Positions 1 to 64,000 of a DNA stretch of 64,000 nt are shown piece after piece (within the stretch, counting starts at the first letter, position 1; each line of letters starts with the position of its first letter). The stretch covers positions 1 through 64,000 of the forward strand of contig CACGDY010000001.1 of the NCBI GenBank assembly GCA_902571915.1, in the 5' to 3' direction. The DNA is from an uncultured Pelagibacteraceae bacterium (GTDB lineage: Bacteria; Pseudomonadota; Alphaproteobacteria; Pelagibacterales; Pelagibacteraceae). The notes below the pieces were generated by a model. That model searched no databases. It had not been told where the DNA came from and saw only the letters and a list, made by a program, of their open reading frames with translations. The position numbers were made by a program, and so were the translations under genes.

Positions 1-44
1 AAAATTGAATATTTGACCTAATATGGACACTTATTATTTTTTTT

Positions 45-85
45 GTGTTAGAATTTATCTAAATTTGTGTTAGAGATGTGTTAGA
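45..85. repeat. Three direct repeats GTGTTAGA upstream of the pilus operon
   Basis: The octamer GTGTTAGA occurs at 45-52, 67-74 and 78-85, all in the same orientation. The start-to-start spacings are 22 and 11 bases, close to two and one turns of B-DNA. The array ends 37 bases before the first gene of the pilus operon. Such phasing is typical of activator or response-regulator half-sites, but no regulator is identified and chance is possible in AT-rich DNA. Confidence 0.4.
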
Positions 86-122
86 GATTTATAAAAATAA
101 ATTAAAAGTTGTATAAAAAAAT

Positions 123-2549
123 ATGTCAGATGAAGATAAAAAAAATTTAGATAATAATGCAGAGGAAGAAAATAACAAAAATTCTCCTGAAGACAAATCT
201 AATTCTGAAAATGAGACAAATAATCAATCTGAGGTAGAAAAAAAAGAAATAGAATTAGAAAGCTCAGAAAAATTATCTCCAGAGGAGGAAAATAGCGAAA
301 TATTAACTGAAGTTCCAGCATCAGAGAGCGTAAATAATTTACCAGATGAGCAAAGTGAACAAAATATTTCCTCAGAGGAAGAAAAGCAAGAACGAAATAA
401 AGTAATTCATAAAAAAGATGGCAGGTTACATATTTATGTGAGGCAAGATAAGTATAAGGGAGAATTAAAGTCAAAAAATTGGGTAGGAAGACTTTACATT
501 GATGGAAAACAAAAAATATTTTCTTCTGGAACACAAAATTTAGACGAAGCAATTCCAATTTTAGAAAAGTGGTTTGATGATATTCAAGCTGAAAGTGAAA
601 AACAAAAAAAAGAGACAGAGGAAAAAAAAGTTGCAGAAATTTCAACACAAGAAAATACATCCTCGCAGCAGCAAGATGTAACATCTACTTCAGAATTACC
701 TCAGACACCTTCTCCAACAACAGCTATTGAAAATTTAGAATCAAATAATTTAGAAAAAACTTCGACAGAAAATTTTAGCAAAGATCAAAAAGAAAAAAGT
801 CTTGAAGAACCAAAATCAAAAAATAAAATTACAGGTATTTTTGGAAAACTCAAAGGTATTAAATTAAAAAAACCTTCTTTGGATGGTATCAAACTTCCAA
901 AATCTGCAAAGTTAAAAGGAAACAATCCTATTTCTAAATTTTTAGAAAAGGTAAAAAATAAAATTAGTAAATCATCTATTCAAGGTGAGGAAATTATTGG
1001 CGTTGAATTAAACACTAAAGAAATAAGATTAGCTCAAGTAAGCCTAAATAAATCTAATCAATGGGTTTTAGAAAAATTTTTTACTCATAAAATAGAATTA
1101 CCAGATGAAAGTTCAGTAATCGAAAATTCTGAAAAATTTACAGAGGAGCTAAATTTAGCATTACAAAAAACTAAACTTGACACAAATAACGTTGCAATTT
1201 CTATTCCAGTTACAAGCGCGATAATTAGAGTAGTTACAGCTCCTTTAATGAAAGATGATGAGTTACAAAAAGCTATTGACACAAATTCACTTTGGGAAAA
1301 TTTAGTACAGTTAACAGATAATTTAGATGATTATTCAATTTTCCATCAAGTTATAAACAGAAGCGAAAAAGAAAATACTATGGATATTTTATTTGTTGCT
1401 TCAAAACTTACAGATATAAATAGTTATGTTTCTATCGTAAAAAACAGTGGATTAAATCCAGTTATAATAGATGTAAAGTGTTTTGCATTAAAATCTGCAG
1501 TTGATCAAATTAATCAAATTACGAATAAACCAGAGGATGCAAATTTAACTGCTGTTTTAGAGTTTGGATTAGATGAGAATTATCTCATGATTTTATATGA
1601 CAATAATCCAATTATAACAGATATTTTTCTTAGAGGTTTAGATAGAAAGATATTATTAGAATCCCAAAACGTTGATGAAAAAGAGGGACTAGTTAGAAGA
1701 TATGCAGTTCAAGTAAAACAAGCAATTCAAGATTTTGAGACAAAATATGAAAAAAGAATTAGAAATATAAAAGTAGTATCAGACATAGAAAATGTGGAAG
1801 AATTTCTATCTTATTTTAGAAAAAGCTTACTTAATATAGGTTTCAATTTATTTGATCCAATTTCAGGTCTACAAGTTCCCCAACAATTTGACAAGCATCT
1901 TAATAGAGAAAATAAGTCTTACTTAGCAACAGCTATCGGTTTAGCATTTAGAAAGTTAGATGTTTTTGGTTACTATAAATTTGTAACGGCAGCAAAAAAT
2001 ATAAATCTACTTCCTGATAGAAAAAGTATGTTCCAACAAAAAAAGATGAAAGCTATTTCAAGTTTTGCTTTTAAAGGTTTAGCCGGAGGTATCGCAGCAA
2101 TTTATTTAATTCTATTTACCTTATCTTTTTGGAATATTCATACCTATAATAAAAAACTGGTAAATTATAGTAATGTAAAAATATTACATGATCAAAAATC
2201 TAAAGAGCAAAAGAAAGCTTTTAAAGAACTTAAAATTATTCAAACGACTTTAAAGTTAAGTAAAACACTTAAGTCCAACAAAGAATTAACTTACAGAGTT
2301 CTAGCACAGATTGCTTCTAGTGTTCCAACTAAAGTAAGATTTGATAAAGTTGATTATAACGGAGGTGATTTAATTACGATCCAAGGAGTTGCCGCAAGTG
2401 ATCAGGACATACTTAGGTTTATAGACAATTTAGGTAAACAAAAACTAGTTGATCAAGCATCACTATCATCAATGAGATTGCCACAAAGATCTCAAGGAGG
2501 ATCAAATATGAAAGGCTTTAGAGTTTTTGTAAAAATTAAAGAGGTTTAA
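123..2549 (+). CDS. PilM-PilN fusion protein of the type IV pilus alignment complex
   Basis: This 808-residue protein appears to join two normally separate pilus proteins. Residues 1-95 are acidic and low-complexity. Residues about 100-157 form a small tryptophan-containing domain (GRLHIYVRQ...WVGRLYIDGKQK) that resembles N-terminal domains of tyrosine integrases. A second linker leads to a PilM-like actin-fold domain from about 290 (GEEIIGVELNTKEIRLAQV) to 620. From about 627 there is the PilN signature INLLPDRK, one membrane segment (about 645-670) and a periplasmic PilN-like domain. PilM normally binds the cytoplasmic tail of PilN, so the fusion makes that contact covalent. It is the first gene of a tight operon with pilO, pilP, pilQ, pilB and pilC. 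The fold assignments rest on motif and order. The integrase-like resemblance is weak. Confidence 0.8.
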   Translation: MSDEDKKNLDNNAEEENNKNSPEDKSNSENETNNQSEVEKKEIELESSEKLSPEEENSEILTEVPASESVNNLPDEQSEQNISSEEEKQERNKVIHKKDGRLHIYVRQDKYKGELKSKNWVGRLYIDGKQKIFSSGTQNLDEAIPILEKWFDDIQAESEKQKKETEEKKVAEISTQENTSSQQQDVTSTSELPQTPSPTTAIENLESNNLEKTSTENFSKDQKEKSLEEPKSKNKITGIFGKLKGIKLKKPSLDGIKLPKSAKLKGNNPISKFLEKVKNKISKSSIQGEEIIGVELNTKEIRLAQVSLNKSNQWVLEKFFTHKIELPDESSVIENSEKFTEELNLALQKTKLDTNNVAISIPVTSAIIRVVTAPLMKDDELQKAIDTNSLWENLVQLTDNLDDYSIFHQVINRSEKENTMDILFVASKLTDINSYVSIVKNSGLNPVIIDVKCFALKSAVDQINQITNKPEDANLTAVLEFGLDENYLMILYDNNPIITDIFLRGLDRKILLESQNVDEKEGLVRRYAVQVKQAIQDFETKYEKRIRNIKVVSDIENVEEFLSYFRKSLLNIGFNLFDPISGLQVPQQFDKHLNRENKSYLATAIGLAFRKLDVFGYYKFVTAAKNINLLPDRKSMFQQKKMKAISSFAFKGLAGGIAAIYLILFTLSFWNIHTYNKKLVNYSNVKILHDQKSKEQKKAFKELKIIQTTLKLSKTLKSNKELTYRVLAQIASSVPTKVRFDKVDYNGGDLITIQGVAASDQDILRFIDNLGKQKLVDQASLSSMRLPQRSQGGSNMKGFRVFVKIKEV

Positions 2550-2551
2550 AT

Positions 2552-3253
2552 ATGAATTTTAATATTGATTTAAAAAATTTAGATTTAAAGAATATCACAA
2601 TGGATGATATTAAAGCCAAGCTTCAAAAAGTTGAAAAAAAAACATGGATTAAAATTGGAGTATCTTTTGGAGCAGTCATTCTATTTTTAATAATTTATTA
2701 TGGAATTTTGAACCCAATTGTAAATAAAAAGAAAGCTCAGCTTATAGACATGAATAAAAAAGAAAAGGAAACTAAAGAATTTGTAAAAAATATTAATACT
2801 GCAAAAGCTAAAATTAAAAAATTAAAACCACGGTATGACCAATATTCTACGTTATTTCATTCGAGAGCTGAAGTTGAGGGATTGTATCAAACATTGAGTG
2901 AATTTGCTGGCAGCAATAATTTAGTAATTTCAAAAATAGAAAAAGGAAAAATTAGAGAAGTTTCTAAAAAACAAGCACTCGCCAAAGCTGATGGAAAAAA
3001 AGCGAAATCTACCAAAAAATCAAAAGGCCCTAAAAAAGTTGAAAATATAGCTTATTACACTATTCCAGTTAAATTTGAGATAACAGGCGATTTTTTGGGG
3101 TACATTAAATTTAAAAGGCAGCTTTCATTATCTCAAAAAATGCTAAATTTTGACAAAGAGTCCATCCAAGTGGTAAAAGGAAGTGATACAACTGGAGCGA
3201 TAAAAGTGAGCGGTACATTAACAATAGTAGGATTAGCAGATGAATTTTTTTAG
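2552..3253 (+). CDS. pilO: PilO-like type IV pilus inner-membrane alignment protein
   Basis: The 233-residue protein has a short charged cytoplasmic N terminus, one membrane segment at about 35-55, a lysine-rich coiled coil and a periplasmic domain, which is the PilO/GspM layout. PilO pairs with PilN in the periplasm and links the inner-membrane platform to the PilP-PilQ secretin. The start two bases after the previous stop is supported by GAGG in the end of the previous gene. It overlaps pilP by 14 bases. A lysine-rich insertion near residues 140-170 is unusual. Identity rests mainly on topology and operon position, since PilO sequences diverge strongly. Confidence 0.8.
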   Translation: MNFNIDLKNLDLKNITMDDIKAKLQKVEKKTWIKIGVSFGAVILFLIIYYGILNPIVNKKKAQLIDMNKKEKETKEFVKNINTAKAKIKKLKPRYDQYSTLFHSRAEVEGLYQTLSEFAGSNNLVISKIEKGKIREVSKKQALAKADGKKAKSTKKSKGPKKVENIAYYTIPVKFEITGDFLGYIKFKRQLSLSQKMLNFDKESIQVVKGSDTTGAIKVSGTLTIVGLADEFF

Positions 3254-3728
3254 AATATTTGTGAGTTTTGTTTGTTTTGTCTTTATATCTGTTGCGAACG
3301 CAGAAAATCATGACAAAAGTCAAAATATTGTAGAAAAAGCAAAAGAAATAAATCAAAAAATAAAAAAAGAGCAAGCTATAAAATCAACAACAAGTAAAGA
3401 GGAACCACTTCCTTTAAATGATCCATTTGTTGGTGATGGCTCTTTAGGTGGTTCAGGCGGAATTAAATTAATTGCAGAAACAGATGAGCAGAAAAGGAAA
3501 CTAAGTGTTTTTAATTTTAAGCTTATTGGAGTTATTGGTTCTGAAAATGATCTGTTTGCGTCATTAATTAACGAGGATGGAGAAATATTAACTTTAGGAA
3601 TTTACGAGGAATTGTCTCCTGGAATAAAATTAGTCGGTGTTAATACTAAAGAAATAATTTTTGAGAGAGATGGAGCATCGTTAGTGTCAATAAATTTTAA
3701 AAATCAAATAATTGAGAGGGATAATTAG
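3240..3728 (+). CDS. pilP: PilP-like pilus assembly protein
   Basis: The 162-residue protein has an N-terminal signal sequence ending near ISVANA and then a low-complexity linker rich in lysine. A compact C-terminal domain (from about residue 90) contains the pattern FKLIGVIGSEN followed by LTLGIYEELSPGIKLVGVN, as in the PilP/GspC homology domain that binds the secretin. It lies between pilO and pilQ, overlapping the former. There is no obvious lipobox, although many PilP proteins are lipoproteins, so it may be released or anchored by its signal segment. Confidence 0.75.
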   Translation: MNFFRIFVSFVCFVFISVANAENHDKSQNIVEKAKEINQKIKKEQAIKSTTSKEEPLPLNDPFVGDGSLGGSGGIKLIAETDEQKRKLSVFNFKLIGVIGSENDLFASLINEDGEILTLGIYEELSPGIKLVGVNTKEIIFERDGASLVSINFKNQIIERDN

Positions 3729-3731
3729 AAT

Positions 3732-5294
3732 ATGAATGATAAATTTCTAAAAGCTATCTCTTTATTTATTGCAGTAGTAATTTTAATGACTGGATGTACT
3801 CAAAAGGGTAAAAATTTGAAAGTATTTAAACATGATACTCCGTTAATTAAAACTGATGTTAAAAAATTAGGAAAAAAAGAAATTGAAAAAAGTGTTGAAA
3901 TGGGTCCAGTACCTATTGAAGGAGATGTGATAAAACTTAAGAAGAGAAAGAAAATTTCCTCAGTTAAAGAAAAGAATTACCTTCTAATACCTGAAGAATA
4001 TAAAAGTTTAAAACAAAACGTTACATTCAAGTTTCAAAATATGGATTATACTGAAGCTATGACACTTATGGCTAAGGTCGGGGATATAAATATTTTGGTA
4101 GGAGAAGATGTAGCTGGTTCAATTTCTGCAGAATTGATTGATGTTCCTTGGGACAAAGCTTTCAATGCTTTATTAGATATGAAAAATTATGCAGCAGACA
4201 TAGATGTTGCAAGTAATATAATCAGAGTTGCAACTCCAGCAACATTAACTTCTCAAGAAAGTTACAAATCTGCAAGAGCTCAAGCAGTTAAGAAAAAAGT
4301 TGAATTAGAAGACTCTGTTGAACCAATCATTTCCGAAATATTTAGACTTTATTATATTTCTCCTGCTGAAGCTAAAGCAACAATCACAGAATTATTTACT
4401 TCAAGTAGTGTAGGTGGAACATCGTTTGTACCAATTCAGGTCACTGAAGAATCAACTACAAGATCAATTATAGTAAGAGGTAAAGAGAAAGACTTAGATG
4501 TTGTAGACAAAGTGATAAGAGAAATTGATGTTAGAACTAAACAAGTTTTAATGGAAGCTTTTATTGTAGAAGCTCAATCAACTTTTGAAAGGGCTCTTGG
4601 TAATAAATTAGGCGCAGTTTATACTAGAAAAGGAGTAAGAATAGGTGGTACGCAAGGAGGAAGCACAGTAGGTGCACCGAGCGGAGCAGGAGGAGCAATA
4701 TCAGATAACACAGCAGCCATTGCAGAAGCTGGTAGTGGTGGAGTTGATGGTATTTATAATTTTAATGCTGTAGGAGCTTCAAGTGGAATTGGTATATTAA
4801 GAAAAACCGGATCAGCTGTATTAAAATTACAGCTAGAAGCTTTAGAGAAGGAAGGACTAAGTAAAACAATTTCTAATCCAAAACTATTTTCTTTAGATAA
4901 TCAAACCGCTCAGATTAAACAAGGAGTTCAAATTCCAGTTTCAGGTGGTGAAGGACAGGACACATTTAAAGACGCTGCATTGGTTTTATCAGTAACACCA
5001 AGCATAATAGGGGATGGTAACGTCTTGTTAGATGTTAAAGTAAATAACGATACACCTGACAGATCTAATCCTGGATCAGTTGGTATTAATACTATGGAAA
5101 TCACTACCAAATTACTTGTGGCAGATGGAGATATCGTAGTTATAGGTGGAATTAAAAAGAATAATATATCTGATGGAAAAGAGTCTGTTCCTGGGGTTAG
5201 CAAGGTTCCAATTATAGGAAAAATGTTTCAAGGTTCAGCAAAATCAGATACACTAAATGAACTATTAGTGTTTATAGCACCAAGAATACTATAA
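3732..5294 (+). CDS. pilQ: PilQ/MshL-like secretin, outer-membrane pilus pore
   Basis: The 520-residue protein begins with a lipoprotein signal (lipobox LMTGC). A short secretin N-domain (about 95-160, with VTFKFQNMDYTEAM) and an N1-type domain (about 195-275) come next. The C-terminal secretin core contains the conserved stretch with VPGVSKVPIIGKMF and ends with ELLVFIAPRIL. Secretins form the ring through which the pilus crosses the outer membrane. No AMIN domain is evident and the protein carries its own lipobox, which favours the short MshL-type form over classical PilQ. A glycine-rich segment near residues 305-345 occupies the expected gate region. Confidence 0.9.
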   Translation: MNDKFLKAISLFIAVVILMTGCTQKGKNLKVFKHDTPLIKTDVKKLGKKEIEKSVEMGPVPIEGDVIKLKKRKKISSVKEKNYLLIPEEYKSLKQNVTFKFQNMDYTEAMTLMAKVGDINILVGEDVAGSISAELIDVPWDKAFNALLDMKNYAADIDVASNIIRVATPATLTSQESYKSARAQAVKKKVELEDSVEPIISEIFRLYYISPAEAKATITELFTSSSVGGTSFVPIQVTEESTTRSIIVRGKEKDLDVVDKVIREIDVRTKQVLMEAFIVEAQSTFERALGNKLGAVYTRKGVRIGGTQGGSTVGAPSGAGGAISDNTAAIAEAGSGGVDGIYNFNAVGASSGIGILRKTGSAVLKLQLEALEKEGLSKTISNPKLFSLDNQTAQIKQGVQIPVSGGEGQDTFKDAALVLSVTPSIIGDGNVLLDVKVNNDTPDRSNPGSVGINTMEITTKLLVADGDIVVIGGIKKNNISDGKESVPGVSKVPIIGKMFQGSAKSDTLNELLVFIAPRIL

Positions 5295-5296
5295 TT

Positions 5297-7048
5297 ATGT
5301 TAAAGATAAGTAGAGAGAGTGAAATTAACTTAATCAATGTTTTAATTGATAATGATGTTATTTCCGGTAAGGATTTAATTAATATCAAAAAAACTAGCAC
5401 AGAGGGTAACAAATCTCAAATAGAGGCTGTATTCGATTTAAAATTAACTGACGAAAAAAAAATTCTCGATATTTTAGTTAAAGAGCAAAATTTAGAAATT
5501 ATTGATTTAAAAAAAGTAGATATTACTGAGGACGTAAAAACTGTACTTCCATCAAATTATATAAAAGTTAACTTTGTAGCACCTTTTAAGATAGATGGAA
5601 AAACTTTGCACATTGCAATATCAGATAGTTCCAAATTAACTTTAATGAGAAATCTTAAAGCAATTACAAAAAAAAATATTGAATTGCATGCTGCACCATT
5701 AACACAAATTTCTGAATTCATTGAGAGATTATCTAGTGAAAGTGGGGAAGTGACTGCTGCAACAATACGTGAGGAAAATAGAGAAAAACAAAAAACGTTC
5801 GACTCAGATTTAGGAGATGCAGGTGAAGTTTTGGAAAAAGCTCCCGAGGAAGATATTGAAGCGATTGAAAATGAGTCAGAGGTTATCAAATTTAGTACAG
5901 CTGTAGTTGCTGAGGCTATTAAAAGAGGAGTTAGCGATATTCATATAGAGCCGTACAGATTTTCCTCAAGAGTAAGATATAGACAAGATGGAATGTTACA
6001 GGAACAAGATCAGTATAAAAAATTTTTACATGATAATTATGGTGCAGTTGTTACTCGTTTCAAAATCATGGGTAAACTTGATATTGCAGAAAGAAGATTG
6101 CCGCAAGATGGAGCAATCAATTTTAAAATTGAAGGTAAAGTGGTTGACCTACGTTTATCTATATTACCAACAGCTAATAATGAAAGAATTGTTATGCGTA
6201 TTCTTAACAAAGATGCTGGAGATATTACTCTTGAGCAACTTAATTTTGAAGAACAAGATTTAGACAGTCTAAGAAAAGCTATTCATTCTACTCAAGGCTT
6301 AATACTTGTTACAGGTCCTACAGGTTCAGGTAAATCAACCACTCTTTACAGTATTCTCAAAGAGGTAAGTAAGCCTCATTTAAATATTCTTACAGCAGAA
6401 GACCCTGTTGAATATGAATTAGATGGAGTTGGTCAGGTTCAAATTAAAGATGATATCGGTTTAACATTTGCCTCGGCTCTTCGGTCTTTTTTAAGACAAG
6501 ACCCAGAAATAATTTTAGTCGGAGAGATGCGAGATAAAGAAACTGTTGACATAGGATTGAAAGCTGCACTTACAGGACACCTTGTTTTTAGCACACTTCA
6601 CACTAATGATGCACCAAGCACAATCACTCGTCTTCAGAATATGGGAACGCCAGATTATTTAATTAGTGCTGCATGTCAGTTAGTAGTTGCACAAAGACTA
6701 GCAAGAAAAAATTGTAAAGAATGTAAAATTCCTGATGATGATGTTAATCCAAAAGTATTACAAGATTTGGGATTTAGTGCTGAGCAAGCATCAAGAGTAA
6801 AAGCCTCTAAAGGTAAAGGCTGTGCTAAATGTAATGATACTGGCTATAAAGGCAGACAAGGAATTTATGAAATTTTAGTTGTATCAAAACCAATTAAAGA
6901 AGCAATTTTAAGACAAGCAACTACACCTGAATTAAGAGAAATTGCTATTAAAGAAGGATTTCAAACCATGCAAGATATGGGTAAAAGAATGATTGCCTCT
7001 GGTGATCTTAATTTTAGAGAGTATGAGAGAGTACTTTCTTCTGAATAA
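5297..7048 (+). CDS. pilB: PilB/GspE-type pilus extension ATPase
   Basis: The 583-residue protein has a GspE N-terminal domain (1-150) and the AAA-like secretion ATPase core. The Walker A motif GPTGSGKST is at about 340-348, with a Walker B region (ILVGEMRDKET) near 405 and Asp and His boxes in between. A tetracysteine zinc site is visible (Cys473, Cys476, Cys509, Cys512), as expected for PilB and GspE but not for retraction ATPases. ATP hydrolysis would drive PilC and add pilin subunits from the cytoplasmic face. It starts two bases after the pilQ stop and is followed by pilC. No PilT retraction ATPase is seen in the window. Confidence 0.95.
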   Translation: MLKISRESEINLINVLIDNDVISGKDLINIKKTSTEGNKSQIEAVFDLKLTDEKKILDILVKEQNLEIIDLKKVDITEDVKTVLPSNYIKVNFVAPFKIDGKTLHIAISDSSKLTLMRNLKAITKKNIELHAAPLTQISEFIERLSSESGEVTAATIREENREKQKTFDSDLGDAGEVLEKAPEEDIEAIENESEVIKFSTAVVAEAIKRGVSDIHIEPYRFSSRVRYRQDGMLQEQDQYKKFLHDNYGAVVTRFKIMGKLDIAERRLPQDGAINFKIEGKVVDLRLSILPTANNERIVMRILNKDAGDITLEQLNFEEQDLDSLRKAIHSTQGLILVTGPTGSGKSTTLYSILKEVSKPHLNILTAEDPVEYELDGVGQVQIKDDIGLTFASALRSFLRQDPEIILVGEMRDKETVDIGLKAALTGHLVFSTLHTNDAPSTITRLQNMGTPDYLISAACQLVVAQRLARKNCKECKIPDDDVNPKVLQDLGFSAEQASRVKASKGKGCAKCNDTGYKGRQGIYEILVVSKPIKEAILRQATTPELREIAIKEGFQTMQDMGKRMIASGDLNFREYERVLSSE

Positions 7049-7061
7049 ACTCTAAATATTT

Positions 7062-8306
7062 ATGGACGCATTTACTTATAAAGGAATTTCTGACGGGAAG
7101 TATGTAGAGGGAGACATTGAAGCTCTAAATGTTGACGAAGCATCTCACAAACTCAAAGAGCAAAAAATAATTATTACTAACTTAGTAAGAGCCTCAAAAA
7201 AAACCAAAAAAGACACAAAAGATAAAAAAAAGAAAGGATCTGGGATTTCTTTATTTGGTAAGAAACAGCCAAAAGTAGAGGATATTCTCATATTTTCAAA
7301 ACAATTTGCAACCATGGTTAAAGCAGGTTTACCAATCCTTCAAGTATTGGCCATGTTAAGAGATCAATTAGAAAATCCAGCCATGACAGAAGTGGTTGAA
7401 GAAATACGTAAAAGCTTAGAAGGGGGAGTGACTTTATCTAAATGCTTTGAAAAGTACCCAAAACTTTTTGACAACGTATATATTAACTTGATTAAAGCTG
7501 GAGAGGCTAGTGGTAAACTAGATGTGTTCTTATTGAAAATAGTTGAGTCTTTAGAGAAGAAAGAAAACATAAGAAAGAAAATTAAATCTGCCTTAATGTA
7601 TCCAAGTATCATGTTCACTGTTGCAGTTACAGTAAGTGCATTCATGTTGATTAAGGTAGTGCCCGTCTTTGCTAAAATGTATGATGGTATGGGAATTGAA
7701 TTACCAGCTGCTACAGCAACTATTATGGCTATGAGTGATTTTTTGAGAGGAACAGGTGGCTTAATTCTTTTACTTTCTCTAATAAGTTTTTTTGGTGCTT
7801 TTAAATATTTGACATCAAAAAATGAAAAAATTAAATATGCATGGCATAAACAGGTTTTAAAATTACCAGTATTTGGTGACATGATTTTAAAATCAATGTT
7901 AGCTAGAATTTCCTTAATCATGGGGAATTTGAGTGCGGCGGGAGTAAACTTATTAGAAAGTTTAGAAATAGCAAAATCGGTAAGTACAAATGTTGTGGTT
8001 TTGGAGTCGTTAGAAAATATTAAAAAAGGAGTTTTTTCAGGTGACACTTTAACAAAACTATTTTTAAAAGATCCGTTATTTCCCCCGACATTTTCTCAAT
8101 TAATATCGGTAGGTGAGCAAACTGGTCAATTAGATGAAATGTTTGGGTCTGTAGCTAAATATTACGAATCTGAATTTGATACTGTTGTTGATAATTTATC
8201 TAGTTTGATTGAGCCAATAATGATTGTTTTTATGGGCTTGATGATAGGTGGATTAATGATTGCGATGTATTCTCCAATCTTCAATGTTGGATCTTTAATA
8301 AATTAA
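7062..8306 (+). CDS. pilC: PilC/GspF pilus inner-membrane platform protein
   Basis: The 414-residue protein begins with the short GspF/PilC leader pattern (FTYKGI...GDIEALN) and has two repeated T2SS_F domains (about 85-205 and 285-405), each with the conserved AGE or GEQ turn (LIKAGEASGKL, LISVGEQTGQL). Hydrophobic segments near residues 180-200, 222-245 and 380-405 make it a polytopic inner-membrane protein. It forms the platform turned by PilB. It is the last gene of the operon and ends six bases before the end of the convergent kinase gene, with no obvious terminator between. Confidence 0.93.
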   Translation: MDAFTYKGISDGKYVEGDIEALNVDEASHKLKEQKIIITNLVRASKKTKKDTKDKKKKGSGISLFGKKQPKVEDILIFSKQFATMVKAGLPILQVLAMLRDQLENPAMTEVVEEIRKSLEGGVTLSKCFEKYPKLFDNVYINLIKAGEASGKLDVFLLKIVESLEKKENIRKKIKSALMYPSIMFTVAVTVSAFMLIKVVPVFAKMYDGMGIELPAATATIMAMSDFLRGTGGLILLLSLISFFGAFKYLTSKNEKIKYAWHKQVLKLPVFGDMILKSMLARISLIMGNLSAAGVNLLESLEIAKSVSTNVVVLESLENIKKGVFSGDTLTKLFLKDPLFPPTFSQLISVGEQTGQLDEMFGSVAKYYESEFDTVVDNLSSLIEPIMIVFMGLMIGGLMIAMYSPIFNVGSLIN

Positions 8307-8312
8307 TTTTCT

Positions 8313-8747
8313 TTAAAGCTGCTTTGTTAAAACTAAATGGTTAATCCATGGTTTTTTCTTTTTGTCTTGAAATTCTACAACGTCCATAATTTCTTGAATA
8401 AAAAATGTGCCTAAGCCACCAGGTTTGACATTATCTAGTTCTCTGTGTTTGACTTTTTCAGGATTTACTGGTGTTCCCATATCATAAAAGGCGATTTCTA
8501 ACTTATTGTTTTTACAACTAATCTCTACAACCATTATATCTTTAGTATCAGGTTCATCTTTATAAGCATGTTTAACAATATTTTGTGCTGCTTCCGCTAT
8601 CGCTAAAACTAGTTCATCTTTTAAGTTTTGCTCAATTTTAAGCTTTTCGAATACTTCTCTACAAAAAATTCTCACATCTTTTAAGCTAGATGATTTTACC
8701 AAAAAGGCTTTTTTTTCACTGTGATTTATTAGAGCGGTTTCACTCAT
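8313..8747 (-). CDS. RsbW/SpoIIAB-like serine kinase, anti-sigma-type ATPase
   Basis: This 144-residue HATPase_c protein has an N box (AIAEAAQNIVKHAY), a G1 box (YDMGTPV) and a G2 box (GGLGTFFIQEIMD), typical of RsbW and SpoIIAB kinases. Such kinases phosphorylate a serine in a STAS antagonist and, when free, bind a sigma factor or another target. It follows two STAS genes on the same strand with a five-base gap, so the three form one operon. No sigma factor lies in the window, so its target is unknown. The SpoIIE-type phosphatases at 10818 and 15677 are the natural opponents. Confidence 0.9.
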   Translation of the reverse strand: MSETALINHSEKKAFLVKSSSLKDVRIFCREVFEKLKIEQNLKDELVLAIAEAAQNIVKHAYKDEPDTKDIMVVEISCKNNKLEIAFYDMGTPVNPEKVKHRELDNVKPGGLGTFFIQEIMDVVEFQDKKKKPWINHLVLTKQL

Positions 8748-8752
8748 AATTA

Positions 8753-9052
8753 TTATTCCAAATTTAGTATTTGTTCTAACTTTGCCATCATAATAACTTT
8801 AAGAACAGATTTACTAACGTCTTTAATAATAACTTTTGTGTTTTTTTCTAAGGCCTTTTGATGGCTTTCTATTAAGACAGAAATACCGGAAGAGTCCATA
8901 TACTGAACTTGACTTAAATTTAGATGGACTTCTTTACCAGAGTCAATATGAGGAAAAATTACTTCTTTTGCTTTTTCAACAACATCCATATCAATTTCTC
9001 CATCAAGATGAATTGTTGTTATATTTCCTTCCTCTGAAACTTTATAACTCAT
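8753..9052 (-). CDS. STAS-domain anti-sigma factor antagonist (second copy)
   Basis: The 99-residue single STAS domain matches SpoIIAA and RsbV. The phosphorylation site lies in the motif MDSSGISVLIES after the beta-strand HLNLSQVQY. It overlaps the preceding STAS gene by four bases (ATGA-type coupling) and is followed by the kinase gene. In known partner switches, the dephosphorylated form binds the kinase and frees its target, and a SpoIIE-type phosphatase regenerates it. It is clearly paralogous to the adjacent STAS gene (GEIDMDV...GEIDMDV; identical SSGISVLIES). Confidence 0.92.
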   Translation of the reverse strand: MSYKVSEEGNITTIHLDGEIDMDVVEKAKEVIFPHIDSGKEVHLNLSQVQYMDSSGISVLIESHQKALEKNTKVIIKDVSKSVLKVIMMAKLEQILNLE

Positions 9053-9333
9053 AAAAATTTTCTTGCCATTGCCAAAACTTTCTCAACTGGTTTGCTTACC
9101 TCTTTTAACTCAAATTTTGTTTTTTTTTCTTCAGAGAGTTTTTTACTCTCAATTAAAACAGATATACCAGAGGAATCCATGTAAGAAACTTTACTTAAAT
9201 TTACATGAACTTCATTTCCAGCTTCTATAAGAGGTAATATAGTCTGTCTTGCTTTATCTGTTACATCCATATCTATTTCCCCTTCTAAATGTACAATCTT
9301 TGTATTATTAATATCCTCTACTTTAAAAGTCAT
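9049..9333 (-). CDS. STAS-domain anti-sigma factor antagonist (first copy)
   Basis: The 94-residue STAS protein has the motif MDSSGISVLIES, in which a serine would be the phosphoacceptor. It is the promoter-proximal gene of the three-gene partner-switch operon and is divergent from the major pilin gene, with 142 bases between them. The two STAS proteins share the beginning (EGEIDMDV) and the core but differ in the C-terminal helix, so they may have different partners or one may act as a phosphate sink. The annotation as a switch component follows from family knowledge; the target is not visible. Confidence 0.92.
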   Translation of the reverse strand: MTFKVEDINNTKIVHLEGEIDMDVTDKARQTILPLIEAGNEVHVNLSKVSYMDSSGISVLIESKKLSEEKKTKFELKEVSKPVEKVLAMARKFL

Positions 9334-9475
9334 ATAATTTTAATAATCCCATTATGGGCAGAAATACTTAAAGTTCCATAAAAAAAACGCCACTATTCAG
9401 TGCTTTAAACTATTTACATATACAAAAAAATTTATAAAAATGAGTAAAAATTAATTAATATAAAAAGAGGGTTTA

Positions 9476-9961
9476 ATGAACAATAATAAAGGTTTTACTC
9501 TAATTGAATTGCTTGTTGTTGTTGCTATCATTGGTATTCTTGCTGCAGTAGGTACTGTTGCATATCAAGGTTACACAACTAGTGCAAAGAAAAATGCTGC
9601 AAAATCAAATCATGCTTCTGTAGTAAAATACGTAGCTTCAGAATTAGCGAAATGTAATATTGAGGATACGTACATGACTAAGAAAGATGGTACCAGTGCT
9701 GATTGTGATCTTAGAAAAGCTGCAAACGTAGTCGCTACTGCCGCTGCCGCTGCTCTCGAGGATTTTAAAAATCCTCAAGGGGGTAATGGAGTAGTTGCAT
9801 CCGCTGAATTGAAAGAAGGACAAGTAAGCATCTCTAATACAGCAAGTCTTGTTACTATTGAAACATGTTTTAATGCTATAGCTGGTACTGGAACTGGTGC
9901 AGCTACATGTACAAGTGGTGATGATAAATCAACAATTAAAAATACTATTCAAATAGATTAG
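9476..9961 (+). CDS. Type IV pilin, probably the major subunit
   Basis: This 161-residue class IVa prepilin has a very short leader (MNNNKG) and the cleavage/methylation site G^FTLIELLVVVAIIGILAAVG, followed by the long N-terminal helix. A glutamate stands at mature position 5. Cysteines (one pair near residues 60-75, another near 130-142) may form disulphide loops. An AGAGG-type ribosome site precedes the ATG, consistent with strong expression. The gene is separated from the assembly operon by the divergent switch operon. A prepilin peptidase (PilD) is needed but not found in the window. Confidence 0.93.
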   Translation: MNNNKGFTLIELLVVVAIIGILAAVGTVAYQGYTTSAKKNAAKSNHASVVKYVASELAKCNIEDTYMTKKDGTSADCDLRKAANVVATAAAAALEDFKNPQGGNGVVASAELKEGQVSISNTASLVTIETCFNAIAGTGTGAATCTSGDDKSTIKNTIQID

Positions 9962-9987
9962 TAGTTGATTTAAAAGATATTGTAAAA

Positions 9988-10434
9988 TTGAGTATTTTGA
10001 ATTTCAAAATAACAAGAAGCTCTGGATTTACTTTAATAGAGCTTCTTGTAGTCGTCGCTATAATTGGAATTTTATCAGCCATTGGAACTTTAACTTACTC
10101 TGGGTACGTCAAAGCAGCAAAAAGAAGCTCAGCAGAAAATATTATGCAGCAAGTTTCGTTAGCTCAAACTGAAGAATATTCTCTAACTGGAGAGTATTGG
10201 AGAAGTGGAGCGCAAGATACAACTACTTGCTCTGCTAATGATAAAGATGCTAGTATCGCTTTAGAAGCTGCTTTGTTTAGTGGTAAAGAAGTAATAACAA
10301 AATCAGACTCAGGATTTAATATGTGTATTTTTGGATCAGCGTCGGATTATACTATTAAAGCAGAAAATGCAGATGGATGTGTATTACAACTACCTAGAAA
10401 CGGTATAGTAGATGCTGGTAACGATAAGTGCTGA
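9988..10434 (+). CDS. Type IV pilin-like protein, probably a minor pilin
   Basis: The 148-residue prepilin has the cleavage site SSG^FTLIELLVVVAIIGILSAIG after a 13-residue leader. The chosen start is TTG at 9988, because no ATG lies upstream in frame before a stop. The mature region resembles PilE/FimA-like minor pilins, with a EEYSLTGEYW-type segment after the helix and a C-terminal Cys-containing loop (CVLQLPRNG...KC). It follows the other pilin by 26 bases and is probably co-transcribed. The rare start codon suggests lower translation, which fits a minor subunit; this is inference. Confidence 0.88.
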   Translation: MSILNFKITRSSGFTLIELLVVVAIIGILSAIGTLTYSGYVKAAKRSSAENIMQQVSLAQTEEYSLTGEYWRSGAQDTTTCSANDKDASIALEAALFSGKEVITKSDSGFNMCIFGSASDYTIKAENADGCVLQLPRNGIVDAGNDKC

Positions 10435-10516
10435 TTTTTTAAAAATATTAAAATTACCCAAAATGGTTATAATTAAAGTTTGATTTTGATTGAGAAATAT
10501 ATATTGAGGTACTTTG

Positions 10517-10807
10517 ATGAAAAAATTATTTTTGTTATTTCTACTAATACCCTTGCTCAATAATTGTTCACAATATTCTGCCATGGTAAAACCAAGCTTA
10601 ACTTTAGCTAATGGCGGTTCAATTTCTCAAGTATCCTCCTCTTTAGTAAGTTCTTTAGCAGTAAATAATGTGAAACAAAATATTGACACTGAAATGAATC
10701 CTGAGAGATATTGTCAGACAATCCACTCCTCTGAATTAAGTGAAATATTCTTTGAAACCGTTGATCAAATGGGCTGTATTTATGATCCCATGAGTATTTA
10801 TAGATAA
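10517..10807 (+). CDS. Small predicted lipoprotein
   Basis: The 96-residue protein has a lysine-containing N terminus, a hydrophobic segment and a lipobox (LLNNC), so it is probably a lipoprotein. I chose ATG 10517 because GAGGT at 10506-10510 gives a good spacing; an in-frame TTG lies one codon earlier. The mature part contains serine-rich sequence and two more cysteines near the C terminus (RYCQTI, MGCIYDP). I do not recognise a family. Its place between the pilin pair and the ammonium transporter fusion suggests a role in pilus or surface function, but nothing in the sequence proves it. Confidence 0.75.
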   Translation: MKKLFLLFLLIPLLNNCSQYSAMVKPSLTLANGGSISQVSSSLVSSLAVNNVKQNIDTEMNPERYCQTIHSSELSEIFFETVDQMGCIYDPMSIYR

Positions 10808-10817
10808 TTAATTTACA

Positions 10818-12935
10818 ATGATGCCCGAAGAAGCGGTTAATATATTAACTGATAATATAGACACATTATGGGTTATAAATTGCGCAATCTTAGTTTTCAT
10901 TATGCAAGCAGGTTTTATGTGTATGGAAACAGGTTTATCCAGACATAAAAATAGTATTAATGTGGCTTTAAAAAATGCTGCAGACTTCGGTGTATCAGTT
11001 GTTATTTTTTGGATATTTGGTTTCGGCCTTATGTTTGGAACTTCCTATAATGGATTTTTTGGTACTGATTTATTTTTTTTCAAAACAGATAAAGCAGAGT
11101 ACATGACTTATTTTGTATTCCAGGCAATGTTTGTTGCAACAGCTGCAACAATTATTTCAGGAGCAGTAGCTGAAAGAATGAGGTTTAACGGGTACTTAAT
11201 AATGACTGTTTTAGCTACAGGAATAATTTATCCAATAGTTGGTCATTGGGCATGGTCTTCAAGTTATCTAACAGGTTCAGTTAAATCGACAGGATGGTTA
11301 TCAGATTTAGGGTTTGTAGATTTTGCTGGAAGCACAATAGTTCATTCAGTAGGTGGTTGGATTGCATTGTCTGCAGTTTTAATATTAGGTCCAAGAATTG
11401 GAAAATATTCTGATGCAAATAGAGGCAAATTCACAGGTTCTAGTTTTCCTCTCGCAGTATTAGGTACATTGATTTTGTGGTTTGGTTGGTTTGGTTTTAA
11501 TGGAGGAAGCAATGGCGCAATGGATGAAGTTGTACCCTTAATTTTAATTAATACATTTCTAGCTGCTGCATTTGGTTTATTAACTGGTTTAAGCTTTTCT
11601 TACATTAGATTTAAAAAACCTGATCCATTTTATATCATATTAGGCCCACTGGCAGGTCTAGTTGCGATTACTGCTGGGTGTAATTCAATGACCTCTGTTA
11701 CTTCTATATTTGTTGGTATCATAGGTTCGATTATTGCGATCGTTGTAAATGAAATATTAAATAAATACGAAATCGATGATGTAGTTGGAGCTGTACCTGT
11801 TCATCTAGCAGCAGGAGTTTGGGGAACACTTGCAGTTGGCTTGTTTAGTGATTTAAATATTTTAGGAACAGATCTTAATAGAATGTCACAAATCAAAGTC
11901 CAATTAATTGGAATTTTTTCTATTGGATCATTCACATTTATAACATCCTTTTTTGTTTTAAAACTTTTAAATAATTTTTATCCTTTAAGAGTAAGTCCTG
12001 TTCAAGAGGAACTTGGTTTGAATATTGCTGAACATAATGCAGTGTCTATAGAACATGATCTTATTTCAATTTTGAATAAGCAGTCCGAGTCAGGTGATCT
12101 TAAAATTAGAGGCCCCCAAGATCCATTTACGGCTGGTGGTGTGATTGGTCTTTACTATAATAAAATGATGAGCAAACTTGAGTCTAGTGAAGAAGAAAAA
12201 AACAAATGGCGAGATCGAATTTCAAAAGAAGTAAAACTCGCAGTTAAAGTACAAGAAAATTTTTTGCCAAAAAGAAATCTAAAGAATTATCCTGTTCACG
12301 GTATTAATATTTCTGCAAGAGAGGTATCCGGTGATTTTTTTAGTTTTTATCCTCATAACGACAGTATTTATTTTATAATTGCTGACGTTGCAGGAAAAGG
12401 TATTCATGCAGGTATGGTTATGGCAAAAGCTTCAACTTTGTTTGAAGTTTTATCACAATCAAAAGTTGATCCAGATGAAATGGTTTTTCATATGAATAAT
12501 GATTTAAATAATACTAAAACTGCTGGAATGTTTGTGACTTCAATTGTTGGTGAATATAATTTGATAACTGATGAAATAAGATGGGTGAATGCTGGTCATC
12601 AACCTGCTGTAGTTAGAAATGAAAAAGGAAATTATAATCAAATTGAAAGCTTAGCGCCTCCCCTAGGGGTAATAAAACAAAAAGATAAAAGTTTTTACAG
12701 CATTAATAAGATGAAATTAAATGGCTCAAGATTTTATGCTTTTACAGATGGGTTATCTGAAAGTTTGAACAAAGATGGTAATGAAATTGGTATAGAGGGA
12801 TCAATCAAAATTATAGAGGAGAATTTTAATGTAGATGCCACAAAACAATTAGATGACATTACAAAATTTGTAATCGATACAACAAAAAATCAAAAATTAA
12901 CTGATGATTTAACAGTCATAAGTATTGGAAAATAA
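10818..12935 (+). CDS. Ammonium transporter (Amt) fused to SpoIIE-type PP2C phosphatase
   Basis: Residues 1 to about 387 are a full Amt/Mep/Rh domain of about eleven membrane segments. The pore twin histidines are present (His176 in DFAGSTIVHS and His329 in AVPVHLAAG), as is the Phe gate region (FQAMFVATAAT). After a linker with a short coiled coil (about 400-470), residues 475-705 form a SpoIIE/RsbU PP2C phosphatase. Its metal-binding acids are intact (Asp506 in VSGDFF, Asp523 in ADVAGKG, Asp696 and Asp697 in LTDDLT). The protein therefore looks able both to pass or sense ammonium and to dephosphorylate a cytoplasmic STAS protein such as those at 8753-9333. Coupling of the two functions is inference. 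Fusions of Amt with other signalling domains are known. ATG 10818 is followed at once by a second ATG. Confidence 0.93.
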   Translation: MMPEEAVNILTDNIDTLWVINCAILVFIMQAGFMCMETGLSRHKNSINVALKNAADFGVSVVIFWIFGFGLMFGTSYNGFFGTDLFFFKTDKAEYMTYFVFQAMFVATAATIISGAVAERMRFNGYLIMTVLATGIIYPIVGHWAWSSSYLTGSVKSTGWLSDLGFVDFAGSTIVHSVGGWIALSAVLILGPRIGKYSDANRGKFTGSSFPLAVLGTLILWFGWFGFNGGSNGAMDEVVPLILINTFLAAAFGLLTGLSFSYIRFKKPDPFYIILGPLAGLVAITAGCNSMTSVTSIFVGIIGSIIAIVVNEILNKYEIDDVVGAVPVHLAAGVWGTLAVGLFSDLNILGTDLNRMSQIKVQLIGIFSIGSFTFITSFFVLKLLNNFYPLRVSPVQEELGLNIAEHNAVSIEHDLISILNKQSESGDLKIRGPQDPFTAGGVIGLYYNKMMSKLESSEEEKNKWRDRISKEVKLAVKVQENFLPKRNLKNYPVHGINISAREVSGDFFSFYPHNDSIYFIIADVAGKGIHAGMVMAKASTLFEVLSQSKVDPDEMVFHMNNDLNNTKTAGMFVTSIVGEYNLITDEIRWVNAGHQPAVVRNEKGNYNQIESLAPPLGVIKQKDKSFYSINKMKLNGSRFYAFTDGLSESLNKDGNEIGIEGSIKIIEENFNVDATKQLDDITKFVIDTTKNQKLTDDLTVISIGK

Positions 12936-12995
12936 AGATTATTTTGAAAATTAATTAATTGAAAAAAATTTTATAGTTAATATCTTTCTATTCTT

Positions 12996-14300
12996 ATGTT
13001 TTTAAGTATCAGAAAATTCAAATACTTATTTGTTACAATATTTATATTGATAACTACCTCATCTTTTTCTTCAGAGAAAAATATTACTTATATGGAAGTA
13101 TTACAAAACCCAAATGATTTAGATTTAAATTTAAAATACGCACAACAACAAGGAGAACTAGGTAATTTCAAACAAACTATCTCAACGCTAGAGAGATTAA
13201 ATATGATTTATCCTGATAATGTAGAAATTAAATTATATCTTTTGTCAGTATTAGTCCAAATTGACTCTCCTGAAAAAGCTAAAACAATAATTGAAGAAAT
13301 GAAATTAAGAAGAGATCTTAGCACCGAAGACTTGGAAACATTAAAAGAAATAGAATTAGAATTAGCTGACAGGGAGCCAAGTTTATGGACAGTTGCATTA
13401 GATATGGGTTTATCTAATATTTGGACTAATAACGTTAACAGTGTGTCTAATTCAGGTTTAAAGATGTCATCAGACTCTAGAGTTGCATTTGCCGACGCCA
13501 AGTTTGATAGAACAGGTAGTGGTACATTAGGAATTTCAGCAAGCAGACCTTTTGGTGAGCAGTCATCTTTATTATTGAGCGCAACCCACACTTCATCTGA
13601 TCAGTACGATGAAAGAGATGATGATTTACAAAGTTATGGTTTTACTCTTGGAATTGATACAGCGTTAGGCAATCAATTTTTAAGTCCATATTTAATTTTT
13701 AGTAAAACAGACAATGCTACTGATGCAGATAGTTATTCATTTATGTATGGACTAGGAGGGTATTTTTTAGTTGGAGAGAGAAATACAATTACTTATGGTT
13801 ATTCTTATACAGACTCCAAAGCGGATCATAATAATTCAGATCTAACAGCAAATGATGATAACGCAATTTCTCATGGAATTACTTTAGGACACGACTTTAG
13901 CTTGAATAATTTAATTTCAACATCTATTGGATTAGGATTTAGTGATAGTGAGGTAGTAGCTGATGCGGGAAATGATGCTGAAACTTATGATTTTAGTTTA
14001 GGAGTAAATTTTGCATTTCCATGGGCTTTAGTTTCTTTGAGCAGTTCTCATAGTTTTAATGATTATAAAAGAGAAGATACCTCTATAGACTCGAATACAA
14101 TTAGATCAGATTATTCAAACACTTCTAGCATAAGTTTAACCAAAGCAATTGGTGATTTATTTCCAACTTTAGATCCAAATAGAAGTTTATTTTTTAATAT
14201 AAGTTTTGAAGAAGTTGTATCTCAGTCTAATATATTGAATTATGATTATGATACAGATTCTTTGACTGTTGGTTTATCAAAGTCAAAAAGCTTTAATTAG
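12996..14300 (+). CDS. TPR plus beta-barrel outer-membrane protein
   Basis: The 434-residue protein has a signal peptide (cleavage near TTSSFSSE). A TPR-like helical domain at about 30-125 includes LKYAQQQGELGNFKQTISTL. From about residue 130 it is a beta-rich region with alternating aromatic and polar residues typical of an outer-membrane barrel, ending LSKSKSFN. The layout resembles barrel proteins with periplasmic TPR domains such as surface lipoprotein assembly modifiers, but I cannot assign a family. It lies 60 bases after the Amt-phosphatase gene and could be controlled with it. Confidence 0.65.
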   Translation: MFLSIRKFKYLFVTIFILITTSSFSSEKNITYMEVLQNPNDLDLNLKYAQQQGELGNFKQTISTLERLNMIYPDNVEIKLYLLSVLVQIDSPEKAKTIIEEMKLRRDLSTEDLETLKEIELELADREPSLWTVALDMGLSNIWTNNVNSVSNSGLKMSSDSRVAFADAKFDRTGSGTLGISASRPFGEQSSLLLSATHTSSDQYDERDDDLQSYGFTLGIDTALGNQFLSPYLIFSKTDNATDADSYSFMYGLGGYFLVGERNTITYGYSYTDSKADHNNSDLTANDDNAISHGITLGHDFSLNNLISTSIGLGFSDSEVVADAGNDAETYDFSLGVNFAFPWALVSLSSSHSFNDYKREDTSIDSNTIRSDYSNTSSISLTKAIGDLFPTLDPNRSLFFNISFEEVVSQSNILNYDYDTDSLTVGLSKSKSFN

Positions 14301-14427
14301 AAGTTTAATAAATAAATTTTTAGACAAATTAAATAAATGGCTATTATCAATACTTTTAAATACCCAATTTGAACTTTGAGCTTAACAAAATAGTTTATTT
14401 TTGCCGATGATTTGTTAACTTCACCAA

Positions 14428-15624
14428 ATGAGAAAAATACTCGCAACCATTTATGGCTTGTTGTTTTTATTCAATGTTAATTCTATTGCTAATGAAACAT
14501 TGTCTATCGAAAAACAACTTGTAGGAATTGTTGGTGCAATTTCAGGTACGGTTAAAACTGAAACAAGAGAATTAAAGTCTGGTGATAAAATCTATTTAAA
14601 CGAAACAATTATTTCAGGTGTAAATTCTGGTACGCAAATTTTATTATTAGATCAATCGACTTTTACTGTTGGAGAAGACTCTGAGGTAGTTATGGATACA
14701 TTCGTTTTTGATCCAGCGACAAATGATGGAAAAATAGTTGCAAGCGTAAAGCAAGGAAGTCTTAAAGTAATCTCCGGATTAATTAGTAAAAAAAATCCTG
14801 ATAGCCTAACTGTTGAAGTGCCTGAGGGAACATTAGGATCAAGAGGAACAGAATTTCAAACAATAGTCTCAAAAGGAAAAACAGATACTTTGTTAATCGG
14901 CCCAGGTAAGAATAATACATTAGGAATGAGACCAGGAAAGGTTTTAGTTGGTAATCAATTTGGCTCAACTCTTTTAGACAATCCTTACAGTGTGACTTCA
15001 ATGACTAAAGGAAAGGCTCCTGGTCAAGCAAAAAAAATAACTAAAAATCAATTAAAGAAATTTGAGAAAAAAATGAAAGCTTTAAAAGTTGCAAAGCTTG
15101 ATCCTGGTCAAACAAAAGAGAAAAGAAAAGCTCTTAAAAAAGAAATGAAAAAAGAACTTAAAGCTTTAGGTTTTGAAAAAGATGAAATTAAAAAAATTAT
15201 AAAAACAAATATTAAAAAAGATAAAAAGAAAAAAGTAGCAATTAAAGAAAAAGCTGAGAAGAAAAAGAAGAAAAAGGCTAAAAATAAAAAAAATAAAAAG
15301 AAAAAAGCGGCTTTAAATAAAAAAGGTAAAGGTGAAAAGAAAAAAGCTAAAGCAAAAAACAAAAAAGGGAATAAGAAAAAAGCTACAAAAAAATCAAACA
15401 ATAAGAAAAAAGCTACTAAGAAAAAATCAAACAAAAAGAAAGCTACTAAGAAAAAACCTACAAAAAAGAAAGCAGTTAAGAAAAAACCAAAACCTAAAAA
15501 GAAAAAAGCTGTAAAGAAAAAACCTAAGAAAAAGAAAAAAGTAAAAAAGAAGCCAAAGAAAAAGAAAAAAGCTAAAAAACCAAAAAAGAAAAAGAAAAAG
15601 AAAAATAAGAAAAAAAAGAGATAA
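14428..15624 (+). CDS. FecR-domain protein with very long lysine-rich tail
   Basis: The 398-residue protein has a signal peptide (ends near SIANE). A FecR-type domain at about 30-165 includes GDKIYLNETIISG, STFTVGEDSEVVMD and EGTLGSRGTEF. From about residue 200 the protein becomes extremely basic. By hand count the last 124 residues contain about 81 lysines, with alanine, asparagine, threonine and proline in short KKKATKKKS-like units. The tail would sit in the periplasm or outside, where it could bind lipopolysaccharide, DNA or other polyanions; this is inference. FecR-domain proteins are commonly neighbours of CHASE2 proteins, and a CHASE2 protein follows here. The frame is open throughout, with no sign of a frameshift. 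Confidence 0.82.
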   Translation: MRKILATIYGLLFLFNVNSIANETLSIEKQLVGIVGAISGTVKTETRELKSGDKIYLNETIISGVNSGTQILLLDQSTFTVGEDSEVVMDTFVFDPATNDGKIVASVKQGSLKVISGLISKKNPDSLTVEVPEGTLGSRGTEFQTIVSKGKTDTLLIGPGKNNTLGMRPGKVLVGNQFGSTLLDNPYSVTSMTKGKAPGQAKKITKNQLKKFEKKMKALKVAKLDPGQTKEKRKALKKEMKKELKALGFEKDEIKKIIKTNIKKDKKKKVAIKEKAEKKKKKKAKNKKNKKKKAALNKKGKGEKKKAKAKNKKGNKKKATKKSNNKKKATKKKSNKKKATKKKPTKKKAVKKKPKPKKKKAVKKKPKKKKKVKKKPKKKKKAKKPKKKKKKKNKKKKR

Positions 15625-15676
15625 ACTAATTACCGAATAGTTTATTTACTTTATCCTCTTAATATATATTTGTTGT

Positions 15677-17734
15677 GTGAAATCTTTTCTTCAAAATAAT
15701 GTCAATTACTTTATTTTTGTAATCATTTTAATTTCACTAATAACTTTAAAAATAATTAATCCCTCTTTTATTAAATCAGTTTCATACTTAAGCTTTGATC
15801 TTTACCAAAAAATATTTGCTAAAGAAAAAGAAGTTTCTGATGTAGTAATTATAGATATAGATGAAGCAAGCCTAGGAAAGTTTGGGCAATTTCCATGGAG
15901 CAGATCTGTTTTTGCAAAAATAATTGATCAGTTAAATACATCTAATCCTAAAGCAATTGGATTTGATATTTTTTTTACTGAAAAAGATAAACAATCTCCA
16001 GATGAAATAATGAAATCGTACGGTCTAATTCCATCTGATGTTGTTGAATTACAAAATTTAAAAAGTCATGATGAATTATTTTCAGAAAAATTAAATCAAT
16101 CTAAATCAGTAGTAGCTGTTTTAGGAAGCAATGTACCATCACATTCAAATTATGATAGAAAAGCAAAGGCAAAATTTTTGTCTAAAGGTGGTGATCCAAA
16201 ACAATTTACTTACTCTTATCCTTACTCAATAGGATCTTTGGAGCTCTTAGAAAAGAATGTAAAAGGTCTAGGCTCTATATCATTTTTAGATCAATTAGAT
16301 GGAATTATTAGATCTCTTCCATTGATTGTTAGATTTGAAAATCAATTATATCCTACTATGGGTTTAGAAATGGTTCGTGTAGGCTCAAATCAAAAAAATA
16401 TTTTTATTGAACTTAATGAAGTAGGTGTTTCTAGAATAAGTGTAAGACCATATAAAATAGAGTCTGATCCAAATGGAATTATTTGGATTAGATATAAAAA
16501 ATCAAATAAAAATCAATATATATCTGCTGGCGATGTTTATGATGGTAAATTTCAATCAGATTTTTTTAAAAATAAATATGTATTAATTGGTGCATCAGCT
16601 CAGGGTCTTTTCGATCTTGTCAAAACTCCCCTAGGTGTCACCATACCAGGTGTTGAAGTTCATGCTAATGTAATCGAAAATATTTTAGATCAATCTTACT
16701 TAATCAGAAATCCAAATACATATCTTTTTGAACTATTGTTTTCTATAATCGTAGCATTAATTACATTTATATTATCTCAAAAAATTAAACCAAAATATAG
16801 CCTTTCAATTTTTTTTGGAAATATTTTGGCGATCATAATTATAGGATTTTCAATTTATAAATTTAGATCCGAACTCATTGATATAAGCTATCCAATTTTT
16901 ATTGTGACTGTAACATTTTTAACTGGACTGTATTTTAGGTTTATTGAGGAAAATAAATTAGCTTTAGCGAATTTACAAAAAGAGGCTAAACTATTAAAAG
17001 AGAGGGAATTAGCTGCGGGAGTTCAAAAGAGTTTATTCCCTGACATTACAAAGTTTGAGAATTTTATATTTGCAAAAAACGTTCCAGCAAGAGATGTTTC
17101 AGGAGATTATTTTGATGTTGTCAGATCAACTCCTGAAGAATACTTTTTTACTTTAGCGGATGTTTCTGGAAAAGGAGTTAAGGCTGGTATGTATATGGCG
17201 AAAGCTTCTTCGATATTTAGAACTCTCACAAACTTGAAATTTCCTCTAGAAAAAGTTGTTTTTGGAGTAAATAATGAGCTAGTGGAGGCTAAGTTTAAAG
17301 GTATGTTTGTTACAGCTGTTTTTGGTAAGCTAAATATTAAGACAGGAGAATTAATTTTTATAAACGCAGGTCATGAAAGTATCTTAACTTTTGATAAAAA
17401 TAAAAATTATGAATATATAAAATCTGATATGCCACCTATTGGAATAATAAAATATTTCACAGAATCGATGGTAAAATCAAACATTATCAATCTAATAGAT
17501 AAGACATTTGTAGTTTATACAGATGGAGTTACAGAGGGTTATTTAAAAAATGGTGAGGAACTAGGAGCTGAAGGAGTTCAAAGAATTATTGATAATATAT
17601 CAGAAGTAACACCAAAAACTATTGTGGAGTCTATTGAAAAAGAATTAAATTGGGGGGCGGAAAAATTAAGAGACGATATTACTTGTATGGCAATAAATAT
17701 TGAAAATACTGAAATAATTAAAAGGCCTAAGTAA
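15677..17734 (+). CDS. CHASE2 sensor fused to SpoIIE-type PP2C phosphatase
   Basis: The 685-residue protein has one N-terminal membrane segment (about 12-30) and a periplasmic CHASE2 sensor domain (about 45-335, containing DIDEASLGKFGQFPWSR and AIGFDIFF). Three membrane segments (about 345-420) and a short coiled coil follow. Residues about 450-680 are a SpoIIE/RsbU phosphatase with intact metal ligands (Asp477 in VSGDYF, Asp495 in ADVSGKG, Asp666 and Asp667 in LRDDIT). It would sense an extracytoplasmic signal and dephosphorylate a STAS protein. The start is GTG. It sits between the FecR-domain gene and the propeller gene, with one base to the latter. It is the second SpoIIE-type phosphatase near the STAS/kinase operon. 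Confidence 0.93.
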   Translation: MKSFLQNNVNYFIFVIILISLITLKIINPSFIKSVSYLSFDLYQKIFAKEKEVSDVVIIDIDEASLGKFGQFPWSRSVFAKIIDQLNTSNPKAIGFDIFFTEKDKQSPDEIMKSYGLIPSDVVELQNLKSHDELFSEKLNQSKSVVAVLGSNVPSHSNYDRKAKAKFLSKGGDPKQFTYSYPYSIGSLELLEKNVKGLGSISFLDQLDGIIRSLPLIVRFENQLYPTMGLEMVRVGSNQKNIFIELNEVGVSRISVRPYKIESDPNGIIWIRYKKSNKNQYISAGDVYDGKFQSDFFKNKYVLIGASAQGLFDLVKTPLGVTIPGVEVHANVIENILDQSYLIRNPNTYLFELLFSIIVALITFILSQKIKPKYSLSIFFGNILAIIIIGFSIYKFRSELIDISYPIFIVTVTFLTGLYFRFIEENKLALANLQKEAKLLKERELAAGVQKSLFPDITKFENFIFAKNVPARDVSGDYFDVVRSTPEEYFFTLADVSGKGVKAGMYMAKASSIFRTLTNLKFPLEKVVFGVNNELVEAKFKGMFVTAVFGKLNIKTGELIFINAGHESILTFDKNKNYEYIKSDMPPIGIIKYFTESMVKSNIINLIDKTFVVYTDGVTEGYLKNGEELGAEGVQRIIDNISEVTPKTIVESIEKELNWGAEKLRDDITCMAINIENTEIIKRPK

Positions 17735-17735
17735 A

Positions 17736-20099
17736 ATGAACAAAATTTTTAAAAAAATCAAAAGATTAACTCTAAAAAATGTTTTGAAACCCAAAACATT
17801 TCTAATTTTAATCAGTTTATTTTTTTCGTCTCTAGCTTTTGCAGCTGCGTTGTCAGTTAAATGGCTAGATGGAAGAATACCATTGCATAATTCACCTTGT
17901 AAAAATTCTGGCGGAGAGTTTCAGATGCTCAATGATTCAACAGAGGATCCTTACGATGTTGCTTTTAGCTCAGATGGATTACAAGTATTTACAGTAAACC
18001 AAAAACAAGAGAGTGTCCGTGGAAGAGGTAATCTTTCTATGAATAGACTTATGGAGCCTTTTGATGTTTCTAGAACTAAAAGAAGGGTTCTTGGAGATGT
18101 GGATTGTAACAATATTGATGCTTTTAGAGTATCAACTTTGGCTAGTCTTAGCAGTGGTGATAATAGGGAAAAGTTACGTAACATAGTAGTTGCTGATGAG
18201 GGTAGAAAATTTTTTATATCCAATAATAATGGAGTAATTATGAGATTTGATTTATCTACACCGAATGAATTTAGTACAGGTAAATTTGTTCAATCTGTTA
18301 CTCCTCACGCTGAAGTACATGGTATTGCATTTAGTGATGATGGTACAAAACTTTTTACTATACGTTTTACTGAAGAAACTCCGTTAGTAACAACTTATCA
18401 ATTACCTAGTCCTTACGACATTAGTTCTATCACACAGATACATCAAGTCGATCTAACTGATATTGGTGTTACATTACCAGATACATCGAATGATAGTGTA
18501 AATTTTGGAAGAGATATAGAATTTAGCAAGTCTGGTCATGCAATGTTTGTTTTGATTCAAAACACTAAGGGTAACAGTACTGACACAGATGATATCTATC
18601 AATTTTCTTTAGAGGCGAAATTTGACGTATCAACAGCTACACTTGTTGGGAACTATGATGTTAATAATTTTCAAAACCAAGCAGATAGGTTTGGACATCC
18701 AATAGGATTTACTTTTTCGAATGACGGAATGCGGATGTTTATTGTAGACATAGACACAAGTGGCGGTGTTGACCAAATAAATTCATATCAATTAGAGTGT
18801 CCTTATGGATTAGTGGAATGTGTATCTGACCCAACATCTTCTATTGGTTCTCAGGTTGAGTTAGCCAAACAAAATATAAGTTTAAATGTTGATACTATAT
18901 TTAAAAGATTTGAATGGATTAAAAGAAATAGAGATGAGGAAGACTTTACTAGCCATAAAATTGATTTAAACTATCCAAATCCTCTACTTAATGCTTTATC
19001 AAGGAATCTTGAACCAGTTGCAAAAAAAACTTTTGCTTCTTTAGTAAGCACGTCTAATAAGAAAGAAAAAAAATCCAAATGGTCATCATGGAGTATTGCT
19101 GATTTAACTATTAGTAATTTTGATATTAATGGATTTGAGAAAGGAAAGGATCTTAGATCTCAGGGCTTAACTCTTGGTGCTGACAGAAAATATGGAGTAA
19201 ATAAATTTTTTGGTTTAGCCTTAAGATATGGGGACAATAAATCAACTATAATGGATTCAGAACAAGATGTTGAAATGCAATCTTTAAGCTTAAATATTTA
19301 TGGAGTAATTCCTCAAAATGAGGAGAATTATTTTAATACAATACTAGGTGTTAGTGCTTTAAGATTTGAAAATAAATATCTTGGAAAATTATCAGGCAAT
19401 AGAAACGGTAAACAAGTATATACCTCTATTAATTACAGGTCTTTAAATAACTTTAGTAAATTAAATATCACACCTACAGCAAAATTAACTTATGGATTAA
19501 CACAATTATCGGAATTTACAGATTTTGTTAGCACCACAATTGATAAACCTACAACAGAAGACATAAGGTATGAAGAAGACAATTTTAAAACTGGAGAATT
19601 TGCTGCAGGATTTTTATTTGAATTAGATAAAATAGAGTCTGAAAATGGTTCTATACAACCAATGGGTGGATTAGAAATTCTATATGATTTAAGTTCAGAT
19701 AACGAGTATAAGTACAGTTACTTAGGATCAACACATATAAATAAGGGTTCAATTTTAGGAAGGTATGCTCGAGAGAGTTTAAAAGGGAATATTGGTTTTG
19801 AAGCAATACATCTAAATGGTTTGACAATTCTTTTTGATTTTCAAAGAACAATTCATACAAATGATAAAATTCATCGCCCAGGATATTATCATAAAGATAG
19901 ATTTATAGTTAAATTAAGTAAAACAAAAGAAGAAAAAGGAAGTTCTTTTGCCTTTGACGTTGATCCTTTGGGCAATAATAATTCAAATATTAGTTACGCA
20001 AAAAATATAAATGGATTTAATTTTAAGATTAATTCTAATTTTGATTTAAAAGATAAAGTTGATTATCTCACAAATTTTGAAGTATCAGGAAAATTTTAG
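17736..20099 (+). CDS. Beta-propeller protein with autotransporter-like C-terminal barrel
   Basis: The 787-residue protein has a long N-terminal signal region (membrane segment about 22-38, then AFAA). A beta-propeller-like part at about 65-350 has repeats of the type DVAFSSDGLQVFTV, GIAFSDDGTKLFTI and GFTFSNDGMRMFIVD. The C-terminal 300 residues (about 480-787) alternate as in an autotransporter barrel and end in phenylalanine (FEVSGKF). The propeller would be displayed on the surface or tethered to the barrel. It starts one base after the CHASE2-phosphatase gene, so the two are translationally linked. The ligand is unknown. Confidence 0.78.
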   Translation: MNKIFKKIKRLTLKNVLKPKTFLILISLFFSSLAFAAALSVKWLDGRIPLHNSPCKNSGGEFQMLNDSTEDPYDVAFSSDGLQVFTVNQKQESVRGRGNLSMNRLMEPFDVSRTKRRVLGDVDCNNIDAFRVSTLASLSSGDNREKLRNIVVADEGRKFFISNNNGVIMRFDLSTPNEFSTGKFVQSVTPHAEVHGIAFSDDGTKLFTIRFTEETPLVTTYQLPSPYDISSITQIHQVDLTDIGVTLPDTSNDSVNFGRDIEFSKSGHAMFVLIQNTKGNSTDTDDIYQFSLEAKFDVSTATLVGNYDVNNFQNQADRFGHPIGFTFSNDGMRMFIVDIDTSGGVDQINSYQLECPYGLVECVSDPTSSIGSQVELAKQNISLNVDTIFKRFEWIKRNRDEEDFTSHKIDLNYPNPLLNALSRNLEPVAKKTFASLVSTSNKKEKKSKWSSWSIADLTISNFDINGFEKGKDLRSQGLTLGADRKYGVNKFFGLALRYGDNKSTIMDSEQDVEMQSLSLNIYGVIPQNEENYFNTILGVSALRFENKYLGKLSGNRNGKQVYTSINYRSLNNFSKLNITPTAKLTYGLTQLSEFTDFVSTTIDKPTTEDIRYEEDNFKTGEFAAGFLFELDKIESENGSIQPMGGLEILYDLSSDNEYKYSYLGSTHINKGSILGRYARESLKGNIGFEAIHLNGLTILFDFQRTIHTNDKIHRPGYYHKDRFIVKLSKTKEEKGSSFAFDVDPLGNNNSNISYAKNINGFNFKINSNFDLKDKVDYLTNFEVSGKF

Positions 20100-20103
20100 A
20101 ATA

Positions 20104-20445
20104 ATGATTATTAAGTATATAAGTTTCTTAATTGGAATTATTTGGTCTTATTCAATTATAAAAACCCAATCTGTTTTTAGTAAAAAGGCTGGGATTATCT
20201 TCAAAATTTTTATTACAAAAGTTTCTTGGTTTACTTTAATTGCTGCTTGTTATTTTGGTTATAAAAATTTTTCTCTTAAATATACAATTATTGGTATTGT
20301 TATTGGTATTTTATTAGTGAATATTGGTTTTTATTTTTCTAAAAAATTAATTAATCAAAAGTTTAATGAAAAACAAATTTTAATGTTTAAAAGTTTTTTT
20401 GAATATACTTTAATTTTTTGGGTTATTTACTACGTTTTATTTTAA
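20104..20445 (+). CDS. Small four-helix membrane protein
   Basis: The 113-residue protein consists of about four hydrophobic segments with lysine and asparagine in the loops (YFSKKLINQKFNEKQ). I chose ATG 20104, four bases after the stop of the propeller gene, over an earlier in-frame start inside that gene, because the upstream residues would be coded within it. No family is recognised. Its end overlaps the end of the convergent glutaredoxin gene by nine bases. Confidence 0.6.
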   Translation: MIIKYISFLIGIIWSYSIIKTQSVFSKKAGIIFKIFITKVSWFTLIAACYFGYKNFSLKYTIIGIVIGILLVNIGFYFSKKLINQKFNEKQILMFKSFFEYTLIFWVIYYVLF

Positions 20446-20691
20446 AAGATCTTGTAATTTATTTTCTTTTTCTAAAGCTCTGACCTCATCATAACCACCA
20501 ATATGCTGATCATCAAAAAAAATTTGTGGTATTGTTCTTTTACCGTTAGCTTTTTTAATCATTTCATCCATTGCACCATCAACCTTTGCAATATTGATTT
20601 CATTATAAGTAGCATTATTTCTAGTTAATAATCTTTTTGCTGCATCACAATAATTACAAAGAGGACCTGTATAAATTGTAATTTTTTTCAT
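20437..20691 (-). CDS. grxC: Glutaredoxin 3 family protein
   Basis: The 84-residue protein has the thioredoxin-fold glutaredoxin layout. The active site is CNYC (usual CPYC) at residues about 12-15. The cis-proline motif RTIPQIFFDD and the glutathione-binding GGYDE motif are present. It reduces disulphides with glutathione. The change of proline to asparagine in the active site should alter the redox potential but keeps both cysteines. It is encoded just after, and probably with, the upstream small protein gene (three-base gap). Confidence 0.93.
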   Translation of the reverse strand: MKKITIYTGPLCNYCDAAKRLLTRNNATYNEINIAKVDGAMDEMIKKANGKRTIPQIFFDDQHIGGYDEVRALEKENKLQDLLK

Positions 20692-20694
20692 AAC

Positions 20695-20991
20695 TTATAG
20701 ATAATCAGCTTTTTTGATTTTACTAGATATTTGTTTACGAGAATATTCAAACTTTTTTCTATGTTTAATACTTTTTTCATGAACTCTTTTTCTCCAAAGT
20801 CGAAAAGAGGATGGTTTTAATGATCTTCTCATAATTTTTATAACATCAGACTCTCGGTATCCTGTTTTTTTTTGAATTTCCTCAAAAGTGACTCTATCAG
20901 CCCATGCTGCCCAGATGACCCAATCTGGATCCTCAATATTCGGCTGTGGATTTTTGACACGGGTAACTGGCCTGTGACCTTTTTTTTTCAT
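20695..20991 (-). CDS. TIGR03643-family conserved protein
   Basis: The 98-residue basic protein matches the conserved pattern of the TIGR03643/DUF2805 family: WAAWADRVTFEEI, then SDVIKIMRRSLKPSSFRLWRKRV and a basic C terminus. The pattern resembles a helix-turn-helix-like fold, but the function is unknown. I chose ATG 20991 with AAAGGA just upstream rather than an in-frame TTG nine codons earlier. In many bacteria this family sits near photolyase or light-stress genes, but here it is next to glutaredoxin. Confidence 0.85.
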   Translation of the reverse strand: MKKKGHRPVTRVKNPQPNIEDPDWVIWAAWADRVTFEEIQKKTGYRESDVIKIMRRSLKPSSFRLWRKRVHEKSIKHRKKFEYSRKQISSKIKKADYL

Positions 20992-21055
20992 AAATCCTTT
21001 ATATTTGAAAAAAATCAATAATGCATTTTTTTTTAGGATCTGTTATAGTATATTT

Positions 21056-21110
21056 GATAGTCCTACTTAGCCATCTTTAGCTCCCGGTTTTTTAGGGCTA
21101 TCTTTTTTTT
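21056..21110 (+). terminator. Hairpin and T-run directly ahead of the LysE-family gene
   Basis: GATAGTCCTA (21056-21065) pairs with TAGGGCTATC (21093-21102), with one G-T wobble. An inner stem AGCC/GGTT (21069-21072 with 21086-21089) closes a loop. Eight thymidines at 21103-21110 follow directly and abut the ATG at 21111. This has the form of an intrinsic terminator placed exactly at a start codon, so it may be an attenuator or riboswitch platform, or the end of a short RNA. I match it to no known riboswitch class. Confidence 0.6.
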
Positions 21111-21725
21111 ATGCTCCCCCAAGATTTTATCCTTTTTTTACAGATTATAATTTTTCTATTCATCACACCCGGAACTCCTCGGATAGTAATTATTTCTTAT
21201 TCGATGAATTATGGTGTTAAAAATTGTATTTGGACAGCTTTAGGGGATGTCACAGCAAATTTATTTCAAGCTACTTTAGTTATTTTTGTTATAGGAACTT
21301 TTTTGTTGGATAATCCAAACTTTTTAAATTTTTTTAAGTGGATAGGAGTTGTTTATTTAATTTATTTAGCTTATGATGTATACCAATCTTCACCAAAAAA
21401 TCTTAATTCTAAAATAATAAGTACCAAAAGCGTTTTTTCTTTTTATAAAGATGGTTTTTTGGTTGCAGGTACAAGTCCTAAGGCATGGTTGTTCTTTCCT
21501 TTAATATTTCCCCAGTTTATTGACTTTAATACCAATTATATTGTTCAATTCTTTATTTTAATTACAACTTATGTTGTTTTAGATTTTGTTTCTTTGATTG
21601 GTTATGCCGTGTTAGCGCAGAGACTTATTAAATGGATAAAAGCTAATCCAAAAACAATTAATACAATCTCAGCGAGTGTTTTAGTTATCATTGCGATTAT
21701 AATTATTGTTACACAACAATATTAG
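21111..21725 (+). CDS. LysE/RhtB-family amino acid exporter
   Basis: The 204-residue membrane protein has about six helices and the LysE/RhtB signature near the N terminus (PGTPRIVIISYSMNYG, in place of the usual PGP), then GDVTANLFQ and GTSPKAWLFF. Family members export amino acids or related metabolites. The ATG follows a terminator-like hairpin with no room for a Shine-Dalgarno sequence, so translation from a transcript reading through the hairpin, or control by it, is likely. Confidence 0.88.
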   Translation: MLPQDFILFLQIIIFLFITPGTPRIVIISYSMNYGVKNCIWTALGDVTANLFQATLVIFVIGTFLLDNPNFLNFFKWIGVVYLIYLAYDVYQSSPKNLNSKIISTKSVFSFYKDGFLVAGTSPKAWLFFPLIFPQFIDFNTNYIVQFFILITTYVVLDFVSLIGYAVLAQRLIKWIKANPKTINTISASVLVIIAIIIIVTQQY

Positions 21726-21815
21726 CGTGCTACCAAAGTATTTTTTGCCTCTTGCAATAAACAAAAATTATTTATTTAATTAAGAATTAATTAATTAATA
21801 ACAAAAGGAAATAAA

Positions 21816-23054
21816 ATGAAAATAAACAAAATAATCTTGAGTTTTATTTCTGCAGTAGCGATTTTACTTTCAACTTCAGTTGTTTCATTCGCAAAAGTAG
21901 TTGGTGATAAAATTGTTTTAGGTGCTGCTATTTCATTAACTGGAAAATATTCATCCAATGGTGTTCATACTCAAAACGGTTACAATATGGCTGTTGACAG
22001 AATTAATAGCATGGGTGGTGTTAAAGTTGGTGGAAAAACTTACAAGTTTGAGATCATTTATTACGATGATGAATCAAACCCAAAAAGAGCAGCTCAATTA
22101 GCAGAAAGATTAATTTCACAAGATGGTGTAGAGTTTATGCTTGGGCCTTATAGCTCAGGTTTAACAAAAGCGATTGCGCCAGTAACAGAAAAATATGGTG
22201 TGCCAATGGTTGAGGCAAATGGTGCTTCTAGATCTTTATTCACAAAAGGTTATAAATATCTATTTGCAGTGTTAGCTCCGGCAAACTTATATCTTGATGT
22301 TGCTATTAGAACAGCAGTTGAGTTAAATGGTGGAAAAGGTGTAAGAATTGCACAAGCATTTGAACAAGATGCATTTTCACAAGACGTCAGATTGGGTATT
22401 TTAGATGCGGCTAAAGAAACTGGATCTGAGATTATAATCGACGATAAGCTTCCAAAAGAGCTTAACGATATGGCTGCTACATTAGTTAAAGTAAAACAAA
22501 TGAAGCCAGATGTTCTTGTGGTATCAGGACACACAAAAGGTGCATTAACTGCAATCAGACAAATTGCTGAAATGAAAGTTGATGTTCCAATGTTAGCAAT
22601 GACACACTGTGATGCTGCGAAATTATCAAAGCAACATGGTAAAAATTCTCAGTATGCTTTATGTGCTTCTCAATGGCATAAAACACTAACATATAAAGAT
22701 AACTTCTTTAAAGATGGTATGACTTATGCGGCAGATTTCCAAAAAGAATTTGGATATGATCCGCCATATCAATCAGCAGAGTCTTCTGCAGCATTGTTAG
22801 TGTTCAAGGATGCTTTTGAAAGAGCGAATTCTTTCGATCAGAAGAAAGTAAGAGATGCTCTTGCAGCTACGAACATGCAAACATTTTATGGAAATATTAA
22901 GTTCGCACCGGGTGGTCAAAATGTCGACAAGCCGATGGTACTTTTCCAAGTAATGTGTGATGGCGCTGGGAAATGTGAAAATAAAGTTGTAGCTCCACTA
23001 AAGTGGGCATCAGCTAAATTGATTCACCCAATTCCTAAGTGGTCAGATAGGTAG
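21816..23054 (+). CDS. Branched-chain-type ABC transporter substrate-binding protein
   Basis: The 412-residue periplasmic protein has a signal peptide (cleavage near SFAKVV) and a Peripla_BP_6 fold: LGAAISLTGKYSSNG, YYDDESNPKRAAQLAERLI and MLGPYSSGLTKAIAPV. It would deliver an amino acid or amide to the permease genes that follow at 23112. A good ribosome site (AAAAGG) precedes the ATG. A strong hairpin at 23069 lies between it and the permease genes, which allows excess production of the binding protein. The substrate is not predictable from sequence alone; AzlCD and GlaH downstream hint at an aliphatic amino or dicarboxylic acid. Confidence 0.92.
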   Translation: MKINKIILSFISAVAILLSTSVVSFAKVVGDKIVLGAAISLTGKYSSNGVHTQNGYNMAVDRINSMGGVKVGGKTYKFEIIYYDDESNPKRAAQLAERLISQDGVEFMLGPYSSGLTKAIAPVTEKYGVPMVEANGASRSLFTKGYKYLFAVLAPANLYLDVAIRTAVELNGGKGVRIAQAFEQDAFSQDVRLGILDAAKETGSEIIIDDKLPKELNDMAATLVKVKQMKPDVLVVSGHTKGALTAIRQIAEMKVDVPMLAMTHCDAAKLSKQHGKNSQYALCASQWHKTLTYKDNFFKDGMTYAADFQKEFGYDPPYQSAESSAALLVFKDAFERANSFDQKKVRDALAATNMQTFYGNIKFAPGGQNVDKPMVLFQVMCDGAGKCENKVVAPLKWASAKLIHPIPKWSDR

Positions 23055-23068
23055 TACTAAATCTTTAA

Positions 23069-23100
23069 ATACCCCCTAAAATTTAGGGGGTATTTTTTTT
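23069..23100 (+). terminator. Intrinsic terminator or attenuator after the binding-protein gene
   Basis: ATACCCCCTAAA (23069-23080) pairs perfectly with TTTAGGGGGTAT (23082-23093), separated by one base, and seven thymidines follow. It is 15 bases after the binding-protein stop and 12 bases before the permease start. Partial read-through would set a high ratio of binding protein to permease. Confidence 0.9.
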
Positions 23101-23111
23101 AGAGGCGAATT

Positions 23112-24005
23112 ATGGATTTCATGGTTTTTCAGTACCCTATGATTACTGTTCAAGCTTGCTTGGACGGTATATTACTTGGAATTCTTTTTGCGCTAATTGC
23201 TTATGGTATGGCTTTGCAATGGGGAGTCATGAATATCATAAATATTGCTCAAGGTGATTTGGTTATTCTTGGAGGGTACATTGCTTACTTTATGTATCTT
23301 TATGGAATTCATCCTGCTTGGGGGGTGATTGTATCACCGATTATAATGTATTTTGTTGGAGTAGGGATTTACAAATTAGTAATAAATAAAGTTGTTGATA
23401 GAGATTTATTTATCTCAATTCTTGCTACATTTGGAATAAGTATTCTGTTTATGCAATTAATGAACTTTGCATTTGGTGCAGATGTTGTTTTAGCTAACTC
23501 TGGATATGGAACAACATTCTTATTCGATAGCGCTGTAGTTTTACCAAACTCAAAGATATTTTCTGCATTCGTTAGTATTGTTTTTGCTATTTGTTTGGTA
23601 ATTTACATGAAAAAATCAAAACTCGGTCGAGCAATCAGAGCAACAGCTCAAAATGCAAGAGCTGCAAAGATTTTAGGGGTAGATACTGAAAAAGTTTATG
23701 CAGCTACTTTTGGATTAAATGCTGCGCTTTGCGGAGTTGCGGGTGCACTAATTTCAATTACTTTTACAATTCATCCTTATATGGGATTACCTTACACAAT
23801 AAGATCATTCATGATTGTTATCGTTGCTGGTCTTGGCAATTTACCCGGCGTTGCAATGTCAGGCATGGGCCTTGGTGTATTTGAAGAGTTTGCTGATTAC
23901 ATATTAGGTACAGAATTTAGAATAGGTTCAGTATTTTTATTATTGGTTTTAATTCTTGTTTATAGAAGATTTAAACTTTCAAGAAAAAGAGAGTATTTAA
24001 AATGA
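23112..24005 (+). CDS. livH: LivH-type ABC transporter permease
   Basis: The 297-residue inner-membrane permease of the branched-chain family has about eight helices. It carries the conserved motifs YGMALQWGVMNIINIAQGDLV, shortened here to its core GVMNIINIAQGD, and GRAIRATAQNARAAKILGVD, which contacts the ATPases. It overlaps the next gene by four bases. It would form the translocation channel with the LivM-type permease at 24595, separated from it by an unusual small gene. Confidence 0.93.
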   Translation: MDFMVFQYPMITVQACLDGILLGILFALIAYGMALQWGVMNIINIAQGDLVILGGYIAYFMYLYGIHPAWGVIVSPIIMYFVGVGIYKLVINKVVDRDLFISILATFGISILFMQLMNFAFGADVVLANSGYGTTFLFDSAVVLPNSKIFSAFVSIVFAICLVIYMKKSKLGRAIRATAQNARAAKILGVDTEKVYAATFGLNAALCGVAGALISITFTIHPYMGLPYTIRSFMIVIVAGLGNLPGVAMSGMGLGVFEEFADYILGTEFRIGSVFLLLVLILVYRRFKLSRKREYLK

Positions 24006-24595
24006 AAAAAATATTCTTTTTAATATTCATATTTATTTTTACTAATTCTTCATACGCTAAAGAGAGGTTTATTCCTATTGAATTATGGCTTGGAATACCA
24101 TCAACAGGATCAAATGAACTTAAATTTTATGAGGTAAATAACAAACAACATGGTGGTAAATTAAAGGTTACAGGACCGATTAATTGGAAAAATAAAAAAA
24201 CAGGCAAAACAATCCAAGTTTATGAGAGAAAAAGAGGTTCAAAAATTCAATACTTCACAATCACAAATAATGGTCAATGTTTAGGTAGAGTTTGGGACAG
24301 TCGAAAAAGAAGTAATGGTGTTGTAATCGCTATAGATAGGGGATGTAAATTTCCTCTTGGAGTTTGGAAAGAAGGTGAAACACGTGAATTCTTTTCAGGT
24401 TATGATTATCCGAAAAAAAGAATTGGCATGAAGAAAAGATTAACTATCAAAAAGATAGGTGATGAAAAAAAATGTCTTACTTTTAGATGGGCTCTTGTTC
24501 CTATGGGAGGAAAAAAATCAGGAAAAATAATAGATGATAATGATTACACTTACTGTCCAAATAAAGGATTTACAAAACTGGTATCTAGAAAATAA
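24002..24595 (+). CDS. Exported protein of unknown function within the ABC operon
   Basis: The 197-residue protein has a clear signal peptide (MKKIFFLIFIFIFTNSSYA) and a basic, beta-rich mature part with four cysteines (NGQC, RGCKF, KKCLTF, YTYCPN) that could form disulphides in the periplasm. No family is recognised. It overlaps the LivH gene by four bases and the LivM gene by one, so it is firmly part of the operon. Its position between the two permease genes suggests an accessory role in uptake, perhaps in the periplasm near the transporter; this is inference. Confidence 0.8.
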   Translation: MKKIFFLIFIFIFTNSSYAKERFIPIELWLGIPSTGSNELKFYEVNNKQHGGKLKVTGPINWKNKKTGKTIQVYERKRGSKIQYFTITNNGQCLGRVWDSRKRSNGVVIAIDRGCKFPLGVWKEGETREFFSGYDYPKKRIGMKKRLTIKKIGDEKKCLTFRWALVPMGGKKSGKIIDDNDYTYCPNKGFTKLVSRK

Positions 24596-25644
24596 TGAAT
24601 AAAAATATAATATTATACGCTACAATTTTAATATTTGGGCTGGCTGCTCCATTTATTTTCCCAGCATTTAAAGTTCAATTATCAATTCTTTGTGTACTAA
24701 TTGTTTTAGCAACTACTTGGAATATTCAGGGTGGTGAAATGGGATATAACACATTTGGTAACATTTTATTCTATGGTTTAGGAATGTATTTGTGTGCCTC
24801 TGTGCAAGTGGGTATGTTTTTTCCACTAGCAGAATGGACGGAAAGTGGAGGAGAAAAAACTTTCGTTCATACGCCTTCACAATTTTTTCAAGGAATGGCA
24901 GCTGGACTTGTGGTTGCTGCAGTTGTCCCAACAATTGTTGCAGGACTAATCGGTTATGCAATTTTAGGATTAAGAGGACATTACTTTGCAATTTGCACTT
25001 TAGGTTTAGGGGTTGCTGCTGGAGAAATTTCTGGAGGAATAGAGATTATTGGAGCAGGGCAAGGTTTTACAACTCCACCTTTTCCAAATGTTGGTGGGTT
25101 AGAGGCAAGGGGGGAATTCTTTTACTTTTTAAGTTTTGGTGCGCTCGTTCTCACTTTCATAGCAGTGAGAGCTATTTATTCAACACGATTTAGATTAATT
25201 CTTAATGCAATCAGAGATAATGAAGATAAAGCTGAGGCGATGGGAATTGAAACGATGAAATATAAAATAATTGGTTGGATGATATCAGCATTTTTCTGTG
25301 GTTTAGCAGGAGGTATAATGGGCGGACTTGTTGGTTATATAGACTCTACCGATGTTGCGTTTGACGGAAGAGAGATGGGTGTATTTATGGTCTTGATGGC
25401 GATCCTAGGCGGCAAGGGAACTTTATGGGGTCCTATTATTGGAGCCACTGTATTTCATATTTTCAAAGAAGGATTTTGGACATTCTTTTTAGGTTGGCAA
25501 TATGTTGCTTTAGGAGTTTTGATAGTTGTCATTGTTATTTATTTCCCAGAGGGAATTATGGGATGGTTGAGAGAAAAATATCCTGAACGATTTGGAGAGG
25601 TTGTTGATGAGGCAGATAGAAAAGCACAGGTAGAACTGAAATGA
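24595..25644 (+). CDS. livM: LivM-type ABC transporter permease
   Basis: The 349-residue membrane protein has the LivM-family order of motifs: ATTWNIQGGEMGYNTFG near the N terminus, LRGHYFAICTLG in the middle, and RLILNAIRDNEDKAEAMGI, the contact loop for the ATPase. It ends with the usual YFPEGIMGW. About eight to ten helices are present. It overlaps the ATPase gene by four bases. It partners the LivH-type permease at 23112. Confidence 0.93.
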   Translation: MNKNIILYATILIFGLAAPFIFPAFKVQLSILCVLIVLATTWNIQGGEMGYNTFGNILFYGLGMYLCASVQVGMFFPLAEWTESGGEKTFVHTPSQFFQGMAAGLVVAAVVPTIVAGLIGYAILGLRGHYFAICTLGLGVAAGEISGGIEIIGAGQGFTTPPFPNVGGLEARGEFFYFLSFGALVLTFIAVRAIYSTRFRLILNAIRDNEDKAEAMGIETMKYKIIGWMISAFFCGLAGGIMGGLVGYIDSTDVAFDGREMGVFMVLMAILGGKGTLWGPIIGATVFHIFKEGFWTFFLGWQYVALGVLIVVIVIYFPEGIMGWLREKYPERFGEVVDEADRKAQVELK

Positions 25645-26381
25645 GTATTTTAGAGGTAAATAATGTAAGTAAATCTTTTGGCGGTGTTAAGGCTAATGTT
25701 GACATTTCTATGTCAGTGGAAAAGGGAAAAATATTTGGACTGATTGGTCCAAACGGTTCTGGAAAAACAACTTTATTTAATTCAATAGTTGGAACTTATC
25801 CAATAGATCAAGGTTCAATTAAATTTAATGGTAAAGAGGTTTCTGAATTACCTGTTCCTGTAATAGCTAAACTTGGTTTATTGAGAACTTTTCAACAGAC
25901 TAGAATTTACGGAAAATTAAATTGTGTAGACAATATGCTTATAAGCCACAAAGGAAGTGATGAAAGTATATTAAAGATATTTTCTAAGATCCCAAAAGAT
26001 TTGACAGAAAAAGCAGAGAATCTTTTAAATTTTGTTGGGCTTTACCAAAAAAGAAAATTAAGAGCTGGTGATTTGTCTTTTGGACAACAAAAATTACTGG
26101 AACTTGCAATGGCTTTAATGAATGAACCAGAAATGCTTCTTCTAGATGAGCCCACTGCAGGTATAAACCCAACTTTAATTAATGGGATTATTGATAGGTT
26201 GATTAAAGTTAATCAAGATTTTGGCATAACTCTTTTAGTAATTGAGCATAATATGCGAGTGATAATGCAATTAGCAGAAAGCATTTATTGTTTGGCCCAT
26301 GGAAAACTTCTTGCAAACGGAACGCCGGATGAGATTAAAAATGACAAAAGAGTAATTAATGCATACTTGGGGGCACAATAA
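25641..26381 (+). CDS. livG: LivG-type ABC transporter ATPase
   Basis: The 246-residue ATPase has Walker A GPNGSGKTTLF, signature LSFGQQKLLELA (a Q-containing variant of LSGGQ), Walker B MLLLDEPTAGI and the switch His in VIEHNMRV. It belongs to the branched-chain amino acid group, with ATP hydrolysis driving import. It overlaps its neighbours by four bases and one base. Confidence 0.95.
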   Translation: MSILEVNNVSKSFGGVKANVDISMSVEKGKIFGLIGPNGSGKTTLFNSIVGTYPIDQGSIKFNGKEVSELPVPVIAKLGLLRTFQQTRIYGKLNCVDNMLISHKGSDESILKIFSKIPKDLTEKAENLLNFVGLYQKRKLRAGDLSFGQQKLLELAMALMNEPEMLLLDEPTAGINPTLINGIIDRLIKVNQDFGITLLVIEHNMRVIMQLAESIYCLAHGKLLANGTPDEIKNDKRVINAYLGAQ

Positions 26382-27166
26382 TGTCTAATCAATATGAAGT
26401 ATTAGGAAAAGCTCCTCAAGCAGATGATTTAAGAAAACTTTCACCAAAAAATATTCATCTTACTATTAAAAATATGAATGCCGGTTATGGAAAAATGGAA
26501 ATTCTTCATAATTTTAATCTTTACGTTAGTAAGGCTCAATCACTTTGTTTAATTGGTCCAAATGGTGCTGGTAAATCAACCATTCTTCATTCAATTTATG
26601 GATTTACAAATATATTTTCTGGAAAAATAGAAATTGAGGGAAAAGAAATAACTAATTTATCACCGGCAGAAAAATTGAGATCAGTTGGGATTGCATATAT
26701 TTTACAAGATAATTCTGTTTTTCCTGACATGACTGTTGAGGAAAATCTTTTAATGGGTGGATTTATTAAAGATAAAACAGATGAGTCATTTGAAGAGGCT
26801 GAGCGAATACTTCAAAAGTATGAAAGATTAAGGAATAGAAGAAATCAACCTGCAAAAGTTTTGTCTGGAGGTGAGAGAAGATTATTAGAAATTTCAAGAG
26901 CATTAGTCATGAAGCCATCTGTTTTATTAGTTGATGAGCCTTCGATTGGTCTCGAGCCAAGATATATCGAAATGGTTTTTGAAATTTTAAGAGATCTTCA
27001 AGAGAATGAGAAAAAAACAATTATTTTAGTAGAACAGAACGCAAAAAAAGGTTTAGAATTTGCTGATATTGGTTATGTTTTGGTTTCTGGACAAACTGCA
27101 ATTGCTGGTAAAGGAGATGAACTCTTAAGTAATCCTGATGTTGGTCGCCTATTTCTTGGCGGATAA
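26381..27166 (+). CDS. livF: LivF-type ABC transporter ATPase
   Basis: The 261-residue ATPase has Walker A GPNGAGKSTIL, signature LSGGERRLLEIS, Walker B VLLVDEPSIGLEP and the LivF-type EQNAKKGLEFAD switch region. It carries about 30 extra residues at the N terminus (GKAPQADDLRKLSPKN) compared with usual LivF proteins. It would form the heterodimeric motor with the preceding ATPase. Its stop overlaps the ATG of the AzlC gene by one base. Confidence 0.95.
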   Translation: MSNQYEVLGKAPQADDLRKLSPKNIHLTIKNMNAGYGKMEILHNFNLYVSKAQSLCLIGPNGAGKSTILHSIYGFTNIFSGKIEIEGKEITNLSPAEKLRSVGIAYILQDNSVFPDMTVEENLLMGGFIKDKTDESFEEAERILQKYERLRNRRNQPAKVLSGGERRLLEISRALVMKPSVLLVDEPSIGLEPRYIEMVFEILRDLQENEKKTIILVEQNAKKGLEFADIGYVLVSGQTAIAGKGDELLSNPDVGRLFLGG

Positions 27167-27870
27167 TGATTGACGCAAAATATTTTTTAAAAGGATTTTA
27201 TTCAATAAAAGGAGCTAGAAGTCCTGCTATCGCATTGGGAGCAAGCTTTATTGCAATAGGAGCACTTTTAAAAAATATTGGATTTACTATACAAGAAAGT
27301 ATTTTTTCCACTTTTTTAACGTACGCATTGCCTGGTTCATTAATAATGGCTGAGTCAATGATAATTGGAGCATCATTAATAAATATATTTATTGCTGTCT
27401 GGTTAGTTAATGCAAGACTTTATCCAATGACAGTGTCTTTGATGCCATTGTTAATACATAAATCTCAACCCAGATGGAAATATTATTTGTCATGTCATTT
27501 TATTGCAGTTTCCTCTTGGTTAATAATGAAAGATAAATATGAGGGAGTAAAAAAAGAATTTCGAATAGATTTTTGGATTGGTATTGGTATGGCAACATGG
27601 TCAGTAGCAATTATCTCCACGATCGTTGGTTATTTTGCATCTGATTTTTTAAATAAAGATATTTTAATTGGATTAGCTATAATAAATCCAATTTATTTTA
27701 CCTGCATGATGGTCGGATCTATGAAAACAATAAAAATAAGCTTATCTATAATTTTAGGTACAATTCTAGGTCCATCTTTTTATTTTATATCTCCTGAATG
27801 GTGTATTTTATTTGGCGGTATTGTTGCGGGGAGTATTGCTTTTTTAATCGGAGAAATAAATGGCGAGTAA
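27166..27870 (+). CDS. azlC: AzlC-family amino acid exporter large subunit
   Basis: The 234-residue membrane protein begins GFYSIKGARSPAIALGASFIAIG, shortened here to its start, and has the AzlC features of about six to eight helices with LPGSLIMAESM and NARLYPMTVSLMP. AzlC and AzlD together export branched-chain or similar amino acids. The gene overlaps LivF by one base and the AzlD gene by 11 bases. An importer and exporter in the same operon suggests handling of a compound whose products must be balanced across the membrane, or exchange transport; this is inference. Confidence 0.88.
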   Translation: MIDAKYFLKGFYSIKGARSPAIALGASFIAIGALLKNIGFTIQESIFSTFLTYALPGSLIMAESMIIGASLINIFIAVWLVNARLYPMTVSLMPLLIHKSQPRWKYYLSCHFIAVSSWLIMKDKYEGVKKEFRIDFWIGIGMATWSVAIISTIVGYFASDFLNKDILIGLAIINPIYFTCMMVGSMKTIKISLSIILGTILGPSFYFISPEWCILFGGIVAGSIAFLIGEINGE

Positions 27871-28183
27871 TATAATTTTGGTAATTTTAGTAACATCTTT
27901 AGCGACATTTTTGTCAAGATTTTTAGGAGTCATCACTTCAGAAAATATTAAAGAGAACTCTAAAATCTTTAGGTGGTTTAATTGCTTGGCATATTCAACG
28001 TTGGCAGCATTAATTGCGAGAATAGTTATTTTTCCTTCTGGAAATTTATCTGATGTAGATTTGATAGTTAGAGTATTTGTAGTTTTTTTGTCGATTTTAC
28101 TTTTTTTTTTAACAAGAAAAAATTTAGTTTACCCCACTCTTTTCTCTGCTATTATAATGTCATTACTAGCTAATTATTTATGA
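27860..28183 (+). CDS. azlD: AzlD-family amino acid exporter small subunit
   Basis: The 107-residue protein has about four membrane helices. The AzlD-like pattern TSLATFLSRFLGV near the N terminus and FNCLAYSTLAALIARIV are visible. It is the expected partner of the AzlC protein, with which its gene overlaps. It also overlaps the next gene, glaH, by four bases, so the exporter and the oxygenase are translationally linked. Confidence 0.85.
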   Translation: MASNIILVILVTSLATFLSRFLGVITSENIKENSKIFRWFNCLAYSTLAALIARIVIFPSGNLSDVDLIVRVFVVFLSILLFFLTRKNLVYPTLFSAIIMSLLANYL

Positions 28184-29091
28184 TTGAAGATATAAAAGGA
28201 TTTGAAATTTCAAAAAATTTTTTGTCAAATAGAATTATCGATATAAAGATTAAACACGAAACTATTGATAAATTAATTTTCCCATTCAAAAAATTTGATT
28301 TAACAGCTATAGAGTATAAACCTTTCACTAGATTTACAATTGCAAAAAGTCTTGATGATTTGACACAAAATAAATTAGGAGTTTTACTAAATAAAGTTGT
28401 AAAAGATAGAAATTTAGGATGTATAATAATAAGCACTGAAAAAAAAAATAATTCAATCATTAATGATACTTTTTTGGTAAAGCTATCAACTGCTATAGCT
28501 TATTTAATAGGAAATCCAAATCATGACTCTATGGCTGGAAAATATTACGCTAGATTTCATGTAAAACATGAGGACAAAAGTGATTCTTATTTGCGTAAAG
28601 CTTATATAAATATGGATCTTCATACTGATGGAACTTATGTAAAAGAGACAACTGATTGGTTGTTAATGGCTAAGCTAGAGGAAAAAAATGTCGAGGGTGG
28701 GGAAACTGCAATGTTGCATCTTGATGATTGGGAGTATTGTGAGGAATTATATAATGACCCTGTAGGTAAACAAAATTTTATTTGGGGATCTCCAAAAAGT
28801 AAAAATATCAATTACAAAGTAGAGCACCCCATATTTTCTGCAGATGAAAATGGAAAACCCCAAATTTCTTATATAGATCAATTTCCTGAGCCAAAAAATA
28901 TGGAACAAGGAAATTTTTTACAAAAATTATCTGACTTACTTGAGGAGAGTAAAAATAAAGTTATTACTGAGCTTCCAGTAGGCTCAATTATAATTGCGAA
29001 TAATTATTTTTGGTTACATGGAAGAAGACCCTTTAAAGAGAATCGAGGATTATCAAGGGAACTTATGAGAATTAGAGGATCCTTTTTTTAG
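28180..29091 (+). CDS. glaH: GlaH/CsiD-type glutarate 2-hydroxylase (Fe(II)/2-oxoglutarate oxygenase)
   Basis: The 303-residue protein matches the CsiD/GlaH family closely. The iron ligands are visible as His148 and Asp150 (HTDGTYVKE) and His280 (FWLHGRRPF), and the arginine region is RELMRIRGSFF. The family-specific block ETTDWLLMAKL...GGETAMLHLDDWEY is present. GlaH converts glutarate and 2-oxoglutarate with oxygen to L-2-hydroxyglutarate, succinate and CO2 in lysine and glutarate breakdown. The usual partner, the dehydrogenase LhgO, is not in this window. Here the gene ends a transporter operon, so the imported compound may be a five-carbon acid or a lysine-related compound; this is inference. 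Confidence 0.92.
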   Translation: MIEDIKGFEISKNFLSNRIIDIKIKHETIDKLIFPFKKFDLTAIEYKPFTRFTIAKSLDDLTQNKLGVLLNKVVKDRNLGCIIISTEKKNNSIINDTFLVKLSTAIAYLIGNPNHDSMAGKYYARFHVKHEDKSDSYLRKAYINMDLHTDGTYVKETTDWLLMAKLEEKNVEGGETAMLHLDDWEYCEELYNDPVGKQNFIWGSPKSKNINYKVEHPIFSADENGKPQISYIDQFPEPKNMEQGNFLQKLSDLLEESKNKVITELPVGSIIIANNYFWLHGRRPFKENRGLSRELMRIRGSFF

Positions 29092-29287
29092 TCAATTTAA
29101 AGTTGTTTTAAAAATAATTAAGTTCTAAAAGCCTTATTTTACTTAATATTTTATGTTGCAATTATACAACAATTTACTTTTTTGTATTTATATCTCTACT
29201 TTTACTCCACTATTCTTAGGGTTTGATGTATAAATCTTGGACTAAATAATAAATTATAACTATAGGATTAATTTAATAAGGGTGAAT

Positions 29288-29977
29288 ATGAGAAAACTAA
29301 TATTAATAATTTCATTTTTTTTCAGTTTTACAACTTACGTAAATGCTGTTCAGTTAAATGGAGTTAATCTTGGGGTATCTTTAACTGGTGGAATTTTTGA
29401 GGCAGCCGGTGAAGAGATATTTTCAGGAGATCACGTTTCAAACGCTTCATCTACAAAAGTGACGAAACTATCTACAGAAGATGAGGCTGAAGCACTGCTT
29501 GGAATCGGATCAATTTTTGTAGAAGCACAAATTAATGATAATGCCGCAATTGGATTAGACTATGTTCCTCATGGTTTAGACTCAGAAACAACTGAAAACG
29601 TTCAAGTCACTGGTGCTTACCCAGGATCAAACGTAACTAACACAGTTGATGTTTCATTTGATGATATGAGAACAATTTATGCATTAATTAAAAGCGATGT
29701 AGGTGTATATTTTAAAATTGGATACACAGAAGTTGATGTTAAAACTAATGAAAACTTAGGCACAGGTGGTAAGTATGGTGATACTACTTTAGATGGTACT
29801 ATAATTGGTATTGGATATAACCACGAGCTTGAAGATGGAATGTTTGTAAGAGCTGAAGGTAATCTAATGGATTTCAATGGCGTTACATTAACAAACACTG
29901 AAGATAGCAATAAATCAATAAAAGCCAAAGACATCGAAGGATATGGTGCAAGAGTTTCAATTGGTAAATCATTTTAA
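29288..29977 (+). CDS. Small outer-membrane beta-barrel protein
   Basis: The 229-residue protein has a signal peptide (ends near YVNAVQ) and an alternating beta-strand pattern to the end, terminating in a phenylalanine (GYGARVSIGKSF), which is the outer-membrane insertion signal. The pattern resembles OmpA/OmpW-sized eight-strand barrels. I chose ATG 29288 behind AAGGG rather than an in-frame GTG two codons earlier. It is a single-gene unit closed by the terminator at 29996. The function (porin, receptor or structural) is unknown. Confidence 0.82.
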   Translation: MRKLILIISFFFSFTTYVNAVQLNGVNLGVSLTGGIFEAAGEEIFSGDHVSNASSTKVTKLSTEDEAEALLGIGSIFVEAQINDNAAIGLDYVPHGLDSETTENVQVTGAYPGSNVTNTVDVSFDDMRTIYALIKSDVGVYFKIGYTEVDVKTNENLGTGGKYGDTTLDGTIIGIGYNHELEDGMFVRAEGNLMDFNGVTLTNTEDSNKSIKAKDIEGYGARVSIGKSF

Positions 29978-29995
29978 ATTTAAAATTTTTTAATT

Positions 29996-30026
29996 AAAAA
30001 GCCCTCGTATGAGGGCTTTTTTTTTA
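29996..30026 (+). terminator. Intrinsic terminator after the small barrel gene
   Basis: AAAAAGCCCTC at 29996-30006 and GAGGGCTTTTTT from 30011 form a strong stem with a four-base loop (GTAT), and a long thymidine run follows. It lies 19 bases after the stop codon. Confidence 0.93.
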
Positions 30027-30058
30027 CCTAAAATAATTTAAGTTGATATATTGTTATC

Positions 30059-30826
30059 ATGATACTGGGTTTTATTGGCACTGGAAAAATTTCTTATTCA
30101 ATCATAACAGGTATTTGTAATTCAAAAATAAAGATTGAAAAAATTTTAGTTTCACCTAGAAACAGAACATTATCTCAAAAACTTTCAAAAAAATTTAAAC
30201 AAGTAAGAATAGCTAAAAATAACGAAGAAATTGTTGATAAGTCAAATTGGATTTTTTTAGCAGTAACGCCCACAGTTGGCCAAAAGATAATCAGTAAGTT
30301 AAGATTTAAAACTAAACAAACAATTATTAGTTTAATTTCGACAATTACTCTTCCAGATCTTAAGAAGATGATTAAAGTAAAAGCGAATATTATTAGGGCT
30401 ATACCTTTGCCACCAATAGCATTAAAGAAAGGGCCAATTCCTATTTATCCACCAAATAAAAAAATTAAAGCATTTTTTGATCAAATTGGATCAACTATTG
30501 AAATAAAAAATGAAAAGTTATCTAAAAATTTTTGGTCTATTTCAGGTATGATGGCATCTTACTACGAAATACTCAATGTTATGAGTAATTGGTTAGTGAA
30601 AAAAGGAATTAAGAGATTAGATGCACAGAAGTATTTAACTACGTTATTTTTAGCTTTATCTGAAGATGCTGTTGCGAATTCAAAAAAACAATTAAAACTT
30701 TTAGTAAAAGAGTCTCAAACACCGAAAGGATTAAATGAGCAAGGGTTAAAAGAGATGAGAAAAAAAAAAGTTTTTAAATCAATTACAGATACTTTAAATG
30801 TAGTAAATAAAAGATTAAATAGATAA
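30059..30826 (+). CDS. proC: ProC-like pyrroline-5-carboxylate reductase
   Basis: The 255-residue protein has a Rossmann start (ILGFIGTGKISYSII), the ProC-like segment SLISTITLPDLKKM and RAIPLPPIALKKGPI, and the C-terminal helical part with LFLALSEDAVANS. ProC makes proline from pyrroline-5-carboxylate with NAD(P)H. The usual GxGxMG motif reads GTGKIS, and the family motif P...GxT in the C-terminal part appears altered, so a related reductase role cannot be excluded. It ends three bases before the second Liv-type operon and may be part of it. Confidence 0.75.
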   Translation: MILGFIGTGKISYSIITGICNSKIKIEKILVSPRNRTLSQKLSKKFKQVRIAKNNEEIVDKSNWIFLAVTPTVGQKIISKLRFKTKQTIISLISTITLPDLKKMIKVKANIIRAIPLPPIALKKGPIPIYPPNKKIKAFFDQIGSTIEIKNEKLSKNFWSISGMMASYYEILNVMSNWLVKKGIKRLDAQKYLTTLFLALSEDAVANSKKQLKLLVKESQTPKGLNEQGLKEMRKKKVFKSITDTLNVVNKRLNR

Positions 30827-30829
30827 TTA

Positions 30830-31618
30830 ATGTCTAAAAATATTTTAGAAATTAAAAATTTATCAAAATATTTCGGGGGTTTAGCAGCAGTTTCAGACTG
30901 TTCTTTAAAAGTTAAAAAAGGAACTATCACAGGCATTATTGGTCCTAATGGATCTGGAAAAACAACTTTATTCAATCTAATTGCGGGTAATATAAAATGC
31001 TCAAATGGAAACGTTTTATTTAATAATGAAAATATAACCAATGTCCCATCGTATGAATTATTTTCTAAAGGGTTACTTAGAACTTTTCAAATAGCTCATG
31101 AATTTACAAACTTATCTGTATTAGAAAATTTAATGATGGTCCCAGGTAATCAATCTGGAGAAAAATTATTGAATGTTTTATTAAATCCTTCAATAGTTGC
31201 TAAAGAAGAAGGTCAAATAAAAGAAAAAGCATCTGAAGTTATAGAATTTCTTAATTTAAGTCATTTAAAAAATGAGTTAGCAGGAAATTTATCAGGAGGC
31301 CAAAAAAAACTATTAGAATTAGGAAGAACAATGATGGTAGATGCTAAATTAGTTTTATTGGATGAAGTTGGTGCGGGTGTTAATAGAACTTTACTAAAAG
31401 ATCTTGGTACTGCTATAGAGAAGTTAAATAAAGAAAAAGGTTATACTTTTTGCATGATTGAGCACGACATGGATTTTATAGGAAGATTATGCGATCCAGT
31501 AATCGTTATGGCCGAGGGTTCTGTACTTTTCGAAGGTTCAGTCGAGGATGCAAAAAAAAATGAAAAAGTAATAGAAAGTTATTTGGGCAAAGGATCAAGA
31601 TCAGAGGAAAATAATTAA
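30830..31618 (+). CDS. livG: LivG-type ABC transporter ATPase (second system)
   Basis: The 262-residue ATPase has Walker A GPNGSGKTTLF, signature LSGGQKKLLELG, Walker B LVLLDEVGAGV and the switch His in IEHDMDFIG. The Walker B follow-up EVGAG differs from the usual EPTAG, as seen in some family members. It is the first gene of a five-cistron-like unit (two ATPases, two permeases, one tiny open frame). It overlaps the next gene by one base. Confidence 0.95.
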   Translation: MSKNILEIKNLSKYFGGLAAVSDCSLKVKKGTITGIIGPNGSGKTTLFNLIAGNIKCSNGNVLFNNENITNVPSYELFSKGLLRTFQIAHEFTNLSVLENLMMVPGNQSGEKLLNVLLNPSIVAKEEGQIKEKASEVIEFLNLSHLKNELAGNLSGGQKKLLELGRTMMVDAKLVLLDEVGAGVNRTLLKDLGTAIEKLNKEKGYTFCMIEHDMDFIGRLCDPVIVMAEGSVLFEGSVEDAKKNEKVIESYLGKGSRSEENN

Positions 31619-32325
31619 TGGCATTTTTTGAAGGGAATAAAATGACTGGTGGATATGGAAATGGTCCAGACATAATTAATTCATGCTCTGTTAATGTTGA
31701 TAGAGGAGAAATAGTTTCAATTTTAGGACCTAATGGAGCTGGAAAATCTACAGCAATGAAAGCAATGTTAGGTTTATTAAATTTAAAATCTGGATCTGTA
31801 ATAATTGATGGAAAGGATATTTCAAATTTATCTCCTCAAAATAGAGTAAAAGAGGGAATTTCATTTGTTCCTCAAACAAAAAATGTTTTTCCAGGTCTGA
31901 CTGTTGAAGAAAATTTAGAAATGGGAGCTTTTTTAATTAATAGTGACTACAAAACAGTTATTGATGAAATTTACGATTTATTTCCAATTCTAAATAAAAA
32001 AAGAAACCAACTTGTTGGTGAGTTATCAGGAGGACAAAGACAACAGGTAGCCTTAGGTAGAGCATTAATGATTAAACCCTCAGTTCTAATGTTAGATGAA
32101 CCAACCGCAGGTGTTTCACCAATTGTGATGGATGAATTGTTTGATCATATAGTAAAAGTTAAAAAAACTAATGTTGCTATTTTAATGGTTGAACAAAATG
32201 CAAAACAGGCATTAAATATTTCTGATAGAGGATATGTTTTAGTTACAGGTGAAAATCGTTATTCTGGAACAGGAAAAGAATTATTGAATGATCCAAGAGT
32301 AAGAATCTCTTTTTTAGGTGGTTAA
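31618..32325 (+). CDS. livF: LivF-type ABC transporter ATPase (second system)
   Basis: The 235-residue ATPase has Walker A GPNGAGKSTAM, signature LSGGQRQQVALG, Walker B VLMLDEPTAGVSP and the EQNAKQALNISD switch region typical of LivF. It pairs with the ATPase encoded just upstream. The last codons contain AGGTGG, which can serve as the ribosome site for the following permease gene. Confidence 0.95.
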   Translation: MAFFEGNKMTGGYGNGPDIINSCSVNVDRGEIVSILGPNGAGKSTAMKAMLGLLNLKSGSVIIDGKDISNLSPQNRVKEGISFVPQTKNVFPGLTVEENLEMGAFLINSDYKTVIDEIYDLFPILNKKRNQLVGELSGGQRQQVALGRALMIKPSVLMLDEPTAGVSPIVMDELFDHIVKVKKTNVAILMVEQNAKQALNISDRGYVLVTGENRYSGTGKELLNDPRVRISFLGG

Positions 32326-32326
32326 A

Positions 32327-33337
32327 ATGGATCTCTTAAATGCAATTATTCTTTTATTGAATTATATCTTTGTTCCAGCTCTTACATACGGATCTCAATT
32401 AGCATTAGGCGCAATTTTTGTAACTTTAATTTATGGAATTTTAAGATTTGCTAACTTTGCAACTGGAGACATGATGTCTTTTGGAACAATGTTTACAATT
32501 TTATTCACATGGTATTTCCAATCGATTGGTATAAGTCTTGGTGTATTGCCTACAGCACTATTAGCTATTCCTTTTGCAGTAATTTTAATGATTGGTTATA
32601 TGCTTCTAATAGATAAATTCGTTTTTAAATATTATAGAATAAATAAAAGTCCACCAGTACAACTAGCTATGGTTAGTATTGGTGTAATGTTTGTAACTCA
32701 AGCAGTAGTTAGAATAATAATAGGCCCGTCTGATAGAAGATTTTTTGATGGTGAAAAATTTTTAATTAGAGCAGGGGAATTTAAAGATATGACAGGCTTG
32801 AATGAAGGATTAGCAATCAAATCAACACAAGTTATCACAATTTTTGTTACTGTTATTCTTGTTTCAACCCTTTTTTGGTTTTTAAATAAAACTAAAACTG
32901 GAAAAAGTATGAGAGCTTATTCTGATAATGAGGACTTGGCATTACTTTCAGGTATTGATCCAAAAAAAATAGTAATGGTAACTTGGATTATTGCTGGAAT
33001 TTTAGCAACAATTGGAGGAGCACTTTATGGCTTAGATAAAAGCTTTAAGCCTTTTACATATTTTAACAATATGCTTCCAATATTTGCTGCTGCAATTGTT
33101 GGCGGAATTGGAAATCCATTTGGGGCTTTTTTAGGAGGCTACGTAATTGCTTTTTCGGAAATACTTTTGACATATGCCTACAAGAAATTTTTTATGTATG
33201 TTTTACCAGAAAGTATGGAACCAGATAGTTTAGTTCAATTACTTTCAACTGATTACAAATTTGCAGTGTCTTTCTCTATATTGGTAATTGTATTGTTATA
33301 TCGACCATCTGGAATTTTTAAAGGGAAGGTGTTGTGA
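32327..33337 (+). CDS. livH: LivH-type ABC transporter permease (second system)
   Basis: The 336-residue permease has the LivH-type motifs: YGILRFANFATGDM near the N terminus and GKSMRAYSDNEDLALLSGID as the ATPase contact loop. I chose ATG 32327, one base after the LivF stop, because AGGTGG lies at a proper distance; an in-frame GTG at 32318 would start inside that site. It overlaps the LivM gene by four bases. The N-terminal half has a longer insertion (SDRRFFDGEKFL) than usual. Confidence 0.92.
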   Translation: MDLLNAIILLLNYIFVPALTYGSQLALGAIFVTLIYGILRFANFATGDMMSFGTMFTILFTWYFQSIGISLGVLPTALLAIPFAVILMIGYMLLIDKFVFKYYRINKSPPVQLAMVSIGVMFVTQAVVRIIIGPSDRRFFDGEKFLIRAGEFKDMTGLNEGLAIKSTQVITIFVTVILVSTLFWFLNKTKTGKSMRAYSDNEDLALLSGIDPKKIVMVTWIIAGILATIGGALYGLDKSFKPFTYFNNMLPIFAAAIVGGIGNPFGAFLGGYVIAFSEILLTYAYKKFFMYVLPESMEPDSLVQLLSTDYKFAVSFSILVIVLLYRPSGIFKGKVL

Positions 33338-34704
33338 GAAAAAATTTAAACGTAATTGCAGCTTATAGCATTATGATGGGATTGATTATCCTTGTTGGTA
33401 TATTTCAGTCTTGGAATATCGCCTTATCAATATTTAATCTTTGTTTAATTTCAGCTGTTATGACTATGGGTGCTAATATCCAGTGGGGTTATGCTGGTCT
33501 TATTAACTTTGGAATAATGGGTTATACAGCCTTAGGAGGTTTGGCTGCAGTTTTAATATCCGTTAATCCAGTTCAAGAAGCTTGGAGTGCAGGTGGCCTT
33601 AATATTTTGTTTAGTCTATTACTTATTGTAGGAATGGTACTAGCAGTTAGATATGTTTTAAAAAAATACGAAAAATCAAAAAAAAGAACTTATATTATTG
33701 CTACAATTATAATTTTAGGAATTATCATTATACGTTTTGTATCTGAGCCAGGTATTGAAGCTATTGAAGAAGTAGATCCTGCAAAAACTGGTTTCCTTGG
33801 AGGTTTTGGTTTACCAATTATTTTTTCTTGGATAGTAGGTGCTTTGTTTGCTGGTGGACTAGCATTTGTAATAGGTAAAGTTGCCTTAGGTTTAAGGGCT
33901 GATTACTTAGCTATAGCCACACTGTTGATATCGGAAATTGTCATTGCAATTATCAAACATGAAGATTGGCTGACAAGAGGAGTTAAAAATGTAATTGGAC
34001 TAAAACGTCCTGCACCTTATGAGGTAAATTTACAACAAACGGACTGGTTCATAAATTTAGTTGAAAAATTTAATTCTGGTAAACTAAGTTTGATTTCTGA
34101 TTTTACTGAAAGACAAGCTACTCTAAACCAATTTGTAATTGAAGGATCATCAATTTTTGTGAAACTTTGTTATACAGGTTTATTTTTAGTTGTTGTCATC
34201 ATTCTTTTAATTCTAACTCAGAAAGCTCTTTATTCTCCTTGGGGAAGAATGATGAGAGCTATTAGAGATAATGAAGAAGCAGCTAATGCTATGGGCAAAA
34301 ATGTTGTTAAGCAACATTTACTAATTTTTGTTTTAGGCTCAGCTATAGTTGGAATTGCTGGTGCAATGTTAGTAACACAAGATGGATTATTTACCCCAGG
34401 TAGCTATAGACCAATGAGATATACCTTTTTAATTTGGGTGATGGTTATTGTGGGAGGTAGTGGTAATAATTTTGGTGCAATTCTTGGTGGTTTTGTAGTT
34501 TGGTTTTTATGGATTGAGTCAGCACCTATTGGATTATATTTAGTCAATTTAACAACATCAGGTTTAGATGATACTCATTTCTTAAAAGTTCATTTAATTG
34601 AAAGTGTTCCTTATTTTAGATTTTTAATGATGGGAATAGGGCTATTATTAATTATGAGGTATAGACCAAAGGGTATACTTCCTGAGAGAATAGAAATAAA
34701 ATAA
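33334..34704 (+). CDS. livM: LivM-type ABC transporter permease (second system), long form
   Basis: The 456-residue permease is longer than the usual 300-350. Conserved segments are MGANIQWGYAGLINFGIMG, LGLRADYLAIATLL and the contact loop GRMMRAIRDNEEAANAMG, and it ends with MRYRPKGILPER. Two insertions account for the length: one around residues 95-150 with an extra hydrophobic segment, and one around 210-280 (NVIGLKRPAPYEVN onward) that should lie in the periplasm. The start is GTG, overlapping the LivH stop. Confidence 0.9.
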   Translation: MRKNLNVIAAYSIMMGLIILVGIFQSWNIALSIFNLCLISAVMTMGANIQWGYAGLINFGIMGYTALGGLAAVLISVNPVQEAWSAGGLNILFSLLLIVGMVLAVRYVLKKYEKSKKRTYIIATIIILGIIIIRFVSEPGIEAIEEVDPAKTGFLGGFGLPIIFSWIVGALFAGGLAFVIGKVALGLRADYLAIATLLISEIVIAIIKHEDWLTRGVKNVIGLKRPAPYEVNLQQTDWFINLVEKFNSGKLSLISDFTERQATLNQFVIEGSSIFVKLCYTGLFLVVVIILLILTQKALYSPWGRMMRAIRDNEEAANAMGKNVVKQHLLIFVLGSAIVGIAGAMLVTQDGLFTPGSYRPMRYTFLIWVMVIVGGSGNNFGAILGGFVVWFLWIESAPIGLYLVNLTTSGLDDTHFLKVHLIESVPYFRFLMMGIGLLLIMRYRPKGILPERIEIK

Positions 34705-34708
34705 AAAT

Positions 34709-34780
34709 ATGAAATATATTATTACAGGTGCAGCTATAGCTTGGGCTTTATATATGGCTGATAAATATTTGTTTTTTTAA
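34709..34780 (+). CDS. Candidate 23-residue membrane microprotein
   Basis: An open frame starts four bases after the LivM stop and ends at a terminator hairpin. It encodes 23 residues with one hydrophobic segment and a charged end (GAAIAWALYMADKYLFF as its C-terminal part), a shape typical of small membrane subunits that sit on transporters. There is no strong ribosome site, so coupling to LivM would be needed. Support is position and shape only. Confidence 0.4.
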   Translation: MKYIITGAAIAWALYMADKYLFF

Positions 34781-34783
34781 AAA

Positions 34784-34813
34784 AAACCCCCAACAAATTA
34801 ATGCTGGGGGTTT
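34784..34813. terminator. Bidirectional terminator between convergent Liv genes
   Basis: AAACCCCCA (34784-34792) pairs perfectly with TGGGGGTTT (34805-34813) around a 12-base loop. It sits between the end of the second permease operon and the end of the convergent binding-protein gene, with runs of A on one side and T on the other, and can stop transcripts from both directions. Confidence 0.88.
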
Positions 34814-34831
34814 CAATTTAAGATAATAAAA

Positions 34832-36013
34832 TTATCTTTGCTTTTTAGTTTTGAATTTTCCGCCTTTAACTTCTTGTTCTAAGAATGAACCTTCAGCTTC
34901 ACCGACTTTAGTAAAAGTTACTCCAGTTGCACCTTCGTAGTCAACTTTCTTACCTTTAGCTAATAAATCTAAACCTTTTTTTAGTTCACCTGGATAAATT
35001 TTTGTTCCAGGACCATTAGCAACATCCATAACATTTTTTGCTATAGATGATCTATCAGCTGATTTACCTGCTTGCATTGCTAAAACAATCAAAGCAGCTG
35101 CATCATAAGACTCTCCAGTATATGGACCGGAACTATCAATACCTGCAGCTTTTGCTACATTTGCGAATACTCCTGCTCCTTTGCCAGTTGATCCAGGCAT
35201 TGAACCAAAAGATTTTTTTAAATCTTTACCAAAAGCATCGACTAATGACTGACCTATCATACCATCTGATAAAATAAATCTATCGAAAGCACCTGAGTCT
35301 AAAGAAGCTTGGATAATTCCTTTCCCACCTTGGTCAAGATAACCTATAACAGCTACAGCATCTCCCCCTGCTGAGGCAAGCGTTGCAACTTCTGAAGAGT
35401 AATCAGCTTTACCATCCTCATGAGCATTAACCGTAGTTACTTTAATACCATGTGCTTCAACGGCTGCTTTATAAACATCTGCCAAACCTTTTCCATAATC
35501 GTTGTTTGTATATGTTATTGCTACACTTTTAACTTTTCTATCTTTAGTTATGTCAGCTAAAATTTGTCCACCTCTTGCATCAGATGGTGCTGTTCTAAAG
35601 AAATATCCTTTATCATCAAGAGTAGTTAACCCTGGTGAGGTTGCAGATGGAGAAATCATTACTACTCCATTAGGTACCGCAACATTAGAAGCTATTGCAC
35701 CTGTTACACCCGAACAATCTGCACCCATTATGGCTGCAACTCCCTGTGAAATTACACCCTCAGCTGCTGCAGTAGCTGCTGCTGAGTCAACACAAGTTGA
35801 GTCTGCTCTTATTACTGAAATTTTTTCTCCACCAAGTAACGAACCTGAGTCTGAAGCTTCTTTAAAAGCTAATTCAGCTGAAGCTGCCATCGCTGGTGTA
35901 AGGGATTCAATAGGACCAGTAAATCCTAAAATAATTCCCATTTTAACATCTGCAAAAATATTTGTCGTAAATGTAGAGACAAAGATAAATGCTGCTATGA
36001 ATAGTTTTTTCAT
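34832..36013 (-). CDS. Branched-chain-type ABC transporter substrate-binding protein (second system)
   Basis: The 393-residue protein has a signal peptide (cleavage near TNIFADV) and the Peripla_BP_6 fold, with MGIILGFTGPIESLTPAM near the start and GADCSGVTGAIASNV and VMISPSATSP further on. It converges on the second LivGFHM operon, and the pairing with that transporter is the obvious inference. AGAGG lies just before the ATG. The separate promoter lets the binding protein be made in excess without an attenuator. A 21-base palindrome lies 32 bases upstream of its start. Confidence 0.92.
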   Translation of the reverse strand: MKKLFIAAFIFVSTFTTNIFADVKMGIILGFTGPIESLTPAMAASAELAFKEASDSGSLLGGEKISVIRADSTCVDSAAATAAAEGVISQGVAAIMGADCSGVTGAIASNVAVPNGVVMISPSATSPGLTTLDDKGYFFRTAPSDARGGQILADITKDRKVKSVAITYTNNDYGKGLADVYKAAVEAHGIKVTTVNAHEDGKADYSSEVATLASAGGDAVAVIGYLDQGGKGIIQASLDSGAFDRFILSDGMIGQSLVDAFGKDLKKSFGSMPGSTGKGAGVFANVAKAAGIDSSGPYTGESYDAAALIVLAMQAGKSADRSSIAKNVMDVANGPGTKIYPGELKKGLDLLAKGKKVDYEGATGVTFTKVGEAEGSFLEQEVKGGKFKTKKQR

Positions 36014-36044
36014 TATTACCTCTAGTTATTGTTAACAATTTATA

Positions 36045-36065
36045 AAATTAGATTAAATCTAATTT
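36045..36065. promoter_or_regulatory. Perfect palindrome upstream of the binding-protein gene
   Basis: AAATTAGATT (36045-36054), a central A, and AATCTAATTT (36056-36065) form a 10-base perfect inverted repeat. It lies 32 bases upstream of the start codon at 36013, where an operator overlapping the promoter or early leader would be expected. No regulator gene is nearby. Confidence 0.5.
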
Positions 36066-36159
36066 AATTGAAATTTTCAACAGGCAAATTATCTTATTTT
36101 ATAACACAAAATAAATGATGAAATAAGTTTTGATACAATTAATTATGATTTTTAAGAAT

Positions 36160-36771
36160 TTAAAAGTATTTTTTAAATTCTTCATTAATTGCTAATATGT
36201 CTAAATCAACAAGACCTCCAATTACAAGTTGTAAAGCAACAAGAAGTATGAAACCTAAACCTACATAAGCGATCCATAAATGTTTCTGAATATAATTAGC
36301 AAGATAGGTAGCAAGTGCTCCAGTAAGAATCACTGAAAGGACTAAACCAAATATCATAAAACCAAAATTTCCTTTAGAGGCTCCAACAACCCCAATTACG
36401 TTATCAAAACTTATTGTAATATCTGCAAATAAAACTTTATATATGCTCTTGATAAAAGATGGTTCCTTAGATTTTTTTGTTGGGGATTTTACTTTTTTTA
36501 TTTCAAATAAATCCTTTCTTAGATCATTTACAATCCAAATTAAAAGTAAACCACCTAATATTTTTATGAAATAGAATTTAAATAGATATGTGGCAAACAA
36601 AGCAAATATAATTTTAAATATTAAAGCTCCTGCGACACCCCACAAAATTATCTGTCTTCTATTTTTTGGTACAAAGTTAGAAGCAATTAACCCAATTATT
36701 ATTGCGTTATCTGCAGCCAGTATGATATCAATAAAGATAATCTGGATAAGTATGATTGATTCTTCTAACAA
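36160..36771 (-). CDS. TerC/YjbE-family integral membrane protein
   Basis: The 203-residue protein has about six to seven membrane segments. The family motifs DIILAADNAIIIGLIA and DITISFDNVIGVVGAS both carry the paired Asp-Asn signature of TerC-type metal-ion exporters. Members are linked to manganese or calcium export and to loading of secreted proteins with metal. It stands alone between the binding-protein gene and the TRAP operon. No yybP-ykoY-type leader was recognised upstream. Confidence 0.9.
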   Translation of the reverse strand: MLEESIILIQIIFIDIILAADNAIIIGLIASNFVPKNRRQIILWGVAGALIFKIIFALFATYLFKFYFIKILGGLLLIWIVNDLRKDLFEIKKVKSPTKKSKEPSFIKSIYKVLFADITISFDNVIGVVGASKGNFGFMIFGLVLSVILTGALATYLANYIQKHLWIAYVGLGFILLVALQLVIGGLVDLDILAINEEFKKYF

Positions 36772-36832
36772 AATATTCGCATAATATAAAAAATATTTAA
36801 TAATTCAATTAAAAGTAGTGTTTTTTTTTATT

Positions 36833-36848
36833 GATTAAATATTTAATC
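36833..36848. promoter_or_regulatory. 16-base perfect palindrome upstream of the TRAP binding-protein gene
   Basis: GATTAAAT (36833-36840) is followed at once by its exact reverse complement ATTTAATC (36841-36848). The site ends 39 bases before the ATG of the TRAP binding-protein gene, in the region where a promoter would be expected. It is a candidate operator; AT-rich palindromes can also arise by chance. Confidence 0.5.
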
Positions 36849-36887
36849 CATAATGAAATAAGTAATTTTAAAAATAATGGAGGTTAA

Positions 36888-37859
36888 ATGAAGTTAGTAA
36901 AATATATTTTTGCGATTTTGGTTTCATTAATTTTGTCAATAAACTTTGCTATTGCAGAAAAATGGGACATGGCTCTTGCATATGGTGCAGGAAATTTTCA
37001 CTCAGCAAATGCAACTGAGTTTGCAAAAAATGTGACGGAAAAAAGTGGTGGTAAATTAACAATTGTTACTCATCCAGGTGGTTCATTGTTCAAGGGTGGA
37101 GAAATATTTAGAGCTGTCAGAACTGGCCAAGCTCAAATAGGTGAAAGATTTATGTCAGCTTTAGGAAAAGAAGATCCTTTGTTGGAAATAGACTCACAGC
37201 CTTTTTTAGCGACATCATATTCAGATGCTATGAAATTGTATAAAGCCTCTAAAGCTGAACTGGTAAAAAGTCTAGACTCAAAAGGTTTAATCTTTTTATA
37301 TGCTGTGCCTTGGCCAGCTCAAGGACTTTATAGTAAAAAAGAAATAAATTCTGTTAATGATTTAAAAGGGTTAAAGTTTAGAGCATATAACTCCGCAACA
37401 ATAAGAATTGCAGAGTTGACAGGAATGTCTCCAACAAAAATTGAAGCTGCTGAAATTAGTCAAGCATTTTCTACAGGTGCAGTTGAAAGCATGATTACTT
37501 CACCAACCACAGGTAAAAATTCTAAAATTTGGGAAAATGGGGTTAAATATTTTTATGACATTGCTGCATGGTTTCCTAAGAATATGGTAATAGTCAATAA
37601 AGATTCTTGGAATAAATTAGATAAAGCTACTCAAGATTTAGTTATGCAACAAGCAGCCTTAGCTGAAAGAAAAGGTTGGCAGTTATCTAAACAAGGTAAT
37701 GTGGGGGATAAAAAAGCACTAGCTGAAGCAGGAATGATTGTAGGTAAAGTTAATTCATCATTACAAGCTCATTTTGTTAAAGTTGGAGAGACAATGGCAA
37801 AAGAATGGTCTCAAAAAGCTGGATCAAGAGGTGCTGCAGTTTTATCAGCTTACAAATAA
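36888..37859 (+). CDS. dctP: TRAP transporter substrate-binding protein, DctP family
   Basis: The 323-residue protein has a signal peptide (cleavage near FAIAEKW). The DctP-type fold shows LTIVTHPGGSLFKGGEIFRAV and the conserved substrate-carboxylate arginine in LKGLKFRAYNSA. GGAGG before the ATG gives a strong start. The protein would capture an organic acid or sulfonate in the periplasm for the DctQM channel; the exact ligand cannot be read from the sequence. A hairpin separates it from dctQ. Confidence 0.93.
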   Translation: MKLVKYIFAILVSLILSINFAIAEKWDMALAYGAGNFHSANATEFAKNVTEKSGGKLTIVTHPGGSLFKGGEIFRAVRTGQAQIGERFMSALGKEDPLLEIDSQPFLATSYSDAMKLYKASKAELVKSLDSKGLIFLYAVPWPAQGLYSKKEINSVNDLKGLKFRAYNSATIRIAELTGMSPTKIEAAEISQAFSTGAVESMITSPTTGKNSKIWENGVKYFYDIAAWFPKNMVIVNKDSWNKLDKATQDLVMQQAALAERKGWQLSKQGNVGDKKALAEAGMIVGKVNSSLQAHFVKVGETMAKEWSQKAGSRGAAVLSAYK

Positions 37860-37880
37860 TATAACTAATAGTCTTAAATT

Positions 37881-37915
37881 TAAGGCCATCAATAATTTTT
37901 AGATGGCCTTATTTC
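37881..37915 (+). terminator. Hairpin between dctP and dctQ
   Basis: TAAGGCCATC (37881-37890) pairs with GATGGCCTTA (37902-37911) around an 11-base loop, with a short thymidine run after it. It ends eight bases before the dctQ ATG. It can act as a leaky terminator or protect the 3' end of dctP mRNA, giving more binding protein than membrane subunits, as also seen at 23069. Confidence 0.78.
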
Positions 37916-37918
37916 ATT

Positions 37919-38401
37919 ATGCTTAAATCTATAGATAAGAATTTAAATAAACTTTACAAATTTTCAGGATATATAGCTGCTTTTTTTTTGATTTTAATAG
38001 CAACTTTTATACTTATAGGTATATCTTCTAGAATTTTTGGTTTTTATATTAGAGGACTGGCAGAATATTCAGGCTACTGCATGGCTTCAGCCTCTTTTTT
38101 TGCTTTATCATACACTTTCGTTGAAGGTGGCCATATAAGAATTACACTTTTTTTAGAAAAATTATCAGGATTAAAAAAAAAAATAGTTGAAACTTGGTGT
38201 TTAAGTATCGCGGTATTTTTTTCAGGTTATCTATCTTTTTATTTTATTAAGATGCTAATTATTTCCTATCAATTCCAAGAAAGAAGTGAGGGAGCAGATG
38301 AAATATTAATCTGGATACCACAAACTACTGTTGCATTAGGCTCATTAATTTTTTTTATATGTGTTTTTCATCAATTTATTCTTAATTTATTCAAAAAATG
38401 A
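37919..38401 (+). CDS. dctQ: TRAP transporter small membrane subunit, DctQ family
   Basis: The 160-residue protein has four membrane segments and the DctQ feature of an amphipathic loop (FVEGGHIRITLFLEKL) after the second helix. It is required with DctM for sodium-driven import. No Shine-Dalgarno sequence can be placed, because a hairpin lies directly upstream. It overlaps dctM by four bases. Confidence 0.93.
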   Translation: MLKSIDKNLNKLYKFSGYIAAFFLILIATFILIGISSRIFGFYIRGLAEYSGYCMASASFFALSYTFVEGGHIRITLFLEKLSGLKKKIVETWCLSIAVFFSGYLSFYFIKMLIISYQFQERSEGADEILIWIPQTTVALGSLIFFICVFHQFILNLFKK

Positions 38402-39708
38402 CCGAAATTTTTTTAACAATTTTTTTTATTAGTGTTTTATTATTTTTTTTAGGAACTGGCATTTGGGTAGCATTAAGCATGATTGGTGTTTCTGCAATTG
38501 GAATGATGTTATTTACATCTAGACCCGTTGGTGATGCGATGGCAACTACTATTTGGGGGACCTCCTCTTCTTGGACTTTGACTGCATTACCCTTATTTGT
38601 ATGGATGGGAGAGATACTTTTTAGAACAAGACTGTCAGAAAATTTATTTAAAGGTTTATCACCTTGGATGCAAAAATTACCTGGAGGATTAATACATGTA
38701 AATGTTGTGGGATGTGCTTTATTTGCTGCAATTTCAGGATCTTCAGCTGCAACTGTTGCAACAGTTGGAAAAATGTCGATACCAGAGCTTAGAAAAAGAA
38801 AATATCCAGAAAAAATTTTACTTGGAAGTTTGGCTGGATCTGGAACTTTAGGCTTATTAATTCCACCTTCAATAATATTAATTATTTATGGAGTTACAGT
38901 CCAAGAGTCTATAGCTAAATTATTTATAGCAGGAATAATTCCTGGAATAATGATAGCTTTGATATTTATGACGTATGTAATTATTTGGTCTTTAATCAAT
39001 AAAAAAGAAATGCCAAAAATTTTCCAAGATTACAGTTTTTTGGAAAAATTAAAACGCTCAAAACAACTATTACCAGTAATTTTACTTATTTCAGCTGTGA
39101 TTGGTTCTATTTACACTGGAATTGCAACAGCTACAGAGGCTGCGTCTTTGGGTGTTGTGGGTTCATTAATACTATCTTACTTTCAAAAAAGTTTGAGTTT
39201 TGAGACATTTAAATCTTCGTTGCTAGGTGCTACAAAAACTTCATGCATGATTGCATTCATATTAGCTGGATCTACTTTTTTATCTCTTGCTATGGGATTT
39301 ACAGGACTTCCTAGGAATTTAGCATTATGGATTGAGAGCATGGAACTTTCTCCATATGTTTTAATTTTAGTTTTGATGATTTTTTACATCATTCTTGGAA
39401 TGTTTCTTGATGGAATTTCTGCAGTTGTTTTAACAATGGCGATTATAGAACCCATGATACGTCAAGCAGGCTTTGATATGATTTGGTTTGGTATATTTCT
39501 TGTTATTGTTGTTGAGATGGCTCAAATAACTCCTCCGGTTGGATTTAATTTATTTGTTCTTCAAGGAATGGCTAACAAAGATATGGCTTTTATAGCAAAA
39601 AGTGCTTTCCCCTTATTTTTGTTAATGATATTAGCAGTCGTACTTGTAGTTATATTTCCCGAAATAGCTTTATGGATGCCTGAAAAGATGGTTAAAAATT
39701 TAAATTAA
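38398..39708 (+). CDS. dctM: TRAP transporter large membrane subunit, DctM family
   Basis: The 436-residue protein has about twelve membrane segments and DctM signatures: PLFVWMGEILFRT, ALFAAISGSSAATVATVGK, GSGTLGLLIPPSIILIIYG and EMAQITPPVGFNLFVLQ. It is the substrate channel of the TRAP system and ends two bases before the end of the convergent TPR gene. Confidence 0.95.
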   Translation: MTEIFLTIFFISVLLFFLGTGIWVALSMIGVSAIGMMLFTSRPVGDAMATTIWGTSSSWTLTALPLFVWMGEILFRTRLSENLFKGLSPWMQKLPGGLIHVNVVGCALFAAISGSSAATVATVGKMSIPELRKRKYPEKILLGSLAGSGTLGLLIPPSIILIIYGVTVQESIAKLFIAGIIPGIMIALIFMTYVIIWSLINKKEMPKIFQDYSFLEKLKRSKQLLPVILLISAVIGSIYTGIATATEAASLGVVGSLILSYFQKSLSFETFKSSLLGATKTSCMIAFILAGSTFLSLAMGFTGLPRNLALWIESMELSPYVLILVLMIFYIILGMFLDGISAVVLTMAIIEPMIRQAGFDMIWFGIFLVIVVEMAQITPPVGFNLFVLQGMANKDMAFIAKSAFPLFLLMILAVVLVVIFPEIALWMPEKMVKNLN

Positions 39709-39710
39709 TT

Positions 39711-40202
39711 TCAGAATTTTGATATAGATTCTTTTAACTCATTATATTCTATACAATTGCAATCACTTAAAACTTTTAATCTTTCTTCAGCAAGATTTAC
39801 TCTTCTAGTGTTTAGATAAAGCTCTCCTATATATAAATTGATATAAGAATTTTTTGGATCTAATGTTAAGCCCAGAGAGTAATAAATTTCTGCGTTTTCA
39901 TAATTTTTTAATTTATTATAAGCAAAACCGAGATAAAAAAATATATTTGGATCAATGTTTTGATTTTTATTTGCCTCAAGCAAAAAATTTATTGCCTCAG
40001 TGTACATTTTATTTGCTTTTTTATATTTATTTTTTTTTTCGTATTTTAAACCTTTATTAATACGACGAATCCCTATAGATAAATCTGTTAATCTTTTTAA
40101 TTCTGGCAGTTCATCCCTGTAACCTTGAGAGTTAGCATATAAATTTGATGTTGTTACGATAAAAAATATAAAAAAAAATGATAAAAAAATTTTATTTAAC
40201 AT
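39711..40202 (-). CDS. Exported TPR-repeat protein (paralogue B)
   Basis: The 163-residue protein has a signal peptide (ends near LYANSQ) and about three TPR motifs (residues 50-150) with YEKKNKYKKANKMYTEA and NYENAEIYYSLGLTLDP. The C terminus has the unusual block RLKVLSDCNCIEYNELKESI. This block is nearly the same in the upstream protein at 40242, so the two are tandem paralogues. It would be periplasmic or attached to the outer membrane. The function is unknown. Confidence 0.75.
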   Translation of the reverse strand: MLNKIFLSFFFIFFIVTTSNLYANSQGYRDELPELKRLTDLSIGIRRINKGLKYEKKNKYKKANKMYTEAINFLLEANKNQNIDPNIFFYLGFAYNKLKNYENAEIYYSLGLTLDPKNSYINLYIGELYLNTRRVNLAEERLKVLSDCNCIEYNELKESISKF

Positions 40203-40241
40203 TCACAAAATTACAACATTAAAGATTATAAATAAATCAAT

Positions 40242-40730
40242 TTAATATTTAGATATTTTTTCTCCAGCAATTATACTTTTTAATTGATTATATTCTTTAC
40301 AATTACAATTTTTTAATACTTCCAATCTTTCAACTGCAAGGTTATGTCTGTTAGTTGCAACATACAATTCACCTAGATACTCATTAATACCTTTGTGTTT
40401 CGGATCAACAGCTAAACCTTGAAGGTAATACTTTTCACCGTTCTTAAAATCACCCAGCTTTCTAGTTGTGAAACCTAAGTAGTTAAGAGTATCAGCTTTA
40501 CCAGGTTTTTTTTCATTTGATTTGATTAAAAGCTTTTGCGCTTTTGCATAACTTTTTTGTGCTTTTTCTAATTTTCCTTTTTTTTCGAATTTTTTAGCAC
40601 TTTTTATATGCACTACCGCTTTGTCATAGTTTGTTTTTGTTGAACCTGATCCGCTAGAAGACGAACCAGCTGCAAAAATATTTGTTGTGATAAAGAAAAT
40701 TATAGATAAAGATAAGATAATTTTTTTCAT
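40242..40730 (-). CDS. Exported TPR-repeat protein (paralogue A)
   Basis: The 162-residue protein has a signal peptide (ends near IFAAGSS), a short serine/glycine region and TPR motifs (KKGKLEKAQKSYAKAQ, LGDFKNGEKYYLQGLAVDP). It ends with RLEVLKNCNCKEYNQLKSII, closely matching its neighbour, including the Cys-Asn-Cys motif. The shared CxC suggests a metal or disulphide site. The gene starts one base before the end of pxpA and may be co-transcribed with it. Confidence 0.78.
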   Translation of the reverse strand: MKKIILSLSIIFFITTNIFAAGSSSSGSGSTKTNYDKAVVHIKSAKKFEKKGKLEKAQKSYAKAQKLLIKSNEKKPGKADTLNYLGFTTRKLGDFKNGEKYYLQGLAVDPKHKGINEYLGELYVATNRHNLAVERLEVLKNCNCKEYNQLKSIIAGEKISKY

Positions 40731-40731
40731 A

Positions 40732-41511
40732 TTAAATAAATTTTTTCATTTTGTTTAAGGTTTTTAATTCTAAACCATTTTCAACTAAGTTTTCTCTTAT
40801 CGATTTAGCAGTAGCTAATGAATTTAGATTGTCACCATGTATACAAACAGAGTCGATTTCACAAGGTATTTGCTTCCCGCTGTGACAATTAAGCGACTGA
40901 GTTTCAACCATTTTTAATACATGTTTTTTTGCTAGCTCGGGGTCGGTTATTAATGCATGAGATTTCTTTCTAGACACAAGATTGCCATCATCCTCATAAT
41001 TTCTGTCAGCAAATATTTCACAAGCGAATTTCATGTCTAATTTCTTTGCTGCATCTTGCATTTTTGATCCAGTAGGCACAAGATATATTATGTCTTTGTT
41101 AATATCCTTAATAGCTTTGGCTAATATTGTAGCTAACTCAATATCCTCACATGCCATATTATTTAAAGCTCCATGAGGTTTTACATGAGATACACTTTCT
41201 CCATGACTAGAAGCTATTTTTTGAAGAATTTCATATTGATCAATTATAAGTTTTTTTATTTCACTTTCAGAAAGATTCATTCTTTCTCTACCAAAATTTT
41301 CTGGATCCTTAAAAGAAGGATGTGCACCAATACTCACTCCATTTTTTTTCGAAATTTTTACTACTTGATTCATGGTTTGTTCATCCCCGGCGTGATAGCC
41401 ACAAGCAACATTGGCTGAATTTATGATTTCTAATAAATCTGGATCATACTTATTTGAGTGATGTTTTGATTTTTCACCTAAATCACAATTTAAATTAATT
41501 TCCATACTCAT
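40732..41511 (-). CDS. pxpA: 5-oxoprolinase subunit A, LamB/YcsF family
   Basis: The 259-residue protein starts MSMEINLNCDLGE and has the family motifs ANVACGYHAGDEQTM, GAHPSFKDPENFGRE, HVKPHGALNNM and IHGDN. PxpA with PxpB and PxpC hydrolyses 5-oxoproline to glutamate with ATP. I chose ATG 41511; a second ATG is two codons later, and a longer open frame would run into the divergent pxpB gene. The family length of about 250 supports the short form. The divergent start leaves 21 bases for both initiation regions. Confidence 0.92.
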   Translation of the reverse strand: MSMEINLNCDLGEKSKHHSNKYDPDLLEIINSANVACGYHAGDEQTMNQVVKISKKNGVSIGAHPSFKDPENFGRERMNLSESEIKKLIIDQYEILQKIASSHGESVSHVKPHGALNNMACEDIELATILAKAIKDINKDIIYLVPTGSKMQDAAKKLDMKFACEIFADRNYEDDGNLVSRKKSHALITDPELAKKHVLKMVETQSLNCHSGKQIPCEIDSVCIHGDNLNSLATAKSIRENLVENGLELKTLNKMKKFI

Positions 41512-41532
41512 AATTTGTAAGTATAACATGGC

Positions 41533-42207
41533 ATGATTAAAAATATATCTAATCTTGGTGACGCAGCTTTGTATTGTGATTTTGGGTCCGAGGTAAACAA
41601 AGAAATAAATAGTAAAGTAATACAATATTTTAAAAGTATTCAAAAAGAAAATATTGATGGGGTAAATAACTTAACTCCCTCATATAATAAATTAATTATT
41701 TCATTCGATCTACGAAAAAAAAATTTTCAAACTATCAAAAAATTAATCGAAAATTTAAATGTAACTAATGATGATAAATTAGACACAAATAGAATTAAGA
41801 TACCTGTTTGTTGTGATGAAAATTTTTCATTAGATATAAAAAGATTAGAGGAAAAGTTACAACTAACTCGTGATAAAATTTATGAGAAATTTTTTGGTAA
41901 GGAATTTTTTTGTTATATGACTGGTTTTATTGCAGGTATGCCTTTTCTGGGTGATCTGGAAAATGAGCTGCAAGCAAAACGCTTGGAAACACCAAGAGTA
42001 AAAGTACCAAAGGGTTCGGTTGGATTAACAGAACAATTTGCAAATGTTTATACATTTGAAAGTCCTGGTGGGTGGAATATCATTGGAAACACACCACAAG
42101 TTATTTTTGATAGCACTAATGAGAATAATCCAAATTTAATCAATCCAGGTGATTTGGTTACTTTTGAGCAAATTACTAAAGACCAATATTACAATAACGA
42201 TGAATAA
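41533..42207 (+). CDS. pxpB: 5-oxoprolinase subunit B, KipI family
   Basis: The 224-residue protein has the KipI/AHS1 features: LGDAALYCDFG near the N terminus, MTGFIAGMPFLGDL (a variant of the GFxPGFPYLG motif), TPRVKVPKGSVGL and ESPGGWNIIGNTP. With PxpC it makes the ATP-dependent part of 5-oxoprolinase. It overlaps the PxpC gene by eight bases and is divergent from pxpA. The motif change from PGFPYLG to AGMPFLG is seen in some homologues. Confidence 0.9.
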   Translation: MIKNISNLGDAALYCDFGSEVNKEINSKVIQYFKSIQKENIDGVNNLTPSYNKLIISFDLRKKNFQTIKKLIENLNVTNDDKLDTNRIKIPVCCDENFSLDIKRLEEKLQLTRDKIYEKFFGKEFFCYMTGFIAGMPFLGDLENELQAKRLETPRVKVPKGSVGLTEQFANVYTFESPGGWNIIGNTPQVIFDSTNENNPNLINPGDLVTFEQITKDQYYNNDE

Positions 42208-43144
42208 AAACTATTTTGAAATAAAAAGAGCTGGAATAAACACAACATTTCAAGATAAAGGTAGAGACAACCTTTATCATATTGGTATTCCATTTAGTGG
42301 AGCAATGGATAATAGAAACTTTCAAATTTCTAACAAACTTGTTGGTAATGAATTAAATTTTCCAATAATTGAATTTGCCTATCAAGGCCCTTTGTTAAAG
42401 TATTTTGGTGAAAATATTAATTTTGCAATAACGGGAGATGTAAAATTTATAATTAAAAAAAAAAATAATGCTATAGAAGGAAATTGTTATCAATCTTTCA
42501 CTTTAGAAAATGGGGATGAATTAGATATTATAAGCACTAATAAATCTGTTTATGGATATTTAGCAGTAAGTGGTGAATTTGATGTAAATTATCAATGGTC
42601 AAGTTGCTCTGTTAACACAAAAGCAAACATAGGTGCAAATAATGGAAAAAAAATAAAAGATGGACAAAATATTTATATTTCAAATATCAATAAAAATTTA
42701 AGTGATAAAAAATTAAATTACATTAATACAAAAATTGAAAATATCAGAGTTATCCAAGGAACAAATTTTGACTATTTTTCTGACAAAGGAAAAAAAATTT
42801 TTTTTGAGAAAGAATTTGTAATATCAAAATTATCAGATCGTATGGGTATGAGATTAGAGGGACCAAAAATAGAAAATATTGTTGATACGAATATTAAATC
42901 GGAAGGTTTATTAAAAGGTGTTATTCAAGTACCGGCAGATGGAAATCCAATTATTATGCTTTCAGATCATGGCACTATTGGAGGTTATCCTAAAATAGGA
43001 GTTGTTATCAGTGCGGATTATGACAAGTTGGTTCAATTAACTCCAGGTTCAAAGATAAAATTTAAAAAAGTTGAATTAGCTGATGCAGAAACATTATTTA
43101 AACTATATGACTTGGAGACGGAAAATTTAATTTCACAAATTTAA
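42200..43144 (+). CDS. pxpC: 5-oxoprolinase subunit C, biotin-dependent carboxylase-like (AHS2) family
   Basis: The 314-residue protein begins FEIKRAGINTTFQDKGRD and has the AHS2 blocks GIPFSGAMDNRNF, the RMGMRLEGP block and PADGNPIIMLSDHGTIGGYPKIG. It is the partner of PxpB in cleavage of 5-oxoproline. ATG 42200 lies inside the end of pxpB; an in-frame upstream start would add residues without family similarity. Its stop overlaps the start of the exporter gene by one base. Confidence 0.9.
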   Translation: MNKNYFEIKRAGINTTFQDKGRDNLYHIGIPFSGAMDNRNFQISNKLVGNELNFPIIEFAYQGPLLKYFGENINFAITGDVKFIIKKKNNAIEGNCYQSFTLENGDELDIISTNKSVYGYLAVSGEFDVNYQWSSCSVNTKANIGANNGKKIKDGQNIYISNINKNLSDKKLNYINTKIENIRVIQGTNFDYFSDKGKKIFFEKEFVISKLSDRMGMRLEGPKIENIVDTNIKSEGLLKGVIQVPADGNPIIMLSDHGTIGGYPKIGVVISADYDKLVQLTPGSKIKFKKVELADAETLFKLYDLETENLISQI

Positions 43145-44022
43145 TGACTTTTATTAGAAACTTACCTGGACCATTATTAATTTTTTTAGGTGCCTTAAGT
43201 TTAAGTTTTGGTGGATTGATTGTAAAATCTTTTGAGGGAGCTACATTATGGCAAATTCTATTTTGGAGATCTTTATTTTTTTCTTTAACAGTTCTGGCTT
43301 TCTTAATTATTAGTTATAAAGGAAGAACAATTGAATCGTTTTACAAATCTGGATTACTAGGATTTGTTGGTGGAATTATTTTATCTTTTGGCTTTTGTGG
43401 ATATGTTTTTGCTATGTACAATACAACTGTTGCAAATACTAATTTTATCATTTCACTACAAATACTATTTCTTGCAATATTTGGATATTTTTTCCTCAAG
43501 GAAAAAATAAATTCAATTACTTTGTTTTCAATCTGTCTGGCGATGACAGGCGTTTTATTAATGGTTGGCAACTCATTATCACCTGGAGAATTATCTGGAA
43601 ACCTTGCAGCTTTTACAATGCCAATTACTTTTGCAGTTTTAATAATGATTGTGAGAAAATTTCCTTCTGTGGATATGGTGCCAGCCCAGTTCGTTGCTGG
43701 CGTGAGTTCATGTTTAATTGGTTTTTTGCTTTCTACAAAAATAATGATTTCTCCTCATGATATCTTTTTGGGTTTTCTCGCAGGTTTTTTTCAAGTTGGT
43801 TTTGGTTTTATATTTATAACTATCGGTGCAAGAACAACACCGTCTGCCATGGTAGGAATCATAATGTTATCCGAATCTGTCCTAGGACCGATATGGGCAT
43901 TTCTTTTTGTAAGTGAAAGACCCTCTTTGTTCGGATTATTAGGTGGCGCAATTATAATTTTTGCGGTTTTATTACAATTTTACTCGCTTTTAAGTAAACA
44001 AAAAAAAATTGTTTCTGATTGA
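43144..44022 (+). CDS. EamA/DMT-superfamily permease
   Basis: The 292-residue protein has ten membrane segments in two EamA repeats (about 5-140 and 150-285), with the typical internal similarity (LQILFLAIFGYFFLKEKI and LSESVLGPIWAFLFVSERP). Such proteins export or exchange metabolites. It is the last gene of the pxpBC operon and ends 28 bases before the glycine riboswitch. The substrate is unknown; linkage to 5-oxoprolinase suggests an amino-acid-related compound. Confidence 0.88.
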   Translation: MTFIRNLPGPLLIFLGALSLSFGGLIVKSFEGATLWQILFWRSLFFSLTVLAFLIISYKGRTIESFYKSGLLGFVGGIILSFGFCGYVFAMYNTTVANTNFIISLQILFLAIFGYFFLKEKINSITLFSICLAMTGVLLMVGNSLSPGELSGNLAAFTMPITFAVLIMIVRKFPSVDMVPAQFVAGVSSCLIGFLLSTKIMISPHDIFLGFLAGFFQVGFGFIFITIGARTTPSAMVGIIMLSESVLGPIWAFLFVSERPSLFGLLGGAIIIFAVLLQFYSLLSKQKKIVSD

Positions 44023-44050
44023 CTTTTTTCCATACATGTAAGAGTATCTC

Positions 44051-44211
44051 GTCACGGGAGAGACTACAGAATATCGTAGCGCCGAAGGAGCAACCACCCA
44101 GGAATCTCTCAGGCAAAAAGGACCGTAACATATTAACTCTGGAAAGAGATTTAATTCTCGCCGAAGGAGCAAAACTCTCAGGCAAATATACAGATGGGTA
44201 CAAAGAGTTAA
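44051..44211 (+). promoter_or_regulatory. Tandem glycine riboswitch ahead of gcvT
   Basis: Two aptamers are visible. Aptamer 1 has P1 strands GTCACGG (44051-44057) and CCGTAAC (44123-44129) and the conserved core GCGCCGAAGGAGCAA with CTCTCAGGCAAAAAGGACC. Aptamer 2 has P1 strands TTAACTCT (44133-44140) and AGAGTTAA (44204-44211) and the repeated core CGCCGAAGGAGCAAAACTC with TCAGGCA and ACAGATGG. Glycine riboswitches upstream of gcv genes are established and have been described in SAR11. The 3' strand of the second P1 covers the AAAGAG site and ends one base before the gcvT ATG. A TTGACT at 44019-44024 might be a -35 box. Confidence 0.97.
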
Positions 44212-44212
44212 T

Positions 44213-45316
44213 ATGGAAACAAAAAAAACATCGCTGTACCAATTACATCAAGATTGTAATGCAAAATTTGTTGAATTTGCAGGCTATCAAATGCCGATAC
44301 AATATTCGGAAGGTATTGTAGAAGAACATAAGTTTACAAGAAATCACTCAGGTATTTTTGATGTTTCCCATATGGGTCAGCTATTTATTTATGGTGGTGA
44401 AGACTTAATTAAAGATTTAGAAAAAATTTTTCCTTTAGATCTTAAAAATTTAAAATTAAATCATTCAAAATACAGCTTCTTAATGGACAAAGATGCAGGG
44501 ATACAAGATGATTTAATTATCACAAAAACAAATGAAGGCTTTTTGATAATACTAAATGCAGCATGTAAAGACAATGACTTTAAAATTTTAAAAGAACTTC
44601 TTAAGGAGAAGTACAAAATGGTTCTTGATGAAAATAGATCTCTAATTGCCATCCAGGGCCCTAAATCATCAGAGATTCTTAATGATGTTATCAATGGTGT
44701 GAAAGATCTTAATTTTATGTCTGGAAACTGGTTTAAATTTGAAAATCAGAAAGTTTATATTACGCGATCTGGTTATACAGGTGAAGACGGTTTTGAAATT
44801 TCAATCGCAAATGATTTTGTAGACCAATTAACTAGAGAATTAATCAACAAAGGATCTAAATTGATAGGTCTTGGAGCAAGAGACACTCTAAGATTGGAAG
44901 CTGGTTTATGTCTTTATGGTCATGATCTTGATAAAGACAAAACTCCGGTGGAAGCAAATTTGAAATGGGCTATTTCAAAAGAAAGAATCTCTAAGGGAGA
45001 TTTTATTGGCTCTGACATAATTATTAAACAATTAAATGATGGTGTCAGCAAAATAAGAGTTGGAATTAAACCTGAGGGGAGAATTATTGCTAGGGAAAAA
45101 ACTAAAATATTTAATCAATCAGATGTTCATATTGGAGAAATCACAAGTGGTACATTTGGACCAAGTGTTAATGGACCTGTTGCAATGGGTTATGTGGAAA
45201 ATGAATTTTCAAAAAAAAATACCAAAGTATTTTTAGAAGTCAGAGGTAAAAAACATCCTGCAAGTATTTGCAGCTTACCATTTTATAAAAAAAGTTATGT
45301 CAAAGGGGTAAATTAA
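44213..45316 (+). CDS. gcvT: Glycine cleavage system T protein, aminomethyltransferase
   Basis: The 367-residue protein carries the GcvT blocks [44 protein letters not shown] and [21 protein letters not shown], and ends with a GcvT C-terminal barrel. It moves the methylene group from the lipoyl arm of GcvH to tetrahydrofolate and releases ammonia. The start ATG lies one base after the riboswitch. It overlaps gcvH by one base. Confidence 0.97.
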
Positions 45317-45696
45317 TGAGTGAAGTAAAATATTCAAAAGAACACGAGTGGATAAAATTAGATGGAGATGTTGCAACAATTGGTATCACAAAACATGCTA
45401 CGGAGATGTTAGGTGATATAGTTTTTGCAGAACTTCCAGAAAAGGGTTCTAGCGTACAGAAAGATGGTACAGCTGGCGTTGTCGAGTCAACCAAAGCTGC
45501 TAGTGATGTATATACCCCTGTGAGTGGTGAGGTAGTTGATACCAATCAAGCTATAGTAGATGATCCATCAAAGATTAATCAAGATCCAGAGGATTCAGCG
45601 TGGTTTTTTAAACTTAAAATAAAAGATCCATCAGAAATGGACACTTTAATGAATAAAGATGATTACGATAAATTTGCAAAGGAGACTTCAGCATAA
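45316..45696 (+). CDS. gcvH: Glycine cleavage system H protein, lipoyl carrier
   Basis: The 126-residue protein has the H-protein fold with [17 protein letters not shown] near the start and the lipoylation site [16 protein letters not shown], in which Lys60 would carry lipoate. It shuttles aminomethyl groups between GcvP and GcvT. It overlaps both neighbours by a single base, so the three are translated together. Confidence 0.97.
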
Positions 45697-48566
45697 TGTT
45701 ACCAAATTCAGAAAAAGATTTTTTAAAAAGACACATTGGTCCTTCAAAAGAAGACCAATCAAAAATGTTAAAAGAGCTAAATTATCAATCACTAGATGAC
45801 TTAATTGACAATACTGTTCCAGAAAAAATAAAGTTTAAAGGTGAACTTAATATTGGTGACTCAAATTCAGAGTACGAGGCGTTAAGAAAGTTACGAGCAA
45901 TTTCGAAAAAAAATCAAGTTTTCTCAAATTTTATTGGTATGGGTTATTATGGAACTTATACACCCTATGTAATTTTGAGAAATATACTAGAAAATCCAGG
46001 TTGGTACACTTCCTATACACCTTATCAGCCTGAGGTAGCTCAAGGAAGACTTGAGATGTTATTAAACTTTCAACAAATGATTGTTGACTTTACAGGAATG
46101 GATATTGCCAATGCATCTTTATTAGATGAAGGCACAGCAGCAGCAGAGGCCATGGGTTTAAGTCACAGATTAAATAAAAAAGATAGTAATTTAGTTTTTG
46201 TTTCTGAAGATTGTCACCCTCAAACAATAAATGTAATTCAAACAAGAGCTGAACCTATGGGTTTAAAGGTTTTAGTTGGTAAAGAAGATGAAGTTTTAGA
46301 TCAACTAAAAGAGGATTTAGTTTGTGGAATATTACAATATCCAGGAACTTTAGGAGATATTAAAGACCCAAGTGAAGCAATTAGCAAAATTCACAAAAAG
46401 AATGGTAAGGCGGTATTAGCTTGTGATCTGTTAGCCTTAGCAAAATTAAAAACGCCGAGAGAACTTGGTGCCGACATTGCAGTTGGAAGCTCTCAAAGAT
46501 TTGGTATTCCAATGGGATATGGAGGTCCACATGCAGCTTTTTTTGCTACAAAAGATGAGTTTAAAAGATCAATGCCTGGAAGGATTGTCGGTGTGTCAGT
46601 TGATAGACATGGTAATAAAGCATATAGATTATCATTACAAACGAGAGAGCAACATATTAGAAGAGATAAGGCGACGAGTAATATTTGTACTGCCCAAGCT
46701 TTATTAGCTATTGTGTCAGCAGCATATGCTATTTATCATGGTCCGGATGGAATTAAAAATATTTCAGAAAGAGTGTCTCAATTAGCAAAAAATTTTGCTG
46801 ATAAAATAAAACAATCTGGATACGAGCTTTATTCGAATAATTTTTTTGATACTGTAACGATTATTACTAAAGAAAAGACTGATCAAATTTATAAGAATGC
46901 TCTTAACCAAAGAGTTAATATTCGAAAAGTAAATTCCGAAATGCTTGCTGTTTCATTTGATGAGAGAAAAAATGTATATAGAGTAAATCAACTTTTAAAA
47001 ATTTTTAATGTAGCAGAATCAATCAAAAAAGAAGATCCATCCGCAAGTTTACCTAATCTTCCAAAAAATTTATTAAGAACTTCAAAATATTTGGAACATC
47101 CAGTTTTTAACTCATATCATTCTGAAACTGAAATGCTTAGATATTTAAAAAGATTAGAAGATAAAGATATAGCATTGAATAGAACCATGATTGCACTTGG
47201 TTCTTGTACAATGAAATTAAATGCTGCTGCCGAAATGATCCCGATATCATGGAAAGAATTTGCAGAACCTCATCCGTTTGTTCCAATTGAACAAATGGAA
47301 GGATTTAGAGATTTATTTACTGATCTAAAAAATTGGTTGCGTTCTATAACTGGTTTTTCAGGGGTTTCCTTGCAACCTAATGCAGGTGCTCAAGGTGAGT
47401 ATGCGGGCTTAATGGTTATTAGAAAGTATCATTTAGATAGAGGTGAGGCTAATCGTAATATATGTTTAATTCCAAGTTCAGCACATGGCACAAACCCAGC
47501 AAGTGCACAAATGGTTGGAATGAAGGTGGTAGTTGTTAATTGTGATAAAGAAGGAAATGTTGATTTTGATGATTTAAAGAAAAAAGCTGAACAACATTCG
47601 GAAAATCTTGGGGCACTAATGGTAACTTATCCATCTACCCATGGAGTATTTGAAGAAAAAATAACTGATATCTGTGAGTTAGTCCATAAACATGGTGGAC
47701 AAGTCTATATGGATGGAGCAAATTTAAACGCCTTAGTTGGAGTTGCAAAGCCTGGAAATTTTGGTCCAGATGTCTGTCACATAAATTTACATAAAACATT
47801 TTGTATTCCACATGGTGGGGGAGGACCAGGTATGGGACCGATTGCTTGTAAAAGACATTTACAAGTTTATCTACCTAATCATCCGGTCATTAAAGATTGT
47901 GGACCAACATCTGGCATCGGAGCAGTCTCGGCAGCTCCTTGGGGTAGCTCAAGTATTCTAGCGATCTCTTGGATGTATATTAAAATGATGGGATCAGCAG
48001 GTTTAAAGCTTGCTACTGAAGTAGCAATATTAAATGCAAATTATATTGCTTATAGACTAAAAGATCACTTTCCTATTCTGTATAAAGGATCAAATGGAAA
48101 TGTTGCTCATGAATGTATTATTGATATTAGAAATATAAAATCAGAGACAGGAGTAACTGAAGAAGATATTGCAAAAAGATTAATAGATTATGGATTTCAT
48201 GCACCAACTATGTCATGGCCAGTAGCTGGCACAATGATGATAGAGCCAACCGAAAGTGAGGGCTTGTCAGAACTCGATAGATTTTGTGATACTTTAATTA
48301 AGATTAAAGAGGAAATTGAAAAAATTAAATCAGGTGAATTTGATAAAATAGATAATCCAATAAAAAATGCTCCTCACACAGACAGCGAACTAGCTTCTGA
48401 TGATTGGAAACATAAATACTCAAGAGCAGAAGCTGCTTATCCAGCAAAATTCTTAAGAGCTAACAAATTTTGGCCTCCAGTTGCAAGGGTAGATAATGTT
48501 TATGGTGATAAGAATATATTCTGTACTTGTCCAAGTATAGATGAATTTAAAGAAGATGCAGCTTAA
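45696..48566 (+). CDS. gcvP: Glycine dehydrogenase (decarboxylating), P protein
   Basis: The 956-residue protein is the long single-chain P protein, with N- and C-terminal halves of related fold. It has the usual start (FLKRHIGPSKEDQSKML) and the N-terminal block DEGTAAAEAM. The pyridoxal-phosphate lysine is Lys700 in HINLHKTFCIPHGGGGPG. It decarboxylates glycine and loads the lipoyl arm of GcvH. Length matches bacterial homologues of about 950 residues. It is the last gene of the riboswitch-controlled operon. Confidence 0.97.
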   Translation: MLPNSEKDFLKRHIGPSKEDQSKMLKELNYQSLDDLIDNTVPEKIKFKGELNIGDSNSEYEALRKLRAISKKNQVFSNFIGMGYYGTYTPYVILRNILENPGWYTSYTPYQPEVAQGRLEMLLNFQQMIVDFTGMDIANASLLDEGTAAAEAMGLSHRLNKKDSNLVFVSEDCHPQTINVIQTRAEPMGLKVLVGKEDEVLDQLKEDLVCGILQYPGTLGDIKDPSEAISKIHKKNGKAVLACDLLALAKLKTPRELGADIAVGSSQRFGIPMGYGGPHAAFFATKDEFKRSMPGRIVGVSVDRHGNKAYRLSLQTREQHIRRDKATSNICTAQALLAIVSAAYAIYHGPDGIKNISERVSQLAKNFADKIKQSGYELYSNNFFDTVTIITKEKTDQIYKNALNQRVNIRKVNSEMLAVSFDERKNVYRVNQLLKIFNVAESIKKEDPSASLPNLPKNLLRTSKYLEHPVFNSYHSETEMLRYLKRLEDKDIALNRTMIALGSCTMKLNAAAEMIPISWKEFAEPHPFVPIEQMEGFRDLFTDLKNWLRSITGFSGVSLQPNAGAQGEYAGLMVIRKYHLDRGEANRNICLIPSSAHGTNPASAQMVGMKVVVVNCDKEGNVDFDDLKKKAEQHSENLGALMVTYPSTHGVFEEKITDICELVHKHGGQVYMDGANLNALVGVAKPGNFGPDVCHINLHKTFCIPHGGGGPGMGPIACKRHLQVYLPNHPVIKDCGPTSGIGAVSAAPWGSSSILAISWMYIKMMGSAGLKLATEVAILNANYIAYRLKDHFPILYKGSNGNVAHECIIDIRNIKSETGVTEEDIAKRLIDYGFHAPTMSWPVAGTMMIEPTESEGLSELDRFCDTLIKIKEEIEKIKSGEFDKIDNPIKNAPHTDSELASDDWKHKYSRAEAAYPAKFLRANKFWPPVARVDNVYGDKNIFCTCPSIDEFKEDAA

Positions 48567-48572
48567 CAATTA

Positions 48573-49811
48573 ATGAAGATTGCTGTTGTCGGCTCAGGCA
48601 TATCAGGATTAAGCGCTGCATATTACTTATCAAAAAAACATCATGTAGATCTTTTCGAGAAGGAAGATCGTTTCGGTGGTCATTCTCATACTATTGATTT
48701 ATCGTTTGGTACAAAAAAAGTTCCAGTTGATATAGGTTTTATTGTATTTAATTACGCAACTTACCCACATTTAATAAATTTTTTTGAAGAGAATAATATT
48801 GCAATTGAAAAAAGCGATATGTCTTTTTCTGTATCAGTTGAAAAATCATCATTCGAATATTGCGGTAGAGGATTAAATGGAATTTTTTCGAATATGACAA
48901 ATCTGTTTAATTTAAGATTCCTCAAAATGTTTTTTGATATAATTAAGTTTTACAAAAAATGTGATAATATAAAAAAAATTGATCAAGAGACTACACTTGG
49001 TGATTATTTGAATAAGGAAAATCTTTCAAAAGAGTTTATCAACTATCATTTGATACCGATGGTCTCAGCTATATGGTCAATGCCACCTAGCGCTGCTAGT
49101 CAAATGCCATTAAGATTTTTCTTAAAATTTTTCCAAAATCATGGTTTGTTTAAATTAAAAAATAGACCCCAATGGTACACAGTATCAAATCGAAGTAGAA
49201 CTTATGTTCAAAATATTATTTCAAAAATCAGTGGTGAACATTTTAAAAATTATTCAATCAAAAAAATTAAAACAAAAACAACAGGTATAGATTTATATTA
49301 TGGCGGAGAAAGTGAATATTTTGGATATGATAAAGTTGTTTTAGCAACACATGCAGATGAAGCTTTATCAATAATTGACAATCCAACTGACCAAGAAAAG
49401 AATGTACTATCAAATTATAAATATAAAGAAAATATTGCTTATATTCATATCGATGATCAAGCTATGCCGAAAAATAAAAAAGCTTGGTGTTCATGGAATT
49501 CATCAATCAAAAAGGATGAAATAGAAAAAAATTCAATTACATATTGGTTAAATTTATTACAAAACCTTAAATGTGATGAAAATATTTTTCTTACCTTAAA
49601 TCCTTATTTTAAAATTGATGAGAAGAAAATTTTAAAAAAAGTAAGATTTACTCATCCGTATTTTGATCAATCTGCATTGAATTCTCAAAGTCAACTAAAA
49701 AAATTACAAAATAAAAGAAATATTCTTTTTTGTGGTAGTTATTTTGGTTACGGTTTTCATGAAGATGGAATAAAGTCATCTATTGAAATGCTAAAAAATA
49801 TAAATGACTAG
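48573..49811 (+). CDS. FAD-dependent amine-oxidase-family flavoprotein (COG2907 type)
   Basis: The 412-residue protein has an N-terminal dinucleotide fold (VVGSGISGLSAAYYL) and the block KEDRFGGHSHTI, and ends GYGFHEDGIKSSIEM as in the NAD(P)/FAD-binding proteins of COG2907. It is the first of four tightly packed genes (flavoprotein, DUF1365, Cfa, DUF3833) that occur together in many proteobacteria. A role in modification of membrane fatty acids with the Cfa protein is inferred. The overlap with the DUF1365 gene is eight bases. Confidence 0.88.
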   Translation: MKIAVVGSGISGLSAAYYLSKKHHVDLFEKEDRFGGHSHTIDLSFGTKKVPVDIGFIVFNYATYPHLINFFEENNIAIEKSDMSFSVSVEKSSFEYCGRGLNGIFSNMTNLFNLRFLKMFFDIIKFYKKCDNIKKIDQETTLGDYLNKENLSKEFINYHLIPMVSAIWSMPPSAASQMPLRFFLKFFQNHGLFKLKNRPQWYTVSNRSRTYVQNIISKISGEHFKNYSIKKIKTKTTGIDLYYGGESEYFGYDKVVLATHADEALSIIDNPTDQEKNVLSNYKYKENIAYIHIDDQAMPKNKKAWCSWNSSIKKDEIEKNSITYWLNLLQNLKCDENIFLTLNPYFKIDEKKILKKVRFTHPYFDQSALNSQSQLKKLQNKRNILFCGSYFGYGFHEDGIKSSIEMLKNIND

Positions 49812-50562
49812 TTGTATCTATAATGGCATTGTTATTCATAAAAGATTTAAACCAAAGATACATTTTTTTAAGTACAAGGTATTTTCGCTTTTAATTGATC
49901 TTTCTGAATTAGAAAAATTAGATAAAACAATTAATTTTTTTTCATACAATAAATTTAATTTAGTTAGTTTTTTTGATAAAGATCATGGAGATAGAGATGG
50001 ATCACTCTTAATCGATTGGGTTAAAAAAAATCTTAAGCAAAATAATATTAGTAGTGAAAATATTAAAATAAAACTTTTATGCTACCCACGAATCTTTGGA
50101 TATGTTTTTAATCCATTAAGTGTTTTCTATGTGTACAATAATAATAACGATTTGATATCTATATTATACGAAGTTAAAAATACTTTTGGTGAGCAACACA
50201 CTTATGTTTTTAAAGTAGAAAATGACAATTTATTAAAACATAATTGTGAGAAAAAATTTCATGTCTCACCATTCATTGAAATGAATTGTAGTTATTTTTT
50301 TAGAATTTTAAAACCTGCAGATAAGATTTCAGTAATCATAGATCAATATCAATTAAACGAAAAAATATTATATGCTTCTCAAGATGGGAAAAGAAAAGAT
50401 TTTACAACTTTAGAGTTAATCAAATCTTATTTAAAACATCCCTTAATGACATTTAAAATCATTGCAGCGATACATTTTGAAGCGTTTAAATTATGGACTA
50501 AAGGAATAAAGTTTATACAAAAAAAATTTAAAATGAAAAACAATATATCTTTTGAAGACTAA
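49804..50562 (+). CDS. DUF1365-family protein
   Basis: The 252-residue protein shows the DUF1365 pattern: YNGIVIHKRFKPKIHFFKYKVFSL near the start (given here only in part), a DKDHGDRDGS block, PRIFGYVFNPLSVFYVY and KFHVSPFIEMNCSYFF. The family is of unknown biochemical role but is almost always encoded beside Cfa-like methyltransferases and a flavoprotein. It overlaps the Cfa gene by one base. Confidence 0.88.
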   Translation: MTSCIYNGIVIHKRFKPKIHFFKYKVFSLLIDLSELEKLDKTINFFSYNKFNLVSFFDKDHGDRDGSLLIDWVKKNLKQNNISSENIKIKLLCYPRIFGYVFNPLSVFYVYNNNNDLISILYEVKNTFGEQHTYVFKVENDNLLKHNCEKKFHVSPFIEMNCSYFFRILKPADKISVIIDQYQLNEKILYASQDGKRKDFTTLELIKSYLKHPLMTFKIIAAIHFEAFKLWTKGIKFIQKKFKMKNNISFED

Positions 50563-51740
50563 TGATTTTGTATAAAATTTCAGACAAATTCGTTTTTAAC
50601 ATACTTTCTAATATTAAGGTTGGATATTTAGAAATCACAAATTATGAAAATAAAGTTTTTAGGCTAGGCGATCCTAAAGATTTTTTAAAAGCTAAATTGA
50701 AAATTAAAAAACCAAACTTTTCTTTTAATTTAATTAAAGGTGGCAGTATTGGTTTAGCTGAGTCTTATATGAGAAGAGAATTCGAAACTGATAATTTATC
50801 TAAATTAATTGAAATAACTGCAAGAAATATAAAAATTATTTACAAGTTTTCAGGATTACTTGACTTTCCGATTGTAAATTTTTTCAAGAATGTATTTATT
50901 AAAAACACAAAAAATAGGAGTAAAAAAAATATTGCAAAACATTATGATCTAGGGAATGAATTTTTCTCATTATGGCTTGATGAAACCTTGACTTACTCCA
51001 GCGGAATTTTCAATGAAACTATTAAAGATCTTAGCGAAGCTCAAAATAACAAATATCAAAAAATGATAGATTTGATTAAACCAACTAATGGTGACAGAGT
51101 TTTAGAAATTGGATGTGGCTGGGGTGGCTTTGCTGAATATTTGGGAAAAAAATATGATGTAAAATTGGATTGTATTACCATCTCAAAAAAACAATTCGAG
51201 TATGCAAAAAAAAGAATCTTTATGTGTGGCTTGAATGAAAAAGTAAACATCCAAATTAAAGATTATAGAGATTTAAAAAATAAATATAATTCAATAGCTT
51301 CAATCGAAATGATCGAAGCTGTAGGTCAAAACTATTTGGAGAGTTACTTTAAAACTATTAAAAATAATTTATCTTCAGACGGGAGAGCTGCAATTCAAGC
51401 AATTACAATAGATGATAATTTATTTGATAGGTACAAAACAAAACAAGACTTCATTCAAAAATATATTTTCCCTGGAGGATTTCTTCCAAGCAAAAATAGC
51501 TTGAACAAATATGTTTCTAAAAATGGATTAACAATAAAGTCTTATGACTCCTATGCTGATCATTATGCAAGCACATTAGCTATTTGGAAAAAGGAATTTA
51601 ATAAAAAATGGGATCTTATTAAAATGCAGGGATTTGATTTAACTTTTAAAAGGATGTGGGAATTTTATCTTTCATATTGTGAAGCAGGTTTTAAGTCAAA
51701 AAATATAGATCTGATACAATTCTCAATTCAAAATAGATAA
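50562..51740 (+). CDS. cfa: Cyclopropane-fatty-acyl-phospholipid synthase family methyltransferase
   Basis: The 392-residue protein has the Cfa blocks: IAKHYDLGNEFFSLWLDE, LTYSSGIF, the S-adenosylmethionine site VLEIGCGWGGFAEYLG, and FIQKYIFPGGFLPS. Family members add a methylene or methyl group to unsaturated fatty acids in membrane lipids. In the company of a COG2907 flavoprotein and DUF1365, products other than a cyclopropane (for example methylated or furan fatty acids, as reported for related genes in Rhodobacter) are possible; I cannot tell which from sequence. Confidence 0.92.
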   Translation: MILYKISDKFVFNILSNIKVGYLEITNYENKVFRLGDPKDFLKAKLKIKKPNFSFNLIKGGSIGLAESYMRREFETDNLSKLIEITARNIKIIYKFSGLLDFPIVNFFKNVFIKNTKNRSKKNIAKHYDLGNEFFSLWLDETLTYSSGIFNETIKDLSEAQNNKYQKMIDLIKPTNGDRVLEIGCGWGGFAEYLGKKYDVKLDCITISKKQFEYAKKRIFMCGLNEKVNIQIKDYRDLKNKYNSIASIEMIEAVGQNYLESYFKTIKNNLSSDGRAAIQAITIDDNLFDRYKTKQDFIQKYIFPGGFLPSKNSLNKYVSKNGLTIKSYDSYADHYASTLAIWKKEFNKKWDLIKMQGFDLTFKRMWEFYLSYCEAGFKSKNIDLIQFSIQNR

Positions 51741-51742
51741 AA

Positions 51743-52303
51743 ATGTTTAGAAATATAAATTTTTTAAAATTATTAAATTCAATTTTATTGATTATCTCTT
51801 TATTCTTAATTACAAATTGCTCAAATAATAGTTCTATGAAACCTGAAGATTTTAAAAATAAAGAACCAAAATTGATAATTGAGGAATATTTATCTGGAAA
51901 TGTAAAAGCCTGGGGTGTTCTTCAAAATAGATCTGGAAAGGTAATGAGACAATTTTCTGCTGATTTAGATGGAAAATGGGATGGTAATAAATTAATTTTG
52001 GATGAAAAATTTAATTGGGATGATGGAGAAATTCAGAATAGACAATGGCAAATAATTAAACTTGATGAAAATAATTATGAGGGAACAGCTGGCGATGTAG
52101 TTGGAAAAGCTAAAGGTTATTCTTACGGATCAGCTTTCAAATTTGAATATGTTTTATTGGTTCCAGTTAAAGGAAAAGAAATTAAAATTAGTTTTGATGA
52201 CTGGATATTTAAGCAAGATGATAGAGTAGCAATTAATAGGGCCACCATGACAAAGTTTGGTTTTAAAGTCGCTGAACTCACAGTTGTTTTTGTCAAAGAT
52301 TAA
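51743..52303 (+). CDS. DUF3833-family lipoprotein
   Basis: The 186-residue protein has a lipoprotein signal (lipobox LITNC) and the DUF3833 pattern: IEEYLSGNVKAWGVLQNRSGK, split here, DGEIQNRQWQI, GDVVGKAKGY and FDDWIFKQDD. The family is regularly the last member of the flavoprotein-DUF1365-Cfa cluster and probably sits in the outer membrane, perhaps helping lipid modification or transport. It starts two bases after the Cfa stop. Confidence 0.88.
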   Translation: MFRNINFLKLLNSILLIISLFLITNCSNNSSMKPEDFKNKEPKLIIEEYLSGNVKAWGVLQNRSGKVMRQFSADLDGKWDGNKLILDEKFNWDDGEIQNRQWQIIKLDENNYEGTAGDVVGKAKGYSYGSAFKFEYVLLVPVKGKEIKISFDDWIFKQDDRVAINRATMTKFGFKVAELTVVFVKD

Positions 52304-52319
52304 ATATTATAATTTTTGA

Positions 52320-52368
52320 GATAATGATTATCATTCTCAAAAAAAATGTGAGATTGATTATCATTCAC
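52320..52368. promoter_or_regulatory. Two Fur-box-like sites upstream of a cysteine-rich microprotein gene
   Basis: GATAATGATTATCATTCTC at 52320-52338 matches the classical Fur consensus at 17 of 19 positions by hand count. A second, weaker copy, GAGATTGATTATCATTCAC, lies at 52350-52368 (14 of 19). They share GATTATCATTC, are 30 bases apart, and precede the gene at 52414. The first site also sits in an inverted repeat (TTTTTGAG...CTCAAAAA) that could fold in RNA. Confidence 0.7.
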
Positions 52369-52413
52369 TCATATTTTTATTGTAATTAAAATTTTAAAAA
52401 TTATTATTTTATC

Positions 52414-52596
52414 ATGGATATACAAAATTATAGTTGTAAGAAATGTGGACTTACAGTTTCATCTATCTGCTCTAAATGTGATAGGGTGATAGATGTTAAA
52501 GTTCTTGATAATGGGTGCATAGTTCAAAAAACTAAATGTGGTGACTGTGCAAATGTTCCTGTTATCAAAGATGTTTGTTCTCAACAAAAAGGTTAA
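52414..52596 (+). CDS. 60-residue cysteine-rich metal-binding-type microprotein
   Basis: The protein has eight cysteines in 60 residues, at 8, 11, 19, 22, 35, 42, 45 and 55, including three CxxC pairs (CKKC, CSKC, CGDC). This is the layout of small zinc-ribbon or iron-binding proteins. No named family is recognised. Fur-like sites upstream suggest control by iron or another metal. There is no signal sequence, so it should be cytoplasmic. Possible roles include metal storage, a metal-responsive regulator subunit or a redox carrier; none is proven. Confidence 0.75.
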   Translation: MDIQNYSCKKCGLTVSSICSKCDRVIDVKVLDNGCIVQKTKCGDCANVPVIKDVCSQQKG

Positions 52597-52618
52597 TATT
52601 TATCTTATCAAAAATTAT

Positions 52619-53377
52619 TTATTTTTTTTGATATTTTGTAAGTTTTCCAATTATTGCAAAATATAACTTAATTGGTAATAAACTCAAAATTTTCAAAATC
52701 ACAGTTAAAGATTTTGGAAAATGAATTTCAAAGACATCTCTATTTACTAGTCCGTCGTATATTTTATCAGCAGCATAGTCAGAAGATTTTAGAAAGGGCA
52801 TTTTGAAATCGTTTTTGTCAGTCATTGGTGTTTTAATAAACCCCGGAGATACTAAGCACACTTTCACATTATATCTCTTAAAATCAAAATATAAACTTTC
52901 AGCAAGATTGTTAAGTGCAGATTTTGATGGACCATATCCAGTTGAATTGGGTAATCCTCTATAACCAGCAATTGAGGAGACAATTGAAATAGTTCCTTTT
53001 TTTTTGTTTTTAAAATATTCTTCGACAGCTTTAATACTATTTAGTGTTCCAAAAAAATTCACTTTAAAGACATTTTCTATTTGGTCAACGTCTATATCCT
53101 TTTCTCTTTTTGGATCCCATGTACCAGTTGAAAAAAAACATATATCTATATTATCAAATTTATCTCTTATTTGTTCAAAGACCTTCTTACATTGCAATTT
53201 ATCAGTAACGTCAAGTGGAAAACTATGAATATTTTCATAATCATTTGAAATTTCTTTAATCAAATTTTCTCTTCTTGCCGAAATGATAACATTCCAACCT
53301 TCTTTAGAAAACTTTATAGCTAAAGCCTTTCCTATACCCGTGCTTCCACCTGTTATCCAAATTGTTTTTTTATTCAT
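52619..53377 (-). CDS. Short-chain dehydrogenase/reductase
   Basis: The 252-residue SDR protein has the nucleotide motif TGGSTGIGKALA and the catalytic Ser, Tyr and Lys in SIVSSIAGY and GYGPSKSALNN. Its C-terminal region ends with a hydrophobic stretch (SLLPIKLYFAIIG), suggesting membrane association. SDR genes of this type often accompany the Cfa/DUF1365 cluster. It is divergent from the TspO gene with a very short shared start region. Confidence 0.88.
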   Translation of the reverse strand: MNKKTIWITGGSTGIGKALAIKFSKEGWNVIISARRENLIKEISNDYENIHSFPLDVTDKLQCKKVFEQIRDKFDNIDICFFSTGTWDPKREKDIDVDQIENVFKVNFFGTLNSIKAVEEYFKNKKKGTISIVSSIAGYRGLPNSTGYGPSKSALNNLAESLYFDFKRYNVKVCLVSPGFIKTPMTDKNDFKMPFLKSSDYAADKIYDGLVNRDVFEIHFPKSLTVILKILSLLPIKLYFAIIGKLTKYQKK

Positions 53378-53401
53378 AGTATAGTGATGTATAATACTAT
53401 T

Positions 53402-53869
53402 ATGATGAAAAATAAAATTTTATCGTTCTCTCTTTTTTTTATTATTACTTTTTCTGCTTCATTTATTGGAGGATTAGTAACTACAACTTTAAAAGAACCT
53501 TGGTACTCAACATTAATTAAGTCGCAATTTAATCCTCCAGATTGGGTTTTTGCTCCAATTTGGACAATCTTATACTTTATGATGACTTTAGCTATTTGGA
53601 AATACTGGCATAGTAAAAATAGAAACATCGGCACAGTTTACATTTATTTTATTCATTTAGCAGTAAATACAACTTGGAGTATAATTTTTTTCGGCTTTCA
53701 TAAAATTTTTTTTTCATTAGTTATCTTAGTGATACTTATTTTACTAATTATAATTTTAATTGTTAGATTTAAGAGTGTAAATAACTTAAGTTTTTTGTTA
53801 ATGATTCCCTATTTACTTTGGTGCATCTATGCTCTATTTCTGAATACAAGTTTATTTGTATTAAATTAA
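53402..53869 (+). CDS. tspO: TspO/MBR-family tryptophan-rich sensory protein
   Basis: The 155-residue membrane protein has five hydrophobic segments and TspO motifs: SFIGGLVTTTLKEPWYSTL near the start, FNPPDWVFAPIWTILYFMMTLAIW, shortened to PPDWVFAPIWTILY, and AVNTTWSIIFFG. TspO binds porphyrins and takes part in light and oxygen responses in photoheterotrophic alphaproteobacteria. I chose ATG 53402: TATAAT at 53390-53395 would place the transcript start on or next to it, so translation may be leaderless. Upstream in-frame GTG and ATG codons lie inside that promoter element. Confidence 0.9.
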   Translation: MMKNKILSFSLFFIITFSASFIGGLVTTTLKEPWYSTLIKSQFNPPDWVFAPIWTILYFMMTLAIWKYWHSKNRNIGTVYIYFIHLAVNTTWSIIFFGFHKIFFSLVILVILILLIIILIVRFKSVNNLSFLLMIPYLLWCIYALFLNTSLFVLN

Positions 53870-53871
53870 TT

Positions 53872-54975
53872 ATGGATGATGTGGTAATTGTAGGAGGAGG
53901 TATAATTGGAACCTCAACAGCATATTTTTTGTCTAAAGCAGGACGAAAAGTCAAAGTTGTTGAGAGAGACCCAACTTATAAAAAGGCTTCATTCCCATTA
54001 TCTTTAGGAGGGTTTAGAAGGCAATTTTTTCAAAAAGAAAATATTTTATTGGGAAAATTTGCAAAAGAATTTATTTTTCAAATACCAAGTTTGCTTAAGA
54101 CTCAGAAAAACCCAAAGCCAACCGCAAGCATGGTTCCTAATGGATATTTGTTGATGTTTGGTCCTGAGCATGCGGAAGAACAATACAAAGCATTAGAAAA
54201 TCATAAAGCTTGCAAAGCTGGTACAAAAAATATTAAAGGAAATGAATTAAAAAAATTTTTTCCTTATTTGAATGATGATGGAATTGAAACTGCAACATTT
54301 ACAAATGATCAAAGTGAAGGATGGATTGATCCATTTATGTTTCATAGTGCACTCAAAAGTAAAGCTATGGAACTAGGTACTGAGTTTATAAAAGGTGAAA
54401 TAAAAAGTATCTCAGAAATCAATGCAAAAACGATAGTGTCAGCTGCAGGGTGTTGGACTAAAGAGCTTTTAGAGGATATACCAGTTGAGCCACAAAAACA
54501 TACTGTCTTCAGAGTAAAATGTCCAAAGCATATTCCTGAGATGCCTTTAACAGGTGATTTAACTTCTGGTGTGTATTGGAGACCTGAGGGCAAAGAATAT
54601 TTAGCAGGTTCCCCAAAATCAGTTTTCGACGCTGATGATCTTGAACCTTCATGGAACGATTTTGAAGAGATAGTTTGGCCAGCTTTAGCAAAAAGAGTTC
54701 CAATGTTTGAGGAACTAAAACTAACAGGAGGTTGGGCGGGTTATTATGATTGTAATAGATTAGATAACAATGCAGTAGTTGGAAAACATCCAAAATTTGA
54801 AAATTTATACTTAGCCACTGGCTTTACCGGACGAGGATTAATGCAGGCGCCTGGAATAGGTAGAGCTTTGTCAGAACTGATTACAACAGGATCTTATCAA
54901 TCGATTGATATCTCAAACATGGCCGTAGAAAGAGTATTAGGAAAAAAAGCCAGACCAGAGCCATACGTGCTTTAA
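53872..54975 (+). CDS. DAO-family FAD-dependent oxidoreductase
   Basis: The 367-residue protein has an N-terminal FAD-binding fold (MDDVVIVGGGIIGTSTAYFL) and the DAO-family blocks SAAGCWTKELL, RPEGKEYLAGSP and TGFTGRGLMQAPGIGRALSEL, shortened here to TGFTGRGLMQAPGIGRAL. Family members oxidise amino acids or N-methyl compounds such as sarcosine and dimethylglycine. ATG 53872 directly follows the TspO stop; a longer frame would run into that gene. The exact substrate is not clear. Confidence 0.88.
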   Translation: MDDVVIVGGGIIGTSTAYFLSKAGRKVKVVERDPTYKKASFPLSLGGFRRQFFQKENILLGKFAKEFIFQIPSLLKTQKNPKPTASMVPNGYLLMFGPEHAEEQYKALENHKACKAGTKNIKGNELKKFFPYLNDDGIETATFTNDQSEGWIDPFMFHSALKSKAMELGTEFIKGEIKSISEINAKTIVSAAGCWTKELLEDIPVEPQKHTVFRVKCPKHIPEMPLTGDLTSGVYWRPEGKEYLAGSPKSVFDADDLEPSWNDFEEIVWPALAKRVPMFEELKLTGGWAGYYDCNRLDNNAVVGKHPKFENLYLATGFTGRGLMQAPGIGRALSELITTGSYQSIDISNMAVERVLGKKARPEPYVL

Positions 54976-54981
54976 TTTTTT

Positions 54982-56235
54982 GTGAGTAAAAAAAATATAT
55001 TTTCAATAATTTTATCAATTATTTTATCATTAATTATTGGATTTTTAATTTATAAACAAATTATTTATCCGACAATAATTCCAATGGTGATTAAAGGAGG
55101 TGCAAGTCTATTTGCAGATTGGACAGTTATTCTTAATGCTTCAGATTGTTATCAGAAAGGTTACGATGTTTATTTAAATAATCCATGTGATTATTGGAAT
55201 AGAAAACATGTTTATGGTGAAATTTTATTAAGTATTCCCTTTATAAAAACATATCCTAAATTTTATTATTTTTATTTTCCAATAATTATAGGTTTTTTAT
55301 TTATATATATTTTAAGTTATACTCTTTTTGATCATAAAAATATTAAATTTTTTATATCTTCATTAATCTTTATCTTTAGTCTACCAGTACTTTTGGCTAT
55401 TGAAAGAAGTAATATAGATTTAATAATTTTTATTTTTATGTTCCTAATAGCTAAATTTAACAATTATTTTTTAAAATATTTTCTAATCGTTACCTCTTCA
55501 GTTGTAAAATTCTACCCGATTTTATTATCTGCTATTTTTTTGTATGAAAAAAATAAAAAGAATTTATTGATTAACATCATTTTAATTTTATTTATGATTT
55601 TTATAATAATGGTTTTTCAATATGAAAGTTTAAAAAAAATATTCAATAACACTCAACAATTTACTGGCTATGGCTATGGTTTATACGAATTTTCTTTCTT
55701 TGGATTTTTCAATTTTTTTCAATCTTTGAATATAAATATCGATGGAAAAAATTTTAATTGGATTAAGTATATTTATGCAACTATATTTATATTAATACCA
55801 TTTATTGTATTAAATTTTTTTAAAATTTTGAAATTTGACGAATTCATAGATAGTTCAAATATTGAGGAAAATTTAAATTTTGAAAATAAGTTATATTTTT
55901 TGGCATCAACAATTATCATTTTTTGTTATTTTAGTTTTTCGAATTTTATTTATAGAGAAATATTTTTTTTAGGTTTAGTTCCATCTATATTAATGAGTTT
56001 ATCAAAATCTGAAAGCAAGGTGGTTTTGTTTTACTTTTATCTTTTATTATCTAAATTTTTGCTTACTTCAATTTTTATTTACATTTATCAAAACAATATT
56101 TTTGAATTAATTAATCCATTGATGATTTTGATTAAACATACTGTTGATTTATATCTTATTTTTTTCGTATTTAATTTTTATTTGAAATATATTTCTTTGT
56201 TCTTTCGAAAATTTTTCTTAAATTTTCAAATTTAG
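54982..56235 (+). CDS. GT87-like polytopic membrane protein
   Basis: The 417-residue protein has about ten to eleven membrane segments and the GT87/DUF2029-like features of an acidic residue in an early periplasmic loop (SLFADWTVILNAS) and LLAIERSNIDLIIFIFMF. Such proteins transfer mannose or other sugars from polyprenyl phosphate. The start is GTG, with no clear ribosome site. It overlaps the end of the convergent SelO gene by four bases. Composition is very rich in Ile, Phe and Asn. The assignment is tentative. Confidence 0.65.
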   Translation: MSKKNIFSIILSIILSLIIGFLIYKQIIYPTIIPMVIKGGASLFADWTVILNASDCYQKGYDVYLNNPCDYWNRKHVYGEILLSIPFIKTYPKFYYFYFPIIIGFLFIYILSYTLFDHKNIKFFISSLIFIFSLPVLLAIERSNIDLIIFIFMFLIAKFNNYFLKYFLIVTSSVVKFYPILLSAIFLYEKNKKNLLINIILILFMIFIIMVFQYESLKKIFNNTQQFTGYGYGLYEFSFFGFFNFFQSLNINIDGKNFNWIKYIYATIFILIPFIVLNFFKILKFDEFIDSSNIEENLNFENKLYFLASTIIIFCYFSFSNFIYREIFFLGLVPSILMSLSKSESKVVLFYFYLLLSKFLLTSIFIYIYQNNIFELINPLMILIKHTVDLYLIFFVFNFYLKYISLFFRKFFLNFQI

Positions 56236-57701
56236 GTTCCACAATAAGTAAAATATTTTTCTTTAGTTTTAGGTGGTGCTTGATAATCAGTAATATCTTC
56301 TTGTAAATCGTAAGGTTTTTTTAAAATATTTAATAATTTATTTATTGGTTCAAAATTATTTTGATTTGCAGATTTAAGAGCTTCTTCCACTTTATGATTT
56401 CTAGGTACAACTATTGGGTTAAAAGCTTTCATTGTTTGTAAATATTTTTGCGATTTATCCTCTAACGATAATCTCTCTTTCCACCTCTTTTTCCAGTCTT
56501 GGAAATAAACATCCTCAAAACATTTGCCTTCATCAACATTGACGTTCATTAAATGACAAAAAGCATTTGTATAATCAATTTTTTTTTTATGCATCCACTT
56601 TAAAAGATCTAAAATTAAATTTTTGTCATTTATATCACTTTTATTTAAACCTAATTTTTTTTTCATCATTTCAATCCATTTTTTTTCATACAATGTTTCA
56701 AATGAATCTATTAAATCTGTTGCTTTATCAATTGCTTTATTTTTATCTTTATCAATTAGTGGAATTAAACATTCTGCAAATCTTGCTAAATTCCATTTAG
56801 TTATGACTGGTTGGTTACAATAAGCATATCTACCCATTGTATCTATAGAACTAAACACAGTTTTAGGATCATAAGTATCCATAAATGCACATGGACCATA
56901 ATCAATAGTTTCACCAGAAATAGACATATTATCAGTATTCATAACTCCATGAATGAACCCAACTCGCATCCAATTTATTACTAGTTCGCATTGATTTACT
57001 AATAATTTTTTTATTAATTCTAAAGGTTTATTATTTGAATCATTTATTTCTGGATAATGGCGGTTAATTGTATAATCCATCAATATCTTTAATTCATTTA
57101 AATCTTGTTTTGCTGAGAAATATTGAAATGTGCCTACTCTAATATGACTAGAGGCTATACGTGTAAGTATTGCTCCTATCATTGGATACTCTCTAACAAC
57201 ACTCTCTCCAGTCTTTACTACAGCTAGACTCCTAGTTGTTTTAATATTCAAATAATTCATAGCTTCACTTATCAAGTATTCTCTAAGCATAGGTCCTAGA
57301 ACTGCTCGGCCATCCCCTCCTCTTGAAAAAGAGGTTTTTCCAGATCCTTTAAATTGTACATCAAATCTTTTTTTTTCTTTTGATAAATGTTCACCAATTA
57401 GAACAGCTCTCCCATCACCCAAAATTGTAAAATGGCCAAATTGGTGACCTGCGTAAGCCTGTGCTAACGAATTGCTACCTTTAGGTAAAAGATTGCCTGA
57501 GAAAATTTGCGATAATTGATCTTTTTGAATACCCTTTGTGTTTAAATCTAAATCCTCCGCCAATTTATCGTTAAATAAAACTAATTCAGGATTTTCAACA
57601 GGTACGGGTTTTATATTTTCTCGAAACGAGTTAGATAAATGAAAATAAGTATTGTCAAAATTCCAATTAATATCTTTTATATTATTTTCTGACTTAGACA
57701 T
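56232..57701 (-). CDS. selO: SelO/YdiU protein adenylyltransferase (AMPylator pseudokinase)
   Basis: The 489-residue protein has the SelO/YdiU blocks: AYAGHQFGHFTILGDGRA, FKGSGKTSFSRGGDGRAVLG in shortened form, MRVGFIHGVMNTDNMSISG and DYGPCAFMD. SelO transfers AMP to proteins and protects against oxidative stress. Length matches the family (about 480). The usual selenocysteine or cysteine near the C terminus of the family appears as CGT at the end, so the protein ends with a cysteine close to the terminus. Confidence 0.93.
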   Translation of the reverse strand: MSKSENNIKDINWNFDNTYFHLSNSFRENIKPVPVENPELVLFNDKLAEDLDLNTKGIQKDQLSQIFSGNLLPKGSNSLAQAYAGHQFGHFTILGDGRAVLIGEHLSKEKKRFDVQFKGSGKTSFSRGGDGRAVLGPMLREYLISEAMNYLNIKTTRSLAVVKTGESVVREYPMIGAILTRIASSHIRVGTFQYFSAKQDLNELKILMDYTINRHYPEINDSNNKPLELIKKLLVNQCELVINWMRVGFIHGVMNTDNMSISGETIDYGPCAFMDTYDPKTVFSSIDTMGRYAYCNQPVITKWNLARFAECLIPLIDKDKNKAIDKATDLIDSFETLYEKKWIEMMKKKLGLNKSDINDKNLILDLLKWMHKKKIDYTNAFCHLMNVNVDEGKCFEDVYFQDWKKRWKERLSLEDKSQKYLQTMKAFNPIVVPRNHKVEEALKSANQNNFEPINKLLNILKKPYDLQEDITDYQAPPKTKEKYFTYCGT

Positions 57702-57714
57702 AGATTTTACAAAA

Positions 57715-58287
57715 CTACCCCCAAATATTTTTTAAAATTTCTTCTCTTCTACATGCTTTTTTATATTTTAAATAATTGATAAAATAAATCTTATAATAAT
57801 CTTGATGTTTATCTTCTGCTTTATAAAATTTTTCAAATTTTCTTACATATGTGACAACTTTTTTATTAAATTTTTTTTCTAAATTTTTGATATTACTATT
57901 TATTAATTTTTTTTGATTTTCATTTTGATAAAACGCGACAGATCTATAACTATAACCTTTGTCGCAAAATTGGCCATAAGGATCGAAAGGATCAATATTA
58001 ATCCAAAAATTTTCCAATAATTCTTCAAATGAAATAATTTTTTCATCATAGGAAATCTCAACAACTTCAAAATGACCTGTCTTACCATAGGTTACTTCCT
58101 CATAAGTTGGATTTTCAGTTAAGCCACCTGAATAACCTGAAATTACCTTTTTTACCCCTCTTAGTTTTTCAAATGATTCTTCAACACACCAAAAACATCC
58201 TCCAGCAAAATAAGCCTTCTCCTCAGCTTTTCCATTAAAAATGGTAAGTAATAATGTTATTAGAAATATATAGATTATTTTTATCAT
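57715..58287 (-). CDS. msrA: Exported peptide methionine sulfoxide reductase A
   Basis: The 190-residue protein has a signal peptide (MIKIIYIFLITLLLTIFNGKA) in full view only in part here, and the MsrA active site GGCFWCVEESF with catalytic Cys31. Further blocks are GYSGG and QFCDKGYSYRSVAFY. It reduces S-methionine sulfoxide. The signal peptide implies action in the periplasm. It follows selO in transcription order reversed, with selO downstream at a 13-base gap, so both repair or stress genes are probably one operon. Confidence 0.92.
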   Translation of the reverse strand: MIKIIYIFLITLLLTIFNGKAEEKAYFAGGCFWCVEESFEKLRGVKKVISGYSGGLTENPTYEEVTYGKTGHFEVVEISYDEKIISFEELLENFWINIDPFDPYGQFCDKGYSYRSVAFYQNENQKKLINSNIKNLEKKFNKKVVTYVRKFEKFYKAEDKHQDYYKIYFINYLKYKKACRREEILKNIWG

Positions 58288-58329
58288 TAAATAATTTTTA
58301 CAAAAAAAAAATTTTAAATATATGCTATA

Positions 58330-58360
58330 AAAAGTAGCTACTTAAAAGTAGCTACTTTTG
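58330..58360 (-). terminator. Intrinsic terminator after the formate dehydrogenase gene
   Basis: AAAAGTAGCTACTT and AAGTAGCTACTTTT form a long inverted repeat with a two-base loop, seven bases beyond the formate dehydrogenase stop. Read on the minus strand the stem is followed by a thymidine-rich run. It can also stop transcripts from the plus strand. Confidence 0.85.
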
Positions 58361-58367
58361 TTAAAAA

Positions 58368-59567
58368 TCAACTTTTTTTATATTTAGCAGCTTCTTCAGA
58401 TCCACCTGTAGCTGATCCTTTACTATATGAATGAGCTCCCATTCCAGCTAATTGACCATCTTTAACAATTAAATATTGATTTCGAATTTCTTTTCCTTCA
58501 AAAAAACATTCTAATATTTCTCTCACACCGTCAGCATATCGTGCTTGAGCAGATAAAGATGTGCCAGATGTATGTGGTGTCATTCCGTGATTAGGCATAC
58601 TTCTCCATACGTGATCGTTAGGAGCTGGTTGAGGAAACCACACATCTCCAGCATATCCACTTAATTGTCCACTTTTTAAAGCTTTAGCAATAGCATCTCG
58701 GTTACATATTTTACCTCTTGCAGTATTTACTATAAATGCACCTTTTTTCATTTTACTGATCATTTTATCATCGAAAAGATTTTCTGTTTCGGGATGAAGA
58801 GGGCAGTTAATTGTTACAACGTCACAAACTTTTACCATCGATTCAACAGACTCATGAAAAGTTAAGTTTAATTCTTTCTCTACACTTTCTGGTAATTTAT
58901 GTCTATCGAAGTAATGTAAATGAACATCAAATGGTTTCATTTTTCTCAATGCATCCAAACCTATACGACCTGCCGCGACAGTTCCAATATGCATCCCTTC
59001 AACATCATAAGATCTTTGAACTGCATCAGCTATATTCCAACCACCTTCGTTAACTATCCTATGTTGATTATGATAATCTCTAACCATTGAAACTATCATC
59101 ATGACTATATGTTCAGCCACCGACCTAGAATTGCAAAAAGTGACTTCAACAACATCAATCTTATTATCCATCGCTGCTTGCAAATCCACATGATCAGAGC
59201 CAATTCCAGCTGTAATAGCCATTTTTAATTTTTTGGCTTTAGTAATTCTTTCTTTGGTTAAGTAATAAGGAAAAAATGGTTGTGATATGACAATATCTGC
59301 ATCAACAATATGTTTATCAGCCTCACAACCCTCACCATCTTTGCTATTAGTTACAATAAATTCATGACCATTACTCTCTAAAAATTTCCTTAATCCAAGT
59401 TCTCCCGAAACACAACCCAACAATTGACCAGGTGTAAAATCTCTACCCTTTGGCGTTGGCAGTGTCATTCCATCTGGATATTTTTCTAATTTTGGAATAT
59501 TTCCAAGAGGGTAATTTTTTGGCATACCATCTTTAGGATCATCATATAACACACATAATATTTTCAT
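58368..59567 (-). CDS. fdh: NAD-dependent formate dehydrogenase
   Basis: The 399-residue protein matches NAD-dependent formate dehydrogenases. It has GIGSDHVDLQAA, the nucleotide-binding block TVAAGRIGLDALRKMKPFDV with family-typical HYFDRHKLP, the catalytic arginine in NTARGKICNRDAI and the catalytic histidine in MTPHTSGTSLSAQARYADG. It oxidises formate to CO2 with reduction of NAD. In SAR11 cells formate arises from oxidation of one-carbon units, including those from glycine cleavage. AGGAG precedes the ATG. It is followed by a strong terminator. Confidence 0.95.
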   Translation of the reverse strand: MKILCVLYDDPKDGMPKNYPLGNIPKLEKYPDGMTLPTPKGRDFTPGQLLGCVSGELGLRKFLESNGHEFIVTNSKDGEGCEADKHIVDADIVISQPFFPYYLTKERITKAKKLKMAITAGIGSDHVDLQAAMDNKIDVVEVTFCNSRSVAEHIVMMIVSMVRDYHNQHRIVNEGGWNIADAVQRSYDVEGMHIGTVAAGRIGLDALRKMKPFDVHLHYFDRHKLPESVEKELNLTFHESVESMVKVCDVVTINCPLHPETENLFDDKMISKMKKGAFIVNTARGKICNRDAIAKALKSGQLSGYAGDVWFPQPAPNDHVWRSMPNHGMTPHTSGTSLSAQARYADGVREILECFFEGKEIRNQYLIVKDGQLAGMGAHSYSKGSATGGSEEAAKYKKS

Positions 59568-59636
59568 TTACTCTCCTGTATTTTAAATATTTAATTATGA
59601 ATATCTAATATCATTTTAAAGGACCAAGCAAATAAA

Positions 59637-60101
59637 TTATTTAAGTATTGGGTATTTCTTTTTTAAAATAAAACGATTGATAATTATTCCAAAAATAAGG
59701 ATTATAATTGATCCAGTAATTATAGGATTTAAAATATAGTCAAAAGATACACTGCCTATAATTACGATTATAGGATTTCCTCCTGCAGGCGGATGAGTAA
59801 CATTAAGTATAATCATTAAACTTACTCCAAATCCTACTGCGATAGGAATTAAAATGTATAAAGGCAAAGGAACTAAATTTAAAAAAAAAATTCCTACAGC
59901 AGAAGTCACAAGATGACCAAAAAATATATTTTTGGGTTGAGCAAATGGACTTTCAGGATAACCGTATAATAAAACCATTGAAGAACCAAAAGATGCAATT
60001 AAAAAAACACCATATTCTGTTTTGTATGTTAGAATAGTTAACACACCAATTGTAAATATTGAAAAAATTCCAGCAAATATAGATTGTTTAAAATTTTTCA
60101 T
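59637..60101 (-). CDS. HPP-family membrane protein
   Basis: The 154-residue protein has four to five membrane segments and the family motif THPPAGGNPIIV, with the early block ASFGSSMVLLYGYPESPFAQP. HPP-family members have been linked to nitrite transport in chloroplasts and cyanobacteria, but bacterial roles are mostly unknown. It lies seven bases after the IscU/SufU-like gene and is probably co-transcribed with it. Confidence 0.88.
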   Translation of the reverse strand: MKNFKQSIFAGIFSIFTIGVLTILTYKTEYGVFLIASFGSSMVLLYGYPESPFAQPKNIFFGHLVTSAVGIFFLNLVPLPLYILIPIAVGFGVSLMIILNVTHPPAGGNPIIVIIGSVSFDYILNPIITGSIIILIFGIIINRFILKKKYPILK

Positions 60102-60108
60102 AAAAATA

Positions 60109-60504
60109 TTAGAATATAATTTTATTATATGCTTTGAAAGGTAACAAAATACATTCTTTTCTTTTGAGGTTTTTTGCTTTAAATAATCTTCCTAAAGATT
60201 TCCATTTTTTTTTTAAAGCAAAATTTTTTTGTTCAAAATATGACTCTGCATCCTTGCATAAATTATTTATTATATCTTTTGATTTATTAATTGAAATTTT
60301 AGATAGGAGACTTGCAGAAGCTTGACAATATACACATGATTTTTCCTGATATGCAAAATCAACAATTTTATTTTTTTCTATTATAAGTTTAATTTGAATT
60401 TCATCTCCACAAATTGAATTTTTCAACCTGGAAGTATGTGTATGATTATCTAAAGATTTATTATTTTTATTATTTGCAGCTATTTTTATTATATCAAGAT
60501 CCAT
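60109..60504 (-). CDS. IscU/SufU-like iron-sulfur scaffold protein
   Basis: The 131-residue protein has the three-cysteine pattern of NifU-N/SufU scaffolds: SICGDEIQIKL (with the conserved Asp), SCVYCQASASLLS and RKECILLPFKA. A fourth cysteine is present in CVYC. It would hold a nascent iron-sulfur cluster or bind zinc. No cysteine desulfurase is encoded in the window, and its partner is an HPP membrane protein, so it may serve a specialised role. Sequence between the cysteine motifs is rich in Lys and Asn. Confidence 0.82.
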   Translation of the reverse strand: MDLDIIKIAANNKNNKSLDNHTHTSRLKNSICGDEIQIKLIIEKNKIVDFAYQEKSCVYCQASASLLSKISINKSKDIINNLCKDAESYFEQKNFALKKKWKSLGRLFKAKNLKRKECILLPFKAYNKIIF

Positions 60505-60607
60505 TATATTTATTTATCTAAATTTATACAATTTTAAAACATCATTTTTATTCACAATAGAGTTAATTTTGTTGTAGTTAAATAAAATAAGAATTAAATA
60601 TTCATTT

Positions 60608-61513
60608 ATGATTGAACTCAAAAATGAAAAAATTGCAGTGCCAATTGTATTATTTGCTGGATTAATTTGGTCTTTTGGACCACTGGTAGTAAGATATATG
60701 GATCAACCTCAATTAGTTCCATGGCAATACATATTTGGAAGAGGTTTGACTATCTTTATACTTCTTAATGCTTATTTATATTTTGAAGAGGGATTTAATT
60801 TTTATAAGAATTATAAAAAAATTGGAAAATCTGGTCTTATAGGTGGATGTGGACTTGGAACAGCAATGATATCCTTTATATATTCTATAACAAACACATC
60901 AGCTGCAATAACGTTGTTATGTCTTGCAGCTATGCCTTTTTTTACAGCGCTACTTGCTTTTTTATTTTTGAAAGAGCGAATTACGCTTAATGTATGGATT
61001 TCAATTTTTTTAGCTACAATAGGTATCATTATAATGGCATTTGGAAATAATGAAAAAAATTCTGTTGTTGGTTTTATTTTTGGATTAACCTCTTCAATTG
61101 GATTTTCAGTTTTTTCTGTTTCATTGAGATGGAGAAAAGAAACCCCTAAATTTACAACAGTATCAATCGCAGGATTATTTTGTTTTATTGTTGCTTCAAT
61201 AGTTATTGTTATCAAAGGTCAACCATTTTTTACAAATAGTTATAATAGTGCAATGTTTTCTTTACATGGAACTTTAGTTTGTTTAGGTATGATCTTGTAT
61301 GCCATTGGCTCAAAGGCAATACCCGCGGCTGAATTAACACTTTTATCACTTACAGAAGTAATAGGAGGAATATTTTGGGTGTGGTTACCTATTTTTGGAA
61401 TTAATGAAGTACCTTCAACAAATACAATAGTTGGTGGCTTTTTTCTTTTTATTTCAATCTTCTATTACAGTTTAATCATGAAGTGGAACAAAAGATATAT
61501 AGCCTTAAATTAA
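60608..61513 (+). CDS. EamA/DMT-superfamily permease (second)
   Basis: The 301-residue protein has ten membrane segments in two EamA repeats (VPIVLFAGLIWSFGPLVV at the start, LAAMPFFTALLAFLFLKERI mid-protein, LSLTEVIGGIFWVWLPIFG in the second repeat). It is likely to move a small metabolite across the membrane. It precedes the amidinotransferase gene, from whose start it is separated by 11 bases, so a shared role such as guanidino compound export or uptake is possible. Confidence 0.87.
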   Translation: MIELKNEKIAVPIVLFAGLIWSFGPLVVRYMDQPQLVPWQYIFGRGLTIFILLNAYLYFEEGFNFYKNYKKIGKSGLIGGCGLGTAMISFIYSITNTSAAITLLCLAAMPFFTALLAFLFLKERITLNVWISIFLATIGIIIMAFGNNEKNSVVGFIFGLTSSIGFSVFSVSLRWRKETPKFTTVSIAGLFCFIVASIVIVIKGQPFFTNSYNSAMFSLHGTLVCLGMILYAIGSKAIPAAELTLLSLTEVIGGIFWVWLPIFGINEVPSTNTIVGGFFLFISIFYYSLIMKWNKRYIALN

Positions 61514-61524
61514 AACTTTCTCCT

Positions 61525-62640
61525 ATGATTAAGAATAAATTAATTGTGAATAGCTGGAATGAATGGGATCCACTTAAACATGTCATAGTTGGTAAAGCAG
61601 ATGGGACTTGTATTCCGGCACCTGAACCTGCCTTAGATGCAAAGGTGCCTGAGGACTCAGATATGAAGGGCAAATTTGGTCCCAGAACAAAAGACACAGT
61701 AGATAAAGCAAATCAGCTTTTAGATGATTTTTCAAATTTACTTATTAAAAGAGGGATTAAAGTAGATAGACCAACACCTATAAATTTTAATCAAAAAATA
61801 TCCACACCAGATTGGGATGTTCAAACGATGTTTGGATGTATGCCACCCAGAGACGTTTTATTGACTGTAGGTAATGAAATCTTAGAGGCTACCATGAGTT
61901 ATAGATGTAGATGGTTTGAGTATCTTTGTTATAGACCTCTTATTAAAGAGTACTTTGATAACGATCCAAATATGAGGCATGAGACTGCACCTAAGCCGAG
62001 ACTTACTGATGCTGATTATCGAAAAGATTACTTATCTGACTCTATAGGTATTCAAAAAAGACTAAAATGGACAGAAGAAAAATTTTTCGTAACAACGGAA
62101 GAGGAACCTTTATTTGATGCAGCTGATGTCTTGAGATTTGGAAAGGATTTAGTTGTTCAACATGGTTTTACTACAAACTTGAAAGGTATAAACTGGTTAA
62201 AAAGACATTTTGAAAATCATAGAGTTCATGTTGTAAATTTTCCTGGTGATCCATACCCGATCCATATAGATGCAACTTTTACTCCTATTAAAGAAGGTTT
62301 AATAATAAATAATCCTCAAAGAAAAATACCTAAAGAACAAAAAAAAATATTTGAAAACAACGGTTGGGAGATAATTGATGCTGCTAAACCAGCTCATAAT
62401 CAACCTCCACCACTTTGTTATTCCTCTATTTGGTTGTCCATGAACGTTTTAGTTTTAGATCCTAAAACAGTTTGTGTTGAAAAAAGTGAAAAGTATCAAG
62501 CTGATCAACTTGATAAACTTGGAATGGAAGTAGTGCCTGTTGATTTAAGAGATGCATATGCATTTGGAGGTGGTTTACATTGCTGCACAGCTGATATTTA
62601 TAGAGAGGGAAACTTGAAAGACTATTTTCCAAAACAATAA
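61525..62640 (+). CDS. Amidinotransferase of the glycine amidinotransferase family
   Basis: The 371-residue protein follows the L-arginine:glycine amidinotransferase pattern. It has VNSWNEWDPLKHVIVGKAD, CMPPRDVLLTVGNEI, the aspartate block FDAADVLRFGKDLVVQ, the histidine in PIHIDATFTPI and the catalytic cysteine in GGGLHCCTADIYRE (Cys353 or Cys354). The enzyme moves an amidino group from arginine to glycine or another amine to make guanidino compounds. I chose ATG 61525; an earlier in-frame ATG lies inside the permease gene. The acceptor is unknown. Confidence 0.9.
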   Translation: MIKNKLIVNSWNEWDPLKHVIVGKADGTCIPAPEPALDAKVPEDSDMKGKFGPRTKDTVDKANQLLDDFSNLLIKRGIKVDRPTPINFNQKISTPDWDVQTMFGCMPPRDVLLTVGNEILEATMSYRCRWFEYLCYRPLIKEYFDNDPNMRHETAPKPRLTDADYRKDYLSDSIGIQKRLKWTEEKFFVTTEEEPLFDAADVLRFGKDLVVQHGFTTNLKGINWLKRHFENHRVHVVNFPGDPYPIHIDATFTPIKEGLIINNPQRKIPKEQKKIFENNGWEIIDAAKPAHNQPPPLCYSSIWLSMNVLVLDPKTVCVEKSEKYQADQLDKLGMEVVPVDLRDAYAFGGGLHCCTADIYREGNLKDYFPKQ

Positions 62641-62658
62641 AAAATCTGGTTATTATTG

Positions 62659-63411
62659 TTAATTTTCCTTGGTTTTGTCTATCTTAAATTTTTCTAATTG
62701 TGAAGAAAAGTTTTTTTCTAAAGGTTTTTCTGCCTCCTCAAATGATCTTAATCTCTCTAACTCCTTTTCTTTAAGTTTTTGTTCTCTTAGATTTTCTTTT
62801 TGTTCTCGTAATTTTTGTTCTCGGTCAAATTTTTCCTCCCATTCTTTAATCTTAATATATTCTTCCTGCTTTTGTTTTTCTTCCTCAATTTTAATTGCTT
62901 TTAATAATTTTTCTTTTCGTCTTTTTTCTTTTAATTCTCTATTGTTTTGATCTTCTTCTCTCACTTTCAAATCAATATCTTTTCTGTTTTGTTCCTCATC
63001 CCTTGATTTTAATTGTTTCTCTTTTTGCCTTAAATCATTTGCAGTTATAATTAGGTTTTCGTCTTTTTTTATTAATCTTTCATTCTCAATTTTAAGTTTT
63101 TCGTCTTTTAATCTTAATTCTTTTTCCTTTAATTTTAATTCTTCCTCTTTGATCTTTAATTTATGTTCATCTTTTTTAATTTTCTCCTCTAAATTTTTAA
63201 GTTCTTTTCTGTCTCTGATCAGCTCATTATTTTCTTGAAGCTTTTTAAGTTTGATTTCTTTTATCTTATTTTGTTCTTGTCTCTTTTTATAATTTACAAA
63301 AGCTGCACTTAAAGACTTTGTTGTAATAGTTGCTAATTTCGCAAAACCATTTTTAGTTTTTTTATTTAATTTTTTTTTATTTTTCGGTTTATAATTTTTT
63401 TTTGAAGACAT
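62659..63411 (-). CDS. Highly charged coiled-coil protein
   Basis: The 250-residue protein is mostly a long coiled coil made of Lys, Glu, Leu, Asn and Arg, with heptad-like units (KIKEEELKLKEKELRLKDE) from about residue 40 to 235. The first 40 residues are very basic (KKNYKPKNKKKLNKKTK). There is no signal peptide and no recognised domain. It may be a structural or nucleic-acid-associated protein. It converges with the amidinotransferase gene across an 18-base gap and is divergent from cmk. Confidence 0.65.
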   Translation of the reverse strand: MSSKKNYKPKNKKKLNKKTKNGFAKLATITTKSLSAAFVNYKKRQEQNKIKEIKLKKLQENNELIRDRKELKNLEEKIKKDEHKLKIKEEELKLKEKELRLKDEKLKIENERLIKKDENLIITANDLRQKEKQLKSRDEEQNRKDIDLKVREEDQNNRELKEKRRKEKLLKAIKIEEEKQKQEEYIKIKEWEEKFDREQKLREQKENLREQKLKEKELERLRSFEEAEKPLEKNFSSQLEKFKIDKTKEN

Positions 63412-63576
63412 TTTTTAAAAATCTATTTGAGCAAAGAATTTATAATGTTTCAACAATTTCTAGAAGAATTTTGAAAAAATAGATCTTATTTCAACTTATA
63501 AGTGATTATTTGTCTTTTTTTCGTTAAAATTTATAATCTTTTTGCATTCAATTGTTCTAAATATTAATAAGTTTGT

Positions 63577-64000
63577 GTGAGAAAATTTAATAAATTAATA
63601 GTTGCATGTGATGGTGAGTCCGCTAGTGGGAAAAGCACTGCTGCTAAACTTATTTCACGAAAGTACAAATTGTTACTTATTAATTCAGGATTACTATATA
63701 GATATGCCAGTAAAATTTTAATTAAGCAAAAACCTAAAGATCAAATACATTTTCTCAAAAAAACGTTTAAAAAGGTGAGATATAATTACATTTCAAAACA
63801 AAATTTACATAGTGAAGAAATTAGTAATCACGTTGCTATATTAGCAAAAAATAAGAATATAAGAAAAATTATAAACCAGTTTCAAAAAAAAATCATAAAA
63901 AAAAATAAAAAAATTTGTGTTGAAGGAAGAGATATAGCTAGTAAAATTTTATCAAAAAATCCAAAATATGATATAGCATTTTATTTTAAATGTAGCTTAA
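63577..64000 (+). CDS. cmk: Cytidylate kinase, cut by the window end
   Basis: The first 141 residues are visible, beginning with GTG at 63577 and continuing past the window end. A P-loop of the CMP-kinase form (DGESASGKSTAAK) is present, with SGLLYRYAS after it and the later CMP-kinase block VEGRDIASKIL. It phosphorylates CMP and dCMP. The P-loop reads GESASGKST where most homologues have GPAASGKGT. In alphaproteobacteria cmk usually precedes rpsA, which would lie just beyond the window. Confidence 0.88.
   Translation, partial: MRKFNKLIVACDGESASGKSTAAKLISRKYKLLLINSGLLYRYASKILIKQKPKDQIHFLKKTFKKVRYNYISKQNLHSEEISNHVAILAKNKNIRKIINQFQKKIIKKNKKICVEGRDIASKILSKNPKYDIAFYFKCSL

Follow-up and report, generated by a model that had tools for sequence, protein, structure and literature searches.

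The window analysed here is a stretch of 64,000 nucleotides from an uncultured bacterium of the Pelagibacteraceae, whose genome assembly comprises 722 kb and is 57% complete. Positions 52414..52596 of its plus strand encode a protein of 60 residues with eight cysteines, the gene being delineated by its open reading frame, its homologues and dN/dS. Upstream lies a DUF3833 gene, and a convergent short-chain dehydrogenase gene is found on the other side. An earlier note on this DNA had described such a protein at this site in a marine bacterium and had named a lack of cysteine conservation as a possible refutation. The open reading frame is indeed present, the marine host belongs to SAR11 (Pelagibacteraceae), and the eight cysteines occupy identical offsets in every one of the 78 distinct strong homologues obtained from the loci fetched. 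The median dN/dS of the microprotein gene is 0.07, as determined from 2202 pairs among 79 distinct coding sequences, with the remainder of the 3081 pairs excluded as saturated or too close. The gene is under strong purifying selection and is a real conserved gene. All eight cysteines are kept in the remotest relatives aligned, which come from genera g4, g7 and g9 (50-62% identity), and K10, G12, S20, D27, G34, V37, K41, D44, P49, K52 and D53 are also invariant in these relatives.

The search for homologues in marine bacteria, proposed at the outset, found relatives across SAR11 genomes. A relative was encoded in 298 of 337 matching stretches, and the 80 that we kept are titled Pelagibacteraceae, Pelagibacterales or Candidatus Pelagibacter. 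Of the 101 genomes of the genus sample, 41 gave matches, comprising 39 with the strong form and 2 with only a second family (see below), while 82 of the 197 genomes of the family sample matched and the strong form occurred in genera g1, g3, g4, g7 and g9; absence calls are uncertain where genomes are incomplete, many being 55-90% complete. Strong matches in the order sample (247 genomes) were confined to family f1, and in the phylum sample (398 genomes) the strong form was seen in the window genome only, the other three matches belonging to the second family. An RNA element was rejected, as Rfam gave no match across 52200-52700.

The protein had been said to belong to no recognised family, and this holds: no Pfam or NCBIfam model reached its curated cut-off, PADLOC gave no match and the best PHROGs match had an E-value of 0.41. 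The best Pfam match was DZR (PF12773), with E-values of 0.1 for the window protein and, among 38 relatives, 0.00097 at best; the corresponding cut-off of 27.3 was reached neither by the window protein (13.2 bits) nor by a g7 relative (18.8 bits). The weak matches cluster on zinc-ribbon models, and two CxxC knuckles are present in the microprotein. An AlphaFold2 model was weak (mean pLDDT 66.3, about 75 for the first 40 residues; pTM 0.44) and contained four short strands, and a fold search with it gave no significant match (best E 3.6). We found no Pfam match to rubredoxin, and the cysteine pairs are separated by 7 residues; in rubredoxins, this spacing is far longer. The NCBIfam rubredoxin-like domain NF045720 matched only weakly, in a g4 relative (E 0.55). 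Moreover, there was no match to a metallothionein family and no C-x-C motif in the sequence, nor was there a match to the Bfd [2Fe-2S] domain. The microprotein is probably a zinc-ribbon-like metal protein, as predicted from its sequence, and is likely to bind metal.

The second family (A3) consists of unlabelled proteins of 61-64 residues of the form M[AS]TYECSKCGMSVNATC...SKCP..GKIKSPLCCG, found in SAR11 and in two genomes of another class. A3 is homologous to the microprotein over columns 3-48 (profile-profile probability 97.9, E 5.7e-13), and its profile retrieves the window gene at E 3e-5. The paired cysteines lie at the same places in both families, whereas A3 has other C-terminal ligands and other neighbours. 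By eye, most of 10 aligned A3 members have a neighbouring histidine in place of one C-terminal cysteine, in keeping with a zinc site. In two g9 genomes (G109 and G122), one 13-mer resembling the box (12/13 and 11/13) lies 18 bp ahead of the A3 start codon; the other 9 of 11 members reach at most 10/13 upstream, for one of which the region examined spans just 18 bp, and none of the 11 shows a double box at -61. As its neighbours vary, A3 was rejected as a key to function. A DUF2061-like gene was seen by eye upstream of the A3 member of G109, which represents a different genus. A phage origin of the microprotein was likewise rejected, since phages gave no match and viral contigs, searched with A2 and A3, gave none either.

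Upstream of the microprotein gene, the earlier note had pointed to two Fur-box-like elements. Both are confirmed and conserved among relatives: a distal Fur-type box, GATAATGATTATCATTCTC, spans 52320..52338 and a proximal one, GAGATTGATTATCATTCAC, spans 52350..52368 at a distance of 30 bp, both listed without a strand. Downstream of the boxes, the window promoter reads TTGTAA-16-TATTAT on the plus strand, with the -35 element at 52380..52385 and the -10 element at 52402..52407. The upstream regions of strong homologues share a TTGAAA-like -35 and a TATTTT-like -10 element at -12 to -7, again downstream of the boxes; T at -34 is found in 119 of these 121 regions, A at -11 in 107 and T at -7 in 108. 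With a conserved -10 element at -12 to -7, transcription should begin at the ATG itself. Thus, the predicted transcription start is the A of the ATG, and the transcript is probably leaderless.

Within the window alone, a box search allowing up to 3 mismatches yielded 5 matches where 2.17 (sd 1.76) were expected, a number that was also attained in 14 of 100 shuffles; four of the five matches represent the two boxes, on both strands. As this count lies within chance, it is not decisive alone, and conservation is what decides. We employed 121 distinct upstream regions of strong homologues, taken from loci with 140 bp upstream, which are related sequences and not independent events. A 13-mer matching AATGATWATCATT was present at 11/13 or better in 120 and at 12/13 or better in 101 of the 121 regions, the sole exception having a best box of 10/13. 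Among 758 upstream regions of other genes at the named loci, the same thresholds were reached in 29 and 2 cases, and among 6050 shuffles in 344 and 30. Chance boxes were rejected on the basis of both controls. The position of the proximal 13-mer is fixed, starting at -61 relative to the ATG in 87 regions and at -62 in 25 (112 of 121 together). A distal box was found at 11/13 or better in 99 of 121 regions and at 12/13 or better in 79 (176 and 13 of 6050 shuffles, respectively); at 10/13 or better the number rises to 114, a threshold that 1203 of 6050 shuffles also pass, so that chance is appreciable here. At this last threshold, the distal box mostly lies 30 bp (72 regions) or 50 bp (19 regions) further up, i.e., at intervals of roughly one helical turn. 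Four other genera, g3, g4, g7 and g9, also have the box. In g3 and g4 it is likewise found at -61, while the best match in g7 is 11/13 and starts at -67. In g9 it lies at -82, by eye approximately one more helical turn away from the -35 element, and one of the two g9 loci has an AGGAG-like sequence ahead of the ATG.

The same 13-mer, at 12/13 or better, is located within 150 bp upstream of sfuC in all 23 genomes with SfuC, of which 11 carry the microprotein gene and 12 do not; among the 28 genomes searched, SfuC was not found at E 1e-60 in G000, G009, G054, G109 and G122. In the available parts of a study on HTCC1062, sfuC is a published iron-limitation marker, and it and suf stand out among the genes that this condition induces (PMC2864753). 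A 2026 paper on iron in HTCC7211 also treats the sfu genes, as far as its accessible text goes (PMC13271415). Fur-type iron control of the microprotein gene, by Fur or its paralogue Irr, is thus a well-supported prediction from these upstream sequences, and the proposal of Fur-type control in the earlier note gains support from the shared box. The near-perfect sfuC box in 23 of 23 genomes contrasts with published accounts, of which we cite the parts available: a classic Fur box was reported absent from HTCC1062 (PMC3090418), and 7-1-7 boxes, which the majority of SAR11 genomes were described to have ahead of FTR1 and Fe(III) transporter genes, were reported missing in HTCC7211 and three other SAR11 (PMC4771312).

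Both the window genome and G151 also have the box ahead of iscR-suf, upstream of the iscR-suf promoter. In G151 this box is doubled at 31 bp, and a box was additionally seen just upstream of hemB (G151:C1:962784-962796). Neither the iscR-suf nor the hemB box was present among the sites inspected in G103 or G135 at up to 1 mismatch. With the microprotein excluded, we inspected 44 genome-wide sites of at least 12/13, from G103, G151, G135 and one place of G000, of which 35 fell within open reading frames and 9 between them; a few of the 35 are due to an overlong called start, e.g., sfuC in G135. The number of box sites per genome was 13-17, as compared to 6-13 for the reversed pattern. Because most sites lie within open reading frames and the reversed pattern is also frequent, we do not claim single matches such as those at nuoA-like, ccmH-like and blh-like genes, which were assigned by eye.

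Three of four carriers searched encode three Fur-family proteins (Fur, an Irr-like paralogue and a weaker third), while two were found in the incomplete window genome and two in G109, which is without the strong form of the gene. Judging from the sequence, the regulator may equally be Fur or Irr, which are not distinguishable here. The boxes may serve to repress or to activate: Fur can do either depending on where it binds, according to the available text of PMC11353095. By eye, the sfuC box overlaps the likely promoter, whereas the microprotein boxes sit upstream of theirs, and induction under iron limitation can therefore not simply be assumed. We slightly favour higher expression under iron limitation.

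To describe the genomic neighbourhood, we compared 90 loci, of which 80 lie on named contigs, 9 in other genomes and one in the window. They are mostly best-scoring and often near-alike relatives, so that the following counts are not independent. The gene occupies several different sites. One arrangement is irr-katG-AspH-DUF2061 followed by the gene, and the katG cluster is found in 42 of the 90 loci. In another, the gene follows cfa-DUF3833 as in the window (DUF3833 in 21 of 90), and in 16 of 90 it follows a UPF0047 gene. Genes for a DNA photolyase (20/90), a redoxin (17/90) and a glutathione peroxidase (3/90) are also found nearby, and at the g4 loci the neighbours are by eye thiolase-like and deacetylase-like genes. 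DUF2061 directly adjoins the gene in 48 of 90 loci, 35 times upstream and 13 times downstream. In 3 of the 90 loci and in G060, ArsP_2, a predicted metal exporter with 10 transmembrane segments, directly precedes the gene in the place of DUF2061. The window itself contains genes for DUF1365, a cyclopropane-fatty-acid synthase, DUF3833, TspO and MsrA between 49804 and 58287, reminiscent of a gene set for light or oxidative stress. Further downstream, on the minus strand, a NifU_N-domain gene (60109-60504) adjoins what by eye is an HPP-family-like membrane protein gene.

The irr locus offers a new lead. The gene that we take to be irr was assigned through an HHH motif and its place beside a fabA-like gene; the only Pfam match of its product is FUR. 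Between the same flanks, this locus has rubrerythrin along with a CCG-domain protein and DUF3501 in some genomes and katG, frequently accompanied by AspH and DUF2061, in others. The exchange site is bounded by irr and a gene that by eye is SH3-like. We scored 76 genomes, 72 of them with irr seen, on the basis of at least 70 irr places among the matches listed; six carriers (G078, G089, G060, G081, G002 and G071) were added via the position of the microprotein or DUF2061 gene, which favours linked cases. Among the 72 loci so assembled from the matches listed and the added carriers, 45 are of the KatG type, 26 of the rubrerythrin type and 1 of neither. The microprotein gene accompanies 35 of the 45 KatG-type loci (10 are without it; 33 carry it when G078 and G089 are left out), none of the 26 rubrerythrin-type loci and not the single remaining one. 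That the gene goes with the KatG-DUF2061 module and is missing where the rubrerythrin module is found is suggestive, absence being uncertain in the incomplete genomes. In the available parts of PMC2864753, rubrerythrin of HTCC1062 was up 1.57-fold under iron limitation.

Across the genus sample of 101 genomes, the gene in its strong form and DUF2061 are each present in 39 and occur together in 36; G002, G060 and G071 have the gene without DUF2061, and G026, G052 and G065 the reverse. Separate contigs or a distance above 30 kb divide the two in 10 of the 36; the window genome shows the same arrangement. On a tree of 69 genomes built from three flanking proteins, which as locus neighbours may travel with the locus, the gene changed state at least 11 times and the locus type 7 times. 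Tree-based independent pairs for the gene and DUF2061 gave 7.6 of the same and 0.0 of the opposite direction with 2.4 showing no difference (median p 0.008), while the pairs for the gene and the KatG type (3.9, 0.0 and 1.1, respectively) were not significant (p 0.125). When carriers with adjacent DUF2061 were excluded, DUF2061 retained 4.0 pairs of the same versus 0.2 of the opposite direction (p 0.125) and the KatG type 1.7 versus 0.0 (p 0.5); linkage or clade may thus account for part of the association. The data are suggestive of a link between gene and module beyond ancestry, mainly with DUF2061, which for unlinked copies is tentative.

We consider it slightly on the probable side that the microprotein gene belongs to the SAR11 Fur regulon and encodes a metal-dependent helper of KatG-type peroxide defence. 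A Fur-family dimer, either Fur or Irr, would bind two helically phased operators upstream of a sigma-70-type promoter, and operator occupancy would set expression by iron. The probably leaderless transcript would yield a 6.5-kDa, presumably cytosolic protein with two putative four-cysteine metal sites, C8-C11-C19-C22 and C35-C42-C45-C55. This protein would most likely adopt a zinc-ribbon fold and act as a small adaptor or redox protein dependent on metal, beside the irr-katG-AspH-DUF2061 set as neighbourhood and co-occurrence suggest. A bolder version, which we hold to be unlikely, is that SAR11 swap two iron-linked peroxide modules at one locus, with the microprotein as a mobile, leaderless helper of the KatG module that Fur or Irr activates via the phased operators. 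If true, the protein would supply a metal-linked function needed by the KatG module and not by the rubrerythrin module.

The position of the boxes upstream of the -35 element at a fixed helical phase, as opposed to the promoter overlap seen by eye at sfuC, would also agree with activation by Fe-Fur when iron is plentiful, the product being a rubredoxin-like Fe(Cys)4 protein or an iron buffer. Position-dependent activation by Fur is known (PMC11353095) and ferritin was reported absent from HTCC1062 (PMC2864753), both in the parts of these papers available. Nonetheless, the iscR-suf boxes of G151 and the window genome are upstream as well, and suf rises in iron-limited HTCC1062 according to the same portion of PMC2864753; this would argue against such activation, and the lack of a Pfam rubredoxin match and the weak NF045720 match (E 0.55, g4 relative) against the rubredoxin-like product, so that we regard this reading as rather unlikely. 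Zinc-cysteine centres that open on oxidation, making the protein a thiol redox switch acting as chaperone or adaptor under peroxide or light stress, would fit the genes for KatG (42/90), redoxin (17), DNA photolyase (20) and glutathione peroxidase (3) encountered at different sites, but neither the thiolase-like and deacetylase-like neighbours seen by eye in g4 nor operators of the iron type, and appear improbable. Eight cysteines in 60 residues and the third, weakly matching Fur-family protein in three of four carriers searched might point to a metallothionein-type zinc buffer under Zur. We judge this very improbable given a box that is the same as that of sfuC, no C-x-C motif and no metallothionein match. 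Finally, the DNA is AT-rich and the box count of the window within chance, as would be expected of a chance open reading frame, chance boxes or a small RNA. The dN/dS of 0.07, the boxes at 12/13 or better in 101 of 121 regions against 2 of 758 controls and the missing Rfam match reduce this to a negligible probability; moreover, loss of the frame or the box was not seen in the strong homologues fetched, apart from the one region with a best box of 10/13.

SAR11 are among the most abundant cell types of the ocean, much of which is iron-poor. A conserved protein of metal-binding type that belongs to no family, stands under an iron box and is tied to the choice of peroxide defence may provide an entry to iron homeostasis in a bacterium that reportedly lacks both ferritin and siderophore-related proteins. 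Searches of the open-access literature, at the level of titles and abstract openings, listed no paper describing the gene. The published SAR11 Fur-box targets, the Fe(III) ABC transporter and FTR1, have the same kind of box, and the available parts of that paper name transport genes without mentioning the microprotein (PMC4771312). Among known proteins, the microprotein resembles zinc-ribbon domains (PF12773 DZR and relatives; archaeal Nop10, 2apo) in its CxxCG...CxxC knuckles and weak matches; it differs from them in falling below the curated cut-off, and C35-C42-C45-C55 has no significant match. Bfd, the bacterioferritin-associated ferredoxin, is also cysteine-rich, Fur-controlled and about 60-70 residues long; its cysteine spacing is unlike that of the microprotein, which has no Bfd match, and HTCC1062 is reported to be without ferritin. 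Compared by description, the microprotein shares a tiny size and apparent Fur control with FbpABC of Bacillus subtilis, which are small basic, Fur-controlled iron-sparing proteins, and is set apart from them by its eight cysteines.
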